NCBI RefSeq assembly: GCF_037031225.1
Contig: NZ_JAYEZN010000001.1
Span: 1,798,001-1,862,000 of the forward strand
Direction of reading: 5' to 3'
Length of the DNA stretch: 64,000 nucleotides
Source of the DNA: Halorientalis sp. LT38
GTDB taxonomy: Archaea; Halobacteriota; Halobacteria; Halobacteriales; Haloarculaceae
Shown here: in pieces, positions 1 to 64,000 of the stretch
Layout of the letters: the number at the start of each line of letters is the position of its first letter
Position numbering within the stretch: the stretch's first letter is position 1
The notes under the pieces: model-generated
What the model was told of the DNA's origin: nothing
The model's database searches: none
Seen by the model: only the letters and a program-made list of their open reading frames with translations
Translations under genes and position numbers: made by a program

Positions 1-1
1 C

Positions 2-1162
2 CCGCTGCTGTACGGCCACGAGCAGCCCGACCCCGTCGAGGCGGCCGTCCAGTCCCACGCCAGCGCGGGCCCGATGTACGGCATGCCCACCGAGATCGAG
101 GTCGAACACGCCGAGTTCGTCGCCCGACACGTCCCCAGCGTCGAGATGTGTCGCTTCGTGAACTCGGGCACCGAGGCGACCGTCTCTGCCTGCCGACTCG
201 CGCGGGCCCACACCGGCCGCGACAAGATCGTCGTCATGCAGGGTGGCTACCACGGCGCCCAGGAGACAACCCTCGTCGAGGGCGAGTACGACGACGTCCG
301 ACCCTCCAGCCCCGGGATTCCCCAGTCCTTCGCCGACGAGACGCTCGCGATCCCCTTCAACGACGAGGAGGCCGCTCACCGCGTCTTCGAGGACTACGGC
401 GACGAGATCGCGGCCGTCCTCGTCGAACCGATCCTCGCCAACTACGGCATCGTCCGCCCGGTCGACGGCTACCACGAGACGCTGCGCGACCTCACCGACG
501 AGCACGGCTCGCTGTTGATCTTCGACGAAGTGATCACGGGATTCCGCGTCGGCGGCCTCCAGTGCGCCCAGGGGAAATTCGGGATCGAACCGGACCTGAC
601 CACCTTCGGCAAGCTCATCGGCGGCGGCTTCCCCGTCGGCGCGATCGGCGGCCCCGCCCGACTCATGGAGCAGTTCACCCCCTCCGGCGACGTGTTCCAG
701 GCCGGGACGTTCTCGGGCCACCCCGTCACGATGGCCGCCGGCCTCGAATCGCTCCGCTACGCCGCCGAGAACGACGTCCACGACCACATCCACGACCTCG
801 GCGAGCAGTTGCGCACGGGACTGGCCGAGATCGTCGCGGACCAGGCCCCCGAGTACACCGTCACCGGCGTCGACGGGATGTTCAAACTGATCTTCACTCG
901 GGAGGCCCCGGATACCTTCGAAGGACACTGCGACGGTGCCTGCGAACAGCGCGAGTCCTGTCCGCGCTTCGAGCACTGTCCGAAAAACGCCGCGGACGTC
1001 GCCGCCGGCGAGACCGACCGCTGGCGGCGCGTCTTCTGGCCCAGGATGAAAGAGCAGGGGATCTTCCTCAGCCAGAACCAGTACGAGTCCCAGTTCGTCA
1101 GCTATTCACACACCGAGTCGGACGTCGAGGAGACGCTCGAGGCGTACAAGGAAGCGCTGTAA
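2..1162 (+). CDS. hemL: glutamate-1-semialdehyde 2,1-aminomutase, 5' end cut off
   Basis: PLP-dependent aminomutase that turns glutamate-1-semialdehyde into 5-aminolevulinate, the entry to haem and cobalamin synthesis. The reading frame is open from base 2 to the stop, 386 residues; full-length family members have roughly 430-450, so some 50-60 N-terminal residues lie outside the window. Visible family features are the early [12 protein letters not shown] segment, [14 protein letters not shown], the [10 protein letters not shown] aspartate that contacts the PLP ring, and the [10 protein letters not shown] loop whose lysine (codon near 611) should form the Schiff base. Unusual is a cysteine cluster near the C terminus (about 925-985) with spacing C-x3-C-x5-C-x5-C, absent from bacterial enzymes as far as I recall. 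Identification is firm; the role of the cysteines is unknown. Confidence 0.93.
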
Positions 1163-1185
1163 GGGGACCCAGGGGTCACGGACCC

Positions 1186-1794
1186 CTACGCCTGTTCGAC
1201 CGTGACCGACGGCTCGTTCGCGTGTGCCAGCGTCACGAGGTTGTACACCGGCGAGCGCTTCGGGTACTCGCGGATCCGTTCCACGTCCTCGCCGTCGAGG
1301 TCGGTCCCGGTGACCGTGACGTCGATCATCGGTTCGTCGAACATCTCGTCGGCCCGGTCCACGTCGTGGATGCCGAAGAGGACGCGGAGGTCGGTCGGCA
1401 CGCGCACCCGCGTCTCGATCTCCTCGACGGCGAGTCCCTCCCGGACCGCGTTGAACGCGATGGTCCCGTTGATGCAGGCCGTGAGGCCGGCGAGCGCGCC
1501 CTCGATCGCCTCGTAGCGCTCCTCGGGGTCGGCAAAGCCCAGGCTCTCCTCGAGGTCCGCGGGCAGGCCGAACTCGAGCGTGTGGTCGCGGTCGCCGCCC
1601 ATCTCCTCGCCGCCCAGCGACCACTCGTCGATGGCGGCCGAGGTTCGGTTGACCGCGTCCTCCGCGACGCCGCGGGCGCGGAACTCGATGCGGCCGTCCT
1701 CGGGGTTCGCTTCGAGCCAGTCCACGAACGCCATGTGGTCGCCGACGTCGACGCCGTGCTGTACTGTCTCAGTCTGTGGATCTTCGGAAGCCAT
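1186..1794 (-). CDS. OsmC family protein
   Basis: A 202-residue member of the OsmC/Ohr superfamily, thiol-dependent peroxidases of organic hydroperoxides. The ATG at 1794 is chosen because residues upstream in the open frame look non-coding and the protein from this start matches OsmC length. Visible features are a central helix containing LTACINGTIAFNA, where the cysteine is the expected catalytic thiol, and a C-terminal strand region RSPVYNLVTLAHANEP. It ends only 24 bases from hemL and converges with it. OsmC proteins usually have two reactive cysteines; only one obvious candidate is seen here, so peroxidase activity is inferred. Confidence in the family is high, in a specific substrate low. 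Confidence 0.82.
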   Translation of the reverse strand: MASEDPQTETVQHGVDVGDHMAFVDWLEANPEDGRIEFRARGVAEDAVNRTSAAIDEWSLGGEEMGGDRDHTLEFGLPADLEESLGFADPEERYEAIEGALAGLTACINGTIAFNAVREGLAVEEIETRVRVPTDLRVLFGIHDVDRADEMFDEPMIDVTVTGTDLDGEDVERIREYPKRSPVYNLVTLAHANEPSVTVEQA

Positions 1795-1985
1795 GAGTAC
1801 CTCGGATAGAGAGAGGGCGCCGACGGCGATAGTTATGAACCGGGGTCCGGTAGGGAGGGGTGCCTTACCGGATCGCAACCGACACGAAAGGGAGAGCGTC
1901 GCGTCAGCGTCAGGTCCCGCGGCCCCCGAACCTGTCGCCTCGTCTGCCACAGACGCTTTTGCTCGGGTCGGTCGAAAACGACCGC

Positions 1986-2762
1986 GTGGCGGTCGCACCC
2001 GATCCCGAGGAGATCTACGACCGGGCCGTCGACGAGGGGGAACGCCGGCTCGACCAGTCGCTGCTCGAACTGCTCGCGACGAGTTTCATCGCCGGCTTCA
2101 CGATCGTCTTCGGAACCGTCGCACTCGCCATCGTCCACGCCGCCGTGCCCGACGGATTCGGCCGCCTCGACGCCGTCGCCGGGGCGCTCGCGTTCGGCCT
2201 CGGCGTCGTCTTCCTCGTCGTCGGCCGCGCCGAACTGTTCAACGAGAACTTCTTCGACCCGATCGCCGCCGCCATCGAACGCGACGAGTTCCCCGTCGGT
2301 GAACTACTGCGCCTGTGGACCGTGACCTTCGCGCTGAACCTCGTCGGCGGCGGCCTGATGGTCGCCATCTTCTGGGTCGAGGGGACGCTCCCGGCCGGGA
2401 CCGAGCAGGCCCTGCGCTCGTTCGCCGAACACACTGCCAGCCGGTCGACGGTCGGGACGTTCACCAGTGCCATCGTCGGGGGTGCGCTCGTCGCCTTGCT
2501 CTCGCACTTCCTCGCCGCGGTCAACAGCGTGGGGAGTCGGATCTCGATGTCCTACGCCGTGGGTTTCCTGCTGGCGCTCGGTCCCTTCGAGCACGCCATC
2601 GTGACGATGCTGCACGCCTTCTTCGGCGTCCTCTACGGAGCCCCGATCGGCGTCGGCGAGTTCGCGGCGCTGACGGGTGTCATCACCGCCGGCAACGTCG
2701 TGGGCGGGATCGGTCTGGTCACACTCACCCACGTCGCCCAGGCGCTTGGCGCGCGGCGGTGA
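1986..2762 (+). CDS. formate/nitrite transporter (FNT) family channel
   Basis: A 258-residue integral membrane protein with six hydrophobic segments, the size of FNT channels that pass formate, nitrite or hydrosulfide as pentamers. Seen are the first half-helix region LLATSFIAGFTIVFGTVAL, the ELFNENFFDP loop (compare ELFTSN/ELCTGN in FocA-like proteins), and a second repeat-like segment HAIVTMLHAFFGVLYGAPI with the histidine expected in the pore. A GTG at 1986 is preferred: the frame upstream has no family similarity and an AT-rich box (cttttg, 1956-1961) lies about 27 bases before it, which fits a leaderless transcript. The open frame also has a GTG at 1860. Substrate unknown; formate would fit the formate dehydrogenase at 26 kb, but the genes are 23 kb apart. 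Confidence 0.82.
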   Translation: MAVAPDPEEIYDRAVDEGERRLDQSLLELLATSFIAGFTIVFGTVALAIVHAAVPDGFGRLDAVAGALAFGLGVVFLVVGRAELFNENFFDPIAAAIERDEFPVGELLRLWTVTFALNLVGGGLMVAIFWVEGTLPAGTEQALRSFAEHTASRSTVGTFTSAIVGGALVALLSHFLAAVNSVGSRISMSYAVGFLLALGPFEHAIVTMLHAFFGVLYGAPIGVGEFAALTGVITAGNVVGGIGLVTLTHVAQALGARR

Positions 2763-2813
2763 CGCGGCCGCCGAGTCGGTACGCTTTCGCCCGTGCCCCC
2801 ACGAGTGCGGTGC

Positions 2814-3617
2814 ATGAGCGACGAGGGCATCAGCCTCGACGAGAAGCGCGTCTACGGCGAGAAGACCGGGACGACGGAGCTGTACGTCGCCGCGGAGCTG
2901 GGCGTGGCGGTCGTCGCCGTCTCGGCCGACATCGTCGGCGAGTTCTCGCTGGCCCACCGCTGTGCCGCCCGCGACGTGGCCGCCGGCCCCGAGTTCCTCG
3001 CCGTCGCCACCGACGAGGACGTGCTGGTCAGCCACGAGGGGAGCTACGCCGACACCGACTTCGGCCCGGCGGTCGCCGTCGGGTTCGACAAGGGCGACCT
3101 GCTCGCTGCGGGCCCCGACGGTCGAGTCGCTCGCCGCGAGGATCAGGGGTGGACGGAGCTCGGAACGGTCGCTGACGTCCGGGCGATCGACGGCGGCCTG
3201 CTCGGCGCGGCGGACGGGATCTACCGCGTCGGCGACGGCCTGGAACACGTCGGCCTCTCGGACGTACGCGACGTGGCGACCGGCGGGACCCCACTGGCCG
3301 CCACCGGGGACGGGCTCTACTACCTCGGCCCGGGCTGGGCGAAAGCGCTCGACGGGGCGTTCACGGCCGCCGCGAGCGCGCCGGATCGGGGCCACGCCGC
3401 CACCGCCGACGCGCTCTACGAGCACACCGACGACGAGTGGAGCGAAGTCGACGTCCCGACCGACGAACCCATCGCCGCCGTGGCTCACGGGCCGGAAGCA
3501 GGGGCATACGCCGTCACCGAGCGCGGCACGGTACTGGTGTCCGTCGGCGACGGCTGGCGCGACCGGGCACTGGGCCTGCCGGGCGTGAGCGCCGTCGCCG
3601 TCGCGCCCGAATCGTGA
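2814..3617 (+). CDS. HVO_0234-like beta-propeller protein
   Basis: A soluble, acidic 267-residue protein without membrane segments or signal peptide. It resembles a conserved haloarchaeal family known from Haloferax locus HVO_0234, described as a beta-propeller protein; this is from memory, not a search. The sequence is consistent with that: short repeating strand units such as LLAAGPDGRVARRED, LLGAADGIYRVGDG, PLAATGDGLYYLG and GHAATADALYEHTDDEW recur at roughly 40-residue spacing, each with a G-D-G or A-D turn. The ATG at 2814 is favoured over the in-frame GTG at 2793. It converges with the SMR gene, leaving one base between them. No enzymatic function is suggested. Confidence 0.75.
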   Translation: MSDEGISLDEKRVYGEKTGTTELYVAAELGVAVVAVSADIVGEFSLAHRCAARDVAAGPEFLAVATDEDVLVSHEGSYADTDFGPAVAVGFDKGDLLAAGPDGRVARREDQGWTELGTVADVRAIDGGLLGAADGIYRVGDGLEHVGLSDVRDVATGGTPLAATGDGLYYLGPGWAKALDGAFTAAASAPDRGHAATADALYEHTDDEWSEVDVPTDEPIAAVAHGPEAGAYAVTERGTVLVSVGDGWRDRALGLPGVSAVAVAPES

Positions 3618-3618
3618 G

Positions 3619-3951
3619 TCAGTGGGCGGACATCCCGCTCACGACGTTGAGGAGGACGACGCCGGCGAGGATGCAGGCGATGCCGGCCAGCCCCGCGAGG
3701 TCGACCGTCTCGTCGAAGGCCACGACACCGACGGCCGCGATGCCGACGATACCCAGCGCGGCCCACGTCGCGTAGACCAAGCCGACAGGCAACTCTTCGA
3801 GGACCGCGGCGAGCAGGTAGAAGGCCGCGCCGTAGCCGACCACGACGCCGACGCTCGGGAGCGGCTTCGAGAACCCCGCCGAGAGCTTCAGCGAGGTGGT
3901 CGCGAACAGTTCGGAGGCGATGGCGGCGGCGAGGAGGGCGTAGGGGTTCAC
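3619..3951 (-). CDS. SMR family small multidrug/guanidinium-type transporter
   Basis: A 110-residue protein with four predicted transmembrane helices, the classic size of EmrE/SugE dimers that exchange protons for cationic compounds. Family features include the helix 1 segment ALLAAAIASELFATTSLKLS, with the essential membrane glutamate in ASELFATT, then GYGAAFYLLA, the VYATWAALGIVG motif in helix 3 and a final LAGIACILAGVVLLN helix. The ATG at 3951 is the only sensible start. It lies between a beta-propeller protein and prs and faces away from the latter. Whether it exports drugs, guanidinium or another cation cannot be told from sequence. Confidence 0.9.
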   Translation of the reverse strand: MNPYALLAAAIASELFATTSLKLSAGFSKPLPSVGVVVGYGAAFYLLAAVLEELPVGLVYATWAALGIVGIAAVGVVAFDETVDLAGLAGIACILAGVVLLNVVSGMSAH

Positions 3952-4047
3952 GGCAAAGCGGTCGCAGAGTTGTCACTAAGCGGTTGCGTTTCCGGTCGCA
4001 CGGGCGGAAGCGAAAAGGGGTTTAGCCGCGGCGGCGACGGACCGACT

Positions 4048-4896
4048 ATGATCGTCAGTGGGTCCAGTTCCCAGTCGCTCGCCGCCGCGCTGGCCGCGGC
4101 GACCGACTTGGACCTCGCGCCCGTCTCCTTCGACCGGTTCCCCGACGGGGAACTGATGGCACAGGTGCCGCACTTCGACGCCGACGAGGCGGTGGTCGTC
4201 GCCGCGACCGACACCAGCGACGCGCACGTCGAGTTGCTCCAGCTCCAGGACGCCGTCCGCGAGGCCGGCGCGACGGAGGTCACGACCGTCCTCCCCTACA
4301 TGGGCTACGCCCGCCAGGACGCGGCTTTCGAGTCCGGCCAGCCCGTCTCCGCCCGCGCGATGGCCAAAGCGCTGAGTACTGGAACCGACCGCGTGCTGAC
4401 CGTCAACCCACACGAGCCAGCGATCGTCGACCACTTCGACGTACCGGCCGAGACCGTCGACGCGGCGGCCCTGCTGGCAGAGCCGCTCCCCGAGGACCTG
4501 ACGGAACCGGTCTTCCTCTCGCCCGACGAGGGCGCCATCGACATCGCCGACACGGTACAGGACGCCTACGGTCGCGGCGAGACGGACTACTTCGAGAAGA
4601 CCCGCCTCTCGGGTACCGAGGTCGAGATCGAACCCCGCGACGCCGACGTCGAGGGCCGGGACGTCGTGCTGACCGACGACATCGTCGCCACCGGCTCGAC
4701 GATGTCCGAGTCCGTCGCCGCGCTGGACGACATGGGCGCCGCGCGTATCTTCGTCACCTGCGTCCACCCGATGCTCGCCGCCGACGCCCGGACGAAACTC
4801 GCCCGCGCCGGCGTCGAAGCGATTTATGGAACCGACACGCTGGAGCGGGCCGTCAGCGCGGTCAGCGTCGCGCCCGCGATCGCCGAACGGCTCTGA
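4048..4896 (+). CDS. prs: ribose-phosphate pyrophosphokinase (PRPP synthetase)
   Basis: Makes 5-phosphoribosyl-1-pyrophosphate from ribose 5-phosphate and ATP, feeding nucleotide, histidine and tryptophan synthesis. The 282-residue protein has the archaeal, short form. Seen are the N-terminal FDRFPDGELMAQV substrate loop, the TVLPYMGYARQDAAF flexible loop, VNPHEPAIVDHFD, and the phosphoribosyl binding motif VVLTDDIVATGSTM near residue 206. The ATG at 4048 is chosen because the open frame upstream (from 3622) is antisense to the SMR gene. It converges with ileS; only three bases separate the stops. Confidence 0.95.
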   Translation: MIVSGSSSQSLAAALAAATDLDLAPVSFDRFPDGELMAQVPHFDADEAVVVAATDTSDAHVELLQLQDAVREAGATEVTTVLPYMGYARQDAAFESGQPVSARAMAKALSTGTDRVLTVNPHEPAIVDHFDVPAETVDAAALLAEPLPEDLTEPVFLSPDEGAIDIADTVQDAYGRGETDYFEKTRLSGTEVEIEPRDADVEGRDVVLTDDIVATGSTMSESVAALDDMGAARIFVTCVHPMLAADARTKLARAGVEAIYGTDTLERAVSAVSVAPAIAERL

Positions 4897-4899
4897 ATT

Positions 4900-7800
4900 T
4901 TAGTCCGACGCCTCCGCCGCCGCCAGCGACTCCACGGCAATCTCCATCTCGACGCCTTCGACCTCCCACTCCTTCCGGAGGCCGTCCTCGACGGCCCCGA
5001 ACTCGTCTGCGCGGACCTCCTCGGCGATCAGGGCCTCGTGCTCGCGGACGAGGTCTGCGACGCGGTCGTCGCCCACGTCGAGTTCGACGCGGATGCGCTC
5101 TTCGAGGTCCAGATCGAGGTCCTTGCGCATCTCCTGGACCCGCCGGATCACCTCGCGGGCGTAGCCCTCGCTCTCGATGTCTTCGGTGAGGCTCGCGTCG
5201 ATGTAGACGACGCCCAGCTCCTCGCCGTCGACGTCGAAGGCCACGCCGGTCACGTCGTCGGGCGTCTGCGTGACGAACTCGACCATCTCCTCGGTGAGAT
5301 CGACCGACTCGCCCAGCGCGTCCTCGACGGCGGCTTCGAGGGCCTCGACGGTCGGTTCCGTGACGCTGGCCTCGTTCAGGGCGTTCATCACCCGGCCGGC
5401 GTCGTCGCCGAACTCGGGCCCGAGCAGACTCATGTCCGCTTCGGCGGAGTAGGCCAGTTCGCCCCAGCTATCGCCCGGTCCGATCAGCTCCAGTTCGCGG
5501 GCGTTGAGCCGCTCGGTCAGCAGATCGCGCTGGCTCTCGACCGCGCTCGCAGCCGCCTCGTCGTCGACGGCGACGACGACGCGCTGGATCGGCCAGCGGA
5601 GGCTCCGTTCGGCCTGCTGGCGAGCGTTCGAGCCCGCCTCCTCGACGGCGCGAGCGACCTCGACCTCGTCCTCGAGGTCCCGGTCCTGCCAGAACTCGTC
5701 GGGTTCGGGCCAGTCGCACATGTGAACGGTAGGGTAGCCGGCATCTCCGGTCAGGTTGCCGTAGATCTCCTCGGCGACGAAGGGGGCGAAGGGGGCGATC
5801 AGCGCGACCGTCTCCTCGAGCACGCGGTAGAGCGTGGCGTAGGCGGCCGCCTTCGAGTCGCTGTCGCCTTCCTCCCACATGCGCTCGCGGACGACCTGCA
5901 CGTAGAAGCGCGAGACGTCCTCGACGACGAACTCGAGCAGGGCGTCGAGGGCCTTATCCTGCTCGAAGGCCTCGAAGTGCTCGGTCATGGTCTCCTCGAC
6001 GCTCTGGAGGCGAGAGAGGACCCACTCGTCGACGAGTTCCGTCTCGGCGTACTCGAGGTCCACGTCGTCCGGCGAGAACTCGTCCATCCGCATGTACGGC
6101 AGCGGGAACCGGAAGACGTTCCAGAGGATGTTGAGCCGGCGCTGCATCTCGGCCATCTCCTCCCAGGAGAACTTCATGTCGTCGGCCTGGCCGGTCACGG
6201 AGAGGAGGAACAGGCGCATCGGGTCCCGACCGTGGCGCTCGATGGCCTCGCCGGGTTCGACGACGTTGCCGATGGACTTGGACATCTTCCGCCCGTCCGA
6301 ATCCAGCGCCCAGCCGTGCATCATGACCTGCTCGTAGGGCACCTCGCCCAGCGCGGCGGTGCCCATGCCGAGTTGCGACCAGAACCAGCCACGCGTCTGG
6401 TCGTGGGCCTCGATGATGAGGTCGGCGGGCCACAGTTCCTCGAACTCGCCCTCCTGTTCGGGGTAGTTCAGGGTGCCCCACGTCGCGACCGAGGAGTCGA
6501 GCCAGACGTCGAACACGTCGCCGACGCGGGTGTAGGTGGTTCCGTCCTCGGTGATCGTCAGGTCGTCGACCGTCCCCTTGTGGATGTCCACCTCGTCGGG
6601 ATCGATGTCCTGATCGACGCGCTCGGCCAGTTCCTCGCGCGTGCCGACGACGATGGCGTCGTCCATCCCGCCACTCCAGTCCTCGGGCGTCCAGATGGGG
6701 ATCGGGATGCCCCAGTAGCGCTGGCGGGAGACGTTCCAGTCCGGCGAGTCCTCGACGAAGTCCCGGAAGCGGTTGTCCCGGGCCTCCTGGGGGTACCACT
6801 CGCTGTCCTCGATGTTGTCGAGAAGTTCGTCCTTGATGTCGGTGACCGTGATGAACCACTGGTCGGTCACCATCTGGATGATGCCGGTGTCACAGCGCCA
6901 GCAGTGGCCGTAGTCGTGGTGGACGGTGTCCCGCGAGAGGAGCAGCCCCTTCGCGTCGAGGTCGTCCATGATGGCCGCGTCGGCGTCCTTGACGAACTCG
7001 CCGGCGTAGTCGCCGGCGGCGTCCTCGTAGACCCCGTCGGGACCCACCGGACAGAAGATATCGAGCCCGAGTTCCTGCCCGCGCTCGAAGTCGACTTCAC
7101 CGTGGCCCGGCGCGGAGTGGACCAGTCCTGTCCGATCGGCCTCGACGTAGTCGGCGGTGTAGACCTGCAAGGTCCCTTCGCCGTCTGGCGCATCGGGGAC
7201 TTCCTCCCGGAGCGGGTGGTCGTAGGTCCAGCCGACCATCTCCTCGCCCGAGACCTCATCGCGGATCTCGTAATCGTCGTACCGGCCCTCCTGCAGGACG
7301 TCCTCGACGGTCTCCTCGTGGAGGTAGAGGACTTCCGTCTCGCCGTTCTTCGTGGCTTCGACGGCCTGATAGGTGGCGTCGCCGTCGACCGCGACGAAGG
7401 TGTTCGCCGGGACGGTCCAGGGCGTCGTCGTCCAGATGACGAGATGGCCCTCGCGCTCTCGCAAGGGGAACTTCACGTAGATAGAGGGGTCGTCGACGTG
7501 TTCGTACTCGACCTCGTTGTTGGCGATGGCGGTCTCACACCGCGGACACTGCGAGATGGAGCGCTGGCCCTGCTCGACGAGGCCGCGTTCGTGGGCCTTC
7601 TCGAAGCCCCACCAGGCCGCCTCCATGTACTCCGGGCGCACCGTCTTGTAGGGATCGTCCCAGTCCATCCAGACGCCGAAGGACTTGAAGTCCTCCTGCA
7701 GGCCCTCGAGCTGTTCTTCGGCGAAGTCCTTGCACTCCTCGATGAACGCCTGCTCGCCGAACTCCTCGATGTCCTTCTTGTTCTCGAAGCCCAGGCGCTC

Positions 7801-8097
7801 CTCGACCTTCGTCTCGATGGGGAGCCCGTGCATGTCGTAGCCCGGGCGGTCGGTCACGTCGTACCCCTGCATGCGGAGATAGCGGATGTAGCAGTCCTTC
7901 AGCGTCTTGTTCCAGGTGGTCCCCATGTGGGCGGCCCCGGAGGTGTACGGCGGCCCGTCGACGAAGAAGTAGCGCTCGCCGTCGGCCCGGTGCTCCGTCG
8001 TCCGCTCGTAGGCGTCGACCGCGTCCCAGTGCTCGAAGACCGCGTCTTCGAGCGCGTGGGGCTCGTACTGGTCGTCCACCGGCTCGAACCTGCTCAT
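4900..8097 (-). CDS. ileS: isoleucyl-tRNA synthetase
   Basis: Class I aminoacyl-tRNA synthetase of 1065 residues. The HIGH-like motif is HMGT in SGAAHMGTTWNK near residue 57, and the KMSKS loop is seen as DGRKMSKSIGN. Between them is the CP1 editing domain, with PWTVPANTFVAV and the GTGLVHSAPGHGE-type segment here TGLVHSAPGHGEVD. Length and the C-terminal anticodon-binding and helical extension fit the archaeal/eukaryal type. The ATG at 8097 gives the canonical start; the open frame beyond it is antisense to the divergent glycosylase gene. Intergenic spacing to that gene is about 90 bases and should hold both promoters. Confidence 0.97.
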   Translation of the reverse strand: MSRFEPVDDQYEPHALEDAVFEHWDAVDAYERTTEHRADGERYFFVDGPPYTSGAAHMGTTWNKTLKDCYIRYLRMQGYDVTDRPGYDMHGLPIETKVEERLGFENKKDIEEFGEQAFIEECKDFAEEQLEGLQEDFKSFGVWMDWDDPYKTVRPEYMEAAWWGFEKAHERGLVEQGQRSISQCPRCETAIANNEVEYEHVDDPSIYVKFPLREREGHLVIWTTTPWTVPANTFVAVDGDATYQAVEATKNGETEVLYLHEETVEDVLQEGRYDDYEIRDEVSGEEMVGWTYDHPLREEVPDAPDGEGTLQVYTADYVEADRTGLVHSAPGHGEVDFERGQELGLDIFCPVGPDGVYEDAAGDYAGEFVKDADAAIMDDLDAKGLLLSRDTVHHDYGHCWRCDTGIIQMVTDQWFITVTDIKDELLDNIEDSEWYPQEARDNRFRDFVEDSPDWNVSRQRYWGIPIPIWTPEDWSGGMDDAIVVGTREELAERVDQDIDPDEVDIHKGTVDDLTITEDGTTYTRVGDVFDVWLDSSVATWGTLNYPEQEGEFEELWPADLIIEAHDQTRGWFWSQLGMGTAALGEVPYEQVMMHGWALDSDGRKMSKSIGNVVEPGEAIERHGRDPMRLFLLSVTGQADDMKFSWEEMAEMQRRLNILWNVFRFPLPYMRMDEFSPDDVDLEYAETELVDEWVLSRLQSVEETMTEHFEAFEQDKALDALLEFVVEDVSRFYVQVVRERMWEEGDSDSKAAAYATLYRVLEETVALIAPFAPFVAEEIYGNLTGDAGYPTVHMCDWPEPDEFWQDRDLEDEVEVARAVEEAGSNARQQAERSLRWPIQRVVVAVDDEAAASAVESQRDLLTERLNARELELIGPGDSWGELAYSAEADMSLLGPEFGDDAGRVMNALNEASVTEPTVEALEAAVEDALGESVDLTEEMVEFVTQTPDDVTGVAFDVDGEELGVVYIDASLTEDIESEGYAREVIRRVQEMRKDLDLDLEERIRVELDVGDDRVADLVREHEALIAEEVRADEFGAVEDGLRKEWEVEGVEMEIAVESLAAAEASD

Positions 8098-8189
8098 GTG
8101 AGGGCCATTCGCCGCCGGGACTAAAGGGGAATCGGTCCCGCCGCACGCGACCGGTGGAGGAAAGTCGCCCGGGCCCCGACGAGCGCCCG

Positions 8190-8822
8190 ATGCCGCCGTT
8201 CCCGGATCCCGACGAGCGCGAACCTCTCGCCGACGACTGCCGGCGCTGTCCCGCCCTCGTCGAGGGCCGGGAGTGCATCTCGTGGGGCAACGGTCCGCTG
8301 GACGCCGACCTGGTCGTGGTGGGGGAAGCACCCGGATACGGGGACCCCGACGCCGACCGCTGGCGGGGTGGCAACTGGACCGGCCTGGCCTACACCTCGC
8401 GTCACTCCGGGCGACGGGTCCGCGACCTGCTGGCCGACGCCGGCTACGGACACGAGAACTGCTATTTCACGAACGCCGTCAAGTGCTTCCCGGCGGACCC
8501 GGAGGATCCCACGACCAACCGGGAGCCGACCGCCGAGGAGCGCGAGAACTGCCGCCCCTACCTCCGTGAGGAGATCGAGACGGTCGCGCCGAGCGTCGTC
8601 GTCACCACCGGAACCCACGCCACACAGTCCGTGTTCGCGATGGCGGGTCACGAGGTGGACGGGTTCCTCGACGCGGTACTGGAACCCGTGCCGTGGCCCG
8701 CGCTCGAGACGACGGTACTGCCGCTCTTGCACCCCTCCTACCAGGACGTCTGGCTGTCGCGGTTCGGCTACTCGCGCCGGGAGTACGTCGACGCCATCCG
8801 GCAGACAATCCGAAGCGTCTGA
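8190..8822 (+). CDS. family 4/5-type uracil-DNA glycosylase with iron-sulfur cysteines
   Basis: Removes uracil from DNA, starting base-excision repair of deaminated cytosine. The 210-residue protein carries an N-terminal C-x2-C pair (DDCRRCPAL), the active-site motif VVVGEAPGYGDPD, the substrate-recognition segment CYFTNAVKCFP, a further cysteine in ERENCRPYL, and a C-terminal LLHPSYQ motif. The two N-terminal and two internal cysteines match the 4Fe-4S ligands of thermophilic UDGs. The ATG at 8190 is used; an in-frame GTG at 8154 would add 12 residues of low quality. It diverges from ileS. Whether it belongs to family 4 or 5 is not certain, since the motif A acidic residue decides this. Confidence 0.88.
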   Translation: MPPFPDPDEREPLADDCRRCPALVEGRECISWGNGPLDADLVVVGEAPGYGDPDADRWRGGNWTGLAYTSRHSGRRVRDLLADAGYGHENCYFTNAVKCFPADPEDPTTNREPTAEERENCRPYLREEIETVAPSVVVTTGTHATQSVFAMAGHEVDGFLDAVLEPVPWPALETTVLPLLHPSYQDVWLSRFGYSRREYVDAIRQTIRSV

Positions 8823-8886
8823 CGGGCGACGGATCACGAGATCCGCAACGAGGGTTTATCTCCATCGGGTGGGAAGCGTACGCAAG

Positions 8887-11800
8887 ATGTCGGACGAATC
8901 GGTGGGTGCGGGGGCTCCAGACGCGGGATGGCGGGCGGATGGAGCCCTCGCGGGCGCGCTGGCACGGACCGTCGAGGGAGCGTGTTTTCGACTCGATGCG
9001 GAGCGACGGCTCCGCGCTGTCACTGAGGAACTGGTCACGCTGACCGGTCGGTCGCGGGAGGAACTGCTCGGCGAACACGTCTCGGTCCTGTTCGAGCCGC
9101 CGGACGAGGCGCGACTGGAGATCGCCCTGCGTCGACTGGAGGCCGGCGAGGCGGTCGTGAAGTCGATCGCGGTGCGGATCACCGCTGACGGGGAGGCCAT
9201 CCCGTGTTCACTCAGGCTGGGGCGAGTCGATCCGAACGCCGAGTCGTCGGAGGTCGTCGGCGTGATCCGGACCCGGGCGACCCCCAAGACCGAGGACGGT
9301 TCGACCGACGAGCGCAGCGAGCAGGCCCGCCGACTCGAGCGGGAACGAGACCTCTTCGAGCAGGTGCTCGACGCCGCGCCGATCGACATCAAGGTCGTCG
9401 ACCGGGACGGCGAGGTGATTCGGACGAACGCGCAACGGGAGATCCGGGAGTTTGCGGACGTCACCGACTACGACATATACACCGTCGATGGCGAGCCGAT
9501 ACCCGTCGCGGAGCGGCCGTCTCGGCGGGTCTTCGAGACCGGCGAGCCGGTGTACGACGAGGAGGTGTGCGTCGACCGTCCCGACGGCGACCGCCGGTAC
9601 ATTTCGGTCTCCGCCGTCCCGCTGACCGACGACGACGGCGAGGTCGACCGGGCCGTCGTCACCGTCGAGGACGTCACGCATCTGAAAGCGCAGGCCCGCC
9701 GGCTCGAACGCCAGCGCGACGCCGTCGAGGCCGAGCTCGAGGGCGTGTACGACCGGGTCACGGACGCCTTCTTCGCGCTAGACTGCGAGTGGCGGTTCAC
9801 CCACGTCAACGACCGGACCGCGGAGGTGTTCGGCCGCCCGGCCGAGGAGATGATCGGCGAGCACATCTGGACGCGGTTCGACGAACTCGCCGGGACGGAC
9901 TTCCAGGCGGAGTACGAACGGGCCATGGAGACCCAGGAGCAGGTGAGCTTCGAGGCGTACTTCGAACCCCAGGAGGCGTGGTACGCGGTCGAGGCCTACC
10001 CGTCGGACTCGGGGCTGTCGGTCTACTTCAGGGACGTGACCGAGCGCAAAGAGCGCGAGCGGGCGCTGGCCGAGTCCCGGCGTCGATACCGGGGCCTGGT
10101 CGAGAACTTCCCCAACGGCGTGGTCACCCTGTTCGACGAGGAGATGCGCATCCTGGTCGCGGGCGGTGAGGGGTTCGCGGGCTACCCCTTCGAGGCCGAA
10201 GACATCGAGGGCGAGCGGCTCGAGGACGCCGCGCCGTCGGAACTCTACGAACAGGTCAACCCCCACTACGAGGCCGTACTCGACGGCGAGGAGCGGAGCT
10301 TCGAGGTGACGTTCGGGGAGCGGACGCTCCAGTTCCACTCTGTCCCGATCCGCGACGACGAGGGCCGGGTCACCGCGGGAATGGGGATGTCACAGGACGT
10401 CACCGAGCAGCACCGCCGGGAGCGGGAACTGCAGACGCGGGTCCGCCAGCAGTCGGCCGTCACGGGACTCGGCCAGCGAGCCCTCGAAGCGGACGACCTC
10501 GACGCCCTGTTCTCGACCGCCGTGTCGGCCATCGCGGCGACGCTCGACACCGACTCCTGCAAGGTGCTCGACCTGACGGCCGAGGGCGACGAGTTACTGT
10601 TGCGGGCCGGCGTCGGCTGGCGCGACGAGCTGGTCGGGCAGGCGACGGTGGGCACCGATCGCGACTCGCAGGCGGGGTACACGCTCCTGTCCAAGGAGCC
10701 GGTCGTCGTCCAGGACCTCACGACCGAGGACCGGTTCACGGGGCCGGAACTGCTCTCCTCACACGACGTCAGGAGCGGCGTGAGCGTCGTCATCGGCACG
10801 CCGCAGGACCCCTGGGGCGTGCTGGCCGCCCACGACAGCGAGGCCAGGGAGTTCAGCCGACAGGACGTCGAATTCGTCCAGGCGATGGCGAACATCCTCA
10901 CGACGGCCGTCGAGCGCATCGAACAGGAAGGGGAACTGCGCCGCCAGCGCGAACAGCTCGCGGCGCTGAACCGCCTGAACGAGATCAGCCGGGACATCAT
11001 CCGCGCGCTCCTCCAGCAGTCGACCCGCGAGGAGGTCGAACAGCTGGTCTGTGACCGCCTGGCCGACTCCGACTCCTACGCCTTCGCCTGGGTCGGCGCG
11101 CTGGACGAGCAGAGCGAAGAGGTGGTCGTCGAGACCGAGGCCGGCGTGACCGACTACCTCGACGACGCGACCATCAGGATCGACGACAGCGACGCGGCAC
11201 AGGGGCCGACGGGCAAGGCCTTCAAGACGGGCGAGTTCCAGGCCTCCCGGAACGTCCTGGAAGACCCCGACTACGCGCGGTGGCGCGACCGGGGCAAGGA
11301 GTACGGCTACCGCTCGTCAGCGGCCGTACCCATCAGCCACGAGAACACCATCTACGGCGTGTTGAACGTCTATACCGAGCGAGTCGACGCGTTCGACACC
11401 GAGGAGCGGGCAGTGCTCCGCGGCCTGGGCGAGGTGATGGGCCACGCCATCAACGCCATCGAGCGCGAGCGACTGCTGATGAGCGACGAGGTCACCGAAG
11501 TCGAGATCCGCCTCCAGTCGCTCTTCGATGACCTGGACATCGAGGCGGACGTCACGGGGTCGATCACCATCTCGGAGACGATTCCGACCGGCGACGGGGC
11601 CTACCTCGCCTACGGGACCGCGACCGAGGCCGCCCAGCCGGCGCTCGAAGCGCTCGTCGAGCGAGAGACGGACTGGGGCGACCTCACCTACCTCGAGAGT
11701 GACGCTGGCGACCGCCGGTTCGAGGTCGTCCTCGAGGACCCCCCGATCCTGCGGGTGCTGAGTTCCCACGGCGGCCACCTCGACCGGGTCCGGATCAGTG

Positions 11801-12159
11801 ACGGCGACGTGTTTCTGACCATGGAACTCCCGCCCGACGCGCCGGTCCGGGCGGTCGTCGACGGGGTGGAATCGGTGTACTCCGACGCGGAGATGCTGGC
11901 CCAGCGCCGGACGACCCACAGCGGACGGACGGGCGGCCGAGCCGGTTTCGACCTCGAAGCCCTCCTCACCGACCGACAGGCCGCCGCCGTGGAGGCGGCC
12001 TACCACGCCGGCTTCTTCGAGTGGCCCCGCGAGCGCACCGGCGAGGAGGTCGCGGCGTCACTGGGGATCGCACCGCCCACCTTCCACCAGCACCTCCGGA
12101 CCGCCCAGCGCCACGTCTTCGAGGCCCTGCTCGAGGACGACGAGCAGGACCAGCCCTGA
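8887..12159 (+). CDS. multi-PAS/GAF bacterio-opsin-activator-type regulator
   Basis: A 1090-residue cytoplasmic sensor-regulator of the haloarchaeal Bat type. In order: four PAS-like domains (about residues 20-130, 150-265, 285-390, 395-510; the second and third end in VTVEDVTHLKAQ and VYFRDVTERKER), a GAF domain about 520-670 (ending in VLAAHDSEAREFSRQDVEFV), a second GAF about 690-860 (SSAAVPISHENTIYGVLNVY), the bacterio-opsin activator domain about 870-1010, and an HTH_10 helix-turn-helix at the C terminus (GEEVAASLGIAPPTFHQHLRTAQ). No transmembrane segment or kinase domain is present, so signal sensing is coupled directly to DNA binding. The ATG at 8887 is placed by the PAS domain; the frame upstream is antisense or out-of-frame to the glycosylase gene. 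Target genes are unknown. Confidence 0.9.
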   Translation: MSDESVGAGAPDAGWRADGALAGALARTVEGACFRLDAERRLRAVTEELVTLTGRSREELLGEHVSVLFEPPDEARLEIALRRLEAGEAVVKSIAVRITADGEAIPCSLRLGRVDPNAESSEVVGVIRTRATPKTEDGSTDERSEQARRLERERDLFEQVLDAAPIDIKVVDRDGEVIRTNAQREIREFADVTDYDIYTVDGEPIPVAERPSRRVFETGEPVYDEEVCVDRPDGDRRYISVSAVPLTDDDGEVDRAVVTVEDVTHLKAQARRLERQRDAVEAELEGVYDRVTDAFFALDCEWRFTHVNDRTAEVFGRPAEEMIGEHIWTRFDELAGTDFQAEYERAMETQEQVSFEAYFEPQEAWYAVEAYPSDSGLSVYFRDVTERKERERALAESRRRYRGLVENFPNGVVTLFDEEMRILVAGGEGFAGYPFEAEDIEGERLEDAAPSELYEQVNPHYEAVLDGEERSFEVTFGERTLQFHSVPIRDDEGRVTAGMGMSQDVTEQHRRERELQTRVRQQSAVTGLGQRALEADDLDALFSTAVSAIAATLDTDSCKVLDLTAEGDELLLRAGVGWRDELVGQATVGTDRDSQAGYTLLSKEPVVVQDLTTEDRFTGPELLSSHDVRSGVSVVIGTPQDPWGVLAAHDSEAREFSRQDVEFVQAMANILTTAVERIEQEGELRRQREQLAALNRLNEISRDIIRALLQQSTREEVEQLVCDRLADSDSYAFAWVGALDEQSEEVVVETEAGVTDYLDDATIRIDDSDAAQGPTGKAFKTGEFQASRNVLEDPDYARWRDRGKEYGYRSSAAVPISHENTIYGVLNVYTERVDAFDTEERAVLRGLGEVMGHAINAIERERLLMSDEVTEVEIRLQSLFDDLDIEADVTGSITISETIPTGDGAYLAYGTATEAAQPALEALVERETDWGDLTYLESDAGDRRFEVVLEDPPILRVLSSHGGHLDRVRISDGDVFLTMELPPDAPVRAVVDGVESVYSDAEMLAQRRTTHSGRTGGRAGFDLEALLTDRQAAAVEAAYHAGFFEWPRERTGEEVAASLGIAPPTFHQHLRTAQRHVFEALLEDDEQDQP

Positions 12160-12165
12160 TCGACC

Positions 12166-13110
12166 TCAGGCGTCGGCGCGTTCGTCGAGTTCCACTCGGA
12201 GGGTCGCGAGCAGCGTCTCCAGGGTCGCCCCCTCCCGCTCGAACGCCCGGAGGCGGTCGGTCACCGCCGGATCCAGCGGCGGGCCCCGGAGCACGAAGGC
12301 GCCGCCGGTGGCGGTCGCCCGGAGGACCCAGCGCGCGACCGAGGCGACCGGGCCCCACCCGGCGTCGGCGAGCACGACGGCGATCCGCCACGCGTATTCG
12401 CGACCGCCCGTGATGGCCGCGAGCGAGAGCCGCTCGTCCAGGCGACCCAGCGCCACGTCGACGTCGGCGACGCCGGCCGCGTAGGTCTCCGCCAGGATCT
12501 CCTGCTGGACGTCGACCAGGCGAGCCAGCACCCCGTCGACGGCGCGGTGGTCGTCGCGTCTGGCAGCCCGGTCCGGGTCGATCCCCACGTCGGCGAGCGT
12601 CAGCGCCAGGTCGTAGTTGATGTGCGCGTTAATTCCCAGGAAGGCATCCTGGCTCGCCAGGGCGTCGCCCCGGAGCGCGGTCCCGAAGGCGACCCGCCAC
12701 GGGTCGGGGACGGCACCGACCTCGCCGCGCTCGAAGGCGAGGAAGGCCCGCCGGTAGTAGTTCGCGAACGTCGTCGTGTAGGTCCGCATCCACGCCGGGT
12801 CCGCGAAGTACCCGTCCGCGATCCGGGCGCGGATCCGTTCCGTCATGCGCGTGTAGACCGTGAGGAACACCGCCCGGCGGTCGCCGCGGTCGGCGAGACG
12901 CGCCTCCAGTTCACGCAGGCGCTCGGCCGCGTCCTCGACCGAGTCGTACGGCTCCCGGACGACCGACACGAGCGCCGGATCGGGCTCGGAGGGTGGCTCG
13001 AACTGGCGCACGTCCCGCCGGAGCGCGAGCGCCATCTCGCGGAGTCGGCGGGGAGTCAGGAGACGGGCGGCGTCGCCGGCGGCCGCGAGCGAGCGTACCG
13101 GGGTACTCAT
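12166..13110 (-). CDS. DUF5995-like conserved protein
   Basis: A 314-residue, mostly helical soluble protein that resembles the DUF5995 family, based on the conserved segment DAFLGINAHINYDLALTLAD and the overall helix pattern. The N-A-H-I-N-x-D core looks like a possible metal or substrate site, but no activity is known to me. The ATG at 13110 is preferred to the alternative at 13161 because the intervening residues are Arg/Pro-rich and look untranslated. It lies head-to-tail after a FAD monooxygenase gene (gap about 80 bases) on the same strand, and its end almost touches the Bat-type regulator. The neighbourhood with a terpene-synthase-like gene raises the possibility of a shared pathway; this is inference only. 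Confidence 0.72.
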   Translation of the reverse strand: MSTPVRSLAAAGDAARLLTPRRLREMALALRRDVRQFEPPSEPDPALVSVVREPYDSVEDAAERLRELEARLADRGDRRAVFLTVYTRMTERIRARIADGYFADPAWMRTYTTTFANYYRRAFLAFERGEVGAVPDPWRVAFGTALRGDALASQDAFLGINAHINYDLALTLADVGIDPDRAARRDDHRAVDGVLARLVDVQQEILAETYAAGVADVDVALGRLDERLSLAAITGGREYAWRIAVVLADAGWGPVASVARWVLRATATGGAFVLRGPPLDPAVTDRLRAFEREGATLETLLATLRVELDERADA

Positions 13111-13191
13111 CGGCGAACCATCACGGCGCCGAGAGATAGCTGTGGCGGGACGTCCCGGCACCGCGGGACGACGCCGTTTCCGCCCCGTGAT

Positions 13192-14541
13192 CTACCGCGA
13201 GAGGAACACGCGGCGGAGGATTCCGGGCCGTGCCAGCGTCGTGGGTGGCTCGTTCAGCATGAGGACGTTCGAGAGGTGGGTCGCGACGACGGGGTCCGTG
13301 TGCGCGGTCCGGATCAGCCGGGAGAGCAACGGGTTGACGAGCCGCGTCCCGAACGGTCTGTCACCCTCGGCCTGCGGGAACTGGAAGTCGGCGCCGACCG
13401 TCAGCCGCCAGACGGTGTCGACGAGGTCCCCCACGCCGTCGAAGAAGCGGGCGGCCAGGTCGTCGAGCCCGCCCGTCGCGAGGGCGTGGTGGAGGTGGAG
13501 ACTCTGCAGTGCGGCCACGGTCATCCCCTGCCCGTAGATCGGGTTGACACTGGCGACGCCGTCGCCGAGGACGACCAGCCCGTCCGGGAACCGGTCGAGC
13601 GCCTCGTACCGGCGGCGGCGGTTGGCGGGGAACGGGTACCGGTGTGCCGCCGCCTCGATCCAGGGGCGATCCGAGAGCACGGCCGCAATATCGGGAACCG
13701 GGAGGTCGGCCGCGTACGCCTCGAACTCGTCGGGATTGGTCGGCGGGTCGTCACCGTGGACGCCGATGAGCGTCACCGTCCAGCGGTCGTTCTCGACGGG
13801 GACGACCGTCGCTCCCCGGGTCCGCGGGTGCGAGGGCGGGACCAGGAATCCGCGGCGGTCGTCCGGCGGGCGCTCGACGGTGACGGTGGCGTAGCCCACG
13901 TCGACCAGGACCTCGCTGACCGGCGGGGGCGCGTAGCCGTGGTCGTCGAGCCAGTCGGGCGTTCGAGACGTGCGACCGGTCGCGTCGACGACCAGCTCGG
14001 CGTCCAGTTCGACCTTTTCGCCCGCGTGGGTCTCGGCCGCGACCCCCGTCACGCGCCGGCCGGCGTCGTCGGTGCGATAGTCGGTGACTCGGTGGCGATC
14101 CCGGAGAGTGATCGACGGTCGCTCGGCGACGTTGCGGCGCAGGACCGCCTCCAGCAGCGGCCGACTCGCACAGAGCAGCGACGGGGGCTCGTCGGGTGCG
14201 GTGACGAACCCGCCCTCGTCGTAGTAGGCGAGGTCGCGCCCGACGTCGACCTGGAGTCCACCGGCGTCCCGGACGTCGGCGGTCAGCCCCGGAAACAGGT
14301 CCTCGAGCGTGCGTTGGCCGGCCTCCAGCAACACGTGGACGTGATCGGCCTGGGGGACGTTCCGGCGGGCGACCGGTTCGGACGGGAGCGGGTCGCGCTC
14401 GACGACGACGACGCGCTCGAAGGCGTCGGCGAGGACGCGGGCCGCGATCAGCCCGGCGATGCTCCCGCCGACGACCACGGCCCGCTGGCCGACGGCGCCG
14501 GGGGCGTCGCCGTCGTACGGGGGCGTCGTCGCGAGCGTCAT
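13192..14541 (-). CDS. FAD-dependent monooxygenase/oxidoreductase
   Basis: A 449-residue flavoprotein of the aromatic-hydroxylase/geranylgeranyl-reductase fold. The N terminus has the dinucleotide-binding motif VVVGGSIAGLIAARVL followed by VVVVERD; the middle has ELVVDATGRTSRTP; the C-terminal FAD contact is LVVLGDGVASVNPIYGQGM. A VPQADHVHVLLEAG segment after the first strand is typical of a subgroup I know mainly from actinobacterial secondary metabolism. The Leu/Arg-rich C-terminal tail has no clear membrane helix. It is followed by the DUF5995-like gene on the same strand and lies 1.7 kb from a terpene-synthase-like gene. Substrate unknown; a lipid or terpenoid is plausible. Confidence 0.82.
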   Translation of the reverse strand: MTLATTPPYDGDAPGAVGQRAVVVGGSIAGLIAARVLADAFERVVVVERDPLPSEPVARRNVPQADHVHVLLEAGQRTLEDLFPGLTADVRDAGGLQVDVGRDLAYYDEGGFVTAPDEPPSLLCASRPLLEAVLRRNVAERPSITLRDRHRVTDYRTDDAGRRVTGVAAETHAGEKVELDAELVVDATGRTSRTPDWLDDHGYAPPPVSEVLVDVGYATVTVERPPDDRRGFLVPPSHPRTRGATVVPVENDRWTVTLIGVHGDDPPTNPDEFEAYAADLPVPDIAAVLSDRPWIEAAAHRYPFPANRRRRYEALDRFPDGLVVLGDGVASVNPIYGQGMTVAALQSLHLHHALATGGLDDLAARFFDGVGDLVDTVWRLTVGADFQFPQAEGDRPFGTRLVNPLLSRLIRTAHTDPVVATHLSNVLMLNEPPTTLARPGILRRVFLSR

Positions 14542-14580
14542 AGACTGGGGGTCCGCTGGATCCGGTCGGTCATCCGTCCG

Positions 14581-15999
14581 TCACTCCTCGCCGTCCGTGT
14601 GGATCTCGAAGCGTGCCCCGCCCTCGGGGCCCGACGTCACCGAGATCGCCCAGCCGTGCGTGTCGGCGACCTGCTCGACGATGGCCAGGCCGAGTCCGGT
14701 GCTGTCGCTCGCCGACGAGTGCCCGATCTCGAACACCTGGTCGCGCTCCTCGGGCGGGATCCCGGGCCCGTCGTCCGCGACGTAGAACCCGGTGCCGTCG
14801 TCGAGGTCGCCGATCCAGACCTGGGCCCCGTCACCGCCGTATTCGAGCGCGTTCAACAGCAGGTTCTCCAGGAGCGAGTGGAGCCGTTCCGCGTTCGCCT
14901 CGATGGTGAGATCCGTGTCGACGGTCAGTTCGGCGTTGCCCTGCTCGACGCTGTCCCAGCACTCGCTGGCGACCGCGGCCAGCGATATCGACTCGGTCTC
15001 CGCGGACATCCGCTCGTGTTTGGCGAACTCCATCAGCTTCTCTATCATCTCGTCGACGCGGTCGACGGCCCGCGTCGCGCCCTCGAGGTGTTCGCTGTCG
15101 AAGTTCTCTTCCATCAGTTCGAGGCGCGTGTTGATGATGTCGAGCTGGTTTTTGACGTCGTGAGACATGAAGCTCGTGATGTTCTCGAGGCGCGCTTTCT
15201 GCTCTGAGAGCTGCTCGTCCCGTTCTTTCCGCTCCGTGATGTCCCGGACGTTGACGAGGATGCCGTCGATGAGGCGGTCTTCGAGGAGGCTGTGGCCCCG
15301 CACCTCGACCCAGCGCCAGGTCCCGTCCGCGTGTTTCGAGCGGAACTCGATCGTGTGTTCCTCGTCGGGGTTCTGGACGACTTCGGTGACCTTCAGCATC
15401 GCCTCGTCGCGGTCCGCCGGATGCACGAGATCGTAGGCGACCTCGCCGACGAGTTCCTCCGGCTCGTAGCCCAGCACCCGCGTGACCGACGGGGAGATGT
15501 ACTCGACTTCCCCCTGGGTGTTGACGACCATCACGTAGTCCGAGGCGTGTTCGAGGATCGTGCTGTACCACTCGGTCTGCTCTTCGACGGCCTTCTCCGC
15601 CCGGAACTGCGCCACCGCGTTCTCGACCCGGTTGAGCAAGACGGTGTACTGGTCCGTGCCGCCGCCTTTCTGCAGGTAGTCGGTGACGCCCGCCGAGATC
15701 GCGTCGCTGGCGATCTCCTCGCTGCCGCGGCCGGTAAAGAGGATGAAAGGGAGGTCCGGCCAGTCCTCGCGGACCGCCTGGAGGAACTCGATGCCGTTGC
15801 GCCCGGGCATGTTGTAGTCGCTGACCACGCAGTCGAACTCCTCGGCGGCGAGCCGTTCGAGGCCCTCTTCGGCGTCCCGCGCGACCGTCACCGCAACGTC
15901 CTCCCCCAGGCGCCGCAGCTGCTCCGCCGTCAGATCCCCGAAGGCAGAGTCGTCGTCGACGTGGAGCACGCGGATCTCCCCAGCCGAAGTGGCCTCCAT
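14581..15999 (-). CDS. response regulator-PAS-histidine kinase hybrid
   Basis: A soluble 472-residue hybrid sensor kinase. In order: receiver domain (about 8-125) with the acidic pair in VLHVDDD and phosphoacceptor aspartate 61 in VVSDYNMPG; PAS domain (about 145-260) ending DITERKERD; dimerisation helix with phospho-accepting histidine 280 in FMSHDVKNQLD; and an ATPase domain with NLLLNALEYG, VADDGPGIPPEE and STGLGLAIV. The start is set at 15999: a TATA-like element sits 24-32 bases upstream of that ATG, whereas the in-frame ATG at 16026 overlaps the element itself. Receiver-first kinases of this kind are common in haloarchaea. It sits between the FAD enzyme and the terpene-synthase-like gene, so it might control them, but no direct link is seen. 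Confidence 0.9.
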   Translation of the reverse strand: MEATSAGEIRVLHVDDDSAFGDLTAEQLRRLGEDVAVTVARDAEEGLERLAAEEFDCVVSDYNMPGRNGIEFLQAVREDWPDLPFILFTGRGSEEIASDAISAGVTDYLQKGGGTDQYTVLLNRVENAVAQFRAEKAVEEQTEWYSTILEHASDYVMVVNTQGEVEYISPSVTRVLGYEPEELVGEVAYDLVHPADRDEAMLKVTEVVQNPDEEHTIEFRSKHADGTWRWVEVRGHSLLEDRLIDGILVNVRDITERKERDEQLSEQKARLENITSFMSHDVKNQLDIINTRLELMEENFDSEHLEGATRAVDRVDEMIEKLMEFAKHERMSAETESISLAAVASECWDSVEQGNAELTVDTDLTIEANAERLHSLLENLLLNALEYGGDGAQVWIGDLDDGTGFYVADDGPGIPPEERDQVFEIGHSSASDSTGLGLAIVEQVADTHGWAISVTSGPEGGARFEIHTDGEE

Positions 16000-16022
16000 C
16001 GTTCCCGACAGTACGTCCTGCG

Positions 16023-16031
16023 ACATTTATA
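16023..16031 (-). promoter_or_regulatory. TATA box of the receiver-PAS-kinase gene
   Basis: On the minus strand the sequence reads gggtataaatg, centred about 28 bases before the ATG at 15999. This is the normal archaeal TATA-to-transcription-start distance, so the transcript is probably leaderless and starts at 15999. The ATG at 16026 lies inside the box. Confidence 0.6.
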
Positions 16032-16157
16032 CCCTCGTTCGGATTCGAACTGGAAAACGCCGGCGCCGACGCGACAGGCCCCCGAACCTCACCGGTTCTC
16101 GCTGCGTCGGTCGTCGCGTCCGGCGGTCAGCCGGTTCGACGCGTGAGCCGCTCGGGA

Positions 16158-16166
16158 GTATTAAGG
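16158..16166 (+). promoter_or_regulatory. TATA-like box of the terpene-synthase-like gene
   Basis: The AT-rich stretch agtattaag is centred about 29 bases before the ATG at 16191, in otherwise GC-rich sequence. This fits a leaderless haloarchaeal transcript and supports that start. Confidence 0.5.
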
Positions 16167-16190
16167 GTCTGATCGTTCTTCTGGTTCTAT

Positions 16191-17186
16191 ATGTCTACTC
16201 GGGGACAACGCATCGTCGCGGATCTCCAGCGCGAGGACGTCACCGATCTACTGACCGAGATCGACGCCTACGAACTGCCGCCAGTCCTCGAGCAACTCGT
16301 CGAGGACTACCAGGAGCTGGAGTACTCGCGCCCGCCCTTCATGTGGAAGTGGGTCCACAAACTCGCCCCCAAGAACACGCTCCCCTGCGTGGACGACGAG
16401 CACGTCGACCTCGTCCCGACCGACAAGACGATCGCGATCCTCTTCGTCACGCTGATCGACGACATCCTCGAGAAAGGCGGTGATCGGGCGACCTTCCGAC
16501 GACTCGCGCAGATCCCGTCGGACGCGGAAGAAGACGACGCCGAGGGTGGCGACTCCGACTACGTGGCGTTCACCCGGCGCGTGTGGGACACCCTGCTCGA
16601 CCGAATCCAGCGCGGCCCGCATTACGATACCTACGAAGGCATTTTTAGATACGACGTCGAGCAGGCGATCAACGCGGTGGAGTACAGCGACTTCGTCATC
16701 CGGAACCCGGAGCTGGCGACCGTCGACGACCTCGTCCGCTACGAGTCCCACAACATGGTCATGTTCGCGTACGCCGACCTGGACCTGATGCACACCACGG
16801 GCGGGATCAGCGACGACTACGCGACGCTCCGGGAGGCCATCTGGGAGGCCCAGTTGATGGCGCGGATCGGCAACTGGCTCAGCACCTGGGAGCGCGAACT
16901 CGCCGAGGGGGATTACAGCTCCGGCGTCGTCGTGTACGCGCTCGAAAACGACGTCATCGACCCGGCCGACCTCGACGCACTGGAGGCAGGGGAGGTCACC
17001 GCCGACGCGCTCGCCGAGCGGATCCGGGCCGCCGACGTCGAGGCGGAGTTCTTCGACCGCTGGGATCACCACTACCGACTGCTGGAGCAGCGCAACGACG
17101 ACCTCGAGACCATGGACCTGACGCCGTTCGTCGAGGGGATGGAGGAAGTGCTGCGGTACCACATGGCGAGTACGGGCCTCAAGTGA
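16191..17186 (+). CDS. class I terpene synthase-like protein
   Basis: A 331-residue all-helical protein that shows, at canonical spacing, the hallmarks of class I terpene cyclases: an aspartate-rich D-D-x-x-E motif at residues 90-94 (LIDDILEKGGD), a pyrophosphate-sensor arginine at 183 in LVRYESHNM, an NSE-type triad N228/T232/E236 in IGNWLSTWERE (45 residues after the arginine), and a C-terminal Arg-Tyr pair at 322-323. These bind the Mg2+ ions and diphosphate of a prenyl substrate. Length also fits bacterial cyclases. The second position of the NSE motif is Trp instead of the usual Asp. It lacks the second DD motif expected of a chain-elongating prenyltransferase. Product unknown. The start is supported by a TATA-like box about 29 bases upstream. 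Confidence 0.72.
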   Translation: MSTRGQRIVADLQREDVTDLLTEIDAYELPPVLEQLVEDYQELEYSRPPFMWKWVHKLAPKNTLPCVDDEHVDLVPTDKTIAILFVTLIDDILEKGGDRATFRRLAQIPSDAEEDDAEGGDSDYVAFTRRVWDTLLDRIQRGPHYDTYEGIFRYDVEQAINAVEYSDFVIRNPELATVDDLVRYESHNMVMFAYADLDLMHTTGGISDDYATLREAIWEAQLMARIGNWLSTWERELAEGDYSSGVVVYALENDVIDPADLDALEAGEVTADALAERIRAADVEAEFFDRWDHHYRLLEQRNDDLETMDLTPFVEGMEEVLRYHMASTGLK

Positions 17187-17237
17187 GAAGCGAGGGCGTT
17201 CGTCCGTCGTCGGTGCAGGGGGACGCGACGGTCCGGC

Positions 17238-17555
17238 TCAGGCGTCCTGTTCGTGGACCTGCTCCAGGACCGCCGACGCCGCGACGTCGACGACGCCCGC
17301 CGCCTCGAGCGTGTCGGCAAAGGCGTCACTCTCGTAGTACGCCAGGGCGTCCTCGAGGCGATCCGCGGCCACCTCCTGGAGGACGATCACCCGGTCCTCG
17401 TCGTCCACTGGTCGAAACGCTCGCGTGCCCAGCGAGCCGTGGGCCGCGCGTTCCGCGGCGTTTTCCTCGTGGTGGCGCTCCCAGCGGTCGTAGTCCTCGA
17501 TCTCGTGTTCCGCGTAGACGTATGGCACTGCCGGCGCTCCGTACGCCACGCTCAT
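17238..17555 (-). CDS. small ferredoxin-fold (dimeric alpha/beta-barrel-like) protein
   Basis: A 105-residue soluble protein. The beginning YVYAEHEIEDYDRWERHHEE, the middle strand DRVIVLQEV and the following helix LEDALAYYESDAFADTLEAAGV form the beta-alpha-beta pattern seen in dimeric alpha/beta-barrel proteins such as EthD/ABM-like or NIPSNAP-like families. The exact family is not recognised and no catalytic residue is evident. The ATG at 17555 is used; the longer open frame extending to 18485 runs antiparallel to real coding sequence of the permease in another frame. It is oriented with, and 44 bases downstream of, the permease gene. Confidence 0.68.
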   Translation of the reverse strand: MSVAYGAPAVPYVYAEHEIEDYDRWERHHEENAAERAAHGSLGTRAFRPVDDEDRVIVLQEVAADRLEDALAYYESDAFADTLEAAGVVDVAASAVLEQVHEQDA

Positions 17556-17599
17556 AGAGTCGCGGGTCTCGGTCGGTCGTGGACCTCCGGTGAGACGGT

Positions 17600-18985
17600 C
17601 TAGTGGTCGTGGCCCTCCATCACCATCGGATGGCCGGTCGCGTAGTCGTCCGGCTTCTCCGCGAAGGTCTCCTTGCAGGTCTGCGAGCAGAAGTAGTAGG
17701 TCTCGCCGTCGTGTGTCGCCGCTGGTTCGCTGTCGTCTGTCCGCATGCCACAGACGGGGTCGCGGTACTGGCCGGGCGCACCGAGTCCACGGCGGTACAC
17801 GTACAGGAGAAAGCCCGACAGCGCGAAGGCGAGGAGGTTGAGGTAGAACGTGTAGTTGAACTCGAAGTAGGTCTGTTCGGTCGCCGTCTCCCCGCCGGCC
17901 AGGTCCGGCACGATACCGAGAGCGTCGAACAGCAACTCCATGAGAAAGCCCGTAAAGGCCATCGTCACGAAGAAGACGCCGAGGATGTAGAGCATGATCT
18001 TCCAGCCGTAGTACTTCCGGTAGACGTTGAGAACGGGGACGGTGATGAGGTCGGCGTAGACGAAGGCGATGACGCCCGCGAAACTGACGCCACCGCCCCA
18101 GAGGGCGACGGCGAACGGGACGTTGCCCATACTGCCGACGAAGCTGACGACGGCGACGGCGACGCCCATGACCGCGTTCTCGGCGGTCACGAGCAGGCCG
18201 TCGCCCTGGAGGAACAGGGCGTTCCAGACCCACTGGGGGACGAAGACGATGACGAAGCCCGAGACGAGAAACCCCGCGACGACGTCCTTCCAGATCATCG
18301 ACCACTCCTTGCGGTACTGGTTGCCGATCTTGTACCAGCCACCCCACGACAGGAGTTCGTCGCGCCAGCCGCCGCGACTCGCGGTCACTTGCTCGTAGGT
18401 CTCCAGACAGCCCGCCGAGCAGAATTTCAGCGTCTCGCCACCGTCGGTCGTGAGCGTATATCCGTCTTTGCCCTCCATCCCGCACGTGGGGTCTTCGGAA
18501 ACGCCCGACTCACGGTCGCGCTCGGCGAGCGTCTCCCGGACTTCCGCGAACAGGGTCTCGGGGAGCGTGAGGTGGACGATGACGGCCATGACGGCGATGA
18601 GGACGAGGCCGCCGAGCAGTTCCGCGACGAGGAACTCCCAGCCCAGGAGAATGAGGATCATCAACCCGAGTTCGACGATGAGGTTCGTCGACGCGAACAT
18701 GAACGCGAGGAAATTCACCGCGTGTGCCCCCTTCTTGAACAGGCCCTTCCCGATGGCGACGGCCCCGAAACTACACCCGCTGCTGGCCGCCCCGAACGCG
18801 GTCGCTTTCGCGAGTCCGCGCAGGTCCCCATCGCCCAGGATCTTGCCCATTCGCTCCTTCGAGACGTAGACCTGGACGAGACTCGTGATCGCGAGGCCCA
18901 TGATGATCGCCCACGCTGCCGTCCAGAGGAAGCCGACACCGATGCGCAGGGCCTCGGTCACCCCCTCGAGTATCGTCGCCTGCAT
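17600..18985 (-). CDS. UPF0718/COG0701-type permease with two YHS metal-binding domains
   Basis: A 461-residue membrane protein. Two hydrophobic halves, each with several helices, flank a YHS domain (about residues 165-205, EDPTCGMEGKDG...FCSAGC), and a second YHS domain closes the protein (about 408-450, RDPVCGMRTDDS...FCSQTC). The first half carries the family motif ASSGCSFGAVAIGKGLFKKG, the second FVGSMGNVPFAVALWGGG. Similar permeases are thought to move metal or thiol-bound ions; YHS domains commonly bind copper or other metals. The ATG at 18985 fits the family start. It diverges from the SHOCT gene and lies near a metal ATPase operon, so metal handling is likely, but the transported species is not established. 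Confidence 0.82.
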   Translation of the reverse strand: MQATILEGVTEALRIGVGFLWTAAWAIIMGLAITSLVQVYVSKERMGKILGDGDLRGLAKATAFGAASSGCSFGAVAIGKGLFKKGAHAVNFLAFMFASTNLIVELGLMILILLGWEFLVAELLGGLVLIAVMAVIVHLTLPETLFAEVRETLAERDRESGVSEDPTCGMEGKDGYTLTTDGGETLKFCSAGCLETYEQVTASRGGWRDELLSWGGWYKIGNQYRKEWSMIWKDVVAGFLVSGFVIVFVPQWVWNALFLQGDGLLVTAENAVMGVAVAVVSFVGSMGNVPFAVALWGGGVSFAGVIAFVYADLITVPVLNVYRKYYGWKIMLYILGVFFVTMAFTGFLMELLFDALGIVPDLAGGETATEQTYFEFNYTFYLNLLAFALSGFLLYVYRRGLGAPGQYRDPVCGMRTDDSEPAATHDGETYYFCSQTCKETFAEKPDDYATGHPMVMEGHDH

Positions 18986-19161
18986 AGCCGTTATATCGTG
19001 TGGATCGGCTATTGCAGTTGCCCTTGCGATACGATTCCGGAGCGGAGTCTCGACTGTGGGTTCCAAAATCGAGCGCCCGTTTTCCAGAAGTTTCGAAGCC
19101 ACAATAGCATTGAACCGTGGCCACGTACGTGACAGTGGAGACGGACTCACGGAGGACTCAG

Positions 19162-19536
19162 ATGCAAGAAAACACAGACGACACGCGGTTGGTAACGATT
19201 CTCCTCGTCATCGTCGGTGCGTTCGTGATCGTCCCGATGTTCTTCATGGGCTTCGGGATGATGGGGGGCGGCCCGATGATGGGCGGGACGTGGAGCGGTC
19301 ATATGTGGGGCGACGGGACGATGCCGGGCTGGATGCTCGTCGTCGGGATCGTGATGCAGCTCCTGTTCCTCGTCGCCCTGCTCGGCGGTGGCTACCTCGT
19401 CTACAGGGCAGTGACTGGAAGCGGGAGCGAGTCGGACCGGGCGCTCGAAGAACTCCGGCTCGCGTACGCTCGCGGCGAGCTAACCGACGACGAATACGAG
19501 CAGCGACGGGAGGCGCTCCAACGCGACAGGGACTGA
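19162..19536 (+). CDS. membrane protein with Met/His-rich loop and SHOCT domain
   Basis: A 124-residue protein with two transmembrane helices (about 10-32 and 57-80) and a C-terminal SHOCT domain (ALEELRLAYARGELTDDEYEQRREAL). The loop between the helices is very rich in Met, Gly, His and Trp (FGMMGGGPMMGG, SGHMWGDGTM), the kind of sequence found in copper- or silver-binding proteins. SHOCT domains are short oligomerisation modules at the ends of small membrane proteins. The ATG at 19162 is preferred; an upstream in-frame start at 19117 gives a poor extension. It is read divergently from the YHS permease. Role in metal handling is inferred from context and composition. Confidence 0.75.
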   Translation: MQENTDDTRLVTILLVIVGAFVIVPMFFMGFGMMGGGPMMGGTWSGHMWGDGTMPGWMLVVGIVMQLLFLVALLGGGYLVYRAVTGSGSESDRALEELRLAYARGELTDDEYEQRREALQRDRD

Positions 19537-19637
19537 CGAGACGCTCGATCCGAGACACGGCAGCGGACTTCGAAGGGATCACCGGACGACCCAGCCAGCG
19601 CCCCGAGATACCGGTACAGCGGGCGAGCGGTTGCGCC

Positions 19638-20162
19638 CTAGGAGTCCCAGTGAGCGCGAACGAACGCCCGTCGCAGGACGGTCAGGAGCACGTACGTCTC
19701 GTACTTCTGGGACCGACAGTGCTCACAGGGCTGCATGTCCGCGACGATCTCCTCGATCGCGTCGTCGTACTCGCCCGTGAGCGTGGCGAGCGCGTCCGTG
19801 AGCTGGGGCTGGACGGCGTCGACCATCTCCTCGACGGCGGCGTCGGCCGAGTCCGGCAGCGAGTACGAGAGGACGATCGTGTTCGCGTGATAGTACTTCG
19901 TCGTCCCGCCGCGGCCCTCCTCGAAGCGGACGACGTCGACGAGGCCGGCGTCCCGTAACTCGTTGATGTGGTGGCGAACGGTGTTTTCGGTGCGGTCGAT
20001 ACCGCGGTCTGTGAGACGTTCGTGGACCTCCGACGCGGTCAGGGCCGCCTCGGACAGAATGTCGAGGATCATCGCCCGCATCGGTTCGTCGATGGCATCC
20101 GAAACCCGGGTGTCTCGGACCGCGATGTCGTCGAGGCGGTGATCGGTACCGGAGCTACCCAT
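19638..20162 (-). CDS. winged-helix transcriptional regulator, possibly metal-responsive
   Basis: A 174-residue cytoplasmic protein. Residues about 15-85 form an ArsR-like winged helix-turn-helix (MRAMILDILSEAALTASEVHERL, then TENTVRHHINELRDAGLVD and a wing FEEGRGGTTKYY). The C-terminal part is helical and holds a C-x2-C pair (PCEHCRSQKYE), a candidate metal or redox site. It is transcribed divergently from the HMA chaperone/P-type ATPase genes, the usual arrangement for a regulator controlling them. The ATG at 20162 opens the conserved part; the longer frame to 20600 overlaps the neighbouring chaperone gene. The inducing metal cannot be read from the sequence. Confidence 0.8.
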   Translation of the reverse strand: MGSSGTDHRLDDIAVRDTRVSDAIDEPMRAMILDILSEAALTASEVHERLTDRGIDRTENTVRHHINELRDAGLVDVVRFEEGRGGTTKYYHANTIVLSYSLPDSADAAVEEMVDAVQPQLTDALATLTGEYDDAIEEIVADMQPCEHCRSQKYETYVLLTVLRRAFVRAHWDS

Positions 20163-20360
20163 GCGATAACTGAGGGTGAGCACGCGGGAAAAGGTAGTGG
20201 GATGCGTGCGACGTGGGCCGCAATCGCGGAACCGAACCCGCGTGGCCCCGATAGCGAAAGCTCTAGACGACCCGTTTGACCGTTCCAACGCCCTATTCCG
20301 GTATTCAAACATATCATCTAAAAAATACTTATTCGGGTGCGGGCCGTATCTCGAACTGTA

Positions 20361-20576
20361 ATGAGCGAGACGACCCAGTTCCGCGTCCTCGACTTCGACT
20401 GCCCCACCTGTGCCAGCACGGTCGAACGCGCACTCTCGAACGTCGATGGCGTCCAGCACGTCGAGGTCCACTACACGACCGGCCGCGTCGAGATCGAGTT
20501 CGACGACGGCGTCGCGGACCCCGACGCCTTCGCACAGACGATCGAAAGCCAGGGGTACACGCCCCAGCCCGCCTGA
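20361..20576 (+). CDS. heavy-metal-associated (HMA) domain chaperone
   Basis: A 71-residue HMA-fold protein with the metal-binding motif C-P-T-C-A (residues 14-17 in LDFDCPTCASTVERALS), a second helix DPDAFAQTIESQGY and the expected strand order. Such proteins carry Cu(I), Zn or similar ions to P-type ATPases. The ATG at 20361 is 4 bases before the ATPase gene's own start region: the stop at 20576 and the ATPase ATG at 20581 make this a two-gene operon with tight coupling. An AT-rich stretch (aaaaaatacttattc, near 20320-20333) is the likely promoter. The usual glycine-methionine before the motif is absent (FDCPTC instead of GMTC), a variation of unclear meaning. Confidence 0.88.
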   Translation: MSETTQFRVLDFDCPTCASTVERALSNVDGVQHVEVHYTTGRVEIEFDDGVADPDAFAQTIESQGYTPQPA

Positions 20577-20580
20577 TACC

Positions 20581-22725
20581 ATGGATAGACAAGCGATCAC
20601 ACAGTACTACCGGAAACACCGGAAAGCCATCGTCACGGTAGCCAGCGGCCTCCTCTACGGCGGTGGCTGGAGCCTCGGCTCCCTCACGAGTTTCGACACG
20701 GCGGGCGCCGCCGTGCTCGTCCTCGCCACGATTATCGGCGGCTACGACATCGCAAAGACGGCCTACCACGAGGTCACCAACCGGACGCTCGGGATCAAGA
20801 CGCTGGTGACGCTGGCCGCCGTCGGCGCCGTCCTCATCGGGGAGTACTGGGAGGCCGCGGCGGTGGTCTTCCTGTTCAGTCTCGGGAGCTACCTCGAAGG
20901 CCGGACGATGCGGAAGACCCGAAAGTCCCTCCAGGAACTGCTGGAGTTGACGCCCGACACGGCGACGGTGCGCCGAGATGGGACGCTCCAGAAGGTCCCC
21001 GCACGCGAGGTCGAGGAGGGCGAGGTCGTCGTCGTCAAGCCGGGCGGGAAGATCCCGGTCGATGGGACCGTCGTCGACGGCGAGAGCGCCGTCGATCAGG
21101 CGCCGGTCACCGGCGAGAGCGCGCCCGTCCACAAGGCCGACGGCGACGAGGTCTACGCCGGGACGGTCAACCAGGAAGGGGCGCTGGAGATCCGGACGAC
21201 CGGGGCGGGGTCGGACACGACGCTCGAACGCATCATCCGCCGCGTCGAGGCGGCCCAGGAGGCCCAGTCGCCCACGGAGAGCCTCATCGACCGGTTCGCG
21301 AAGTACTACACGCCGGCCGTCGTCGCGCTGGCCGTCGGCGCGTTCGCGATTACGCAGAACGCGATCCTGTCGCTGACGCTGCTGGTGATCGGCTGTCCCG
21401 GCGCGCTGGTCATCGGGCCACCCGTCAGCATCGTCTCCGCCATCGGCAACGCCGCCCGGTCGGGCGTGCTGCTGAAGGGCGGCGACCACCTCGAACGCGC
21501 CGGCAAGATCGACCTCGTCGCCTTCGACAAGACCGGGACGCTCACGGCGGGTGAACCCACCGTCGCCGACGTCGAGGGGTTCGATACCGATGCGAGCGAG
21601 GTGCTCGCACTCGCGGCGACCGCAGAGAAGAAGAGTGAACACCACCTCGCGGCCGCCATCCTCGACGCGGCCCGCGACCGCCCGCCCGCTGCGACGGACG
21701 GTGGCGTCCCGGTCGCCCAGGCGGCCGACTCGGACGCCGGACGCCGGTCGATCCCCGACCCGGACGACTTCGACGTGATCGCCGGGAAGGGCGTCGTCGC
21801 CCACGTCGACGTCTCCGGCGACGCCGGAGGCTCCTTGGACGGATCCGACGGTGGCCACGAGGTCGTCGTCGGTAACCGCGCACTGCTCGACGACCGCGGC
21901 ATCGACGTCCCCGAGCGTGTCGCCGAGTACGTCCGGGAGCGCGAGGAGCGCGGCGAGACGGTCGTCCACGTCGCGCGGCGGGCGGTCGGAGCGACCAGTG
22001 GGAGCGAGACCGCCGAACGCGCGAACGGGGAGCGGGCGACCGACCATGTGGAGGTCGCCGACAGTGCGAGCGGCGACGCCGCGAGCAGGGAGCGACCCGT
22101 GAGCGGCGATTGGGACGTCGTCGGCGCGATCGCGGTGCGGGACGAACTCCGGGAGGCCGCGCCCCGCGTCGTCGCGGCGCTCCGGGACGCCGGCATCGAG
22201 ACGGTGATGCTCACCGGCGACAACGAGCGGACGGCCGCCGCGGTCGCCGACGAAGTGGGCAGGGAGGCCGGTGAAACCGGCCTCCGGAAACGTGGCGGCG
22301 CCGCCGCCACGCAATTCGACGAGTACCGCGCCGAACTGCTCCCCGAGGACAAGCAGTCCGCCATCGAGGCCTTTCAGGCCGACGGGCACGTCGTCGCGAT
22401 GGTCGGGGACGGCATCAACGACGCGCCCGCGCTGGCGACCGCCGACGTCGGCATCGCGATGGGGGCGGCGGGGACGGACACCGCCATCGAGACGGCGGAC
22501 GTGGCGCTGATGGCCGACGACCTCGAACGCATCCCGTACGCGGTCAAACTGAGCAAAGCGACTCGCTGGAACGTCCTCGAGAACGTCGGCCTCGCGGTGC
22601 TGACCGTGACCGTCCTCCTCGCGGGCGTGCTCACGAGCTACGTCACGCTCGCCGCCGGAATGCTGGTTCACGAGGCCAGCGTCCTCCTCGTCATCCTCAA
22701 CGGGATGCGACTGCGCCGCTACTGA
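20581..22725 (+). CDS. P1B-type metal-transporting ATPase with CPG motif
   Basis: A 714-residue P-type ATPase that should pump a transition-metal ion out of the cell. Standard parts are the actuator VTGES (177-181), phosphorylation site DKTGT (316-320), MLTGDN, and VGDGINDAP. Departures from the usual types: the membrane motif is C-P-G (272-274), not CPC, CPH or SPC; the nucleotide-domain HP motif reads SEHH (352-355); and the last helix has H697-E698-A699, recalling the HEG motif of cobalt/iron-type pumps. Two low-complexity Gly/Ala/Asp insertions interrupt the nucleotide domain. No N-terminal HMA domain; the separate upstream HMA protein may serve instead. Metal specificity is therefore open (Zn, Cd, Co, Fe or Cu). 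Confidence 0.9.
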   Translation: MDRQAITQYYRKHRKAIVTVASGLLYGGGWSLGSLTSFDTAGAAVLVLATIIGGYDIAKTAYHEVTNRTLGIKTLVTLAAVGAVLIGEYWEAAAVVFLFSLGSYLEGRTMRKTRKSLQELLELTPDTATVRRDGTLQKVPAREVEEGEVVVVKPGGKIPVDGTVVDGESAVDQAPVTGESAPVHKADGDEVYAGTVNQEGALEIRTTGAGSDTTLERIIRRVEAAQEAQSPTESLIDRFAKYYTPAVVALAVGAFAITQNAILSLTLLVIGCPGALVIGPPVSIVSAIGNAARSGVLLKGGDHLERAGKIDLVAFDKTGTLTAGEPTVADVEGFDTDASEVLALAATAEKKSEHHLAAAILDAARDRPPAATDGGVPVAQAADSDAGRRSIPDPDDFDVIAGKGVVAHVDVSGDAGGSLDGSDGGHEVVVGNRALLDDRGIDVPERVAEYVREREERGETVVHVARRAVGATSGSETAERANGERATDHVEVADSASGDAASRERPVSGDWDVVGAIAVRDELREAAPRVVAALRDAGIETVMLTGDNERTAAAVADEVGREAGETGLRKRGGAAATQFDEYRAELLPEDKQSAIEAFQADGHVVAMVGDGINDAPALATADVGIAMGAAGTDTAIETADVALMADDLERIPYAVKLSKATRWNVLENVGLAVLTVTVLLAGVLTSYVTLAAGMLVHEASVLLVILNGMRLRRY

Positions 22726-22749
22726 CCACCGATACATCTCACACCATCC

Positions 22750-23403
22750 ATGACAGCACACTCGACTGCGACCGACCCGACCGACACCGAAACCGACTGG
22801 CAGGTCGATTACGACGTCGACCCGATCGAGATCCGCGACCCCGTCGCGGAGGCACTCGGCGTCCTCGAACCGGGCGACCCGTTCGTCGTCACCTACAGGG
22901 ACGCGGTGAAAGAAGCAGGCCACTCCTGTCCGACGGCGTCGGGCGCCTATCGGATCGTCCAGCTCGGACTCGACGCCCTGTATCCCGACGACTATCCGGT
23001 CCGAAGCGAGATCGAGGTGCAGGCGGCCGGGCCACGAGACGACGCCGCGTACGGCGTGATGAGCCGCATCGTCTCGTACGTGACTGGCGCGACCGAAGAG
23101 GACGGTTTCGGCGGGCTCGCCGGCGGCTACGGCGGCCGCCGCGACCTCCTGCACTTCGAGGCGTTCGACTCGGATACCCCGGACCCGACCTTCCGCCTCC
23201 GGCGAACCGACACGGACGAAACCGTCGAAGTGACCTACCACGTCGGAGCCGTCCCGGACGGCGGGCCCGCGATCGGGAATCTGCGGGAGATTCTCGACGG
23301 AACGGCGAGCGATCAGCAGCGGGAGGCGTTCGCCGACGCCTGGCACCGCCGCGTGCAGATCGTCCTCGTGGACGAGTCCCTGTTCACCGTCGAAACGGTG
23401 TGA
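22750..23403 (+). CDS. FmdE-like protein
   Basis: A 217-residue soluble protein. It resembles FmdE/formylmethanofuran-dehydrogenase-operon proteins, judged by the GHSCPTASGAYRIVQLGLDAL segment (compare GHxCPG in the family), followed by EIEVQAAGPRDDAAYGVMSRIVSYVTGA, and a RRDLLHFEAFD strand. The single cysteine in GHSCP and the preceding histidine are candidate metal ligands. FmdE proteins are found with molybdenum or tungsten enzymes, but their reaction is unknown. It follows the ATPase after 24 bases in the same direction and precedes an aldehyde oxidoreductase gene by 160 bases, so it may belong to either unit. The family call is from memory and needs a profile search. Confidence 0.62.
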   Translation: MTAHSTATDPTDTETDWQVDYDVDPIEIRDPVAEALGVLEPGDPFVVTYRDAVKEAGHSCPTASGAYRIVQLGLDALYPDDYPVRSEIEVQAAGPRDDAAYGVMSRIVSYVTGATEEDGFGGLAGGYGGRRDLLHFEAFDSDTPDPTFRLRRTDTDETVEVTYHVGAVPDGGPAIGNLREILDGTASDQQREAFADAWHRRVQIVLVDESLFTVETV

Positions 23404-23561
23404 CCGACCGAACTCCGGGTCGTCGGCGGCCCGTCGGCTGGCAGCCTCGATCGATCATGAGAGTGGTCTGAACAGTAGCCGAGAATATGCTAGACTGGCT
23501 GACCAAGCAGCCAGCCGACCTGAGACACCCTTTTGTCCGACACTGGCCTGCCTGTGACTAG

Positions 23562-25322
23562 ATGCCACGACCGACACCGGACTCCGTCCTGCGGGTCGAC
23601 CTCACTGACCGGACCTGTGTCAGTGAGCCCGTGCCAGCGACCTGGCGACGACGGTATATCGGTGGCAAAGGACTCGGCGCTCGGTATCTGTACGCGGAAC
23701 TCGGGTCCGGAACCCAGCCGCTGGGCCGGAACAACGTCCTGTGTTTCATGCTCGGGCCGGTGACTGGCTATCTCCCGGGCGAGCAGCGGTACGCGGTCGT
23801 CACGAAGTCTCCGTTGACGGGAACCTTCCTCGATTCCTACGCCGGTGGGACCTTCCCCGGAACACTCGCGGGTGCACTCGGAGACCACCTCGGGCTGGTG
23901 GTAACTGGCATCGCGGCGGAACCGGTCTGTCTCGTCGTCGAGGACGCCAGTGTGCAGATAGAACCGGCGGCGGAACTGTGGGGCAGTGAGACCAGTGCGA
24001 CGTGTGCGGCGTTTCCCGACGCGTCGGTCGCCTGTATCGGCCCGGCAGGCGAACACCGTGTCCGATATGCGACCGTCGCGTCCGACGGTGGTGACCACCA
24101 GGCGGGCCGCGGCGGGGCTGGCGCGGTCATGGGAAGTAAACGGGTGAAGGCGATCGTCGCTCGTGGGGACCCGCCATCGGGGCTCGCTGATCTCCGTGCG
24201 GCCTACACGGAACGGTTCGCCGAAGACGCGGTCGGCCGCTGGCAGGCCGCGAGCGAGACGCTGGAATCGGCCGACTTCGCTGACGAAATCGGCGGACTCG
24301 CGACTCGTGGCTGGGAAGCGAGTCGCTTCGAGGGACTGTCCGACATCGGTATCGAGGCTGCCCGCGGGGCCGCCACCGAGCGCGAGCGCGACGACGAGTC
24401 GATTCCCGGGGGGTTCAGAGTCGAGACCGACGACGGAGACAGCGTCCCCAGGGGTGCCACGCAGATGACGCTCGGCGCCACGCTCGGGGTCGACGAGTTC
24501 GACGCCGTGGTGACGCTGGGTGACGCCTGTGACCGCCTCGGACTGGACGTCATCAGTGCCGGGAACGCGGTGGCGTGGGCCATGCTCGCCGCTCGGGACG
24601 GTGTCGTCGACCGCGACCTCTCGTTCGGCGACGCCGAGGCGGCCCGCGAACTGCTCGGCGAGATCGCGACCAGACGGACTGCGCTCGGCGACGTCCTCGC
24701 ACTCGGCGTCAGAACTGCCGGTGAGAAACTCGGCGCTCCCGACCGAATCCCGCACGTCAAGGGACTGGAAGTGCCGTCCTACGACCCGCGTGGCGCGGCC
24801 AGTATGGCGCTCGCCTATGCCACGAGCGATCGGGGTGCCTGCCACCGTCGAAGTCGGCCGATCGAGCGCGAACCGTTCGCCGGTGCGGACTGGTCGCCCG
24901 GCCGGGCTGCAGCGGTCGTGATCGCCGAACAGAACACGCGATCTGTGCTCTGGAGTCTCGTCGCCGACGACTTCGTCGGTGCCGTGCTCGACGATCTGGG
25001 GTCGGAGTGGCTCAGGGCCGTCGGCGCTCCCGTCCCCGACGACCTGCTGCTCGCTGGCGAGCGGATCTGGACGCTCACCCGGCTGTTCAACCTCCGGGAG
25101 GGCTTCACGCGCGAAGACGACGCACTCCCAGCGGTCTTCACGGAACCGGTCGATGCGGCGACGGCGCAACCGGTCGACCCCGCGACGTTCGAGCGGATGC
25201 TCGACGCGTACTACGAGATGCGCGGGTGGGACACGGAGGGGCGTCCGACGGTCGAGACGCTGGCGCGACTCGACCTGCTGGATACGGTCGACGAGGAGAC
25301 GCCCATCGGCAAGGAGCGATAG
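23562..25322 (+). CDS. aldehyde ferredoxin oxidoreductase paralogue lacking the Fe-S cysteines
   Basis: A 586-residue member of the tungsten-pterin aldehyde oxidoreductase family. Conserved parts include YIGGKGLGARYLY, GPVTGYLPGEQRYAVVTKSP, GRGGAGAVMGSKRVKAIVARG, the DRLGLDVISAGN pterin motif and YATSDRGACHRR with the catalytic-region histidine. However, the region about 225-305, where the family has C-x2-C-x3-C, has no cysteine at all, and the distal D-x2-G-L-C motif is replaced by a segment reading NTRSVLWSLVADD. The glutamate-containing GPEYET segment also reads RGATQMT. It therefore probably cannot bind the 4Fe-4S cluster and may not act as a normal ferredoxin-linked enzyme. The stop is 15 bases from a convergent gene. 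Confidence 0.85.
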   Translation: MPRPTPDSVLRVDLTDRTCVSEPVPATWRRRYIGGKGLGARYLYAELGSGTQPLGRNNVLCFMLGPVTGYLPGEQRYAVVTKSPLTGTFLDSYAGGTFPGTLAGALGDHLGLVVTGIAAEPVCLVVEDASVQIEPAAELWGSETSATCAAFPDASVACIGPAGEHRVRYATVASDGGDHQAGRGGAGAVMGSKRVKAIVARGDPPSGLADLRAAYTERFAEDAVGRWQAASETLESADFADEIGGLATRGWEASRFEGLSDIGIEAARGAATERERDDESIPGGFRVETDDGDSVPRGATQMTLGATLGVDEFDAVVTLGDACDRLGLDVISAGNAVAWAMLAARDGVVDRDLSFGDAEAARELLGEIATRRTALGDVLALGVRTAGEKLGAPDRIPHVKGLEVPSYDPRGAASMALAYATSDRGACHRRSRPIEREPFAGADWSPGRAAAVVIAEQNTRSVLWSLVADDFVGAVLDDLGSEWLRAVGAPVPDDLLLAGERIWTLTRLFNLREGFTREDDALPAVFTEPVDAATAQPVDPATFERMLDAYYEMRGWDTEGRPTVETLARLDLLDTVDEETPIGKER

Positions 25323-25336
25323 TCTTCGACGGAATT

Positions 25337-25894
25337 TCAGGACTTCCACAGACGCCACAGCGCCATGTACAGCGTCCAGCAGTCACAGTCGAAGCGCCCG
25401 GCCAACTCGCGGCAGGTGTCGAGGTGCCGCCCGTACTCTCGGACCGACGGCGGATCCGGATAAGGGCCTGTGAGTGCGTCGGCCCGTTCCAGGACCGTCC
25501 ACTCTCGCTCCCCGATCACGATGCACGTCTCCGGCTCGATGAACTGGCGAAACGCCGAGGCGACCGGCACGTCCACGCCATCGAGATCGGTGAGTCGCTC
25601 GATGGCCGGCGCGTCCTCTGACGTGGCGACGGCGTCGTCGATGACTGCCCGAACGGTCTCGAACTCGTTTTCGGCGAACTCGGCTTCGATCCGCTGGCGC
25701 TCGTCGTGGGGGTACTCCCCGAGAAACCGCCGATAGTACCACCTGACGACCCATTCGGCGTCACGCCACCCGAACGACCCCGTCCGGAACATCTCGGGGA
25801 AGATATCGATCGCTTCCTGTTCGACCGGGTAGAGGGGCTCTTCCGCCCGGTACTGGGCCGCCATGGATTCGACGACCGAGCCGGTCAGCTCCAT
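25337..25894 (-). CDS. conserved hypothetical protein
   Basis: A 185-residue, acidic, helical protein that I do not recognise. It contains many aromatic and arginine residues in the first half (EWVVRWYYRRFLGEYP), a proline-rich stretch PYPDPPSVREY and a cysteine cluster near the end (TCRELAGRFDCDCWTLYMALW). No signal peptide or membrane helix. It runs convergent to the aldehyde oxidoreductase and divergent from formate dehydrogenase, so it shares the intergenic region with the latter's promoter. The ATG at 25894 is used; an internal ATG at 25864 is an alternative. A role linked to the molybdo-enzymes is possible but not shown. Confidence 0.6.
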   Translation of the reverse strand: MELTGSVVESMAAQYRAEEPLYPVEQEAIDIFPEMFRTGSFGWRDAEWVVRWYYRRFLGEYPHDERQRIEAEFAENEFETVRAVIDDAVATSEDAPAIERLTDLDGVDVPVASAFRQFIEPETCIVIGEREWTVLERADALTGPYPDPPSVREYGRHLDTCRELAGRFDCDCWTLYMALWRLWKS

Positions 25895-25986
25895 GGTGGC
25901 CAGTCGTCGGCTTCACCCCTGTGTGTTGTGCTAGCTGGAGTTTCATACCGTCACGCTCCCATATCTCGCCCGGAACGTCATCGTGT

Positions 25987-25999
25987 GTGTTAAAAACAC
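25987..25999. promoter_or_regulatory. perfect inverted repeat upstream of formate dehydrogenase
   Basis: GTGTT-AAA-AACAC is a perfect 5-base inverted repeat. It lies about 30-45 bases before an AT-rich box (tattttatacg, 26026-26036) and some 70 bases before the formate dehydrogenase ATG, where an activator would bind. It also lies between two divergent genes. Confidence 0.4.
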
Positions 26000-26066
26000 T
26001 CATGCCCGTGCGCCGGTTCTATTTTATACGACGCGGCCACCGAGCCGCGAGAGACGGGGCCCAATC

Positions 26067-28190
26067 ATGTCCAACGATCAGCAAAATCCTATCAAAACGA
26101 TTTGCCCGTACTGTGGTGTCGGGTGCGGCATCAAGGTCAACCCCGGCGAGGAACCCGGTGACATGCGGTTCATGCCCTGGGCCGACGCGCCGGTCAACGA
26201 GGGCCGGATCTGCATCAAAGGCGGTGCGGCGACGGAAGTCGTCGATCACGAAGACAGGTTGACCGAGCCACTCGTCCGAGACGACGACGGGGAGTTCCAG
26301 GAGACCACCTGGGAGGACGCCTTCGAGCGAATCGTCGACGAACTCGAACGGATTCGCGAGCAGTACGGCCCGGACGCGATGGGCTTCTATGGCTCGTCGA
26401 AGGTGATGAACGAGGAGAACTACCTCCTCCAGAAACTCGCTCGTCGCTACGGGACGAACAACATCGACAACTGCACGCGGATGTGTCACGCCTCGACGGT
26501 GTGGGCACTGCGGCGGAGTCTCGGTGCCGGTGCGATGACCAACAGCATGCCGGATCTGGGAGACGCGGCCGACCTGTTCTGGATCCACGGCGCGAACCCG
26601 GCCGAACAGCACCCGATCGCCAACAGCCAGTACTTCCGGCAGGCGGTCCTCGACGGCGCGACCGTCATCCAGGTCGACCCCCACGCCAACAAGACGACCG
26701 AGTCCTTCGAGATCGAGGACACCGACCGGCACATGCACCTCCAGGTCGAACCGGGGACCGACATCCCCCTGCTGAACGTCGTTCTCAAGACGGTGCTGGA
26801 AAACGACTGGGTCGACGATGACTTCATCGACGAGCGGACGAAGGGGTTCGAGGATCTGCAGGCGACGCTCGAGGACTTCGACAAGGAGGAAGCCGCAGCG
26901 ACCTGCAAGGTTCCGCTCGAAGACATCGAGGAGGCAGCCGAGAAGTACGCGACGGCCGACAACGCGGCCATCTTCACCGGCATGGGGATGAGCCAGCACA
27001 CCTGTGGCGTCGACAACGTCCAGAACGAGATCAACCTGGCACTGATCACCGGAAACCTCGGCCGGCCGGGAACCGGTGTGAACCCGCTTCGCGGCCAGAA
27101 CAACGTCCAGGGAACCTGTGACGTCGGTGCGATGCCGAACGTGCTCCCGGGCTATCAGAACGTCGACGACGACGATGCACGGGAGTCCGTCGAGGAGGTC
27201 TGGGGCTTCGAGATTCCCCCCGAGCCAGGGCTGACCAACGTCGAGATCTCGATGGCCGCCGGGGACAGCATTCACGGGCTGTACATCATGGGCGAAAATC
27301 CCGTGATGAGCGAACCCGACGCGAACGAAGTCGCCGAACGGCTGGGGCGACTCGAGTTCATGGTCGTCCAGGACATCTTCATGACCGAGACGGCGAAGTT
27401 CGCCGACGTGATCCTGCCAGCGACGTCCTGGGCCGAGCGCGGTGGCACCGTCACCAACACCGATCGGCGCGTCCAGCGGATGCGCCCGGTCGCGAAGGTC
27501 CACGACGACACCAGACACGACCTGGATATCGTCTCGGAAGTGGGGACCCGGCTGTTCGGCGACGACGCTGGCTTCGACTTCTCGGACCCCGAAGCCGTCT
27601 TCGAGGAGCTCCGGCAGGTCTGTCCCAGCTACCACGGGATGACCTACGACCTCCTCGGCGAGGAGGGCATCCAGTGGCCGTGCTACGAACCCGGCGACGA
27701 GGGAGACACCTACCTCTACGAGGAGGAGTTCACGACCCCGGACGGTCTCGGATACGTCGAAGGCGTGCGCCATCAGCCGCCGGCAGAGGTGCCCGACGAC
27801 GAGTACCCGCTGCTCCTGACGACCGCGCGGCTCATCGAACACTACAACACGGGAACGATGAGTCGGCGCTCGCCGACGCTGAACCGCCAGCACCCGGAGA
27901 ACTTCGTCGACGTCCATCCAGCCGACGCCGAACGGTACGGCATCGAGGACGAAGACGAGGTGACGATCAGGTCACGCCGCGGCGAGATCACGCTCACTGC
28001 GCAGGTCACCGACGACATCAAGGAGGGCGTGATCTGGACGACGCCACACTTCGCGGCCGCCTCCGCGAACAGGCTCACCAACGAGGTCCTCGACGAGCGG
28101 GCGAAGATCCCCGAATACAAGGCCGCCGCGGCCGAGATCGACGTCCAGATCGAACCCGCCGACGCCGGTGCCGAGGCCGACGACGACTGA
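26067..28190 (+). CDS. formate dehydrogenase, catalytic molybdopterin subunit
   Basis: A 707-residue molybdopterin oxidoreductase that oxidises formate to CO2. The N terminus carries C13-x2-C16-x3-C20 (CPYCGVGCG) plus a fourth cysteine in GRICIKGG, the 4Fe-4S ligands. The active site is C140-H141 in NCTRMCHAST, the cysteine form of the Sec/Cys-His pair of formate dehydrogenases. Family motifs are GANPAEQHP, GQNNVQGTCDVGAMP, YIMGENPVMSEPD, ATSWAERGGT and the molybdopterin-binding C-terminal domain with MSRRSP and TTPHFAAASANRL. The ATG at 26067 is chosen because the open frame upstream does not resemble the family. No beta or gamma subunit, FdhD or ferredoxin lies beside it, so the electron acceptor is unknown. 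Confidence 0.93.
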   Translation: MSNDQQNPIKTICPYCGVGCGIKVNPGEEPGDMRFMPWADAPVNEGRICIKGGAATEVVDHEDRLTEPLVRDDDGEFQETTWEDAFERIVDELERIREQYGPDAMGFYGSSKVMNEENYLLQKLARRYGTNNIDNCTRMCHASTVWALRRSLGAGAMTNSMPDLGDAADLFWIHGANPAEQHPIANSQYFRQAVLDGATVIQVDPHANKTTESFEIEDTDRHMHLQVEPGTDIPLLNVVLKTVLENDWVDDDFIDERTKGFEDLQATLEDFDKEEAAATCKVPLEDIEEAAEKYATADNAAIFTGMGMSQHTCGVDNVQNEINLALITGNLGRPGTGVNPLRGQNNVQGTCDVGAMPNVLPGYQNVDDDDARESVEEVWGFEIPPEPGLTNVEISMAAGDSIHGLYIMGENPVMSEPDANEVAERLGRLEFMVVQDIFMTETAKFADVILPATSWAERGGTVTNTDRRVQRMRPVAKVHDDTRHDLDIVSEVGTRLFGDDAGFDFSDPEAVFEELRQVCPSYHGMTYDLLGEEGIQWPCYEPGDEGDTYLYEEEFTTPDGLGYVEGVRHQPPAEVPDDEYPLLLTTARLIEHYNTGTMSRRSPTLNRQHPENFVDVHPADAERYGIEDEDEVTIRSRRGEITLTAQVTDDIKEGVIWTTPHFAAASANRLTNEVLDERAKIPEYKAAAAEIDVQIEPADAGAEADDD

Positions 28191-28332
28191 GTCGGCCGAT
28201 GCCGGCCGGCCGACTGCCAGCGTGCAACTACCTGGTGGCGACTGGCCATCGAATGAATTTAATTATTTTTCATAGTGTTTTATCGGCGCGTTCGTGGAAT
28301 CGTCCTACTTGGGCAGACCCGCCCGAGATACA

Positions 28333-29601
28333 ATGCCAGAAGTACATTTTGAGGTAGACGTCGACAGTCCGCCGGACGAACAGCCAGGTGCGAACCCGTT
28401 CAACCGCTGGCATCCCGATATCGAATCGGTGGTTTCCGCCGAGCCGGGTGACCGGATCCGGATGGAGTGTCTCGACTGGACGGGTGGACAGATCGAAGAC
28501 AACGACAATGCAAACGAGGTCAGAGACGTCGACCTGAATCAGGTCCACTATCTCTCCGGGCCGGTCGAGGTGGCCGGCGCGGAACCCGGTGACCTGTTGA
28601 AGGTGACGTTGCTCGATATCGGTGCGCTGAACGACCGCTGGGAGTACGGCTTCACGGGCATCTTCTCCCAGCAGAACGGCGGTGGGTTCCTCACCGACCA
28701 CTTCCCCGACGCCGCGAAGGCAATCTGGGACCTCGACGGGACCTACGTCTCCTCGCGCCACGTTCCGGACGTCCACTACGAGGGGAAGATACACCCCGGC
28801 CTGATCGGGACCGCCCCCTCGGAGGACCTCCTGGCGGAGTGGACCGAGCGCGAACAGAAACTCATGGACAAACACGAAGAGGACCCGAGTTCGATCCCGG
28901 ATCACCCCACCGGTGAGTCGGAGCCGCCCGTCGCGAACCCACCGACGGCAGAAGGGGCACTGCCCGGAGAGGCGTCGGGCGACGCGGCGGACCGGATCGG
29001 CGAGGAAGGCGCGCGGACGGTCCCACCGAGAGAACACGGTGGCAACTGTGACATCAAGGACCTCTCACTCGGCTCGACGATCTACTTCCCGGTGTTCGTC
29101 GAGGGGGCGAAGTTCGGCATCGGTGACCTCCACGCCTCCCAGGGCGACGGGGAGATCACCTTCTGTGGCGCCATCGAGATGGCCGGCTACGTCGACCTGC
29201 AGTTCGACCTCGTCAAGGACGGGATGGACAAGTACGGCGTCTCCCACCCCATCTTCGAGCCGGGCCACCGCGGGCCGGACTTCTCGGAGTACGTCGTCTT
29301 CGAGGGGTACTCCGTCGACGAGGAGGGCGAACAGCACTACATCGACTCACACGTCGCCTACCGACGCGCCTGTCTGCAGGCCATCGATTACCTGGAGCAG
29401 TTCGGCTACACGCGCGAGCAGGCCTACGTGATCCTCGGGACCGTCCCGGTGGAGGGGCGCCAGAGCGGCGTCGTCGACATTCCCAACGCCTGTTCGACCC
29501 TCGCCCTCCCGAAAGCGGTCTTCGAGTTCGACGTCAGTCCCGACGGCCTCGACGAGTCCCGCGACCGGGGGCAGATCACGATCACGGACGACCCACTCTG
29601 A
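28333..29601 (+). CDS. fmdA: acetamidase/formamidase, copy 1
   Basis: Hydrolyses short amides such as formamide or acetamide to the acid and ammonia. The 422-residue protein shows the acetamidase/formamidase family layout: RWHPDIESVVSAEPGD, DWTGGQIEDND, VHYLSGPVEVAGAEPGD, GGGFLTDHFP, an acidic stretch, then GNCDIKDLSLGSTIYFPVFV, LHASQGDGEITFCGAIE and a C-terminal VEGRQSGVVDIPN. The ATG at 28333 opens the conserved part (MPEVHFEV). It lies immediately downstream of formate dehydrogenase and would supply its substrate if formamide is the amide. The gap of about 140 bases contains AT-rich promoter sequence, so it has its own promoter. A second, divergent copy is at 35.2 kb. Confidence 0.93.
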   Translation: MPEVHFEVDVDSPPDEQPGANPFNRWHPDIESVVSAEPGDRIRMECLDWTGGQIEDNDNANEVRDVDLNQVHYLSGPVEVAGAEPGDLLKVTLLDIGALNDRWEYGFTGIFSQQNGGGFLTDHFPDAAKAIWDLDGTYVSSRHVPDVHYEGKIHPGLIGTAPSEDLLAEWTEREQKLMDKHEEDPSSIPDHPTGESEPPVANPPTAEGALPGEASGDAADRIGEEGARTVPPREHGGNCDIKDLSLGSTIYFPVFVEGAKFGIGDLHASQGDGEITFCGAIEMAGYVDLQFDLVKDGMDKYGVSHPIFEPGHRGPDFSEYVVFEGYSVDEEGEQHYIDSHVAYRRACLQAIDYLEQFGYTREQAYVILGTVPVEGRQSGVVDIPNACSTLALPKAVFEFDVSPDGLDESRDRGQITITDDPL

Positions 29602-29602
29602 G

Positions 29603-29640
29603 TCGCCGCTCACGGCGAGACTCGTCGCGATTTTTGCGAC
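29603..29640. terminator. bidirectional terminator candidate between convergent genes
   Basis: Two short hairpins lie between the formamidase stop and the convergent 104-residue protein gene: TCGCCG-ctca-CGGCGA (29603-29618) and GTCGC-gattttt-GCGAC (29624-29640), the latter with five Ts. Archaeal termination mainly uses T-tracts, so the second is the better candidate. Confidence 0.4.
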
Positions 29641-29661
29641 ACGTCGGCCGCGCTGCCGGAT

Positions 29662-29976
29662 TCACGTCTCGTCGGCTTCGAGTACGTCGTCGATCACCGC
29701 CGCGATCTGGCGCAACTGTGCTGCATCGCGCTCTCCGCCGTCGGATCCGTCGGCTGCCACCGTCTCGTGATAGCTCGCTGCTGCCTGTAATGCGGCCCGA
29801 ATCACGTCGTCGTTGGTGAATACCGACTCGTCACAGGCCTCGTTGACCGCGTCGCGGACGGCACGCAGCGAATCGCGGGTCTGCATCGACATGGTCAACG
29901 ACACCTGGAACCGGTGGGGAATTTCCTCGTGGAAGCCGGCCGCAGCCGTCGAGAGGTCGGGGTCGCTGGTCGGCAT
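29662..29976 (-). CDS. small conserved protein, possible ribbon-helix-helix type
   Basis: A 104-residue protein I do not recognise. The core TRDSLRAVRDAVNEACDESVFTNDDVIRAALQAAASYHE is helical with a short N-terminal strand (FHEEIPHRFQVSLTMSM) and could be a ribbon-helix-helix-like fold; the rest is Gly/Asp-rich then a final helix AQLRQIAAVIDDVLEA. No cysteines or membrane segment. The ATG at 29976 is used; longer frames reaching 30267 are antisense to yqeC. It lies between the formamidase and the YqeC-like gene, divergent from the latter. A regulatory role for neighbouring genes is guesswork. Confidence 0.55.
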   Translation of the reverse strand: MPTSDPDLSTAAAGFHEEIPHRFQVSLTMSMQTRDSLRAVRDAVNEACDESVFTNDDVIRAALQAAASYHETVAADGSDGGERDAAQLRQIAAVIDDVLEADET

Positions 29977-30064
29977 GGGCCGGACAGTCCACGAACGCGA
30001 AGGTAAAATTTCGGGCGCGATCTTCGAGTGTGAACGTTTAGCCGCCAGCCGTCGTATGGGGGGT

Positions 30065-30790
30065 ATGGATCTCGTCACCGCACTCGGGGCCGAGGGGCTC
30101 GTCTGTGTCGTCGGCGCCGGCGGGAAGAAATCCACCCTGTGGCAACTGGCCGACCGGATCGACCGCGCAGTGGTGACGGCGACCGTTCGGATCCCGATCT
30201 TCGACCCGCACGTCGGCGCAGTCAGCGTGACAGCGGATCCGGTCGACGCAGTTCGGGGGGCCGACACGTGGCCGCTGGGCCTCGTTCCGGAACGCGAAAA
30301 CGACCGCTATCTGGGCTACGAGACGCAGACCGTCGAACGAATCGTCGAGACCGGGGTGCCCGAGGCCGTCCTGGTCAAAGCCGACGGCGCACGGATGCGG
30401 GAGTTCAAAGCGCCGAACGACGCCGAGCCCCGGATTCCCGCGGCGACGGACACCGTCCTGCCCCTGGTCAGCGCACACGTCGTCGGCGAGCCGCTGACCG
30501 ACGACTCCGTCCACCGGGTCGATCGCGTGGCCGCGCTCACCGACCTCTCACCGGGCGCGGAAATCCGCCCCGAACACGTCGCCACAGTAGTGACGAGTCC
30601 CAGCGGCGGGTGCAAGGACGTCCCCGACGGGGCGACGGTCGTCCCGGTCATCAACAAAGTCGACGACGACACCGACGAGGCAATCGCCACCCGGATCGCG
30701 ACTGCGATCCTCGCCACCGACCGGATCGACCGCGTCGCCCTCACGCGAATGGCGGCCGACGACCCGCTCGTGGCCGTGCTGGGCGACTGA
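30065..30790 (+). CDS. YqeC-like selenium/molybdenum cofactor accessory protein
   Basis: A 241-residue protein resembling YqeC, the putative accessory protein for selenium-dependent molybdenum hydroxylases. Typical features are the nucleotide-binding glycine-lysine loop CVVGAGGKKSTLWQLA, the VVTATVRIP segment, LVKADGARMREFKAPNDAEP (compare VEADGAKGLPLKAP), and VVGEPLTDDSVHRVDR. It precedes, convergently, a MobA gene, supporting a molybdenum-cofactor role. The ATG at 30065 is preferred over 30056 because an AT-rich box (cgttta, 30035-30040) lies about 27 bases upstream, consistent with a leaderless transcript. Its partner YqeB and a hydroxylase are not in the window, so its actual client enzyme is unknown. 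Confidence 0.75.
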   Translation: MDLVTALGAEGLVCVVGAGGKKSTLWQLADRIDRAVVTATVRIPIFDPHVGAVSVTADPVDAVRGADTWPLGLVPERENDRYLGYETQTVERIVETGVPEAVLVKADGARMREFKAPNDAEPRIPAATDTVLPLVSAHVVGEPLTDDSVHRVDRVAALTDLSPGAEIRPEHVATVVTSPSGGCKDVPDGATVVPVINKVDDDTDEAIATRIATAILATDRIDRVALTRMAADDPLVAVLGD

Positions 30791-30806
30791 GGCTGGCTCG
30801 CTCGGC

Positions 30807-31415
30807 TCAGAACTCGCCCGCAGCTGCCTCCAACTCCTCACGGGTGTTGATATTCCGGAAGGTGTCCTCGGCGGCGTGGGCGCGAATCTCCGCCGCGTCG
30901 ACGACGACGTACTCGAGTGTGAACAGCGGCTCGACGATCTTGTGCTCGCCGTCGGCGAGCGCGTCGGCACAGGCCGCCGCCATCGGCGCCGTCCGGTAGA
31001 CCGCCTGTGTCGTCTGGAACCACTCGTCTTCGACCTGTGGGACGGCCGCGTCGTAGTCCCGGGCTCGCTCGAACAGGTAGGCGACGAACTCGGCGTCGAC
31101 GAAGGGCATGTCACAGGCGACGACTGCCGCGTACTCGCCGTTCGCCGCGCGTAGTCCGGTCTCGATACCGGCCATCGGACCCTGGTCCGGCTCGGGGTCC
31201 TCGGCGACGGTGACCGGCAGGTCGATGTCTGTCAGCGCCGCCGCGAGTCGTTCCCGCTGGTCCGGCCGACAGTTCACGACTAGCTCGTCGACCACGGGTT
31301 CGAGTCGGTCGGCGACGCGGCGAATCATCGGCGTTCCCGCCAGGTCCGCGACCGCCTTGTCCGCGGCTCCGAACCGCGTCGAGTACCCCCCTGCGAGGAT
31401 GACGCCGCTTCGCAT
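30807..31415 (-). CDS. mobA: molybdenum cofactor guanylyltransferase, copy 1
   Basis: Adds GMP to molybdopterin to make the guanine dinucleotide cofactor used by formate dehydrogenase and related enzymes. The 202-residue protein has the nucleotidyltransferase signature ILAGGYSTRFG, then DKAVADLAGTPMIRRV, VVACDMPFVDAE for metal binding and DTFRNINTREEL near the end. The ATG at 31415 is supported by an AT-rich box (31441-31448) about 29 bases upstream on the minus strand. It converges with the YqeC-like gene. A close paralogue is at 60.5-61.1 kb. Its place between formate dehydrogenase and the fluoride channel genes fits cofactor supply for the island's enzymes. Confidence 0.9.
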   Translation of the reverse strand: MRSGVILAGGYSTRFGAADKAVADLAGTPMIRRVADRLEPVVDELVVNCRPDQRERLAAALTDIDLPVTVAEDPEPDQGPMAGIETGLRAANGEYAAVVACDMPFVDAEFVAYLFERARDYDAAVPQVEDEWFQTTQAVYRTAPMAAACADALADGEHKIVEPLFTLEYVVVDAAEIRAHAAEDTFRNINTREELEAAAGEF

Positions 31416-31560
31416 CACCCCTGGTTCGTCCGGCGGATACCTAAACGTTTCACGGGCTGGTGTCACCTGGTTGATTCGAGTCGTTTGCGAATGACGCAAG
31501 CTTTTATCTCGACCCTGCTGAGAGAGCGTATATGATATATGATACTCGCGGGGCAGCGTC

Positions 31561-31881
31561 ATGACAGCCGCTAGCACGACGCAGGTCGCGAAACAGGTCG
31601 TCAGCGACGATCAGGTGCGGTTGACGCTCATCGACGATAGCGAGCCGGAGAAACCGACGTGGTCGCACTGGTTCGTGCCGAAACACCTGACCGTCGAACA
31701 GGGGCAGTTGACGGTCGCGCGCAGTCGTGGTGGTCGGCTGTGGCCGAGCGACCTGAACGACAGTTCGCCGGCGAACGTCGAGGGAATGTCCGCAGTGCTG
31801 ACCTGGCGCGACAGTACCTACAGCGGTCGTGTCGCCTCGGTGAAGCAGTCGGTCGCCGTCATCCACCGGGACCAGTCGTAG
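31561..31881 (+). CDS. small conserved haloarchaeal-type protein
   Basis: A 106-residue soluble protein of unknown function, possibly beta-rich (DQVRLTLIDDSEP, THWFVPKHLTVEQGQLTVAR-type strands, SAVLTWRDSTYSG). No recognised domain, no cysteine, no membrane helix. An AT-rich box (gtatatgatatatgat, about 31528-31543) sits 27 bases before the ATG at 31561, which supports the start and a leaderless transcript. It lies between mobA and the FluC pair, reading in the same direction as the latter, with a 59-base gap. Confidence 0.55.
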   Translation: MTAASTTQVAKQVVSDDQVRLTLIDDSEPEKPTWSHWFVPKHLTVEQGQLTVARSRGGRLWPSDLNDSSPANVEGMSAVLTWRDSTYSGRVASVKQSVAVIHRDQS

Positions 31882-31940
31882 TTCCCGGCAACCGACCCGA
31901 AAGCAGTCGTAAGAGGTGCGCTCGCGTCAGTGGGTGGTGC

Positions 31941-32321
31941 ATGAGCGAGGACCATCCGCTCCTGACGCTGGAGGCGGTCCTGTTGATCGCCATCGGGGGA
32001 TTCGTCGGCGCGAACGCGCGCCATCTCGTCGCCCTATCGACGCCCGGGCTCTGGGGGACCCTTCTCGCGAACGCGCTCGGGAGTTTCTGCCTCGGATTCG
32101 TCCTCTACGAAGCGATGTACACGGGGCTGCTGGCGGAGGAGACGCGGCTCGTCGTCGCGACCGGCTTCCTCTCGTCGTTTACGACGTACAGCACCTTCGC
32201 ACTCGAAACCGTCCAGGCGACACCGCTTCTGGGCCTCCTGAACGTGCTCGGGAACTACCTGTTGGGCTTCACCGGCGTCGTGCTGGGCGGCGGGATCGCG
32301 AGCCGGATGGACGGGGAGTGA
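31941..32321 (+). CDS. crcB: fluoride channel FluC (CrcB), subunit 1
   Basis: A 126-residue membrane protein with four helices of the Fluc/CrcB family, dual-topology fluoride exporters that act as dimers. Seen are GGFVGANARHLVALS, the LLANALGSFCLGFVLYE helix with the pore asparagine, and the TTYSTFALETVQ motif, which corresponds to the TTFSTF(E) signature with phenylalanine and threonine of the pore. It starts four bases before the end region of its partner: the stop at 32321 is followed by the second subunit at 32326. Tandem pairs normally form an antiparallel heterodimer. No fluoride riboswitch-like structure was recognised upstream. Confidence 0.9.
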   Translation: MSEDHPLLTLEAVLLIAIGGFVGANARHLVALSTPGLWGTLLANALGSFCLGFVLYEAMYTGLLAEETRLVVATGFLSSFTTYSTFALETVQATPLLGLLNVLGNYLLGFTGVVLGGGIASRMDGE

Positions 32322-32325
32322 GCGA

Positions 32326-32685
32326 ATGGTGCCCGACCTCTGGCTGGTTGGACTCGGTGGCATCGTCGGGGCGCTCCTGCGCCACCTCACGACGATCCGT
32401 CTCGCGTCCGAGGGATTCCCCACCGGGACGCTCGCCGTGAACGTCGTCGGGAGTTTCGTCCTCGGGTTCGTGACCTTCCTCGACTCGGGCAACCAAGTGG
32501 TGCTGTTCGTCGGCACCGGTGCCTGTGGCTCGTATACGACGTTCTCGGCGTTCTCGTTCGACACCGTCAGGTTGTGGGAGGAAGACGAGCAGGTCCGCGC
32601 TGGCGCCTTCGCGGTCGGGAACCTTCTCGGGTCGATCGCTGCGATCGCGCTGGCGTGGGCGCTCGCCAGTCTCGTCCCGGTCTGA
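32326..32685 (+). CDS. crcB: fluoride channel FluC (CrcB), subunit 2
   Basis: A 119-residue four-helix membrane protein of the Fluc family, the presumed partner of the preceding gene. Seen are GGIVGALLRHLTTIR, the pore-lining TLAVNVVGSFVLGFVT helix and the GACGSYTTFSAFSFDT motif. It follows subunit 1 after four bases, so they are co-transcribed. The two proteins differ enough (about one third identical by eye) to be distinct subunits and not a recent duplication. Together they would export fluoride and protect phosphoryl-transfer enzymes. Confidence 0.9.
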   Translation: MVPDLWLVGLGGIVGALLRHLTTIRLASEGFPTGTLAVNVVGSFVLGFVTFLDSGNQVVLFVGTGACGSYTTFSAFSFDTVRLWEEDEQVRAGAFAVGNLLGSIAAIALAWALASLVPV

Positions 32686-32744
32686 GCGGTCGCCGGAATC
32701 GCGGCCGCTGGCGACGACTCTCTTCCCCGCTTCATGGAAACTGG

Positions 32745-32769
32745 TTGCACTGTATCTTCGTTTGTGCAA
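32745..32769. promoter_or_regulatory. inverted repeat upstream of the AmiS/UreI gene
   Basis: TTGCAC and GTGCAA form a perfect 6-base inverted repeat with a 13-base spacer, about 45 bases before the AT-rich promoter box of the amide channel gene. Position and form fit an activator or repressor site; no protein is assigned. Confidence 0.3.
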
Positions 32770-32826
32770 TTCTGTGCCACGAATGTAAACGAAAGTTAAC
32801 TATTTTTCCTTGGATATAGATGTGTA

Positions 32827-32842
32827 TGGTGGTATCCCACCA
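32827..32842. promoter_or_regulatory. inverted repeat between promoter and start of the AmiS/UreI gene
   Basis: TGGTGG-TATC-CCACCA is a perfect 6-base inverted repeat ending 8 bases before the ATG at 32851 and just downstream of AT-rich boxes (32798-32818). It could be an operator over the transcription start or a hairpin in a short leader. Confidence 0.4.
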
Positions 32843-32850
32843 CACGAACA

Positions 32851-33375
32851 ATGAGTCTGTACACAGTGCTCGGAATGGGGTTGGTATTCGTCGGGATGGT
32901 GCTGGTCGTCAACGGGGCGTGGTTGTTGGGTATCGGCTCGGACCGCGACGTGGCGGTCCTGAATTACTTCGTCGGCGGGCTCACACTCCTCATCGCGCTC
33001 TGGTGGGCATTCGGGGGGCCAGCATCGGAGGGGACACCGTTCAACGCGGCCGGAACGCTGTTGTTTTCGTTCACGTATCTGTGGGTCGGCGCGAACGCGT
33101 GGCGCGGCGAGGAAGACCAGCGTGCCCTGGGCTGGTACTGTATCATGGTGACGCTGCTTGCGATCCCGACCGGGCTACTCGTCTACCAGCTCGGAGACGT
33201 CGGTCTCGCGAGCCTCTGGTGGATCTGGGCGGTCCTCTGGGCGGCGTTCTGGCTCATCCTCGCCGTCCAGAAGACCGAGTACACCCGACCGGTCGGCTGG
33301 TACACGCTCGCCGTCGGCGTCCTCACCGGTGGTGCCGGATACGTCATGGCCGCAGGCCTCTGGCCGTGGGCGTGA
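32851..33375 (+). CDS. AmiS/UreI family amide or urea channel
   Basis: A 174-residue membrane protein with six to seven hydrophobic segments, typical of AmiS/UreI channels that pass urea or short aliphatic amides. Seen are GMGLVFVGMVLVVNGAWLLG, the conserved NYFVGGLTLLIALWWAFGG, AAGTLLFSFTYLWVGANAW and the late LWWIWAVLWAAFWLILAVQK region. It lies between two acetamidase/formamidase genes and next to the chaperonin, so uptake of formamide or a related amide is the likely task. Inverted repeats lie upstream. A T-rich hairpin follows the stop. The ATG at 32851 is the obvious start. Confidence 0.9.
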   Translation: MSLYTVLGMGLVFVGMVLVVNGAWLLGIGSDRDVAVLNYFVGGLTLLIALWWAFGGPASEGTPFNAAGTLLFSFTYLWVGANAWRGEEDQRALGWYCIMVTLLAIPTGLLVYQLGDVGLASLWWIWAVLWAAFWLILAVQKTEYTRPVGWYTLAVGVLTGGAGYVMAAGLWPWA

Positions 33376-33379
33376 GGCC

Positions 33380-33396
33380 CCACGATTTTTCCGTGG
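33380..33396 (+). terminator. T-rich hairpin after the AmiS/UreI gene
   Basis: CCACG-atttttc-CGTGG, a 5-base stem around a run of five Ts, begins four bases after the stop codon. It fits a short archaeal terminator. Confidence 0.45.
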
Positions 33397-33506
33397 AGCG
33401 CACGGGCGGATGAATCCGGTGCGTCAGGATCGCAATACGTGCGCGTTGAGAGGTCGGGATAACCCTTTGTGGTCGTCCGTGGACGCATACGCCGAGGCGC
33501 GCTACC

Positions 33507-35198
33507 ATGACACAATCACCGCAGGAGTGGCCGGCGACAGTGCTCGCCGAGGGGACAGAACGGCTCCGTGAGCGCGACGTTCGCGACATGAACGTGACTG
33601 CCGGGCGCGTTCTCGCCGACACGATCCGAACCACGCTCGGCCCGAAGGGGATGGACAAGATGCTGGTCGGTGACCAGGGGCGGGTAGTGGTGACCAACGA
33701 CGGGGCGAGCATCCTCGACCGGGTCGAGATAGAACATCCCGCCGCACAGGAACTCGTCAGGGTCGCGGAGAGCCAGCGCGACCGCATCGGCGACGGGACG
33801 ACGACGGCCGTCGTACTGGCCGGGGAACTGCTCGTCGCGGCGGCGGACCTCATGGACAGGGGACTGCATCCGACGACGATCGACAGGGGCTACCGGCTCG
33901 CTCTCGACCGGGCCCGCTCGGAACTGGAGGAGCGGACGCTCGAGATCGACCCGTCGGACACGGAGTTACTGTCGAACGTCGCCCACACGGCGGTCACCGG
34001 GAAATGGAGCGACGAGGAGGCGGCGGCGTTGCTCGAACTCGTCGTCGAGGCTGCCCAGACGGTCGAGCGGGACGGAACCGTCGAGCGACGCCGTATCACC
34101 CGGACCACGATCCCCGGCGGCTCACCGACCGATTCCGAACTCGTCAGCGGACTCGCGATCGACACGGATTCCTCGTCGACGACGCTGGCGTCGCTCGACG
34201 TCGACCTGCCCTCCCGAATCGAGGACGCGGGTGTGGCACTGGTCGACGACCAGCTCACGGTCGAGAAAGCCGACGCAGTGACGCGCGTCTCGGTCGAGAC
34301 CGCCGACCAGCTCGCACGGATCGCCGACTACGAGGGTGACGTCTACCGGGAGCAGGCGCGGGGGATCGCGGCTGCCGGGGCCGACGTCGTCTTCTGTCAG
34401 AAGTCCATCGACGACGAGGTGCTGGCCGAACTCGCCAGTCAGGGAGTCATCGCCGTCGAGCGGACCCGACAGGACGAGATGCACAAACTCGCCCGGGCGA
34501 CCGGTGCAGAGATGGTCATGCGTGTCGACGAACTCACGCCCGAGCACGTCGGTCAGGCGGGCAGTATCGAGCGTCGGGCCGTCGCCGGAACCCACCTTGC
34601 CATCGTCGGTGACTGCCCCGACAGTGAACAGCAGTCCTTGCTCCTGCGTGGTGGGACGGACCACGTCATCGCGGAGACGAAGCGGCTGATCGAGAACTGT
34701 CTCGACGACGTGACGCTGGCCATCGAGACCGATGGTGTCGTCCCCGGCGGCGGCGCGACGGAGGTCGCCCTCGCGTCCACGCTCCGAGACGCCGCCGACG
34801 GCGTCGCCGGCCGCGAACAGCTCGCCGTGACTGCCGTTGCCGACGCGCTGGAGTCGATTCCGCGAACGCTGGCAGCCAGCGCCGGACTGGACCCGATCGA
34901 CACGCTACTCGCCCTCCGCAATCGTCACGAGCGAGGCGACGAGACGGCTGGACTCGACGTGACCACCGGCCAGGTGGTGGACATGGTCGACAGCGGCGTC
35001 CTCGACCCGGCACCAGTCAAGCGTCACGCGATTACGAGCGCCACGGAGGCCGCGACGATACTCATCGGCATCGACGACATGATCCTGGCGACGGGGGACG
35101 GCGAGCCCGGCCACGACCACGACCATGGCCACGACCACGGCGACGGCCACGGTGGCGTCGAGGCGACCGGTGGGTATCCCTGGGCGGTCGGTCACTGA
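33507..35198 (+). CDS. divergent group II chaperonin (thermosome) with His-rich tail
   Basis: A 563-residue archaeal chaperonin subunit. ATPase motifs are present: TTLGPKGMDKMLV, VVVTNDGASILDR, RIGDGTTTAVVLAGELL and the distal GVVPGGGATEVALAS. The C terminus differs from ordinary thermosomes: the last ~35 residues hold GHDHDHGHDHGDGHGG, a histidine-aspartate repeat in place of the usual Gly/Met-rich tail, and could bind metal. The apical domain is also divergent. It sits between the amide channel and the second formamidase in an accessory island, not near housekeeping chaperonin genes, so it may be dedicated to folding these or other island enzymes. An AT-rich box near 33459-33468 may be its promoter. 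Confidence 0.92.
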   Translation: MTQSPQEWPATVLAEGTERLRERDVRDMNVTAGRVLADTIRTTLGPKGMDKMLVGDQGRVVVTNDGASILDRVEIEHPAAQELVRVAESQRDRIGDGTTTAVVLAGELLVAAADLMDRGLHPTTIDRGYRLALDRARSELEERTLEIDPSDTELLSNVAHTAVTGKWSDEEAAALLELVVEAAQTVERDGTVERRRITRTTIPGGSPTDSELVSGLAIDTDSSSTTLASLDVDLPSRIEDAGVALVDDQLTVEKADAVTRVSVETADQLARIADYEGDVYREQARGIAAAGADVVFCQKSIDDEVLAELASQGVIAVERTRQDEMHKLARATGAEMVMRVDELTPEHVGQAGSIERRAVAGTHLAIVGDCPDSEQQSLLLRGGTDHVIAETKRLIENCLDDVTLAIETDGVVPGGGATEVALASTLRDAADGVAGREQLAVTAVADALESIPRTLAASAGLDPIDTLLALRNRHERGDETAGLDVTTGQVVDMVDSGVLDPAPVKRHAITSATEAATILIGIDDMILATGDGEPGHDHDHGHDHGDGHGGVEATGGYPWAVGH

Positions 35199-35239
35199 CG
35201 GGATCGGTGCACCGGTCGAAAAAAGGAACGGGGGCGAGT

Positions 35240-36502
35240 TCAGGACGGCTTCGCCAGGTCGCCCCGGTCGGCCGACGGCGCGGTTTCGTCTGCGAGTCCG
35301 TCGGGGTCGATATCGAACTCGAAGACCTCCTTCGGAACCGAGACGGTGACGCAGGTGTTGGGGAGGTCGACGATCCCGGCGATCCGGCTCTCGACGGGCA
35401 CGCAACTGAGTAGCTGGTAGGCCTGCTCGCGCGTGTAGCCGAACTGTGCGAGGTAGTCGATGGCGTCCAGACAGGCGCGCCGCATGCCGACGTTGGCGTT
35501 CTTGTAGTGCTGGGTACCTTCCTCGTCGACGGAGTACCCCTCGAAGACGACGTACTCCGAGAACTGTGGTTCGACGTTGCCGGGCGTGAACAGGGCGTGG
35601 TCCGTGCCCATCTTCTCCACCCCGTCTTTCACGAGGTCCACTTTCAGGTCGATGAAGCCGGCCATCTCGATGGCGCCACAGAAGGTGATCTCCCCGTCGC
35701 CCTGGGAGAAGTGCAGGTCGCCCGTGATCAGGTTCGCCCCGTCGACGAATACGGGCAGGTACACGCGTGACCCGCGGCTCAGGTTCTTGATGTCGCAGTT
35801 GCCGGCGTTCTCTCTCGGCGGGATGGTCCGTGCGGCCTCCTGGGCTGCTTCGTCGACCTCGTCCTCGTCGAGCTCGCCGAGCAACACGTCGTCGGGTTCC
35901 GGGGGCAGGGCCAGCGGCGGTTCGTCCTCGTGGGTCTCGTGGTTGATGGCCGTCGCGTCTTCCGGGCCGCGCTCGATGAGCGCCCGTTCGCGTTCGTTCC
36001 ACTCCTCGAGCAACTCGTGTGAGGGTGCCGTGCCCACGATCCCCGGGTGTGAGAGCCCGGCGAATCGGACGTCCGGGATGTGGCGTGAGGTGGCGTAGAC
36101 GCCGTCGAGATCCCAGATGGACTTCCGTGCCTCCGGGAAGTGGTCGGTCAGGAACCCACCCCCGTTGTCGAGTTCGAAGATGCCGTTGAACCCCCACTCG
36201 TTGTCCGGGAACGGGCCGAGATCCAGGATATCGACCACCAGCACGTCGCCCGGTTCGGCACCCTCGACGCGGATCGGCCCACTGAGGTGATGGTTCGGCG
36301 CGAGATCCATGTCTCGGATGTCGTCGGCGCTGTCGTCGTTGACGACCTGGTTTCCGGTCCAGTCCAGACACTCGACGCGGAACTTCTCCCCCGGTTCGAC
36401 GCTCGCGGCCGGCGGGACGTCCGGATGCCAGCGATTGACGATCGGATCGGGCTGTTCGGTTATTTCGCTGTCGGGGTCTACCTCGAATACGGTCTCGGGC
36501 AT
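35240..36502 (-). CDS. fmdA: acetamidase/formamidase, copy 2
   Basis: A 420-residue paralogue of the copy at 28.3 kb, with the same landmarks: RWHPDVPPAASVEPGE, DWTGNQVVNDD, NGIFELDNGGGFLTDHFP, GNCDIKNLSRGSRVYLPVFV, LHFSQGDGEITFCGAIE and VESRIAGIVDLPNTCV. The two proteins differ across the middle acidic region and at many surface residues, so they are probably not a very recent duplication and may differ in substrate preference (formamide against acetamide or longer amides). It converges with the chaperonin (41 bases between the stops) and diverges from a winged-helix gene. The ATG at 36502 is used, with another in frame at 36517. Confidence 0.93.
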   Translation of the reverse strand: MPETVFEVDPDSEITEQPDPIVNRWHPDVPPAASVEPGEKFRVECLDWTGNQVVNDDSADDIRDMDLAPNHHLSGPIRVEGAEPGDVLVVDILDLGPFPDNEWGFNGIFELDNGGGFLTDHFPEARKSIWDLDGVYATSRHIPDVRFAGLSHPGIVGTAPSHELLEEWNERERALIERGPEDATAINHETHEDEPPLALPPEPDDVLLGELDEDEVDEAAQEAARTIPPRENAGNCDIKNLSRGSRVYLPVFVDGANLITGDLHFSQGDGEITFCGAIEMAGFIDLKVDLVKDGVEKMGTDHALFTPGNVEPQFSEYVVFEGYSVDEEGTQHYKNANVGMRRACLDAIDYLAQFGYTREQAYQLLSCVPVESRIAGIVDLPNTCVTVSVPKEVFEFDIDPDGLADETAPSADRGDLAKPS

Positions 36503-36650
36503 GGCCTGAGCTATCAATCCACACGCGTTGTAGTAATGCTATTTGACACGAGCCATGCTTTAGCTACGACACGCCTGCGATGTGCCCTGCATCTGATTCG
36601 CCTCCGCTACGATTGGGTGCGAAGTCGCATATCTGACAGTACGTTTAACA

Positions 36651-36671
36651 TCCACACTGGTGAACTGTGGA
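36651..36671. promoter_or_regulatory. inverted repeat at the promoter of the winged-helix gene
   Basis: TCCACA and TGTGGA form a perfect 6-base inverted repeat with a 9-base spacer between an AT-rich box (gtttaac, 36642-36648) and the ATG at 36682. The heptamer TCCACAC also occurs at 36519-36525 in front of the divergent formamidase, so one regulator could act on both promoters. Confidence 0.4.
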
Positions 36672-36681
36672 GGGACCGACC

Positions 36682-37332
36682 ATGGTCGAGCCGCACCTCC
36701 CGCCGACGCGCATCGAACTGTATCTGGACTGCTGGGAGACCTTCGGGACCGAGGAATTTCCGGTCGAGCGTGTACGTGCCACACAGACGACGCAGGCGGA
36801 CGATGCCCCCTCGGGCCGAAGTCGTGGAGACGTACAGACTGCCGTGGAGACACTCGTCGCTGCGGGGCTGCTCGAACGAGTTGGTGAGGACCGATATCAG
36901 GTTCGACTCACACCGGAAGACGAGCTCGAGGACTGGATAGACGACACCGTTTCGCGTGTTTCGTCCCTCCACGAGGCGGTTCAGTCGGCACGCAGAGACC
37001 GAGACGCACGCGTTTCGGAGTCCGATCGGACTGCTGCGGTCGACTTCGAGGGGACCACCTATCTCCGTCTCCCGGTCGCCCCCGAGACGACGGTCGCGGA
37101 GGTGGCGAGGGCCCTCACGGACACCTTCGAGACCGACCCTGACCACGAACACGTCGTCCTGACCGCGCCGGCCGACGAGGCAGCACACGTCCAGCACATC
37201 GCCGACCGACTCTGTGACCCCGACACCGACCGAGTGGGATCGTACTCGCTGCAGAAGGTGACCACGGAGGTTCTCGGACCCGATCCGGATAGCCTCACCT
37301 TTCGGCTCTATCTGACTCGCTCGGGTAGGTAA
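36682..37332 (+). CDS. winged-helix protein, candidate regulator of the amide genes
   Basis: A 216-residue acidic cytoplasmic protein. The first ~75 residues look like a winged helix (ELYLDCWETFG, SRGDVQTAVETLVAAGLLERVGEDRYQV). The remainder is not recognised: an amphipathic helix VSRVSSLHEAVQSARRDRDAR, then alternating strands and helices (TYLRLPVAPETTVAEVARALTD). It is read divergently from formamidase copy 2 and an inverted repeat overlaps its own promoter, the pattern of an autoregulated transcription factor. A GTG at 36667 is an alternative start. Assignment as regulator is inference from fold and position. Confidence 0.68.
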   Translation: MVEPHLPPTRIELYLDCWETFGTEEFPVERVRATQTTQADDAPSGRSRGDVQTAVETLVAAGLLERVGEDRYQVRLTPEDELEDWIDDTVSRVSSLHEAVQSARRDRDARVSESDRTAAVDFEGTTYLRLPVAPETTVAEVARALTDTFETDPDHEHVVLTAPADEAAHVQHIADRLCDPDTDRVGSYSLQKVTTEVLGPDPDSLTFRLYLTRSGR

Positions 37333-37409
37333 CCGACAGAACAGGTCGCTGTCCGCCCACGTCGACCAATGCTCTTGTCCGTCCCCGTCGAACTGTGGTA
37401 CTCGTACGC

Positions 37410-38000
37410 ATGACAGAGCGCATCCCGATCGTCGAACCGGGCGAATCGGCGGACGAGGCGGTCAACGAGTTGCTCCACGAGGCCGCCGACGAGTGGTACG
37501 AGGACGCGGCGTTCTTCGGGGCGATGGCCCATCAGCCGACGATTTTCAAGCACCTCGCAGACGCGCTCGGTTCGTTCCCCCAGTCTGAGGCCATCACGCC
37601 GGCGTTGCTGGAACTGGTCCGACTCAGAATCGCCGCGTGTCACGAGTGTGCCTACTGTGGGACGGTCCGGACGACGGCTGTCCAGGACGAGGTCGCACCG
37701 AAGGAAGCGGCCGTCCTCGACGACGAGATCGACGCCACAGCGCTCGAACACCGAGAAGTCCTGGCCGTCCGACTCGGCGAGTTCCTCTCGACGGACCCCC
37801 ATCGGATCACGGACGCCTTCTTCGAGGACCTCGAGTCGGAGTTCTCGACCGAGGCCCTCGTCGAACTCCTGCTGTTCTGTAGCCTCGAAGTCGGACTCGA
37901 CCGGTTTACGATCGCACTCACCCTCGATACGACGCCGGAGAGTCCGTATCCGACCGGGCTCGAGTATCCGCTCTCCACTTCAGACACGCAGGACCGGTGA
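37410..38000 (+). CDS. AhpD-like carboxymuconolactone decarboxylase family protein
   Basis: A 196-residue all-helical protein. The helix RIAACHECAYCGTVRTTAV carries the C-x2-C pair typical of AhpD-like members, which act as disulfide reductants or peroxidase partners. The rest matches the repeated helical bundle of the family (ALLELVRLRIAA upstream, ALVELLLFCSLEVGLDR downstream). The ATG at 37410 is used; an upstream in-frame start at 37395 gives only five extra residues. It follows the winged-helix gene after about 80 bases in the same direction and ends the accessory island. Its substrate is not predictable. Confidence 0.85.
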   Translation: MTERIPIVEPGESADEAVNELLHEAADEWYEDAAFFGAMAHQPTIFKHLADALGSFPQSEAITPALLELVRLRIAACHECAYCGTVRTTAVQDEVAPKEAAVLDDEIDATALEHREVLAVRLGEFLSTDPHRITDAFFEDLESEFSTEALVELLLFCSLEVGLDRFTIALTLDTTPESPYPTGLEYPLSTSDTQDR

Positions 38001-38223
38001 CGCGGCCGTGCTGGATGGTGAGTGATTTCGCAGTTCTCTCCAGCGCAGGGGCCAGTGTCGAACGGACAGTCTGGAACGATGGCTCTCGCTGGCGGATCGA
38101 GACGCGTCGAGTTCGCAGTCGGCCGCCCCGGTGGCAGCCGTCGCGAAACGTGGGACAGAACGCCCGGTGTCGCGTGCCCCGGCAGTCCGGTGCGCGCGAC
38201 GAGTGTTATGGGGTGTGCCGCAC

Positions 38224-40938
38224 CTACTCCTGCGTGAGGAGGCGGCGAAGCACGAGGTGGAGGACGCCGCCGTTCTCGATATACTTGACGGCTGCCGGCG
38301 TGGACACCTGCGCGGTGACCTGGAACTCCGTCGTCTCGCCGTCGTCGGCTTCGGCGACGACTGTGAGTTCGTCGTTCATCTCGAGGCCGTCGTCGAGGCC
38401 CTCGATGGAGAACACTTCGGTGCCGTCGAGGCCGAGTTCCTCCCAGCCCTCGCCCTCGGCGAACTGCAGGGGCAGGACGCCCATGCCGAGGAGGTTGTCG
38501 CGGTAGATGCGCTCGTAGCTCTTGGCGATGGTCGCGCGGATGCCCAGCAGGTCGGTCCCCTTGGCCGCCCAGTCACGGCTGGACCCGGTCCCGAACTCCT
38601 CGCCGGACATGACGACCAGCGGCGTCTCGTCGTCGCGGTAGCGCTCGCTGGCGTCGAAGACGGTGGTCTCCTCGCCGCTCGGCAGGTGTTTGGCGTAGCC
38701 ACCCTGCTTGCCGTCGAGCATCTCGTTTTCGATGCGGACGTTCGCGAAGGTCCCGCGCATCATGACCTCGTGGTTGCCGCGGCGCGAGCCGTACGTGTTG
38801 AACTCGTGGGGCGCGACGCCGCGCTCCTTGAGCCACTGCCCGGCGGGCAGGTCCTCACCGAACGGCCCGGCGGGGCTGATGTGGTCGGTGGTGACCGTAT
38901 CGCCGAGCGTCATGAGACAGCGGGCGTTCGCGATGTCCTCGACGCCCGGCTCTTCGAGCGGGAAGTCCTGGAAGAACGGGGGCTCGCGGATGTAGGTGGA
39001 CTCGTCGTCCCACTCGTAGACCTCGCCGGAGGGCGCGTCGAGCGCTTCCCAGCGCTCGTCGCCCTCGTAGACGGAGGCGTACTTCTCCTCGAACATCTCC
39101 GGGGAGACGCTGTTGTGGACCATGTCGTGGATCTCCTCGGTGGACGGCCAGATGTCCGCGAGGTAGACCGGTTCGCCGTCCTGGTCGTGTCCGAGCGGCT
39201 CCTCCTCGAGGTCGATGTCCATCTTCCCGGCGAGGCCGTAGGCGACGACCAGCGGCGGGCTGGCGAGGTAGTTGGCGGCGATCTTCGGGTGGATGCGCGC
39301 CTCGAAGTTGCGGTTCCCGGAGAGGACGCTCGTCGCCCAGAGGTCGTGCTCGTCGATGGCGGCCTCGATGGGGTCCTGGAGCGGGCCGGAGTTGCCGATA
39401 CAGGTCGTACAGCCGTAGCCGACGACGCTGTAGCCCAGTTCCTCCATGTAGTCCATCAGCCCGGACTCTTCGAGATAGGCCGTGACGACGCGGCTGCCGG
39501 GTGCCAGGCTCGTCTTCACGTAGTCGGGCACGTCGAGGCCCTTCTCGACGGCGTTGCGCGCCAGCAGGCCGGCCGCGAGCATCACCGAGGGGTTCGAGGT
39601 GTTCGTACAGGAGGTGATCGCGCTGACCAGGACGCTGCCGTGGCCGATCTCGACCTCGCTGCCGTCCTCGAGCGTGACCGGTACTCTGTCTCCGAGGTCG
39701 AGGTCGTGTTTGACGGGGGCCGCGCCGTCGGCCTGGACGACGCCCTGCTCCGCGAGCAGGTTCGGGAAGTGCTCGTCCATGTCGCCCAGCGGGATGCGCG
39801 AGTGGGGCTTCTTGTGGCCCGCGAGGCTCGGCTCGACGTCGCCGAGGTCGAACTCGACGGTCTCGGTGTACTCGGGTTCCTGCTCGCCGAAGAGGCCCTG
39901 GGCCTCGAGGTACTCCTCGACGAGGTCGATGTGGTCCTCGTCGCGACCCGTGAGTTCGAGGTACTCGAGGGTCTTGTCGTCGACCGGGAACATGCTGATG
40001 GTCGACCCCTGCTCGGGGGCCATGTTGGCGATGGTCGCGCGGTCGGCGACGGTCAGTTCGGGGACGCCAGGGCCGTAGAACTCGACGAAGCGGTCGACGA
40101 CGCCGACCTGGCGGAGCTTCTCGGTCAGGTGGAGCACGAGGTCGGTCGCGGTCGCGCCTTCGGGCAGGGATCCCTCCAGCCGGACGCCGACGACTTCCGG
40201 CAGACCCATGGTGATGGGCTGGCCGAGCATCGCGGCCTCGGCCTCGATGCCACCGACGCCCCAGCCGACGACGCCGATGCCGCCGATCATGGGCGTGTGA
40301 CTGTCGGTGCCCACGAGGGTATCCGGGAAGAGCCACTCGTCGCCGTCCTCGTCGCGCTCGTGGACGACGCGGCCGAGGTGTTCCAGGTTGACCTGGTGGA
40401 CGATCCCGGTTCCCGGCGGGACGACCTCGAAGTTGTCGAAGGCCTGCTGTGCCCACTTGATGGAGCGGTAGCGCTCCTCGTTGCGCTCGTACTCGAGTTC
40501 GACGTTCTTCTCGTAGGCGTCCTCGCTGCCGAAGTAGTCGACCTGGACGCTGTGGTCGATGACGAGGTCGCAGGGGATCTCGGGTTCGACGAGCGTCGGA
40601 TCGCGGTCCTTGCGGTCGACGGCCGAGCGCAGTGCCGCCAGGTCCACGACGGCCGGCACGCCGGTCAGGTCCTGCAGCACGACGCGCGACGGCTGGAAGG
40701 GCAATTCGACGTCCGGCACGTCCGGTGCCCAGGAGGCCACGTTCCGCACGTCCTGTTCGGTGACGTTCTCGCCGTCCACGTTGCGGAGGACGGATTCAAG
40801 CAGGATCCGGATGCTCACCGGAAGGCTATCCAGGTCACACAGTCCTTCTTCTTCGAGCACCGTGAGGTCGGCCATCTTGTAGGCTGTCCCGTCGACCTCG
40901 ATATCGCGAATCGCGTCGAACGGATCGTTCGTTGCCAT
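38224..40938 (-). CDS. acnA: aconitate hydratase
   Basis: Interconverts citrate and isocitrate in the TCA cycle. The 904-residue protein is an AcnA/IRP-type aconitase. Fe-S ligands are the cysteines in ITSCTNTSNPS and GYGCTTCIGNSGP; other landmarks are LVGTDSHTPMIGGIGVVGWGVGGIEAEAAMLG-like sequence in the substrate domain (shown here only in part), VLSGNRNFEARIHP, and the swivelling domain motif GEEFGTGSSRDWAAKG. The ATG at 40938 is supported by a strong AT-rich box (atatataatt, about 40964-40976) some 30 bases upstream on the minus strand. It is bounded by a 222-base gap to the AhpD-like gene, in which I see no gene. Confidence 0.97.
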   Translation of the reverse strand: MATNDPFDAIRDIEVDGTAYKMADLTVLEEEGLCDLDSLPVSIRILLESVLRNVDGENVTEQDVRNVASWAPDVPDVELPFQPSRVVLQDLTGVPAVVDLAALRSAVDRKDRDPTLVEPEIPCDLVIDHSVQVDYFGSEDAYEKNVELEYERNEERYRSIKWAQQAFDNFEVVPPGTGIVHQVNLEHLGRVVHERDEDGDEWLFPDTLVGTDSHTPMIGGIGVVGWGVGGIEAEAAMLGQPITMGLPEVVGVRLEGSLPEGATATDLVLHLTEKLRQVGVVDRFVEFYGPGVPELTVADRATIANMAPEQGSTISMFPVDDKTLEYLELTGRDEDHIDLVEEYLEAQGLFGEQEPEYTETVEFDLGDVEPSLAGHKKPHSRIPLGDMDEHFPNLLAEQGVVQADGAAPVKHDLDLGDRVPVTLEDGSEVEIGHGSVLVSAITSCTNTSNPSVMLAAGLLARNAVEKGLDVPDYVKTSLAPGSRVVTAYLEESGLMDYMEELGYSVVGYGCTTCIGNSGPLQDPIEAAIDEHDLWATSVLSGNRNFEARIHPKIAANYLASPPLVVAYGLAGKMDIDLEEEPLGHDQDGEPVYLADIWPSTEEIHDMVHNSVSPEMFEEKYASVYEGDERWEALDAPSGEVYEWDDESTYIREPPFFQDFPLEEPGVEDIANARCLMTLGDTVTTDHISPAGPFGEDLPAGQWLKERGVAPHEFNTYGSRRGNHEVMMRGTFANVRIENEMLDGKQGGYAKHLPSGEETTVFDASERYRDDETPLVVMSGEEFGTGSSRDWAAKGTDLLGIRATIAKSYERIYRDNLLGMGVLPLQFAEGEGWEELGLDGTEVFSIEGLDDGLEMNDELTVVAEADDGETTEFQVTAQVSTPAAVKYIENGGVLHLVLRRLLTQE

Positions 40939-41084
40939 ACGAAAGCTAGCCCCCACTCAATTATATATCATCTTATTCTGGCCAGATACTGCGAGGTGCC
41001 GATCGCAGTCGGTTCGAGACCGCGCCAGTCCGGTCCCTGTCCTTCCGGCGGCCGCTTCTCTCGGCCGGTTCGGTCGCTACCGGA

Positions 41085-41321
41085 TCACACCGGATCGAAG
41101 ACGTGGATCGGCCACTCCTCCTCGTAGGACGGGTCGAAGTCCGGATCGATGCCGACCGTCTCGGGGTCACAGACCCGGAGTTCGACACGGTCGCCGATAC
41201 TGAGGTCCGCGAGCGAGGCAGTAACGCGACCCGTGAGCCGCGCCGACGAGTCGAGTTCGTCGACGACCTCCCCGAAACCACCACGGACAAGATCCGCAAG
41301 GTCGAACTGCGGGAGTTCCAC
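41085..41321 (-). CDS. small ORF with OB-fold-like sequence, doubtful
   Basis: A 78-codon frame starting with GTG. The middle (SSARLTGRVTASLADLSIGDRVELRVCD) resembles the C-terminal OB-fold of DUF35-type acyl-CoA-associated proteins, and third-codon GC is high. However, the same DNA read on the other strand ends in a convincing acyl-CoA synthetase tail, so only one of the two frames is likely to be real. No zinc ribbon precedes the OB part, so even if translated it would be a truncated remnant. Treat this and the overlapping plus-strand entry as alternatives. Confidence 0.35.
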   Translation of the reverse strand: MELPQFDLADLVRGGFGEVVDELDSSARLTGRVTASLADLSIGDRVELRVCDPETVGIDPDFDPSYEEEWPIHVFDPV

Positions 41322-41339
41322 GGCGACCCCGTCGAGTGA
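41103..41339 (+). pseudogene. remnant of an AMP-forming acyl-CoA synthetase C terminus
   Basis: The last 30 codons before the stop read VEFVDDLPETTTDKIRKVEL followed by REFHGDPVE. This closely matches the end of AMP-forming acyl-CoA synthetases (VEFVDxLPKTxTGKIRRVELR), where the lysine of the G-K-I motif is catalytic; here the glycine is aspartate. Upstream codons align only loosely with the family, and no adenylation domain or A3 motif is found in the preceding sequence, which is the divergent side of aconitase. The simplest reading is a decayed fragment left by deletion or rearrangement. Frame overlaps the opposite-strand ORF 41085-41321. Confidence 0.42.
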
Positions 41340-41378
41340 CGACGTCCGTTCCGATAGCGGATGCGTTCCCCGCCTGGT

Positions 41379-41531
41379 TCAGGATTCGAGGTCGTAGCGA
41401 GCGACTTCAGAAGAGCCACACAGCGGACAGTTCGTCGTCGGGTCGTCGATGCGTGAGCCACAGTGGCGACACTCACAGAAGAGACGCTTCTGTCCCTGTC
41501 CTGTGACCGCTCGCTTTATTCGGTCGATCAT
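41379..41531 (-). CDS. 50-residue zinc-ribbon protein
   Basis: A very small protein with two knuckles, C-E-C-R-H-C-G and C-P-L-C-G, giving a four-cysteine zinc site (residues about 19-41). Many haloarchaeal genomes encode such CPxCG micro-proteins, some with roles in stress and biofilm behaviour. The ATG at 41531 (MIDRIKRAVTGQGQK) gives the natural start; the frame continues upstream to 41807 but that part is of poor quality. It lies between the remnant at 41.1-41.3 kb and the divergent MscS gene. Confidence 0.72.
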   Translation of the reverse strand: MIDRIKRAVTGQGQKRLFCECRHCGSRIDDPTTNCPLCGSSEVARYDLES

Positions 41532-41814
41532 GGATACCGGTTCGTGAGCAGGAACGAGTAAATAGGTCAGCCAGCCGTGCCGGAACTGAAAACCACCGGA
41601 CTGAACGCTGGTCACGAATCCCCCGTCAGCCGGACGTCTGACGCCCGACCCGCAGCCCCGTGGCCGCACGCCAGTCGAAGTACACCCCAGAGGCAGGATG
41701 AATACATGGTCCGTCACCTGGCCGGTCGGTACCGAATCGACGCGACCGCGACTCCCAGAGAGACCAGCGGAGGCTGTTATTGGGATTTTTATCGGAACTC
41801 CCCCCATATCGTGT

Positions 41815-42705
41815 ATGGTCGGTCAAGTTTCTGCGCCGAGATGGGCAAGAGACGTCCTGTCGGCGTACGATCAGGTGCTCTCGGAACTGTTCTGGTTCGT
41901 CGTGGGGTTCGGGGTCGTCTATCTCGTGAGCCGGATCGTTCTCATCCCGTTCGTGACGCAGGTCGTCAGATCGCGTAATCGCAACAATCCGACGATCGAG
42001 ACCGCGACGGAGACGTACCTCCGGGTCGTTCTGATCGGGTTCGCTACCCTCACGGGCATCATCGCCGCTGGCTACGGCGGGATCTTCTCCGAATCGGCGG
42101 TCATCATCGCCGCCCTCACGTTCGCCTTCGGGATCGCCGGGCAGCAGGTGTTCGGGTCGCTCATCAGCGGGATGTTCCTCGTCGCCGATCCCGATTTCAA
42201 CGTCGGCGACTGGGTCGAGTGGCCGGGCGGGAACGGGACCATCGAGGCAGTCGATTTTCGCGTCACCCGGATCCGGACACCGAACCACGAAACGATCTCC
42301 GTCCCGAATACCGAACTCACCAACAACCCGATCACTCGCCCCTACGGCCGGGACAGATATCGAATGACGGAACAGGTGTACGTCGCCTATTCCGAGGACA
42401 CCGAGCGGGCCCTGCTCGAGTTACGACAGATTGCCACGACTCTCGAGTCGGTTCTCGGTGATCCAGCGCCGGAGACGCGTATCGTCGAACTCGGGGAGAA
42501 CGCGATCACGATACAGGCCGAGTTCTGGACCGACGATCCGAGAAACAGAGAGATTCCGACGATTTGCTCCGACTTCCGACGGATGGTGAAACGGCACTTC
42601 GACGACGAGGATATCACGCTCGCTCCCCCGTCCGCGCAATCGCTCTCGGGGGAAGTGACCGTGACGGAGCGTGTAGCCGACTCACCTGCCACGAGCAGCG
42701 AGTGA
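41815..42705 (+). CDS. MscS family mechanosensitive ion channel
   Basis: A 296-residue membrane protein with three transmembrane helices and the MscS signature in the pore helix (AALTFAFGIAGQQVFGSLISGMFLVAD), followed by the beta domain (FNVGDWVEWPGGNGTIEAVDFRVTRIRTPNHETISVPN). Such channels open under membrane tension and release solutes on hypo-osmotic shock, which is relevant to a salt-requiring archaeon. An AT-rich box (tttttatcgg, 41786-41795) lies about 25 bases before the ATG at 41815, fitting a leaderless transcript and this start over the in-frame ATG at 41698. Confidence 0.93.
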   Translation: MVGQVSAPRWARDVLSAYDQVLSELFWFVVGFGVVYLVSRIVLIPFVTQVVRSRNRNNPTIETATETYLRVVLIGFATLTGIIAAGYGGIFSESAVIIAALTFAFGIAGQQVFGSLISGMFLVADPDFNVGDWVEWPGGNGTIEAVDFRVTRIRTPNHETISVPNTELTNNPITRPYGRDRYRMTEQVYVAYSEDTERALLELRQIATTLESVLGDPAPETRIVELGENAITIQAEFWTDDPRNREIPTICSDFRRMVKRHFDDEDITLAPPSAQSLSGEVTVTERVADSPATSSE

Positions 42706-42753
42706 AAACCGGACACCGCAGATTCGGTGGCGAGTTCGCGCTGACACTACTGG

Positions 42754-42783
42754 CGGCGGTTTCCGTGCGAGCCAAAACCGCCG
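42754..42783 (+). terminator. long hairpin after the MscS gene
   Basis: CGGCGGTTT and AAACCGCCG form a perfect 9-base stem with a 12-base loop, 49 bases after the MscS stop in an otherwise gene-free 293-base gap. No T-tract follows, so the terminator role is only probable; an RNA structure or a mobile-element scar are alternatives. Confidence 0.35.
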
Positions 42784-42998
42784 TACTGTGTCTGAACGCC
42801 TGCTGGAAAGATTCCGAGGCGCTGTTCCCATCCCGATCGAGTTTCCTGGTATGGTAATCAACACAGAATTCCTCTACGGAGACGATTACGTTCGACAGCA
42901 GCGGCGAAAATTCCCTTCGAATATGAGGTTTGAGTGCACTATTACTACGGAATCGGAGGGGAAATCCGCAAAAGAGAGGGCGCCGTAGGTATCCCTGT

Positions 42999-43196
42999 AT
43001 GACGACGACGATCACCGTTGAAGGGATGACCTGCGGTCACTGTGAGCAGACGGTCGAAGAGGCGCTACAGGGTGTGTCCGGCGTCACCGCCGTAACCGTC
43101 GACCGAGAGGAAGAACGGGCAAGCGTCGATGGTGACGCGGATGCCACGGCCCTCGTGGAAGCCGTCGAAGACGCCGGGTACACAGCTCACGTCTGA
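42999..43196 (+). CDS. copZ: copper chaperone (HMA domain)
   Basis: A 65-residue HMA-fold protein with the standard GMTCGHC motif (residues 9-15 in VEGMTCGHCEQTVEEAL), strands and helix in the expected order and a C-terminal DAGYTAHV. It should bind Cu(I) and hand it to the CopB-type ATPase that starts 147 bases downstream. The ATG at 42999 is placed by the domain; the open frame upstream is unrelated. The preceding ~290 bases are gene-free and relatively AT-rich toward the start. Confidence 0.9.
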   Translation: MTTTITVEGMTCGHCEQTVEEALQGVSGVTAVTVDREEERASVDGDADATALVEAVEDAGYTAHV

Positions 43197-43343
43197 GGAG
43201 AACACAGTCGGAGGATAGCACAGAACGCACCGAGGCGAACGGGCCACCGTTCTCTTCGGAGTTTGCCCACATGGACTCTGCGAACGGTTTCAGGGCCCGA
43301 ACATTCAGAAAGCCGGCGGAACCACCTAGTGAGAAAATGACTC

Positions 43344-45632
43344 ATGGATGACCACGAAGAGACGAACCAGAACGGTGCAGGCGAAGACGGTCAGCGGGAG
43401 GACGGCAGTCATCACCACCACGGGTCCGACGAGCGCGATGGAGCGGAAAACGAGTTCGATGAGGAACAAGTAGAACAGGAGCTACTGGAAGAGGAGGCAC
43501 AAAGTGACCCAGCGGGTGAGGCGGCTCCCCACGGGATGCATGAAAACGCCGAACCCGAGGGGGAAGGGCCCGACCACGGTTCCCACGAGGGCCACGGCGA
43601 GGGCCATGGCGGGATGCACGAAGGCCACGAGCAGATGTTCCGCCGACGCTTTTTCGTCTCGACACTCCTGTCGATTCCCGTCCTCCTGTACAGCGAAACG
43701 TTGCAGGGATGGCTCGGGTTCTCCGTCCCGGCGTTCCCCGGTAGCGAGTGGATCAATCCCGTCTTCGCGATAATCGTCTTCGCGTACGGCGGAGTCCCGT
43801 TCCTCCGGATGGCGGGGCCGGAGCTGAAGGATCGGGCACCGGGGATGATGACGCTGATCTCGATGGCGATCTCGGTCGCGTTCGTCTACAGCCTGGCTAC
43901 CGTCATCTTTCCTGCACAGTCGGCGTTCTTCTGGGAGCTCGTCACGCTGATCGACATCATGCTGCTGGGCCACTGGATCGAGATGCGGTCGGTGCGCCGT
44001 GCCTCGAGCGCAGTCGACGAGCTGGCGAAGCTGATGCCCGATACCGCCGAGCGAATCACCGACGACGGTGACACCGAGGACGTCCCGGTGAGCGAACTCT
44101 CGGAGGGCGACCTCTTGCTCGTCCGGCCGGGCGCGAGTGTGCCCGCCGACGGCATCGTCGAGGAGGGTGATTCGGACGTCGAGGAGTCGATGATCACGGG
44201 TGAGTCGAAACCGGTCTCGAAGGAACCCGGCGACGAAGTCATCGGCGGGACGATCAACGGCGACGGCAGCCTCCGCGTGCGTGTCGGTGCGACAGGCGAA
44301 GAGACGACGCTGGCGGGCATCATGCGACTGGTCGAAGAGGCCCAGCAGAGCAAGTCTCAAACGCAAGTGTTGGCCGACCGCGCGGCAGGCTGGTTGTTCT
44401 ACGTCGCGCTCGGGGCGGCGGTCGTGACAGCAATCGCGTGGACACTCGCAGTCTCGTTCAACGCAACGGTTATCGAGCGCGTCGTTACGGTGCTCGTCAT
44501 TGCCTGCCCGCACGCGCTCGGACTGGCGATCCCGCTGGTCGTGGCGATCAATACGTCACTCGCGGCTCGCAACGGGATGCTCGTTCGCGACCGCATCGCG
44601 ATGGAAGAGGCGAGAAATTTGGACGCCATCATCTTCGACAAGACGGGGACGCTCACCGAAGGCGAACACGGTGTCGTGGACATGGCGACCGTCGACGGCG
44701 TCGACGAGGACGACGCGCTCGCGCTTGCGGCGGCCGTCGAGAGCGACTCAGAGCACATGATCGCGCGAGCTATCCGCGAGGCCGCCGACGAGCGAGATCT
44801 CATCGCTCCCGACGCGACCGACTTCGAGGCGATCAAAGGCCGGGGCGTCCGCGCGAAGGTCGACGGTAGCGGCGAGGTGTACGTCGGCGGGCCGAACCTG
44901 TTGACCCAGCTCGAGAGGGAGGTTCCCGACCACCTCCAGCGCTTCGCTGACGAAGCCGGCCAGAACGCTCAGACGGTGGTCTACCTGGTCCGCGAGGGGG
45001 AGTTGATCGCCGCGTTCGCAATGGCCGACGTGATCCGCGAGGAGAGTTTCCGTGTCGTCGACGCCCTCCACGATCTGGGCATCGAGGTAGCGATGCTGAC
45101 CGGTGACTCCCATGACGTCGCCGACGCCGTCGCCGACGAACTGGGCATCGACACGGTGTTCGCGGAGGTCCTCCCGGGAGACAAGGACGAGAAAGTCCAG
45201 GAACTCCAGGACCAGGGAAAGCTCGTAGGGATGGTCGGTGACGGCGTGAACGACGCGCCAGCGCTCACGCGAGCCGACGTCGGGATCGCTATCGGGAGCG
45301 GCACCGACGTGGCGGTTCAGTCGGCCGACGTCATCCTCGTCCAGAACAACCCGATGGACGTGGTTCGGCTCGTCAAACTGAGCAAAGCGAGCTACCGGAA
45401 GATGCAGGAAAATATCGTCTGGGCGGCCGGCTACAACGTCTTCGCACTTCCGCTTGCAGCGGGCGTGTTGGCTCCGATCGGGATTTTGCTGTCGCCGGCC
45501 GTGGGCGCGCTCCTGATGTCGCTGAGTACGATCATCGTCGCCATCAACGCGCAACTGCTCCGGCGCGTGGATCTGTCTCTCCCTGACCTGCCAGGAGTGA
45601 CACCACCGCCTGACGCTCGAACTGCAGACTGA
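43344..45632 (+). CDS. copB: P1B-3-type copper ATPase (CopB)
   Basis: A 762-residue P-type ATPase exporting copper. The N terminus (about 1-97) is rich in His, Gly, Glu and Met ([22 protein letters not shown]) and probably binds metal. The membrane motif C-P-H at 388-390 is the P1B-3 signature. Also seen are MITGESKPV, the phosphorylation site [10 protein letters not shown] (aspartate 432), [10 protein letters not shown], and [11 protein letters not shown]. The nucleotide-domain HP motif reads SEHM. It lies 147 bases downstream of the HMA chaperone gene in the same direction. P1B-3 pumps mostly favour Cu(II) or Ag(I), but chaperone pairing suggests Cu(I) is also possible. Confidence 0.93.
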
Positions 45633-45633
45633 A

Positions 45634-45659
45634 CCCCTCCCGACTCGCTTCAGGAGGGG
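45634..45659. terminator. bidirectional terminator between copB and mutS
   Basis: CCCCTCC and GGAGGGG form a perfect 7-base stem with a 12-base loop immediately after the copB stop, between two convergent genes. No strong T-tract, so the role is probable, not certain. Confidence 0.45.
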
Positions 45660-45687
45660 CCGTTCTGTGGTGTTGATTTAGGTAGAC

Positions 45688-48372
45688 TCACTCCTCGTCC
45701 AGGCGCTGCTGCCACTCCTGGACTCTCGCCATCAACTCGACGGGTGGCACCTCGCTCACGTCGAGATCCTGTAGTTCGTCGAGCACGGCTTCCATCTCCG
45801 GGTCGAGGTCGGGACCCGCGGGTCGCTCGTCGACCCGTGCGGAACTGCCGTCAGCCTTGACTTCCTGCTGACCAGCCTTCTGTCCACTACTCACGAACTC
45901 ACCGGAATCGAGGTCGAACACGGCTTGCTTCGTTCCGCCGCCCGTGCCACTGCCCTTGATCTCGATCGCTTCGTCCGCGCGGAGGCGGTCGAGCACGTCT
46001 CGCGAGCGGTCCACGACGGGCTCGGGGACGCCCGCGAGATCGGCGACGTGAATCCCGTAGGAGCGGTCCGTCGCCCCGTCCCGGACCGTCCGCAGGAAGG
46101 TGACGTCACCGTCCGCTTCGTCCGCAGCGACGTGGACGTTCTCCACGGTCGGCAGTTCGTCCCCTAGCGCCGTGAGTTCGTGGTAGTGGGTCGCGAACAG
46201 GGTCTTCGACTGGATCCGGTTGACGATGTACTCCGTCGCCGCCCAGGCGATGGAGATGCCGTCGTAGGTAGCGGTCCCCCGCCCCACCTCGTCCAGAATC
46301 ACGAGCGACTCGTCGGTCGCCGAGTGGAGGATGTTACTGAGCTCCTGCATCTCGACCATGAACGTCGAGCGCCCCTGTGCGAGTTCGTCCAGTGCGCCGA
46401 CGCGGGTGTAGATACCGTCGACCAGCCCCACGCGGGCCGATTCGGCGGGGACGAAACTGCCGACCTGCGCCAGCAGCGTGATCAGTGCCGCCTGGCGCAT
46501 GTACGTCGACTTCCCGCTCATGTTGGGGCCGGTGACGATCAGGAAGCGCCGGTCGTCGTCCATCGTCAGGTCGTTCGGGACGAAGGAAGTGGTCTGCTCG
46601 ACGACGGGGTGGCGACCCTGCCGGACGTCGAGCGACTGGTCCGCGAGGAGTTCCGGGCGCGTCCAGTCGTTGCGGACCGCGTGGGTCGCCAGACTCGCCA
46701 GCGCGTCGAGTTCCGCCAGCGCCCGGCCGGCGTCCTGCAGGAGCGTCGCCCGCGCGGCCACCCGGTCTCTGAGCTCCTGGAACAGTTCGTACTCAAGGTC
46801 GCCCCGCCGTTCCTCCAGCCGGAGGATCTCCCGCTCTTTCTCCTCGAGTTCCGGGATGGTGAACCGCTCCGAGTTCTTCAGCGTCTTGATCGCGTCGTAC
46901 TCGCCGGGCACCTCGTCGGCCTCGCTCTTGCCGACCTGGATGTAGTACCCGTCCGTCTTGTTCCGGTCGACCTGCAGGTGCGTGATTCCATGGTTCTCCT
47001 TCTCGCGGTCGTCCAGCGTCTCGATCCACTCTTTCGCCGACTCGTGGCGCTCGATGATCTCGTCGAGATCGTCGTCGTACCCTCGCCTGAAGAGGCCGCC
47101 CTGTGTCACGGTGGTCGGCGGATCGTCCGCCAGCGCCTCGTCGAGTTCGGCGGCCAGTTCGGCGGCGGTCTCGCGGTCCTCGTCGGTGACGACCTCGGCG
47201 AGTGGCGACTCGGCCAGGCGGTCGGTCCGGTCGATTGCGGCGGCGGCCTCGGGCAGCAGGGCGAGCGTCTCGGCGACCCGGAGCAGGTCGCCCGCGTCGG
47301 CGCTGCCGGCGGCCGCCCGGCTGGCGAGTCGTTCGAGGTCGTACGCGCCGTCGAGGATCTCCCGGAGTTCCTCGCGGGCCATCGCGGCCTCGGCGAGCGC
47401 GGCCACCGCGGACTGGCGGCGCTGGAGTTCGGCTCGCGACCGGCGGGGGCGGACGAGCCACTGGCTCAGCAGGCGGCCGCCGGCGCTCGTGACGGTGTGA
47501 TCGATCGTGTCGAACAGCGAGCCTGAGCGGTCGCCCTGCATCGTCTCGGTGAGTTCGAGGTTGCGCTGGGTCGTCGCGTCGAGTTCGACGTGGTCGCCCC
47601 CGTCGTAGGTCTGCAGGCGCGTCACCGACGCCAGCGCTCCCTGCCCCGTGGTCTCGACGTAGTGCAGGACCGCCCCCGCGGCGCGGATCGCCGCCCCGTC
47701 GTCGGCGATGCCGACGCTCTCCAGCGTGTCGGACCCAAACTGCTCGCGGACGGTGTGGCGCGCCCGGCCCGGTGCGAAGGCGTCGGCGGCGTGCAGCGTC
47801 AGCGTCGCCGTCGTCCGGTCGCGGATCCGGTCGAGGATTTGCTCGTCGTTGCGCACGTCCGGCCCGGGCAGCACCTCTGCGGGGTCGAACTTGTACAGCT
47901 CCGTCAAAAGCGCCGCTGCGGCGTCCTCGCCGTCGACGCTGGTCACGAGGAACTGCCCGGTCGTCAGGTCGGCGGCGGCGACGCCGTAGCCGTCGCCCTC
48001 GCGCACGATCGTCGCGAGGTACTGGGCGTCGGCGTCGGTCGTCTCGACGAGCGTCCCCGGTGTCACGATGCGGGTGATCTCGCGCTCGTGGCCGTCGGCG
48101 GTCTCGTGCTGGTCGGCGACGGCCACGCGGTAGCCGCGTTCGACCAGCGCGGTGAGGTAGGGCGTCAGGTCGTCGACGGGCACGCCCGCCATCGGGTACG
48201 ACGAGCCGTGCGAGGACTTCTGGGACACCGTCAGGTCGAGTTCGTCGGCGACGATCTCGGCGTCCTCGTCGAAGAACTCGTAGAAGTCGCCACACTGCAT
48301 GGCCAACAGATCCGCGTCGGTCCCCTCCTTCAGGGCGAGGAACTCCCCGACGATGCCCGTCGCCTCGGTCAT
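45688..48372 (-). CDS. mutS: DNA mismatch repair protein MutS, copy 1
   Basis: A 894-residue MutS that recognises mismatches and small loops. Order: the mismatch-binding domain with the Phe-x-Glu motif in GDFYEFFDEDAE (near residue 27), a connector, the lever and clamp, and the ATPase with Walker [14 protein letters not shown] and the Walker B/ABC signature in [25 protein letters not shown] follows. The ATG at 48372 puts the Phe-x-Glu motif at the usual place. A second MutS lies at 61.2 kb. It converges with copB. Confidence 0.95.
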   Translation of the reverse strand: MTEATGIVGEFLALKEGTDADLLAMQCGDFYEFFDEDAEIVADELDLTVSQKSSHGSSYPMAGVPVDDLTPYLTALVERGYRVAVADQHETADGHEREITRIVTPGTLVETTDADAQYLATIVREGDGYGVAAADLTTGQFLVTSVDGEDAAAALLTELYKFDPAEVLPGPDVRNDEQILDRIRDRTTATLTLHAADAFAPGRARHTVREQFGSDTLESVGIADDGAAIRAAGAVLHYVETTGQGALASVTRLQTYDGGDHVELDATTQRNLELTETMQGDRSGSLFDTIDHTVTSAGGRLLSQWLVRPRRSRAELQRRQSAVAALAEAAMAREELREILDGAYDLERLASRAAAGSADAGDLLRVAETLALLPEAAAAIDRTDRLAESPLAEVVTDEDRETAAELAAELDEALADDPPTTVTQGGLFRRGYDDDLDEIIERHESAKEWIETLDDREKENHGITHLQVDRNKTDGYYIQVGKSEADEVPGEYDAIKTLKNSERFTIPELEEKEREILRLEERRGDLEYELFQELRDRVAARATLLQDAGRALAELDALASLATHAVRNDWTRPELLADQSLDVRQGRHPVVEQTTSFVPNDLTMDDDRRFLIVTGPNMSGKSTYMRQAALITLLAQVGSFVPAESARVGLVDGIYTRVGALDELAQGRSTFMVEMQELSNILHSATDESLVILDEVGRGTATYDGISIAWAATEYIVNRIQSKTLFATHYHELTALGDELPTVENVHVAADEADGDVTFLRTVRDGATDRSYGIHVADLAGVPEPVVDRSRDVLDRLRADEAIEIKGSGTGGGTKQAVFDLDSGEFVSSGQKAGQQEVKADGSSARVDERPAGPDLDPEMEAVLDELQDLDVSEVPPVELMARVQEWQQRLDEE

Positions 48373-48531
48373 ACCACTCCCTGGGAGCGACACCGAATAA
48401 AACGCTGTGGGTCGGCGACGGGGTCGACGCCGGAGTAGCAGATTGTTTCTTTCTATTATCTGCGTAATAAATAACCGGAGATAGACGGCAGACGAAGTAC
48501 CGGAATGGGGCGGTTCTGTGCCGGCGGAGAC

Positions 48532-50031
48532 ATGACAGGGGAGAGAGGCGATTCACGGGAGCGAGGTATCGAACGACGGGGGTTCCTGCGGTCGACCGGG
48601 GCGGCGACGGCGGCGCTCGCGCTCGGCGTCGGCACCGCGACGGCCCAGCAGTCGGGGTCGGGGATCACGTCGACCGACCGGACGATCGACTCGTGGGACG
48701 GGACGCCGCTCGCGACGACCTTTTTCACACCGGCCGAAAGCGGCCCGAATCCCACAGTGTTGATGACCCACGGCTGGGGGAGCAGTCGGGGCAACGTCGC
48801 CGGCGACGCCGAGCGCTACGCCGCGAACGGCTACAACGTCCTGACGTACGACTCGCGAGGTTTCGGCGACTCCAGCGGCACGGTCGGCCTCAATGGACCG
48901 AAAGAGGTCAGGGACGCCCAGCACCTGATCGACTGGCTGGCGAACCGCCGGGAGGTCGCCCTCGACGGACCGGGCAATCCCCGACTCGGTATGGACGGGC
49001 GATCCTACGCGGGCGGCATCCAGCTGAACCTCGCGGCCGCGGACGACCGCGTCGACGCGCTCGTCCCGCGGATCGGCTGGAGCGACCTGGTCTACTCGCT
49101 GGCACCGAACGGCGTCGTCAAGAGCGGCTGGATCGCCGCCCTGCTGGGCCTCGGCGAGGTCGCGACGTGGGACCTCGATCCGGACTCGAACGTCCGGCCG
49201 GACGCCTTCGACTGGTTCAAGGAGGCGCTGAAGACCAACGAACAGCCCCCGGACGCAGTCGAGGACGGGAAGAAGCGGTCGCTGCTGTACAACGCCGACG
49301 AGTTCGCGACGCCGACCCTGCAGATACAGGGGTGGGACGACACGCTGTTCAAGCCCATCGAGGCCACCTGGGCGGACCGGCTCATGCAGGAGAAGGGAGT
49401 CGAGTCGCGGCTGGCCTTCTACGCCGGCGGCCACTCGCTCAGCGCCGGCGGGGTCGCCGGCACGTCCGGCGGCTACCTGGACGGGCTGGCCCTCGACTGG
49501 CTCGATCGCCACGTCCGCGGCGCTGACACCGACGTCCCCAGGCTCACGTGGTACGAGAAACAGTCCGGCGAGTGGGGGACGAGCGACGCGTTCCCGCTGC
49601 CAGAGGCCGAGCCGGTGACCTACGACTTCGGCGCAGCCACCCTTTCGGGGACCGAGCGCCTCGAGAAGTGGAGTTTCTTCGCCGACACCGAGGCCACCTA
49701 CACCTGGACGGTCGACCGCGACGTCGAGATCGCCGGTACGCCCCGGTTCGATCTGACTGTCGACGTCGGCGGCGAGACGGCCCACCTGTTCTTCGAACTC
49801 CAGCACGACGGGGAGAAGATCAACGTGGGCGAGGCCTATCGCGTCGAGGGGACGGGCCGACACCGGATCGAGTTCGAGTTCTCGACGCTCCAGCGGTACC
49901 TCTCGAAGGGCGACGAACTCGGTCTCAGAATCTACATCTCCGACCTGCTCTACCTCGACGCGGACGAGGCCGACGGCGTGACCGTCGACCCCGCCGCCTC
50001 GCAGATTAAGGTCCCACAGCGCCCGCGATAG
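48532..50031 (+). CDS. Tat-exported CocE/S15-type hydrolase, copy 1
   Basis: A 499-residue alpha/beta hydrolase with the Xaa-Pro-dipeptidyl-peptidase/CocE layout. The Tat signal is ERRGFLRSTGAATAALALG, with the twin arginine and hydrophobic core before an AxA-like site. Catalytic-domain landmarks are LMTHGWGSSRG (oxyanion region), the nucleophile motif GRSYAGG, an acid in TLQIQGWDDTLF and a histidine in AFYAGGHSLS. A jelly-roll domain closes the protein (DLTVDVGGETAHLFFELQHDGE). The ATG at 48532 is preferred by comparison with the paralogue; an in-frame ATG at 48505 lies closer to an AT-rich box (48464-48474). A tandem paralogue follows. Substrate unknown, probably an ester or peptide outside the cell. 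Confidence 0.88.
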   Translation: MTGERGDSRERGIERRGFLRSTGAATAALALGVGTATAQQSGSGITSTDRTIDSWDGTPLATTFFTPAESGPNPTVLMTHGWGSSRGNVAGDAERYAANGYNVLTYDSRGFGDSSGTVGLNGPKEVRDAQHLIDWLANRREVALDGPGNPRLGMDGRSYAGGIQLNLAAADDRVDALVPRIGWSDLVYSLAPNGVVKSGWIAALLGLGEVATWDLDPDSNVRPDAFDWFKEALKTNEQPPDAVEDGKKRSLLYNADEFATPTLQIQGWDDTLFKPIEATWADRLMQEKGVESRLAFYAGGHSLSAGGVAGTSGGYLDGLALDWLDRHVRGADTDVPRLTWYEKQSGEWGTSDAFPLPEAEPVTYDFGAATLSGTERLEKWSFFADTEATYTWTVDRDVEIAGTPRFDLTVDVGGETAHLFFELQHDGEKINVGEAYRVEGTGRHRIEFEFSTLQRYLSKGDELGLRIYISDLLYLDADEADGVTVDPAASQIKVPQRPR

Positions 50032-50071
50032 CGCCTCGACGACGGAGCCGATCCCGAGTTTTCGTTCGTCC

Positions 50072-50089
50072 TTACTTTCCGGCAAGTAA
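50072..50089. promoter_or_regulatory. first inverted repeat in front of the second Tat hydrolase
   Basis: TTACTT-tccggc-AAGTAA is a perfect 6-base inverted repeat of the kind bound by dimeric helix-turn-helix repressors. It lies 54-71 bases upstream of the ATG at 50143 and just downstream of the first hydrolase gene. Confidence 0.5.
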
Positions 50090-50094
50090 ATTCG

Positions 50095-50120
50095 GAACGA
50101 ACAGTTTGATACGTTCGTTC
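50095..50120. promoter_or_regulatory. second inverted repeat in front of the second Tat hydrolase
   Basis: GAACGAAC and GTTCGTTC form a perfect 8-base inverted repeat around agtttgatac, which may be the core promoter. A further half-site TTCGTTCG is at 50061-50068. An AT-rich element caught inside a palindrome suggests a repressor that blocks the promoter. Confidence 0.55.
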
Positions 50121-50142
50121 GTGATGATTGTTGGTGGGTAAC

Positions 50143-51666
50143 ATGGGAGCAGATCGCAACGACGACGGGAGAGGGACAGGAACGGGACGCGCGACTCGCA
50201 GGCGATTCATCGGCGCGACGGGGGCGGCGCTGACGGCGCTGTCGGCCGGCGTGGGGACGGCGACCGCCTCGTTCGGGTCGGGCATCTCGACGACCGACTA
50301 CACCATCGAGTCCTGGGACGGAACCGAACTGGAGGCGACGCTCTACACCCCGGACGCGAACGAGCCACAGCCGGCGGTGCTGATGACTCACGGCTGGGGC
50401 GCGTTCCGGGAGTCGCCGCTGACCGTGCCGAAGGCGAAGAACCACGCCAAGAACGGCTACAACGTCCTGACCTACGACTCACGCGGGTTCGGGAGCTCCG
50501 AGGGGACAGTCGGCCTCGACGGCCCGAACGAGATCAAGGACGCCCAGCGGATGATCGACTGGCTGGCGAACCGGCCGGAGGTGGCCCTGGACGGGACGGA
50601 CGATCCCCGCGTGGGGATGGACGGCGTCTCCTACGCCGGCGGCATCCAGCTCTCGGCGGCGGCGGCCGACGACCGGATCGACGCCGTGGTGCCGCGGATC
50701 ACCTGGAACGACCTGCAGTACTCGCTTGCGCCCAACGGCGTCATCAAGATCGGCTGGCTGTCGATCCTGCTGGGCCTCGGAGGCATCAGCACCAGCCTCG
50801 TCGGGCCGGACACGGAGATCGATCCGCGGCTGTACGACTGGTACGAGGAGGCGTTGCGGACCAACGAGCTACCGGAAGGAATCCTCGAACTCAACGAGGA
50901 TCGGTCCTTCCCGTTCTTCGAGGGCTACGACACGCCGACGTTCCTCGTGCAGGGCTGGGACGACTCGCTGTTCAAGCCCCTCGAGTCCGTCCGGACCTAC
51001 CGCGCGCTACAGGACAGCGGCGTCGACTCCCGGATCGCCTTCTACGAGGGCGGCCACGCCCCCGAGGAGATCACGGTCCCGCTCGACCAGCGCGAGTACA
51101 TGAACGGCCTCGCCGCCGACTGGCTCGACCGGCACGTCCGCGGCGAAGACGCGGACGTCGCCCAGTCCACGACCTACCTCAAACAGCGCGAGGAGTTCCG
51201 GACCGAGGACCAGTTCCCGCCGGCCGACACCGAGCCGGTGGCCTACGAACTCGCCGACGCGAGCGCCGACGGCGACGACCGCATCGAACGCTGGAGCTTC
51301 TGGTACGACTCGCAGGTCACCTACACCTGGCGCGTCGACGAGACGGCCGAGTGGTTCGGGACGCCGCAGATCGACCTCTCGGTCGACGTCGAGGGGCCCG
51401 AGGCCCGCCTCTTCGTCAACCTCCTCTACCAGGGGGAGCCGATCAATGGCATCGGCGAGGCCTACCGCATCGAGGGCTCGGGCGTCAGCCGGCCGAGCTT
51501 CGAGTTCCCGACCTTCCAGCGGTTCGTCTCGGCGGGCGACGAGTTCGGCATCCAGATCGAGGTGTCCAGCCCCTACTACCTCGACTCGCGCGAATCGGAG
51601 GGGGTCACGGTCCGACCGGGCGAGTCGCGGGTTCACGTCCCCCAGCGATCGGCCGAGACCCGCTAA
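50143..51666 (+). CDS. Tat-exported CocE/S15-type hydrolase, copy 2
   Basis: A 507-residue paralogue of the preceding gene, in tandem and in the same direction, with a 111-base gap that holds the two inverted repeats. It has a twin-arginine signal (ATRRRFIGATGAALTAL), LMTHGWGAFRES, the nucleophile motif GVSYAGG, VQGWDDSLFKPLE, AFYEGGHAPEE and the C-terminal jelly-roll (LSVDVEGPEARLFVNLLYQGE). About half of the residues match the first copy by eye, so the duplication is old and functional differences are likely. The ATG at 50143 is used. Expression seems separately controlled. Confidence 0.88.
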   Translation: MGADRNDDGRGTGTGRATRRRFIGATGAALTALSAGVGTATASFGSGISTTDYTIESWDGTELEATLYTPDANEPQPAVLMTHGWGAFRESPLTVPKAKNHAKNGYNVLTYDSRGFGSSEGTVGLDGPNEIKDAQRMIDWLANRPEVALDGTDDPRVGMDGVSYAGGIQLSAAAADDRIDAVVPRITWNDLQYSLAPNGVIKIGWLSILLGLGGISTSLVGPDTEIDPRLYDWYEEALRTNELPEGILELNEDRSFPFFEGYDTPTFLVQGWDDSLFKPLESVRTYRALQDSGVDSRIAFYEGGHAPEEITVPLDQREYMNGLAADWLDRHVRGEDADVAQSTTYLKQREEFRTEDQFPPADTEPVAYELADASADGDDRIERWSFWYDSQVTYTWRVDETAEWFGTPQIDLSVDVEGPEARLFVNLLYQGEPINGIGEAYRIEGSGVSRPSFEFPTFQRFVSAGDEFGIQIEVSSPYYLDSRESEGVTVRPGESRVHVPQRSAETR

Positions 51667-51678
51667 AGTTGTCGGGGG

Positions 51679-53220
51679 CTAGTCGCACACCGAGACGCCG
51701 GTGATCTCGAAGCGGGCGCCGGTGCCGGTCGGATCGTCGGCCCCGGCCGGGGCGCCGCTGCCGTCGGACCGGCGGGTGGGTTCGTCCACCCGCGTGCGTT
51801 CCCCGGGCCACTGGCCGTCGGCGACGCGGATCCGCCAGCCGTGGGCGTCGACGACGTCCTTGACGATGGCGAGCCCGAGGCCGGTTCCCTCGTCGGTGCC
51901 GGAGGTCCCGTACTCGAAGACGGACTCGCGCCGGTCGGCCGGGATGCCGGGGCCGTCGTCGGCGACGTAGAAGCCGTCGGGGACGCCCTCGCCGCGGTAG
52001 ACGAGGCCGACGCGGACCGAGACGGGCGTCTCCGACGCGACGAATTCGGACCCGTCGGTCGGCGAGCCGTGCTCGACCGAATTACGGAAGAGGTTCTCGA
52101 AGAGCTGCTGGAGGCGGCTCGGGTCGGCGCTGACCCGGTGGTCCGTCGTGACGGTGAGGACGGCGTCGCCGGTGTCGACGAGCGCCCAGGCCTCGCGGGC
52201 GATCCGGTCGAGCGAGACGGGTTCCGTCTCCCGGACGGCGATGCCCTGGCTGGCCAGCGCGAGCAGGTCGTCGACGATGGTCTCCATGCGGTCGAGGGCG
52301 CCCGCTACCCGGTCGAAGTGGTGGTCCGCGCCGGTCTCGCGGGCGAGTTCGAGCCGCCCGCGGGCGACCTCCATCGGGTTGCGCAGGTCGTGGGAGACGA
52401 CGCCGGCGAATCGCTCCAGGCGCTCGTTCTGTCGCTCCAGGGCCTCTTCCCGGCGCTTTCGGTCGCCGATGTCGCGGACGACGCCGACCGACCCGGCGAA
52501 CCGGCCGTCGGCGTCGCGGACGGGCGCCAGCGACACCTCGCAGGGGACCGAGTCGTCGGCCGCCGTCAGCAGTTCGATCTCGACGGTGGCGTGGGACGCC
52601 CCGTTCGAGAGCAGGCCGGCCAGCGCCTCGTCGGCGGCGGCCACCGACTCGGGCGTCGTGAACCGCCCGACGTCGCTCCCGACGATCTCGGCGACGTCCT
52701 CGCCCACCCGCGCGGCCATCGCCTCGTTGCAGAGGACCAACCGGCCCGCGGCGTCCAGCACGTACATCGGATCGCCCGCGTTCTCGACGAGCGTCCGGTA
52801 GTCGTCGACCGTGGGCCGGCCGCCCGCCGGCGAGCGCCCCGCCCGGATCGCGTCGTCGACGGCCGCGGCGAGATCGGGGGCCGACCCCGATTCGCTGTCG
52901 AGGGGCGCGTACGCCACCACGTCCGCCTCGACGGCCGCGGCAGCCAGTCGCTCGCCTCCCGACGGCGTGGCCAGGACGACGGGGACCGTCGGCTGGAGGA
53001 CGGCGACGGCGTCGGGGACCCGACGCCACTCCCCGTCGGGGTCTGTGCCGGTCACCACGACGCAGTCGAAGGTGGGGCCGTCGGCCACCGCGTCGCGGAC
53101 GGCCGACGCCGCGGCTACCTGTTCCACCGCGGCCTCGTCCGGGAGGTGCCGGCGGACCGCGAGGGCGGCGTCGACGGTGTCTACGACGAGTATCGCGGGG
53201 GAAGTGTCCTCGGGCGTCAC
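51679..53220 (-). CDS. histidine kinase with pseudo-receiver and PAS domains
   Basis: A 513-residue kinase if the GTG at 53220 is the start; the open frame goes on to an ATG at 53280. The N-terminal domain (about 1-125) has the fold pattern of a receiver, but the phosphoacceptor aspartate is threonine 57 (VVVTGTDPDG) and the conserved lysine near residue 107 is missing (YAPLD), so it cannot be phosphorylated in the usual way. A PAS domain (about 140-255) follows, then the phospho-accepting histidine 277 in VVSHDLRNPME and the ATPase with LFRNSVEHGSP, VADDGPGIPADR and GTGLGLAIV. No transmembrane helix. Its partner regulator is not adjacent; it is the third histidine kinase gene of the window region (also at 14.6 and 55.8 kb). 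Confidence 0.85.
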   Translation of the reverse strand: MTPEDTSPAILVVDTVDAALAVRRHLPDEAAVEQVAAASAVRDAVADGPTFDCVVVTGTDPDGEWRRVPDAVAVLQPTVPVVLATPSGGERLAAAAVEADVVAYAPLDSESGSAPDLAAAVDDAIRAGRSPAGGRPTVDDYRTLVENAGDPMYVLDAAGRLVLCNEAMAARVGEDVAEIVGSDVGRFTTPESVAAADEALAGLLSNGASHATVEIELLTAADDSVPCEVSLAPVRDADGRFAGSVGVVRDIGDRKRREEALERQNERLERFAGVVSHDLRNPMEVARGRLELARETGADHHFDRVAGALDRMETIVDDLLALASQGIAVRETEPVSLDRIAREAWALVDTGDAVLTVTTDHRVSADPSRLQQLFENLFRNSVEHGSPTDGSEFVASETPVSVRVGLVYRGEGVPDGFYVADDGPGIPADRRESVFEYGTSGTDEGTGLGLAIVKDVVDAHGWRIRVADGQWPGERTRVDEPTRRSDGSGAPAGADDPTGTGARFEITGVSVCD

Positions 53221-53311
53221 CGGTCTCGCTTGCCAGTCTTGCCGACCCCATTGAATGTTTTCCGGAATCGAACGATGCAAGAAATTCCGGCACCGACGGC
53301 ACTGTTGGCCG

Positions 53312-54667
53312 TCAGCGGTCCCGTTCTATCGTCTCGAGAACGCTGACAGTTCGTTCGACGAGTCGGTCGGCGTCGTCGGCCAGCAGCGTCGCCGTCGGGA
53401 CGACGCCCTCGCCGCCGGGATTCACGACGGCGATGGGCCGTCCGTCGGGGCGCTCGACGGCTTCCCTGACCGCCCGCTGTCGCGAGTCGTCCGTCTCCGC
53501 GACCGACCCGTCTAGTTCGGAGAGGGCCGCCGCGACCGCGTCGTCGTACCGGCAGTTCACGGCGAAGCGGCGGTCGGGGTCGGCCTCCCGGACGGCCACC
53601 AGCCGGTCGGCCACGCGACTCGAGACCCCGAACCTGACGCCCCGGTTCGGACTGACCCCCGAGCGCGTGCGAGTGATCTTGCCCTCGACGGCAGCGACCT
53701 CGTCGGGGCGTTCGGCGTACGGCGTCGCGCCGGCGACGTTCATCCCGACCGCGGGGACCAGCGGTGAGACGTCGCGGGCGACGAGTCGCTCGACCGCCTC
53801 GGCGACGCGTTCGGCCGTCGGGTCCCGCGCGGCCCGGTCGCGCAGTTCGACGGCGTGGTGGACGCTCCCCGGCCCCTGCCCGACGTCGAGCGGGTAGCGG
53901 ACGGCCCGGGCGAGCAGGTCGACGCCCGCCGCGACCGCGGACTGGAGGTCGGCGTCGCGGGCGAGATGTGCCGCGATGGCGCTCGAGAGGGTACAGCCGG
54001 AGCCGTGGGTCGCGTCGGTGTCGACCCTGGGGTGACGGAACGTCTCGACGCGCTCGGCCGTGACCAGCACGTCCACCACCTCGTCCTCGCCGCCGGCGGC
54101 GTCGGTGCCGGCCTCGGAGACGTGCCCGCCCTTGATCAGCGCCGCCGTCGCGCCCGTCTCGACCAGTTCCTCGCCGGCGGCGCGCATGTCGGCTTCGCTC
54201 TCCTGCTCGATTCCCGTCAGGACGGCGGCCTCGTCCGCGTTCGGGGTCACGAGCGTCGCGTGGGCGAGCAGGTCCTCGTAGGCCGCTTCGGCGTCGGGTT
54301 CGAGCAGGCGGTCGCCCGAGGTCGCGACCATGACGGGATCGACGACGAGGTTCGGCAGGTCGGGCGCGTACTCGCACACCGTCTCGATCACGTCCGCGGT
54401 CGCCAGCATCCCGGTCTTGACCGCCATCACGTCGAAGTCGTCGAGGACGGCGTCGATCTGTGCCTCGATTTCCGTCGTAGGCAACAGATGGCTGCCCTCG
54501 ACGCCGCGGGTGTTCTGGGCGGTGACGCTGGTGATCGCGCTGGTGCCGAAGACGCCGCAGGCCGTCATCGTCTTGAGGTCGGCCTGGATGCCCGCGCCGC
54601 CGCCGGAGTCGCTGCCGGCGACGGTCAGCGCGACCGGCCGGGCGTCGGGTGCTGCGCGTCGTCTCAT
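53312..54667 (-). CDS. thiDN: bifunctional ThiD-ThiN thiamine biosynthesis protein
   Basis: A 451-residue fusion. Residues about 1-260 are the HMP/HMP-phosphate kinase ThiD ([66 protein letters not shown]). Residues about 285-450 are ThiN, the archaeal thiamine-phosphate synthase that replaces ThiE ([55 protein letters not shown]). It joins the pyrimidine and thiazole moieties of thiamine. A TATA-like box (cttagtacg on the minus strand, about 54690-54698) is some 27 bases before the ATG at 54667. No TPP riboswitch was seen. Archaeal control of this gene usually relies on a protein, ThiR. Confidence 0.95.
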
Positions 54668-54800
54668 ACCGCACACTCCGACCGGGACGTACTAAGTCGC
54701 TGGCGGTGGCGACCAACGGCCACCCCGCCTGCTCGCCCGACAGGTTCCCTTAGTTGGCCTAGTATGCTAACGATATTCCATATCACTTTCAGCGGAACCC

Positions 54801-54822
54801 TTATATTTGGCAACGGTTGCCA
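54801..54822 (+). promoter_or_regulatory. TATA box and adjoining palindrome before a small gene
   Basis: TTATATTT (54801-54808) is followed directly by the perfect 15-base palindrome TGGCAACGGTTGCCA (54808-54822). A protein bound there would sit between the TATA box and the transcription start and block it. The next gene begins at 54873. Confidence 0.5.
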
Positions 54823-54872
54823 TACAGGTAGCACGCGACGGGCGGTCGAACCGTCCGCGCGAACACAGACAT

Positions 54873-55019
54873 ATGGCAGAACCAGCAGAACGGAGCGAGC
54901 TCGATCGGACGGACAAATACGGAGAATTCGAGACCGAAGCGGGCGACCTGATCGTCTACGACCGCGACGGCGACGCGGCGTGGATCCAGTCCGACACGTT
55001 CCAGTCGCTCGAGCAGTAA
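54873..55019 (+). CDS. 48-residue haloarchaeal small protein
   Basis: A tiny acidic protein (MAEPAERSELDRTDKYGEFET at the start, ending DAAWIQSDTFQSLEQ) that resembles a conserved family of short haloarchaeal proteins of unknown function, DUF7331 as I recall. No cysteines or membrane segment. Its promoter region is marked by a strong TATA box and a 15-base palindrome, suggesting regulated expression. The ATG at 54873 is chosen because it begins the conserved part. It precedes the DsbA/FrnE-like gene by 78 bases. Confidence 0.65.
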   Translation: MAEPAERSELDRTDKYGEFETEAGDLIVYDRDGDAAWIQSDTFQSLEQ

Positions 55020-55097
55020 GTCGCGAGGGTTCGTCAGTGAGGATCGGCGGCGCTCGCCGACCGCGTCGTTTTCCCGTCTCCAGCCCCTCCAGCACCC

Positions 55098-55733
55098 ATG
55101 AGCGACGCCACGGACCCCGAACGGATCACGGTGTTTTCGGACTACGTCTGCCCGTTCTGTTACCTGGGCCGGCACTCGCTGGCGCAGTACCAGGACGGAC
55201 GCGACGCGGAACTGGCCATCGACTGGCACCCCTACGACCTCCGAGCAGGGAAGCGCAACCCGGACGGGAGCATCGACCACGACGTCGACGACGGGAAGGA
55301 CGAGGACTACTACGAACAGGCCCGCGAGAACGTCCGCCGCCTGCAGGACGAGTACGACGTGGAGATGGATCTCGAACTCTCCCGCGATATCGACTCGCTG
55401 AACGCCCAACTGGCCTCCGTTCGCGTCCGCGAGGAGTACGACTACGAGCAGTGGCTCGAGTTCGACTGGGCGATCTTCGAGGCGCTCTGGACCGAGGGTC
55501 GGGACATCGGCGACCCGGACGTACTGGCCGACCTCGCCGACGAGACCGGGATCGACCCCGAGCTGGTCCGTGACGCGGTGGCCGACGACGACCTGCGCGA
55601 GCGGGTTCGAGAGTTGTTCGACGAGGCCAGAGAACAGGGGATCACGGGCGTGCCGACCTTCGCGTACGACGGCTATGCGGCCCGCGGTGCGGTGCCGCCG
55701 GAGCAGTTACGACGGCTGGTCGAGGGCGTCTGA
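55098..55733 (+). CDS. DsbA/FrnE-like thioredoxin-fold oxidoreductase
   Basis: A 211-residue cytoplasmic protein of the DSBA/2-hydroxychromene-2-carboxylate isomerase superfamily. It begins with ITVFSDYVCPFCYLGRHSL, which carries the C-P-F-C active pair, has the large helical insertion typical of FrnE-like members (residues about 60-150), and closes with GITGVPTFAYDGYAARG, the cis-proline loop. It has no signal peptide. Such proteins are disulfide-linked oxidoreductases or glutathione-type isomerases; haloarchaea use gamma-glutamylcysteine or other thiols. The ATG at 55098 is the obvious start. Confidence 0.88.
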   Translation: MSDATDPERITVFSDYVCPFCYLGRHSLAQYQDGRDAELAIDWHPYDLRAGKRNPDGSIDHDVDDGKDEDYYEQARENVRRLQDEYDVEMDLELSRDIDSLNAQLASVRVREEYDYEQWLEFDWAIFEALWTEGRDIGDPDVLADLADETGIDPELVRDAVADDDLRERVRELFDEAREQGITGVPTFAYDGYAARGAVPPEQLRRLVEGV

Positions 55734-55830
55734 GACGGGGCCGCCGTGAGGCAGTGGAACGACCACGCGACGGGATAACGCCGACCGAAACACCGGGCAC
55801 TGTTATTTGCGGCAGCGACGACCGGTGCGC

Positions 55831-57759
55831 ATGGGCAGCGAGGCGGCAACGGAACAGCTCAAGGTCAGTGAGGTCGTTCGGAAGGTGCAGCAGGCTATCT
55901 GCGATTCGGCGACGCGAGCGGAACTGGAGGCGGCCGTCTGCGAGGCGTTCGCCGATTCGGATCCCTACGTGTTCGCCTGGATCGGCGAACACGATCCGGA
56001 AACGGACGCGGTGGTCTCGCGGGCCTCGGCCGGCATCGAGGACGGCTATCTCGACGAGATCTCTCTCAGCGTCGAGGACCCGTCCGGTCCGCGCGGCCCG
56101 ACGGCGAAGGCAGTCAGGACCGGCGCCATCCAGACGATGCAGCACATCCGGTCCGATCCGGAGTACGAACCGTGGCGCGCGCAGGCACTCGACCGCGGGT
56201 TCGAGTCGAGCGCCGCCGTCCCCATCGCTAGCGACGACCAGCAGTACGGCGTGCTGAACGTCTACTCCGACAGGGCGGCCGCGTTCGACGAGTCCGAAGC
56301 CCGCCTCCTCTCGGAACTGGGAGTGACGTTCGCGACCGCTATCGACAGGATCGAGACGCGGGCGGAACTCAGATCCAGCAAACAGAAGTACGAGACGCTG
56401 ACCGAGCGCATCTCGGACGCCTACTACGCCGTCGACGCCGACTGGAAGATCACCTACTGGAACGAACAGATGGCCGAACGGACTGGCCGATCGGCGTCGG
56501 CGGTGTGTGGTGAGGTCCTCTGGGAGGCGTTCCCGGAACTGCTCGAAACCACGGCCGAGACCCAGTACCGTGACGCGATGGCGAGCCAGGAGTCGCGCTC
56601 GTTCGAGCAGTACGTCGAAGCGCCCTACGACTACTGGGTCGAGGTCGACATCTATCCCGACGCGGACGGGCTCTCGATTTTCTCCCGGGACGTCACGGAC
56701 AGAATGGCAGACGAACAGGAACTCCTGGAGACCCGGAACATGCTCCAGGAGATGATCGAGAGCGCGCCCGACCCGATCGTCATGCTCGACGAGGACCGCC
56801 GGGTCACGCTGTGGAACCCCGGCGCCGAGCGCGTCTTCGGCTGGACCGAGGCGGAGATCGTCGGCGAACGCACGCCGTTCGTCCCCGACGAGCGGGGCAC
56901 GGAGTTCGAGACGTTCGTCACCAGCCTGGATCGGGGGGAGTCGGACCTGTTCGTGGACACGGTGCGTCGCACGAAAGACGGCGAGCGGATCGACGTGAGC
57001 CTCTCCTCGACCCGCGTCGAGGCCGACGGCGAGCTCATCGGCTACCTCGGCATCTTCAAAGACATCGGGGAGCGAAAGCAGTACGAACAGGAACTCGAAG
57101 AACACCGCGATAGCCTCGAAGTGTTGAACCAGGTGGTCCGACACGACATCCGGAACGACCTCCAGGTGATTCTCGCCTACAGCGAAGTCCTCGCCGAGCA
57201 GGTCGACGACGAGTTACGGGAGTACGTCGATCACGTCCTCGCCAGCACCGAGACGGCCATCGACCTGACACACTCCGCGGGCGACCTCGCGGAGGTACTG
57301 TCGCAGGCGGACGCCGAGTGTCGACCCCTGCCCGTCCGGAGTGCCCTGGAGACCCAGCTCGAAGAGGTTCGGAAGATCAACAGGGCGGCGTCGATCACCG
57401 TCGACGGGCAGATTCCCGACGTCACCGTCTCGGCCAACGAGATGCTCTCGTCGGTGTTCCGGAACGTGCTGAAAAACGCGATCCAGCACAACGACAAGCC
57501 GGTCCCGACGGTGACGGTCTCGGTCAGCGACGAGGCCGATCACGTCGCGGTCGCCATCGCCGACAACGGACCCGGCATCCCCGACGAGCGGAAGGCCGAG
57601 GTGTTCGGCAAGGCGAACAGGGGCCTCGAGAGTGAGGGGACTGGCCTCGGCCTGTATCTGGTGGACCAGCTCGTCACGGAGTACGGTGGCGACGTGCGCC
57701 TCGAGGACAACGAACCCGACGGGACGGTCGTCGTCGTCGACCTCCCGAAAGCAGAGTGA
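55831..57759 (+). CDS. GAF-PAS-PAS histidine kinase
   Basis: A 642-residue soluble sensor kinase. Domains in order: GAF (about 10-185, with SSAAVPIASDDQQYGVLNVYS), PAS (about 190-295, WKITYWNEQMAERTGR), PAS (about 300-415, TLWNPGAERVFGWTEAEIVG), the phospho-accepting histidine in VVRHDIRNDLQ, and ATPase with NVLKNAIQHND, IADNGPGIPDER and GTGLGLYLVDQL. The GAF domain resembles the second GAF of the Bat-type regulator at 8.9 kb. A TATA-like element (tgttatttg, 55801-55809) lies 26 bases before the ATG at 55831, so a leaderless start there is preferred. No partner regulator is adjacent. Confidence 0.9.
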   Translation: MGSEAATEQLKVSEVVRKVQQAICDSATRAELEAAVCEAFADSDPYVFAWIGEHDPETDAVVSRASAGIEDGYLDEISLSVEDPSGPRGPTAKAVRTGAIQTMQHIRSDPEYEPWRAQALDRGFESSAAVPIASDDQQYGVLNVYSDRAAAFDESEARLLSELGVTFATAIDRIETRAELRSSKQKYETLTERISDAYYAVDADWKITYWNEQMAERTGRSASAVCGEVLWEAFPELLETTAETQYRDAMASQESRSFEQYVEAPYDYWVEVDIYPDADGLSIFSRDVTDRMADEQELLETRNMLQEMIESAPDPIVMLDEDRRVTLWNPGAERVFGWTEAEIVGERTPFVPDERGTEFETFVTSLDRGESDLFVDTVRRTKDGERIDVSLSSTRVEADGELIGYLGIFKDIGERKQYEQELEEHRDSLEVLNQVVRHDIRNDLQVILAYSEVLAEQVDDELREYVDHVLASTETAIDLTHSAGDLAEVLSQADAECRPLPVRSALETQLEEVRKINRAASITVDGQIPDVTVSANEMLSSVFRNVLKNAIQHNDKPVPTVTVSVSDEADHVAVAIADNGPGIPDERKAEVFGKANRGLESEGTGLGLYLVDQLVTEYGGDVRLEDNEPDGTVVVVDLPKAE

Positions 57760-57795
57760 GAACCGGAGCCGCGCGAGATTCGAGCCGTTTCGGAC

Positions 57796-59454
57796 CTAGA
57801 GGTCCTCGTTCTCGGAGGTCAGCGGGCCGTCGAGGCGCTCGTCGGTCTCCTCCTCGAGCTTGTACCGCTGGACCTTCTGGGTGGCGCTGCGGGGGAGTTC
57901 GTCCACGAAGAAGATCCGTCGCGGGTGGGCGTAGGTCGGGACGTAATCCAGCGTGAACTCCCGGAGTTCGCGCTCGGTCGCGTCGCTGCCCTCGGTGAGG
58001 ACCACGTACGCCACCGGCGCTTCGCCCTTGACCTCGTGGGCGGCGCCGACGACGGCGGCCTCCTCGACGTCGGGGTGTTCGTAGAGGGCGTCCTCGACCT
58101 CGGCGGGGTAGACGTTCTCCCCGCCGGCGATGATCATGTCGTCGGCGCGGTCGACGATCCAGAAGTAGCCGTCCGCGTCGACGCGGGCGATGTCTTTGGT
58201 GTAGAAGTAGCCCTCGTCGTCGAACACCTGGTCGGTCTTCTCCGGGCGGTTGTAGTAGCCCTCGAAGACGTTCGGCCCGCGGATCGCTATCTCGCCCGTG
58301 ACGCTGTCCTCGTCGTCGAAGTCGATCGACTCGTCGGGGAACGGTTCGAGTTGATCGGTCGTCAGCACCGTCTCCCGCGTCTCGGCGTCGACGAGTTTGA
58401 TGTCGATGTTGTCCAGTACGGGGCCGACGCAGCCGGCTCCCTTCCGCACGCCCCGGGATGGCTCGACCGTGCCGGCGGGACCGGTCTCGGTCATCCCCCA
58501 GCCCTCGACCATCGGGACGTCCCAGCGCTCCATGATCTCGCGGCGGGTCGCGTCGGCCAGCGGCGCGGCCGCGCAGGTGACCGACTCCAGCGAGGAGAGG
58601 TCCCAGGCGTCGGGATCCTCGCGGTAGGTCCGGTACATCATCGTGTACATGGCCGGCACGCCCGCGAAGTTGGTCACGTCGTTGGCCTCGATGGCCTGGA
58701 GCATCGGCTCGGGTTCGGGCCGGGCCAGCAGGACCATCTTCGCGCCACTGTAGAGGCCCGATCCCATGAGGGCGTTCAGGCCGTAGATGTGGAACAGGGG
58801 AAGCACGAGCAGGAAGGTGTCGTCGGGGTCCAGCGGCAGCCCGCCGTTGTCGTAGGCCTCGATCGTCGATAGCAGGTTCTCGTGGGTGAGCATCACCCCT
58901 TTCGGCCGGCCCGTCGTCCCGCTGGTGTAGGGCTGGACGGCCACGTCGCCGTACTCCCGGTCGACGCCCGCCGCCTCGCGGTCGAACGTCTCCTCGCAGT
59001 CGTCGATGGCGTGGGAGTAGTTGACGATCCCGTCGTCGGAGACGCCTGGGAGGAAGGTGGTCTCGACGGCCGTCGCCGCGGCGAGTTCCTTCACCTCGTC
59101 GGCCAGGAAGGGCGAGCCGAAGAGGACGTCGATGCCGGCGTCGTCGACGACGAAGGCGAGCGTCTCGGGGTCCATCCGGAGGTTCAGCGGCACCGGAACG
59201 GCGCCCGCCTTGATCGCGCCGAAGTAGGCCTTCGGGAACCGCGGCGTGTTCGGGACGAACAGGCCGACGCGGTCGCCGGGGTCGACGCCGCTGTCGAGCA
59301 GCAGGTTCGCCACCTGGTTTGCCTCCCGTTCCAGACTCTCGAAACTCGTCTCCCGTCCCTGGAAGACGAAGGCCGTCTTCTCCCCGTACCTGTCGGCGGC
59401 CATCGCCGGCAGGTCGCCCATGTGTGCGAGCCGGTTACCGTCGTGATACTCCAT
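57796..59454 (-). CDS. AMP-forming acyl-CoA ligase
   Basis: A 552-residue member of the long-chain fatty-acid-CoA ligase/acyl-CoA synthetase family that activates a carboxylic acid through an acyl-adenylate. Seen are the P-loop YTSGTTGRPKGVMLTHEN, VEGWGMTETGPAG, GYFYTKDIARVDADGYFWIVDR and the hinge GGENVYPAEVEDALY. The catalytic lysine of the A10 motif is at RSATQKVQRYK, where the usual G-K is Q-K. The ATG at 59454 is preferred over 59466 because a TATA-like box (59478-59487) lies about 29 bases upstream on the minus strand. Chain-length preference cannot be predicted. Confidence 0.9.
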   Translation of the reverse strand: MEYHDGNRLAHMGDLPAMAADRYGEKTAFVFQGRETSFESLEREANQVANLLLDSGVDPGDRVGLFVPNTPRFPKAYFGAIKAGAVPVPLNLRMDPETLAFVVDDAGIDVLFGSPFLADEVKELAAATAVETTFLPGVSDDGIVNYSHAIDDCEETFDREAAGVDREYGDVAVQPYTSGTTGRPKGVMLTHENLLSTIEAYDNGGLPLDPDDTFLLVLPLFHIYGLNALMGSGLYSGAKMVLLARPEPEPMLQAIEANDVTNFAGVPAMYTMMYRTYREDPDAWDLSSLESVTCAAAPLADATRREIMERWDVPMVEGWGMTETGPAGTVEPSRGVRKGAGCVGPVLDNIDIKLVDAETRETVLTTDQLEPFPDESIDFDDEDSVTGEIAIRGPNVFEGYYNRPEKTDQVFDDEGYFYTKDIARVDADGYFWIVDRADDMIIAGGENVYPAEVEDALYEHPDVEEAAVVGAAHEVKGEAPVAYVVLTEGSDATERELREFTLDYVPTYAHPRRIFFVDELPRSATQKVQRYKLEEETDERLDGPLTSENEDL

Positions 59455-59619
59455 GCGTGGCAACATCTATCTCACACACTATAAGCGAGGGGGCTGAGTT
59501 CGGAGCCGTTTCGACGAGGGCTTTCGCTCCGCGTCCACGCCGCATTCATCGGCGACGGTACGGACCCGTCCGCCGACCCACGACTGGATCTCGCGCGGAA
59601 AACCGTCGACGGATGTCCC

Positions 59620-60132
59620 TCAGTCCGCGAGCGTCTCGAGCTTCCGGACGATCTTCGTGTACACGTCAGGTGCGCAGTACCACCCTTCGTCGATCATCCC
59701 ATCGATCACGGTTCCTGCGTCGTCGACGTCGATCGCGCCCTGCTTCGTGAGTTTCAGGACGAGAAAGGCCGTTCCACGGGTGGTGATCCCCTCGGCCGCA
59801 GCCACGTCGCGCCCGTACGTCTCGTCCATGACCGCCACGCCGTCGTTCGCGGCAGCACAGGCGAGGACGGCGACGTCGGCGTCGCTGAGGTTGCTGTTCC
59901 GCTGGAGCCGCGTTCCCAGCGAGGTGGACTCGACGGTCACGACCTCGAAGTGGTGGGCGTCGACGCTCCGCTCGATCCGACGGGCGTCGGGATACCCCGC
60001 TTCGATACCGGTCGCGACGACTTCCTCGTAGACGCCCTCGGGAATCACACAGGACTCGTCGAGGTGCTCGACGAGCGTGAGCCTCTCCACTTTCGCGAGG
60101 TAGATGAGCGGCGTCGCGTCGAAGACCCACAT
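59620..60132 (-). CDS. PIN domain toxin (DUF3368-like)
   Basis: A 170-residue PIN-domain RNase. Residues that may form the acidic site are D5 in VFDATPLIYL, the glutamate in VYEEVVATG, the aspartates in SDADVAVLACAA and D103 in VMDETYGR. The stretch ATPLIYLAKV...GYP looks like the DUF3368 subgroup. It follows the antitoxin gene with stop and start codons abutting (60133 against 60132), so the pair is translationally coupled. It would cut RNA unless held by the antitoxin. Confidence 0.85.
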   Translation of the reverse strand: MWVFDATPLIYLAKVERLTLVEHLDESCVIPEGVYEEVVATGIEAGYPDARRIERSVDAHHFEVVTVESTSLGTRLQRNSNLSDADVAVLACAAANDGVAVMDETYGRDVAAAEGITTRGTAFLVLKLTKQGAIDVDDAGTVIDGMIDEGWYCAPDVYTKIVRKLETLAD

Positions 60133-60423
60133 TCACAGCGCCTCGAGATCCCCGTCGAGGTGCTCATCCGCGACCCAGGTGATATCGCGCTCCTCGGCGA
60201 GCCGGGCGAAGTCCCAGACGGACATCCCGGCCACCTCGGCCGCTTTACTGAACGTGATGGTCCCGGCTGCGAGTTGCTCCAGTGCCTGCTCGCGACGCCA
60301 CTCGTCGAGCCCCTCGGAGAGGAGTTTACGAACGGCCGTACTCCGGTCGAGGTTCTCGTCGTCGAGATACGCGTCGAGTTCGGCCTCTAGCTCGTCGGGC
60401 ACCCGTGCCGAGATCGTTCCCAT
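60133..60423 (-). CDS. ribbon-helix-helix/UPF0175 antitoxin
   Basis: A 96-residue antitoxin. The first ~40 residues form a ribbon-helix-helix (ISARVPDELEAELDAYL...DRSTAVRKLLSEGL). The C-terminal part (ALEQLAAGTITFSKAAEVAGMSVWDFARLAEERDI) is a UPF0175 helix-turn-helix, as in AF-type antitoxins next to PIN toxins. It comes first in the operon and probably binds the tandem repeats right before its own start. The ATG at 60423 is supported by the AT-rich element about 25 bases upstream. Confidence 0.85.
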   Translation of the reverse strand: MGTISARVPDELEAELDAYLDDENLDRSTAVRKLLSEGLDEWRREQALEQLAAGTITFSKAAEVAGMSVWDFARLAEERDITWVADEHLDGDLEAL

Positions 60424-60431
60424 AGTGTTTA

Positions 60432-60452
60432 CATCGTATGCATCGTATACAA
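60432..60452 (-). promoter_or_regulatory. tandem operator and TATA box of the toxin-antitoxin operon
   Basis: CATCGTAT occurs twice as a direct repeat (60432-60439 and 60441-60448), one base apart and 9-25 bases before the antitoxin ATG (60423, minus strand). The AT-rich ttgtatacga box (60443-60452) overlaps the second repeat, so a bound ribbon-helix-helix protein would cover the promoter. Confidence 0.6.
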
Positions 60453-60486
60453 ACCCTTCGTCGATTCGAGAACACCGCGAGTGGCC

Positions 60487-61092
60487 TCAGAGCTCCGTGG
60501 CGGCCAACCGCAGGTCCTCACGGGTGTTGACGTTCCGCAGTGAGTCGAGCCCGGCGACCGCCCGGATCTCGGACTCCTGGACGACGGCCCAGTCGAGGTC
60601 GTTCAGGGCGGCGAACACCGCCCGCTGGTCGCGGGCCAGCGCCGCCTCGCAGGCCGCGACGGTCGCGTCGACGTGGTAGACCGCCTGGAGCGGTTGGTCC
60701 CGGCCGTCGACCCGCGGGACGGCGGCGTCCCGGTCCCGCGCCCGCTCGAACAGCCGACGAACGAGGGCGGGGTCGACGAACGGCATGTCGCAGGCCACGA
60801 CGACGGCGAACTCGGACTCGGCGGCCCGGAGCCCGGTCAGGATGCCGGTCATCGGCCCCCGATCGGGCTCGTCGTCCGCCGCGACGGTCACGGGGTGGTC
60901 GTACCCCGTCAGGGCGTCCTCGATGGCCGGGCGCTGCTCGGGGCGGCAGTTGAGGACCAGGTCGTCGATCACGGGCGCGAGGCGGTCGGCGACTCGGCGG
61001 CTCATCGGCGTCCCCGCGAGGTCGGCGACGGCCTTGTCCCCCTCACCGAACCGCGTCGAGTAGCCCCCGGCGACGATCACGCCCGTTCGCAT
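60487..61092 (-). CDS. mobA: molybdenum cofactor guanylyltransferase, copy 2
   Basis: A 201-residue paralogue of the MobA gene at 30.8 kb. It keeps VIVAGGYSTRFG, DKAVADLAGTPMSRRVADR, VVACDMPFVDPAL and SLRNVNTREDL. By eye a little over half of the residues match copy 1, with the closest match in the N-terminal nucleotide-binding half. The second copy has no molybdo-enzyme next to it; it stands between the toxin-antitoxin pair and the second mutS. It may serve other molybdenum or tungsten enzymes or use another nucleotide. Confidence 0.85.
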   Translation of the reverse strand: MRTGVIVAGGYSTRFGEGDKAVADLAGTPMSRRVADRLAPVIDDLVLNCRPEQRPAIEDALTGYDHPVTVAADDEPDRGPMTGILTGLRAAESEFAVVVACDMPFVDPALVRRLFERARDRDAAVPRVDGRDQPLQAVYHVDATVAACEAALARDQRAVFAALNDLDWAVVQESEIRAVAGLDSLRNVNTREDLRLAATEL

Positions 61093-61165
61093 GGCCGGCG
61101 GTACGGACCCGGTTCACAAGAAGCCCGCCCCGAACGGACGGCCCTCCCGTGGTGACCATCCGGAG

Positions 61166-61175
61166 GGCATATGCC
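61166..61175 (+). promoter_or_regulatory. TATA-like palindrome of the second mutS gene
   Basis: GGCATATGCC is a 10-base palindrome whose AT core is 27 bases before the ATG at 61198. It both looks like the TATA box and argues for that ATG and not the one at 61171, which lies inside the box. Confidence 0.45.
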
Positions 61176-61197
61176 GTCCGCGGTGTTGCGGTCGTCC

Positions 61198-63867
61198 ATG
61201 GACGCGGCGCTTGGCCCGCCCGAGAAGCTGGCGACCCGGGCCGACGAGCTGACGCCGATGCTGTCCCAGTACTTCGAGCTCTGTACCGAGTACGAGGACT
61301 CGCTCGTGCTCTTCCAGGTCGGCGACTTCTACGAGGCCTTCTGCGAGGCCGCAGAACGAGTCTCCCGGCTCTGTGAGATCACGCTCACCAAACGCGAGGA
61401 CTCCACCGGCGAGTACCCGATGGCCGGCATCCCCGTCGACAACGCCGAGAGCTACATCGAGACGCTGCTGGACGCCGGCTATCGCGTCGCAGTTGCCGAC
61501 CAGGTGCAGGACCCCGACGAAGCCACCGGCGTCGTCGACCGCGCGGTCACCCGCATCGTCACGCCCGGCACGCTGACCGAGGACGAACTCCTGCGGACCG
61601 ACGACAACAACTTCGTCGCCTGCCTGGCCCGCGACGGCGACCGCTTCGGCCTGGCCCTGCTCGACGTCTCCACCGGCGACTGCTTCGTCACGAGCACCGC
61701 CGACGAATCGGCGCTGGCGGACGAACTCGGCCGCTTCGCCCCCGCCGAGGCCGTTGTCGGCCCCGACGCCCCGACCGCGCCCTTCGATTCGGACTGCATG
61801 GTGACGCCCCACGACACAGCTGCCTTCGAGGGCGAGAATGCGCGCGAGCTGGTGGCCTCGTACTTCGGCGATCCCGAGACGGTGCTGGCCGGGGACTGTG
61901 AGGTCCGGGCCTGCGGCGCGCTGCTGGACTACGCCGAGTACACGCGAGGGAGTGAGGGCGACGACGCGGCGGGCGAGCGCGGTCGGCTGGACTACCTCAA
62001 CCACGTCACGCGGTACGACCCGCGGGAGTACCTGCTGCTGGATCGGGTCGCGCTGGATAGTCTGGAGCTGTTCGACCGGCGGGCCATCCACGGCCGCGCC
62101 GCGGCGACGGTCGTCGAGGTGCTCGACGAGACCGCCTGCGCGCTGGGGAGCCGCGAGTTGAAGGACTGGCTCCGGCGGCCCCTGATCGAGCGCGGCCGGA
62201 TCGAGGCCCGCCACGACGCCGTCGGCGAACTCGCCGCGGACGTCCGGACCCGCGAGCGCCTCCACGAGCAATTGCGGGACGTCTACGACGTCGAGCGACT
62301 GATATCGAGAGTCTCCCGGGCGCGAGCGAACGCCCGCGACCTGCGCTCGCTGAAAGACACGCTGGACGTGGTCCCCGAGGTCGAGGCCGCGCTGGAGGGG
62401 GCACAGTGTGACGCGCTCCGGGAGATCCGCGACGACCTCGACGATCTGGGAGAGATCCGAGACCTGATCGGCCGGGCCATCAGGGACGAACCGCCCATCG
62501 AGGTCACAGAGGGCGGCGTGATCGCCGCGGGGTACGACGACCGGCTGGACGACCTCCGGGAGACCGAACGCGACGGGAAGGCGTGGATCGACTCGCTGGA
62601 GGAAACGGAGCGAGAGCGAACCGGGATCGACTCGCTGAAGGTCGGGCACAACGCCGTCCACGGCTACTACATCGAGGTGACCAACCCGAACCTCGATGCG
62701 GTGCCCGACGACTACACCCGACGGCAGACGCTGAAGAACGCAGAACGGTTCTACACGCCGGAGCTGAAGGCCCGCGAGGACGAGATCATCCAGGCCGAAC
62801 AGCGCGCCGACGACCTGGAGTACGACCTGTTCCGCGAGGTCCGCGACACCGTCGCCGCCGAGTCCGAGCGCGTCCAGGCGCTCGCGGACACGCTCGCCAG
62901 ACTGGACGTCCTCGTCTCCTTCGCCACCGTCGCCGCCGAGTACGACTACGCCCGGCCGACCATCGTCGACGAGCCGAAGCGAACCGCGATCGAGGGCGGT
63001 CGCCACCCCGTCGTCGAGCGCACCCAGTCCTCGTTCGTCCCGAACGACGCCGACCTGGACGCCGAGTCCTTTTTCGCCGTCATCACCGGCCCCAACATGA
63101 GCGGGAAGTCCACGTACATGCGCCAAGTGGCGCTGATCCAGTTGCTGGCCCAGGCCGGGAGCTTCGTGCCGGCGGCCGACGCCCGTCTCTCGCTGGTCGA
63201 CCGCGTGTTCACCCGCGTCGGCGCCAGCGACGACATCGCCGGCGGGAAGTCCACCTTCATGGTGGAGATGACCGAGCTCGCCGAGATCCTGGAGAACGCT
63301 ACCGACCGCTCGCTGATCTTACTGGACGAGGTGGGCCGGGGAACCAGCACCACCGACGGGCTGGCCATCGCACGCGCCGTCACCGAGCACGTCCACGACG
63401 AGATCGGCGCGCGCACCCTCTTCGCCACCCACCACCACGAACTGACTGCGACCGCTGAGGCGCTCCCCGCCGCGTTCAACTGCCACTTCTCGGCAGAACA
63501 GGACGGCCAGACCGTCAGCTTCGACCACGAGATCCGGCAGGGCCCGGCCGCAGCCTCCTACGGCGTCCAGGTCGCACGCGAGTCCGGCGTTCCCGACACG
63601 GTGGTGGATCGCTCCCGCGAGTTGCTCGACGCCCACGATCAGGAAAATAGTTCCTACGAAGGAGTTAATTCCCACGAAGGCAACAATACGCGCAACGGTC
63701 AGTCCACCGCAGCGGCGTCGAACGACGCGGAAACGGGGTCGGATGGCGACGCGTCCACCGACGAGAACGAACTCGCGACGATCATCCGCGAGCAGAATCT
63801 GGCGACGACGACGCCGATGGACGCGCTGGCGCTGCTCCAGGACCTCCAGGAACGGATCGAGGAGTAG
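61198..63867 (+). CDS. mutS: DNA mismatch repair protein MutS, copy 2
   Basis: A 889-residue MutS. The mismatch-recognition Phe-x-Glu motif is in [14 protein letters not shown], Walker A is [13 protein letters not shown] and Walker B/signature is [28 protein letters not shown] follows. The protein has a long low-complexity insertion near the C terminus (Asn/Ser/Asp-rich, about 63640-63770) before a last conserved [16 protein letters not shown], which is the dimer/tetramer helix of MutS. Start at 61198 is favoured by the upstream TATA-like palindrome. It differs clearly from copy 1 in the N-terminal half. Two MutS1-type proteins are common in haloarchaea. Confidence 0.95.
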
Positions 63868-63870
63868 TCC

Positions 63871-64000
63871 TCAGACCCCGAGGGCCTCGGCGACGTCGTG
63901 GAACGAGTCGACGGCGAGGTCGGGGTCGACCTCGGCGAACGACTCCCAGGGGCCGCCCTCCCGGTTCAGCCAGGCGCTCTGCGCGCCGGCGTGCATCGCG
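63871..64000 (-). CDS. HAD-superfamily hydrolase, C-terminal part only
   Basis: Only the last 42 codons of a minus-strand gene lie in the window, the rest being beyond the right edge. They read AMHAGAQSAWLNREGG, then PWESFAEVDPDL, then AVDSFHDVAEALGV, which is the usual end of haloacid-dehalogenase-type hydrolases (cap-less end with AGxxxxWLNRxG and a final helix after DxxVxSxxEL). It converges with the second mutS. The substrate cannot be predicted from this part. Confidence 0.72.
   Translation of the reverse strand, partial: AMHAGAQSAWLNREGGPWESFAEVDPDLAVDSFHDVAEALGV

Follow-up and report, generated by a model that had tools for sequence, protein, structure and literature searches.

Results

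Genes and borders of the locus

The window, i.e. the whole stretch of 64,000 nucleotides that was analysed, contains as open reading frames the four genes that an earlier note had assembled into a terpenoid cluster: those for a DUF5995 protein, a FAD enzyme, a sensor kinase and a terpene synthase (TS). The last three form an island (13158 to 17225, ends approximate). The TS gene (16191 to 17186, plus strand, 331 residues) and the kinase gene (14581 to 15999, alternative start at 16026, minus strand, 472 residues) diverge from an intergenic region (16000 to 16190), in which putative TATA-like stretches were seen by eye about 27-31 bases upstream of both starts. The FAD gene (13192 to 14541, minus strand, 449 residues) follows the end of the kinase gene on the same strand after 39 bases, and the two are probably read as one transcript.

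The borders were set by alignment with an empty site. Window flanks joined from 13157 to 17226 aligned cleanly through positions 8481-8800 of a congener locus (L172), in which the homologues of the two flanking genes directly adjoin, so that the island falls exactly between them. These flanking genes code for the DUF5995 protein (12166 to 13110, or to 13161 with an upstream GTG start; minus strand) and for a small protein of 105 residues (17238 to 17555, minus strand) in which a Pfam search found no family at E ≤ 1. A PAS/GAF-BAT-HTH_10 regulator (8887 to 12159, plus strand; Pfam BAT 108.9 bits, HTH_10 69 bits) adjoins the DUF5995 gene outside the island. No exact direct or inverted repeat of 8-12 bases was common to both island ends. 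The GC3 of the three island genes (0.89-0.92) is close to the window mean (0.88, sd 0.05), and composition therefore does not point to a recent foreign origin, which was counted against the cassette reading.

The terpene synthase

The TS protein matched Terpene_syn_C_2 (Pfam PF19086) with 26.0 bits for a cut-off of 23.7. It carries the aspartate-rich DDxx(D/E) motif as D90/D91-xx-E94 and the NSE/DTE triad (N-xxx-S/T-xxx-E) as N228-xxx-T232-xxx-E236. When conservation was counted over 70 called TS homologues, D90, D91 and E94 were present in 66/69, 69/69 and 60/69 aligned rows, and N228, T232 and E236 in 70/70, 69/70 and 70/70. The AlphaFold (AF2) model (pLDDT 95.2) adopts the alpha-helical terpenoid synthase fold (best Foldseek E 8.7e-5), and the 50 matches listed by VIA-align have Z values of 20.1-21.7 over 253-285 residues. 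The top matches, including bornyl diphosphate synthase (Z 21.7, rmsd 3.5, 285 aligned) and LrdC (Z 21.4, rmsd 3.3, 276 aligned), are ties with Z within 1. By motif and predicted fold the protein is thus a class I terpene synthase, in support of the cyclase of the earlier note, and turnover of a prenyl diphosphate is predicted.

A sequence search of the PDB found no terpene synthase, even when a 43-sequence TS profile was used, and a viral library gave no match at E ≤ 0.001 (best, an orpheovirus terpenoid synthase at 1.8e-2). The plasmid-borne TS homologues found (6/6) are annotated 'hypothetical protein', one of them with an extra HTH feature. A cytochrome P450 neighbour was rejected as a family-wide feature, being present within three genes in 4/115 TS genes versus 9/928 control positions. 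No published chemistry was found for this TS family, which counts against reading the locus as a biosynthetic cassette.

The FAD enzyme

In addition to a FAD_binding_3 match (Pfam, 49 bits), the FAD enzyme has MonCI (E 2.3e-53) and Lsd18 (E 1.1e-47) as its nearest PDB sequences, the homology to MonCI covering residues 20-442 of 449. The proposal that it belongs to an actinobacterial secondary-metabolism subtype is in agreement with this result, and its sequence supports membership of that epoxidase family; it is accordingly read as a flavin monooxygenase of MonCI/Lsd18 type and a probable epoxidase. The outcome that had been named as refuting, a housekeeping geranylgeranyl reductase of lipid saturation, does not hold (TIGR02032, 45.5 bits for 158.8 needed; NF041080, 28.6 for 580). 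The motifs RKGxPQxRHxHxLWSxGA and AFNPxxGHGMSxxA are described as specific to polyether epoxidases (PMC10560226). At these places the window enzyme reads RRNVPQADHVHVLLEAGQ and ASVNPIYGQGMTVAA: the core is retained, with both histidines of the HxH loop and the NPxYGxGM stretch, and several fixed positions differ.

An epoxide-hydrolase-like gene lies close to the FAD gene, as placed by tblastn, in 9/68 other distinct FAD loci. The SHRA6 locus carries such a gene, found by tblastn and genome search. The genome of the window holds a homologue unlinked to the island. The absence of an epoxide hydrolase from the island itself counts against the cassette. The one record examined among 137 FAD plasmid records (Rhodococcus H15) has no terpene gene beside FAD.

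Recurrence of the genes in other genomes

The TS family was found in 87/293 genomes of the order and FAD homologues in 84/293; in some genomes part of the first candidates was scored (five per genome for FAD), and the numbers of weak copies are lower bounds. The claim that such a cluster is rare in archaea has to be qualified in view of this spread of the TS family, whose genes in the fetched loci are mostly without FAD. TS, FAD and kinase occur together, rearranged, in SHRA6 (L052/L192) and in a Halovenus MAG (L193). In L194, TS and kinase are present on a contig whose first base lies about 30 bases ahead of the TS match. The Halovenus trio and this contig-end case come from MAGs, which counts against the cassette. 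The co-localisation whose absence had been named as refuting is thus present for three genes in two other genomes, while all four families were co-localised in the window only, among the loci examined. In Natrinema ejinorense, whose TS belongs to a clade distant from that of the window, two FAD genes flank the TS gene, with P450, UbiA, methyltransferase and SnoaL genes nearby. Tailoring-type enzymes thus accompany TS in SHRA6, the Halovenus MAG and N. ejinorense.

The TS proteins of the window, SHRA6, Halovenus and L194 fall within one 12-row set in a quick tree (support 99). The eight remaining rows, Halobellus for the most part, lack both FAD and sensor genes at a distance of up to two genes. 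The FAD tree does not unite the TS-linked enzymes (4 changes, which does not improve on shuffled labels), a point against the cassette, indicating that the linkage arose more than once or that the tree is poorly resolved.

The substrate of the FAD enzyme might be, in place of the TS product, an isoprenoid of the membrane (carotenoid, squalene, menaquinone or a lipid chain), the TS compound being separate and both answering the same stress sensor. We regard this as the less probable assignment, albeit a serious one. In its favour are the 55 genomes that hold FAD homologues without TS, the structural proximity of MonCI to squalene epoxidase noted in PMC10560226 and a weak match of the FAD enzyme to Pfam SE, squalene epoxidase (16.9 bits for a cut-off of 20.1). 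However, FAD lies near TS in four genomes and in two distant TS clades.

That three independent genes, those for TS, FAD and kinase, met by chance on a mobile stretch and share no pathway is rather unlikely. In favour of this reading, such kinases are plentiful and FAD is missing near most TS genes. Both TS and FAD are present in 29/293 genomes versus 24.9 expected (P 0.26), i.e. without significant genome-wide co-occurrence. In 26/29 of these the distance between them exceeds 5 kb or they lie on separate contigs. Gene order and strand are not constant from one locus to the next, the order in the window being unlike that in SHRA6 and Halovenus; these three observations were also counted against a cassette. 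On the other hand, a coordinate count placed the two genes within 5 kb in 3/29 genomes, for 0.136 pairs expected (P 4e-4), to which the Halovenus MAG is added. Moreover, in the window as well as in its three nearest relatives the kinase adjoins TS or stands one to two genes off, and the island contains nothing but the three genes.

The DUF5995 gene

The DUF5995 protein (PF19458, 187 bits; single-sequence AlphaFold model with pLDDT 49.8) had been proposed as part of the cluster, on the same strand as FAD at 80 bases. The strand is correct; the distance from the FAD stop is 81 bases for the start at 13110 and 30 for that at 13161. Because of the empty site in L172, where a homologue 69% identical adjoins the other flanking gene without FAD, kinase or TS, DUF5995 is placed outside the unit and rejected as a cluster member. 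A four-gene cluster in which it actively assists the epoxidase is accordingly improbable. In its favour, it follows FAD on the same strand at the place where some genomes carry an epoxide-hydrolase-like gene, and, according to PMC11672594, a DUF5995 gene adjoins that of a flavin oxidoreductase suggested to carry out the epoxidation of irumamycin. The FAD and DUF5995 families are also common to 19/293 genomes (11.8 expected, P 0.009, kinship ignored). Nevertheless, in fetched loci with flanks of mostly about 7 kb, the two occur together outside the window only in L153 and L171, about 11.5 kb apart and in one genus, and no fetched locus except the window has TS with DUF5995. Seven plasmid records match DUF5995; that of Deinococcus H3 has no FAD gene within 4 kb of it, and that of Streptomyces H1 is almost without annotation.

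The kinase and the response-regulator fusion

Pfam analysis of the kinase revealed Response_reg (PF00072), PAS, HisKA (PF00512) and HATPase_c (PF02518) domains, as expected for the receiver-PAS-kinase of the earlier note and for a two-component sensor kinase. In 15 other genomes searched, its best matches outside its own genome are three TS-linked kinases (533, 508 and 482 bits), whereas congener kinases score 445, 425 and 418 bits. In the wider TS family a sensor gene is present within two genes in 44/115 cases versus 7.7% of control positions, and the SHRA6 TS forms an in-frame fusion with a REC-HalX response regulator.

A speculative possibility, of rather low probability, is that in part of the haloarchaea the cyclase is a direct phosphorelay output: a nearby kinase would phosphorylate a receiver fused to the cyclase (SHRA6) or partnering with it, as an enzyme-level switch, and elsewhere in the TS family a divergent BAT-type sensor-regulator would act at the promoter. 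The REC-HalX fusion and the frequent sensor neighbours could also befit a non-catalytic, signal-binding relative that serves two-component systems as a module for output or for sensing, but this is very improbable in view of the almost invariant metal motifs, the full predicted fold and the tailoring-type enzymes around the N. ejinorense TS.

Discussion

The reading that we favour, with moderate confidence, is that of a compact, probably horizontally moving and signal-controlled cassette for an oxidised terpenoid. TS would ionise a prenyl diphosphate (presumably FPP or GGPP) with Mg2+ held by the DDxxE and NSE motifs, giving a hydrocarbon or an alcohol. The MonCI-like flavoenzyme would then epoxidise at least one double bond of this product, as we infer from its homology and from the epoxide-hydrolase-like neighbours. 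A hydrolase, linked in SHRA6 and unlinked in the genome of the window, may open the epoxide. The REC-PAS kinase would sense a cue and control synthesis of the product; in SHRA6, the receiver fused to TS would let the signal act on the enzyme itself.

Such a cassette joins a plain sequence of enzyme steps (cyclisation, epoxidation, perhaps hydrolysis) to a sensor of its own, and its synthase belongs to a widespread TS family of archaea. According to the introduction of a 2023 paper, no archaeal cluster besides those of halocin and bacterioruberin had been confidently tied to a secondary metabolite (PMC10105419); the title of that paper adds lanthipeptides. The two enzymes bring a direct test of archaeal terpenoid specialised metabolism within reach, and on the SHRA6 fusion it could be examined whether phosphorylation controls terpene cyclisation.

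The cassette consists of known enzymes in a new arrangement. TS has in common with bacterial and plant class I terpene synthases (LrdC biformene synthase, 6oh6; bornyl diphosphate synthase, 1n20) the alpha-domain fold over most of its length and the DDxxE and N-xxx-T-xxx-E metal motifs, but it is only 8-14% identical to them in structural alignments and its NSE stretch reads GNWxxTWxRExxEGD. With the polyether epoxidases MonCI and Lsd18, the FAD enzyme shares near-full-length homology, the PQxxHxHxL loop and the NPxYGxGM helix. It differs from them in keeping the polyether-specific motifs only in part, which speaks against the cassette, and in its gene linkage, here with a terpene synthase and at some further loci with a gene of the alpha/beta epoxide-hydrolase-like type. 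The 'terpene' clusters of Halomicroarcula, two per genome, are haloarchaeal as is the present locus, whereas a sensor-linked TS-epoxidase unit is not described in the sections of PMC8600319 that were available. The archaeal census of PMC5847659 gives HalX, REC-HalX and HxlR-REC-HalX without a terpene synthase among them, its main text having no occurrence of 'terpen'. As in the archaeal REC-enzyme response regulators of that census, a receiver is joined to a metabolic enzyme in SHRA6, and it is in this fusion to a response regulator that the locus type is most novel.

Identity of the four genes and of the terpene synthase family

The four genes claimed by the earlier note were all recovered as open frames. 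In Pfam, the gene at 12166-13110 (-) scored 187 bits to DUF5995, the flavin monooxygenase gene (FAD) at 13192-14541 (-) 49 bits to FAD_binding_3 and the terpene synthase gene (TS) at 16191-17186 (+) 26.0 bits to Terpene_syn_C_2 (cut-off 23.7), and the kinase at 14581-15999 (-) showed the domain order REC-PAS-HisKA-HATPase. The window's TS and 42 other family members were aligned, and 30 of these 43 matched Terpene_syn_C_2 (E<=0.01). Over 70 called members, taking as denominators the rows aligned at each position, D91 was found in 69/69, D90 in 66/69 and E94 in 60/69, and in the second motif N228 in 70/70, T232 in 69/70 and E236 in 70/70 (numbering of the window's TS). These positions make up the DDxxE and N-xxx-T-xxx-E metal motifs. 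The AlphaFold model of the TS (43 input sequences) had a mean pLDDT of 95.2, and all 50 matches listed by Foldseek against the PDB were terpene synthases (best E 8.7e-5). Bornyl diphosphate synthase (Z 21.7, rmsd 3.5, 285 aligned) and LrdC biformene synthase (Z 21.4, rmsd 3.3, 276 aligned) were tied in the VIA-align ranking. Searching the PDB with a sequence profile yielded no terpene synthase (E<=1).

Of the order, 293 genomes were sampled, and 87 of them carried the family. A pattern-limited scan of GTDB 220 gave 79 loci, predominantly haloarchaeal, plus a small number of MAG contigs (methanogen, Patescibacteria and others). Terpene synthase relatives at L260, L263 and L246 are on contigs assigned by binning to Patescibacteria and Methanohalobium, through transfer or misbinning. 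The window's genome also carries, at G000:C1:757046-757186 (L125:7047-7187), an apparently decayed 47-residue remnant of the NSE region of a second terpene synthase.

A three-gene island without DUF5995

In the congener G212 (locus L172), the DUF5995 gene (69% identical) directly adjoins a gene homologous (73%) to the small one at 17238-17555 of the window, and FAD, kinase and TS are absent between them. When the window flanks were joined at 13157 and 17226, the alignment was continuous across the G212 site. The island (~13158-17225, ~4.07 kb) therefore contains exactly FAD, kinase and TS, and DUF5995, proposed earlier as a cluster member, is a bystander. Gain in the window's line is favoured over loss in G212 because four congeners (G098, G162, G212, G250) lack a TS match (E<=0.001) and the sole further congener with one, G437, is 45% identical (family search, stricter E<=1e-75). 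The TS match of G437 coincides in coordinates with that of Halorientalis marina NZ_CP095487.1, by which the window is putatively assigned to Halorientalis. Beside the cassette, window 17600-22725 likely holds a metal transport group: an ArsP-type permease that carries YHS domains is followed at some distance by a frame that looks P-type ATPase-like by eye.

Recurrence of the cassette

Among the fetched loci, the expected co-localisation held in two other genomes for TS, FAD and kinase but not for DUF5995. Near the TS of SHRA6 and of a Halovenus MAG, tblastn on the fetched loci revealed FAD (50.7-55.9%) and kinase (46.9-49.2%) homologues, the latter matched over almost their whole length. The gene order is FAD-, kinase-, TS+ in the window, TS+, hydrolase-, FAD-, kinase+ in SHRA6, where the hydrolase and FAD matches are ~30 bases apart on the same strand, and TS+, FAD-, kinase+ in Halovenus. 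In a Haloarculaceae MAG the kinase (51.0%) adjoins a TS whose match begins ~30 bases from the contig start.

The TS and FAD families occurred together in 29 of the 293 genomes (24.9 expected, P 0.26), but in 3 of these 29 (the window's genome G000, G188 and G258) they lay <5 kb apart by match coordinates, against 0.136 pairs expected (P 4e-4). TS and FAD are therefore not generally tied, but their rare closeness exceeds chance. TS-linked FADs did not group in the FAD tree.

In Natrinema ejinorense (L083 = L219), a TS from a distant clade is flanked by two MonCI-like FAD genes, with P450, UbiA, two methyltransferases, SnoaL, a class III aminotransferase and an epoxide-hydrolase-like stretch, a rich terpenoid-like cluster. 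L081 (G115) holds another terpene synthase; a REC-type kinase converges on it, and next come a P450 and a SnoaL-like gene.

Sensor genes beside the TS

A BAT-HTH_10, HATPase or REC gene lay within two genes of 44/115 de-replicated TS genes versus 71/928 control positions from the same loci (Fisher P 9e-17, a figure inflated by kinship). Clusters with such a neighbour in at least half of their members numbered 24/75, 13/50 and 4/25 at 70%, 60% and 50% identity. BAT-type regulators were the commonest (30/115), in 16 cases directly upstream and divergent; these PAS/GAF-HTH_10 proteins are common and often divergent neighbours in one large clade (e.g. L204, L209, L222). Among 15 other genomes, the best matches of the window's kinase were three TS-linked kinases (533, 508 and 482 bits), and congeners without the window's TS gave lower scores (445, 425 and 418 bits). 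The island holds no DNA-binding partner for the kinase.

The SHRA6 TS (L052:6763-8280 = L192:8461-9978, one gene fetched twice) is a single 505-aa frame in which Pfam found, in order, Response_reg (8.3e-17), HalX (8.1e-7) and the TS domain (2.3e-4). This fusion was seen only in SHRA6 among 142 called TS genes, duplicates included. The N-terminus of the Halovenus TS resembles the SHRA6 HalX stretch (11/2000 shuffles scored as high), a hint of a HalX remnant, although Pfam did not find HalX in it.

Proposed pathway and comparison with polyether epoxidases

FAD homologues occurred in 84/293 genomes (E<=1e-10) and in 137 plasmid records (E<=1e-20), 85 from Streptomyces. In 8 of the 68 distinct FAD loci outside the window, an alpha/beta hydrolase (Abhydrolase_1 in Pfam) with an epoxide-hydrolase-like sequence, and putatively that function, lay at 1.1-1.2 kb from FAD, and in 1 more at 2.2 kb (tblastn, midpoint to midpoint). 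Considering called genes only, it directly adjoined 7 of 70 FAD genes (a set of 70 to which the window's belongs) versus 8/928 control positions drawn from TS loci. At L126 (G124), a FAD epoxidase homologue has a P450 and a membrane prenyltransferase of the UbiA family nearby.

TS, FAD and kinase probably work together, perhaps with a hydrolase; substrate, product, signal and step order are what we infer. The TS would cyclise or rearrange a prenyl diphosphate, FAD would epoxidise the product, the hydrolase, linked in SHRA6 and represented in the window's genome by an unlinked homologue (49%, G000:C1:2846739), may open the epoxide, and the kinase would tune the system to a cue. No title or abstract opening among the top literature matches describes the TS family, cassette or fusion, a weak indication of novelty since only top matches were covered and most subscription journals lay outside the search.

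The housekeeping geranylgeranyl reductase identity, raised earlier against the cluster, was ruled out for FAD, those models scoring far under cut-off. Among solved structures, FAD is strongly related only to MonCI (E 2.3e-53) and Lsd18 (1.1e-47). Of the two motifs stated for polyether epoxidases in PMC10560226, the window FAD retains the cores PQxxHxHxL and NPxYGxGM, yet several of the fixed positions are different. For this reason we do not class it as a polyether epoxidase, only as an enzyme predicted to work like one.

Follow-up and report, generated by a model that had tools for sequence, protein, structure and literature searches.

The locus and its gene neighbourhood

The window, i.e. 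the whole stretch of 64,000 nucleotides of the Halorientalis sp. LT38 genome that was analysed, contains a gene that very probably codes for a class I terpene synthase. The features of this region are the following:

8887..12159, + strand: BAT-type PAS/GAF/HTH_10 regulator (Pfam BAT, GAF, PAS and HTH_10)
12166..13161, - strand: DUF5995 protein (PF19458, 4.3e-55)
13192..14541, - strand: FAD-dependent monooxygenase, candidate tailoring oxidase (PF01494, 6.8e-13)
14581..16026, - strand: response-regulator/PAS/histidine kinase protein, divergent from the synthase gene (Pfam Response_reg, PAS, HisKA and HATPase_c)
16191..17186, + strand: very probable class I terpene synthase, PF19086-type, 331 residues, ATG start (Pfam, AlphaFold2, Foldseek, VIA-align)
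16458..16472, + strand: Asp-rich metal motif D90-D91-x-x-E94 (DDILE), conserved in 114/114 sequences
16737..16739, + strand: R183, candidate diphosphate-sensor Arg, 45 residues ahead of N228, placed by spacing
16872..16898, + strand: NSE-type motif N228-W-x-x-T232-W-E-R235-E236, conserved in 114/114 sequences
17154..17159, + strand: R322-Y323, candidate RY pair, placed by spacing

The minus-strand genes form a run divergent from the synthase gene, with the kinase gene followed 39 bp on by the FAD monooxygenase gene and, after a further 30 bp, by the DUF5995 gene. Homologues of the kinase (47-51% identity) are encoded within three genes of the synthase in the loci L042, L043 and L079, and homologues of the FAD protein (47-56% identity) within two genes of it in L079, L042 and L094. 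According to the tree, L042, L043 and L079 carry the nearest kin of the window protein. The DUF5995 protein may also be part of the pathway. The BAT-type regulator family (c1) is found at most two genes from the synthase in many other haloarchaea and within five genes of it in 14 loci; in the window it is four genes away. The host genome harbours three polyprenyl synthase genes and four P450 genes, none of which adjoins the synthase gene. We count the three polyprenyl synthases in support of our assignment, as they could supply the substrate.

The small ORF next to the synthase gene (17238-17555, - strand) matched no Pfam family. Scans for sigma-70 promoters and terminators found none, the sigma-70 models being unfit for archaeal promoters. 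To the right of the synthase gene, the region 17600-22725 codes for an ArsP_1-type permease with a YHS domain (Pfam), a regulator-like protein and, as judged by eye, a heavy-metal P-type ATPase. This region looks like a metal-efflux island.

Predicted fold and conserved motifs

Based on the letters and ORFs alone, an earlier note had proposed that the ORF at 16191-17186 codes for a class I terpene synthase-like protein, and the profile search, structure prediction, residue conservation and gene context all support this reading. A Pfam search matched residues 83-255 to PF19086 (Terpene_syn_C_2) with 26.0 bits (E 9e-6), above the gathering cut-off of 23.7 bits. A search of NCBIfam gave no meaningful match. 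Searches of the PDB sequences with phmmer and with a 12-row profile found no terpene synthase, because the protein is too divergent; a fold search nonetheless succeeded.

The AlphaFold2 model of the window protein, computed from 12 input sequences, has a pLDDT of 90.7 and a pTM of 0.89, and nearly all of its top Foldseek rows are class I terpene synthases. We re-assessed Foldseek's own matches with VIA-align, for which Z scores of 13 to 14 may reflect a mere helical arrangement. The scores were 20.7 for 5-epi-aristolochene synthase (rmsd 3.5, 272 residues aligned), 20.6 for LrdC and 19.8 for T-muurolol synthase. The same fold was predicted for L041, a distant relative from a CPR-type bacterial MAG with ~30% identity (pLDDT 89.3, Z 21.3 to LrdC). 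The earlier note had held that a confident fold other than that of isoprenoid synthases would speak against its proposal; with Z scores of ~20 to terpene synthases, the modelling confirmed the predicted alpha-helical class I terpene synthase fold.

The residues singled out in that note, namely DDILE at 90-94, R183, N228/T232/E236 and R322-Y323, are all present at those positions, and the distances of 138, 45 and 86 residues between them are correct. We determined their conservation in 114 sequences from haloarchaea, methanogens, another archaeal lineage and CPR-type bacterial MAGs, with one truncated or misaligned frame excluded. In the Asp-rich motif, residue 90 is Asp or Asn, residue 91 is Asp and residue 94 is Glu or Asp, and the second motif is complete throughout as N-x-x-x-T/S-x-x-x-E. 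D90, D91, N228, T232, R235 and E236 were invariant in 65/65 first-round family sequences; among the 115 aligned sequences, residue 235 is Arg in 112 and Lys in two. The sequence of the second motif in the window protein, N228-W-L-S-T232-W-E-R-E236, contains the three metal ligands of the NSE/DTE consensus (N,D)D(L,I,V)x(S,T)xxxE as given in PMC7192455, with Trp replacing the consensus Asp after the Asn. On the basis of profile, fold and conservation, we rejected a chance origin of the motifs.

The other two motifs are distributed differently. In the clade of the window protein (13 rows, support 99 in the tree), R183 is conserved in 12/13 proteins and RY in 13/13. Elsewhere Arg occupies position 183 in 22/95 proteins and position 322 in 11/95. 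In the alignment of 115 sequences, the respective counts are 35/115 and 25/115. In the AlphaFold2 model R183 is near the end of a predicted helix (178-184), before a break. In pentalenene synthase, whose sequence as used here matched PDB entry 1ps1 over all 337 residues, R173 is found 46 residues ahead of N219. When the family was compared with pentalenene synthase alone by hhalign, no meaningful alignment resulted, and the sensor Arg and the RY pair are therefore placed by motif spacing only.

Thus, of the four motifs on which the earlier note built its argument, the two metal motifs hold family-wide, but R183 and RY are confined to the window protein's own clade and, as clade features, weigh less than that note had assumed. 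The window protein appears from its sequence to carry the complete canonical set, with R183 and RY as candidates. To judge from the alignment, most of the family must grip the diphosphate otherwise than via R183 and RY. Nearly all family members retain R47, K79, R214, R225 and R235.

Enzymes that share this fold and superfamily include prenyltransferases and prenyl diphosphate synthases, and prenyl synthases are present among the lower Foldseek rows. Nevertheless, the second motif is NxxxTxxxE rather than a second DDxxD, PF00348 gave no match at E<=1 in the Pfam search, and the best fold matches are terpene synthases. In addition, relatives in CPR-type MAGs adjoin a separate polyprenyl synthase. 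We consider such an activity very unlikely, and a trans-prenyl diphosphate synthase (PF00348) was rejected because of the second motif and the lack of a PF00348 match.

Distribution and gene context of the family

Relatives of the window protein are encoded in 46 of the 146 genomes searched of its family, the Haloarculaceae, and in 120 of the 391 searched of the class Halobacteria (~31%), representing 39 of 86 genera. Others are found in further genomes of the phylum. They include proteins of Halobellus, SHRA6, a Methanohalobium MAG, the unclassified archaeon Dive96 and a bacterial MAG, and three more genomes from the phylum of the latter also carry relatives. We assigned genomes to Methanosarcina and to CPR-type bacteria by inference from kinship and gene content. 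PF19086 matched eight of ten diverse relatives, only one of which passed the cut-off, and for this reason the relatives have remained un-annotated. All of six relatives encoded on plasmids are annotated as 'hypothetical protein'. Separately, a 188-residue frame at G000:C1:756813-757376 (L175:5813-6376) contains what is left of a second synthase (HIGNWKSAWERELAEDDYVTG) and lacks the Asp-rich motif; it is a degenerate paralogue.

Relatives often adjoin genes for sensors or oxygenases. In three CPR-type MAGs, genes for a polyprenyl synthase and/or a type 1 IPP isomerase are followed by the synthase gene and then by a gene for a membrane protein. The polyprenyl synthases match PF00348 in two MAGs (2e-59 and 1.8e-56), the isomerases score 184.9 and 157.3 bits with NF002995 (cut-off 127), and Pfam detected HisKA_7TM in two of the three membrane proteins. 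The divergent neighbour of the synthase gene in Methanohalobium codes for a TIGR00297/DUF92 membrane protein. In archaeon Dive96, a gene for a FIST-domain sensor (L162:7125-8405) overlaps that of the synthase by 4 bp.

Two haloarchaeal loci, L083 and L094, code for P450s that match best to the pentalenene oxygenase and albaflavenone monooxygenase models of NCBIfam, with scores below the cut-offs. Within 14 kb, L094 also harbours genes for a UbiA protein, two FAD oxidoreductases, a SnoaL protein, a class III aminotransferase and two methyltransferases, and is plausibly a biosynthetic cluster. A frame resembling epoxide hydrolases was noticed by eye only at ~1843-2740 (- strand) of L094:1-15001. 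Altogether, the gene context of the relatives supports an enzymatic role.

Proposed function and comparison with known terpene synthases

Based on these analyses, we are confident that 16191-17186 codes for a soluble, Mg2+-dependent class I terpene synthase, whose catalysis, substrate and product we infer. D90, D91 and E94 together with N228, T232 and E236 would hold three Mg2+ ions, which would bind the diphosphate of a prenyl diphosphate and pull it off. R235 would grip the diphosphate, helped in the window protein's own clade by R183 and R322/Y323. In the helical pocket, the carbocation would next be guided towards a terpene hydrocarbon or alcohol that is cyclic (or linear) and, most likely, C15 or C20. 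The neighbouring FAD monooxygenase may oxidise this product, and the divergent sensor kinase may control the pathway.

The recurrent sensor genes suggest a further role compatible with terpene synthesis, as part of it rather than as an exclusive rival. The adjoining sensors might perceive the product as a signal or ligand, with this deep-branching synthase family and various sensors (histidine kinases, BAT/HalOD1 and FilR1-type regulators, FIST proteins) forming a module common to archaea and CPR-type bacteria. We compared the immediate neighbours of the synthase at ~50 dereplicated haloarchaeal loci with control genes located about five genes away. PAS_4 was detected in 15/99 immediate neighbours vs 2/94 controls (Fisher p 0.0016). 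FilR1_middle occurs in 9/99 immediate neighbours; it is not among the 25 control families listed, and hence is present in at most one or two controls. We place no weight on the Fisher values for FilR1_middle and HATPase_c, as they presuppose control counts that this list does not establish. At 28 of 50 loci a gene at +-1 belongs to one of six regulator families, a count that is descriptive only, as the families were picked post hoc and the loci share common ancestry.

The recurring sensors differ in type between lineages, i.e. response-regulator/PAS/histidine kinase proteins, BAT/HalOD1 and FilR1-type regulators, HisKA_7TM proteins in CPR-type genomes, PAS kinases in methanogens and FIST proteins, and we retain a signalling role on this account. 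However, adjacency may reflect regulation of the pathway alone, loci of common ancestry are not independent samples, such regulators are abundant in haloarchaea generally, and close relatives of the Halobellus type have none of the listed sensor families beside the synthase. We thus regard terpenoid signalling as a tentative and rather improbable, though testable, extension of the terpene synthase assignment.

The linkage to sensor genes would also suit a catalytically dead terpene synthase-like protein working as an isoprenoid diphosphate-binding sensor subunit, as would the loss of R183 and RY from most of the family. We find this hard to reconcile with all six metal ligands being retained in 114/114 sequences from lineages that are very far apart and with the co-occurrence of polyprenyl synthase, IPP isomerase and P450 genes, and give it very little credence. 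An active class I terpene synthase remains our favoured interpretation.

Studies of terpene cyclisation have dealt with plants, fungi and bacteria. The view of the earlier note that archaeal terpene cyclases are hardly described is fair but not absolute, as the title of a preprint by Samusevich et al. (bioRxiv 10.1101/2024.01.29.577750, cited in PMC12797696) claims terpenoid biosynthesis in archaea. In PMC12797696, the reference given for archaea is to an Aeropyrum prenyltransferase. Our literature search for phrases denoting archaeal terpene synthases found none. According to PMC10105419 (2023), halocin and bacterioruberin were the only archaeal secondary metabolites to which a gene cluster had been assigned with confidence. 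The aspects that appear novel are how broad the family is, the lack of the sensor and RY residues in most members and the linkage to prenyl supply, oxygenases and sensors. As the family is present in ~31% of the haloarchaeal genomes searched, in methanogens and in CPR-type MAGs, mostly at or under the Pfam threshold, archaea probably produce terpenoids that few have searched for so far. The loci of the window, SHRA6 and Halobellus and the L094 cluster make this chemistry directly testable.

The synthases of L083 and L094 are encoded near P450s resembling pentalenene oxygenase and albaflavenone monooxygenase, as in the biosynthesis of pentalenene and albaflavenone in Streptomyces. Nevertheless, with ~206 bits vs curated cut-offs of 800 and 700 these P450s are relatives, not orthologues, and the window gene has no adjoining P450. 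With respect to the PF19086-type synthases of bacteria and fungi (pentalenene, epi-isozizaene, T-muurolol and aristolochene synthases, LrdC), structural alignments indicate only ~8-18% identity, most of the archaeal family is devoid of the conserved sensor Arg and RY, and N-W replaces N-D in the NSE motif. Yet the archaeal proteins are like them in their single alpha-domain predicted fold, their size, their motif spacing, their DDxx(E/D) motif and their NSE-type motif, in which a basic residue precedes the Glu.
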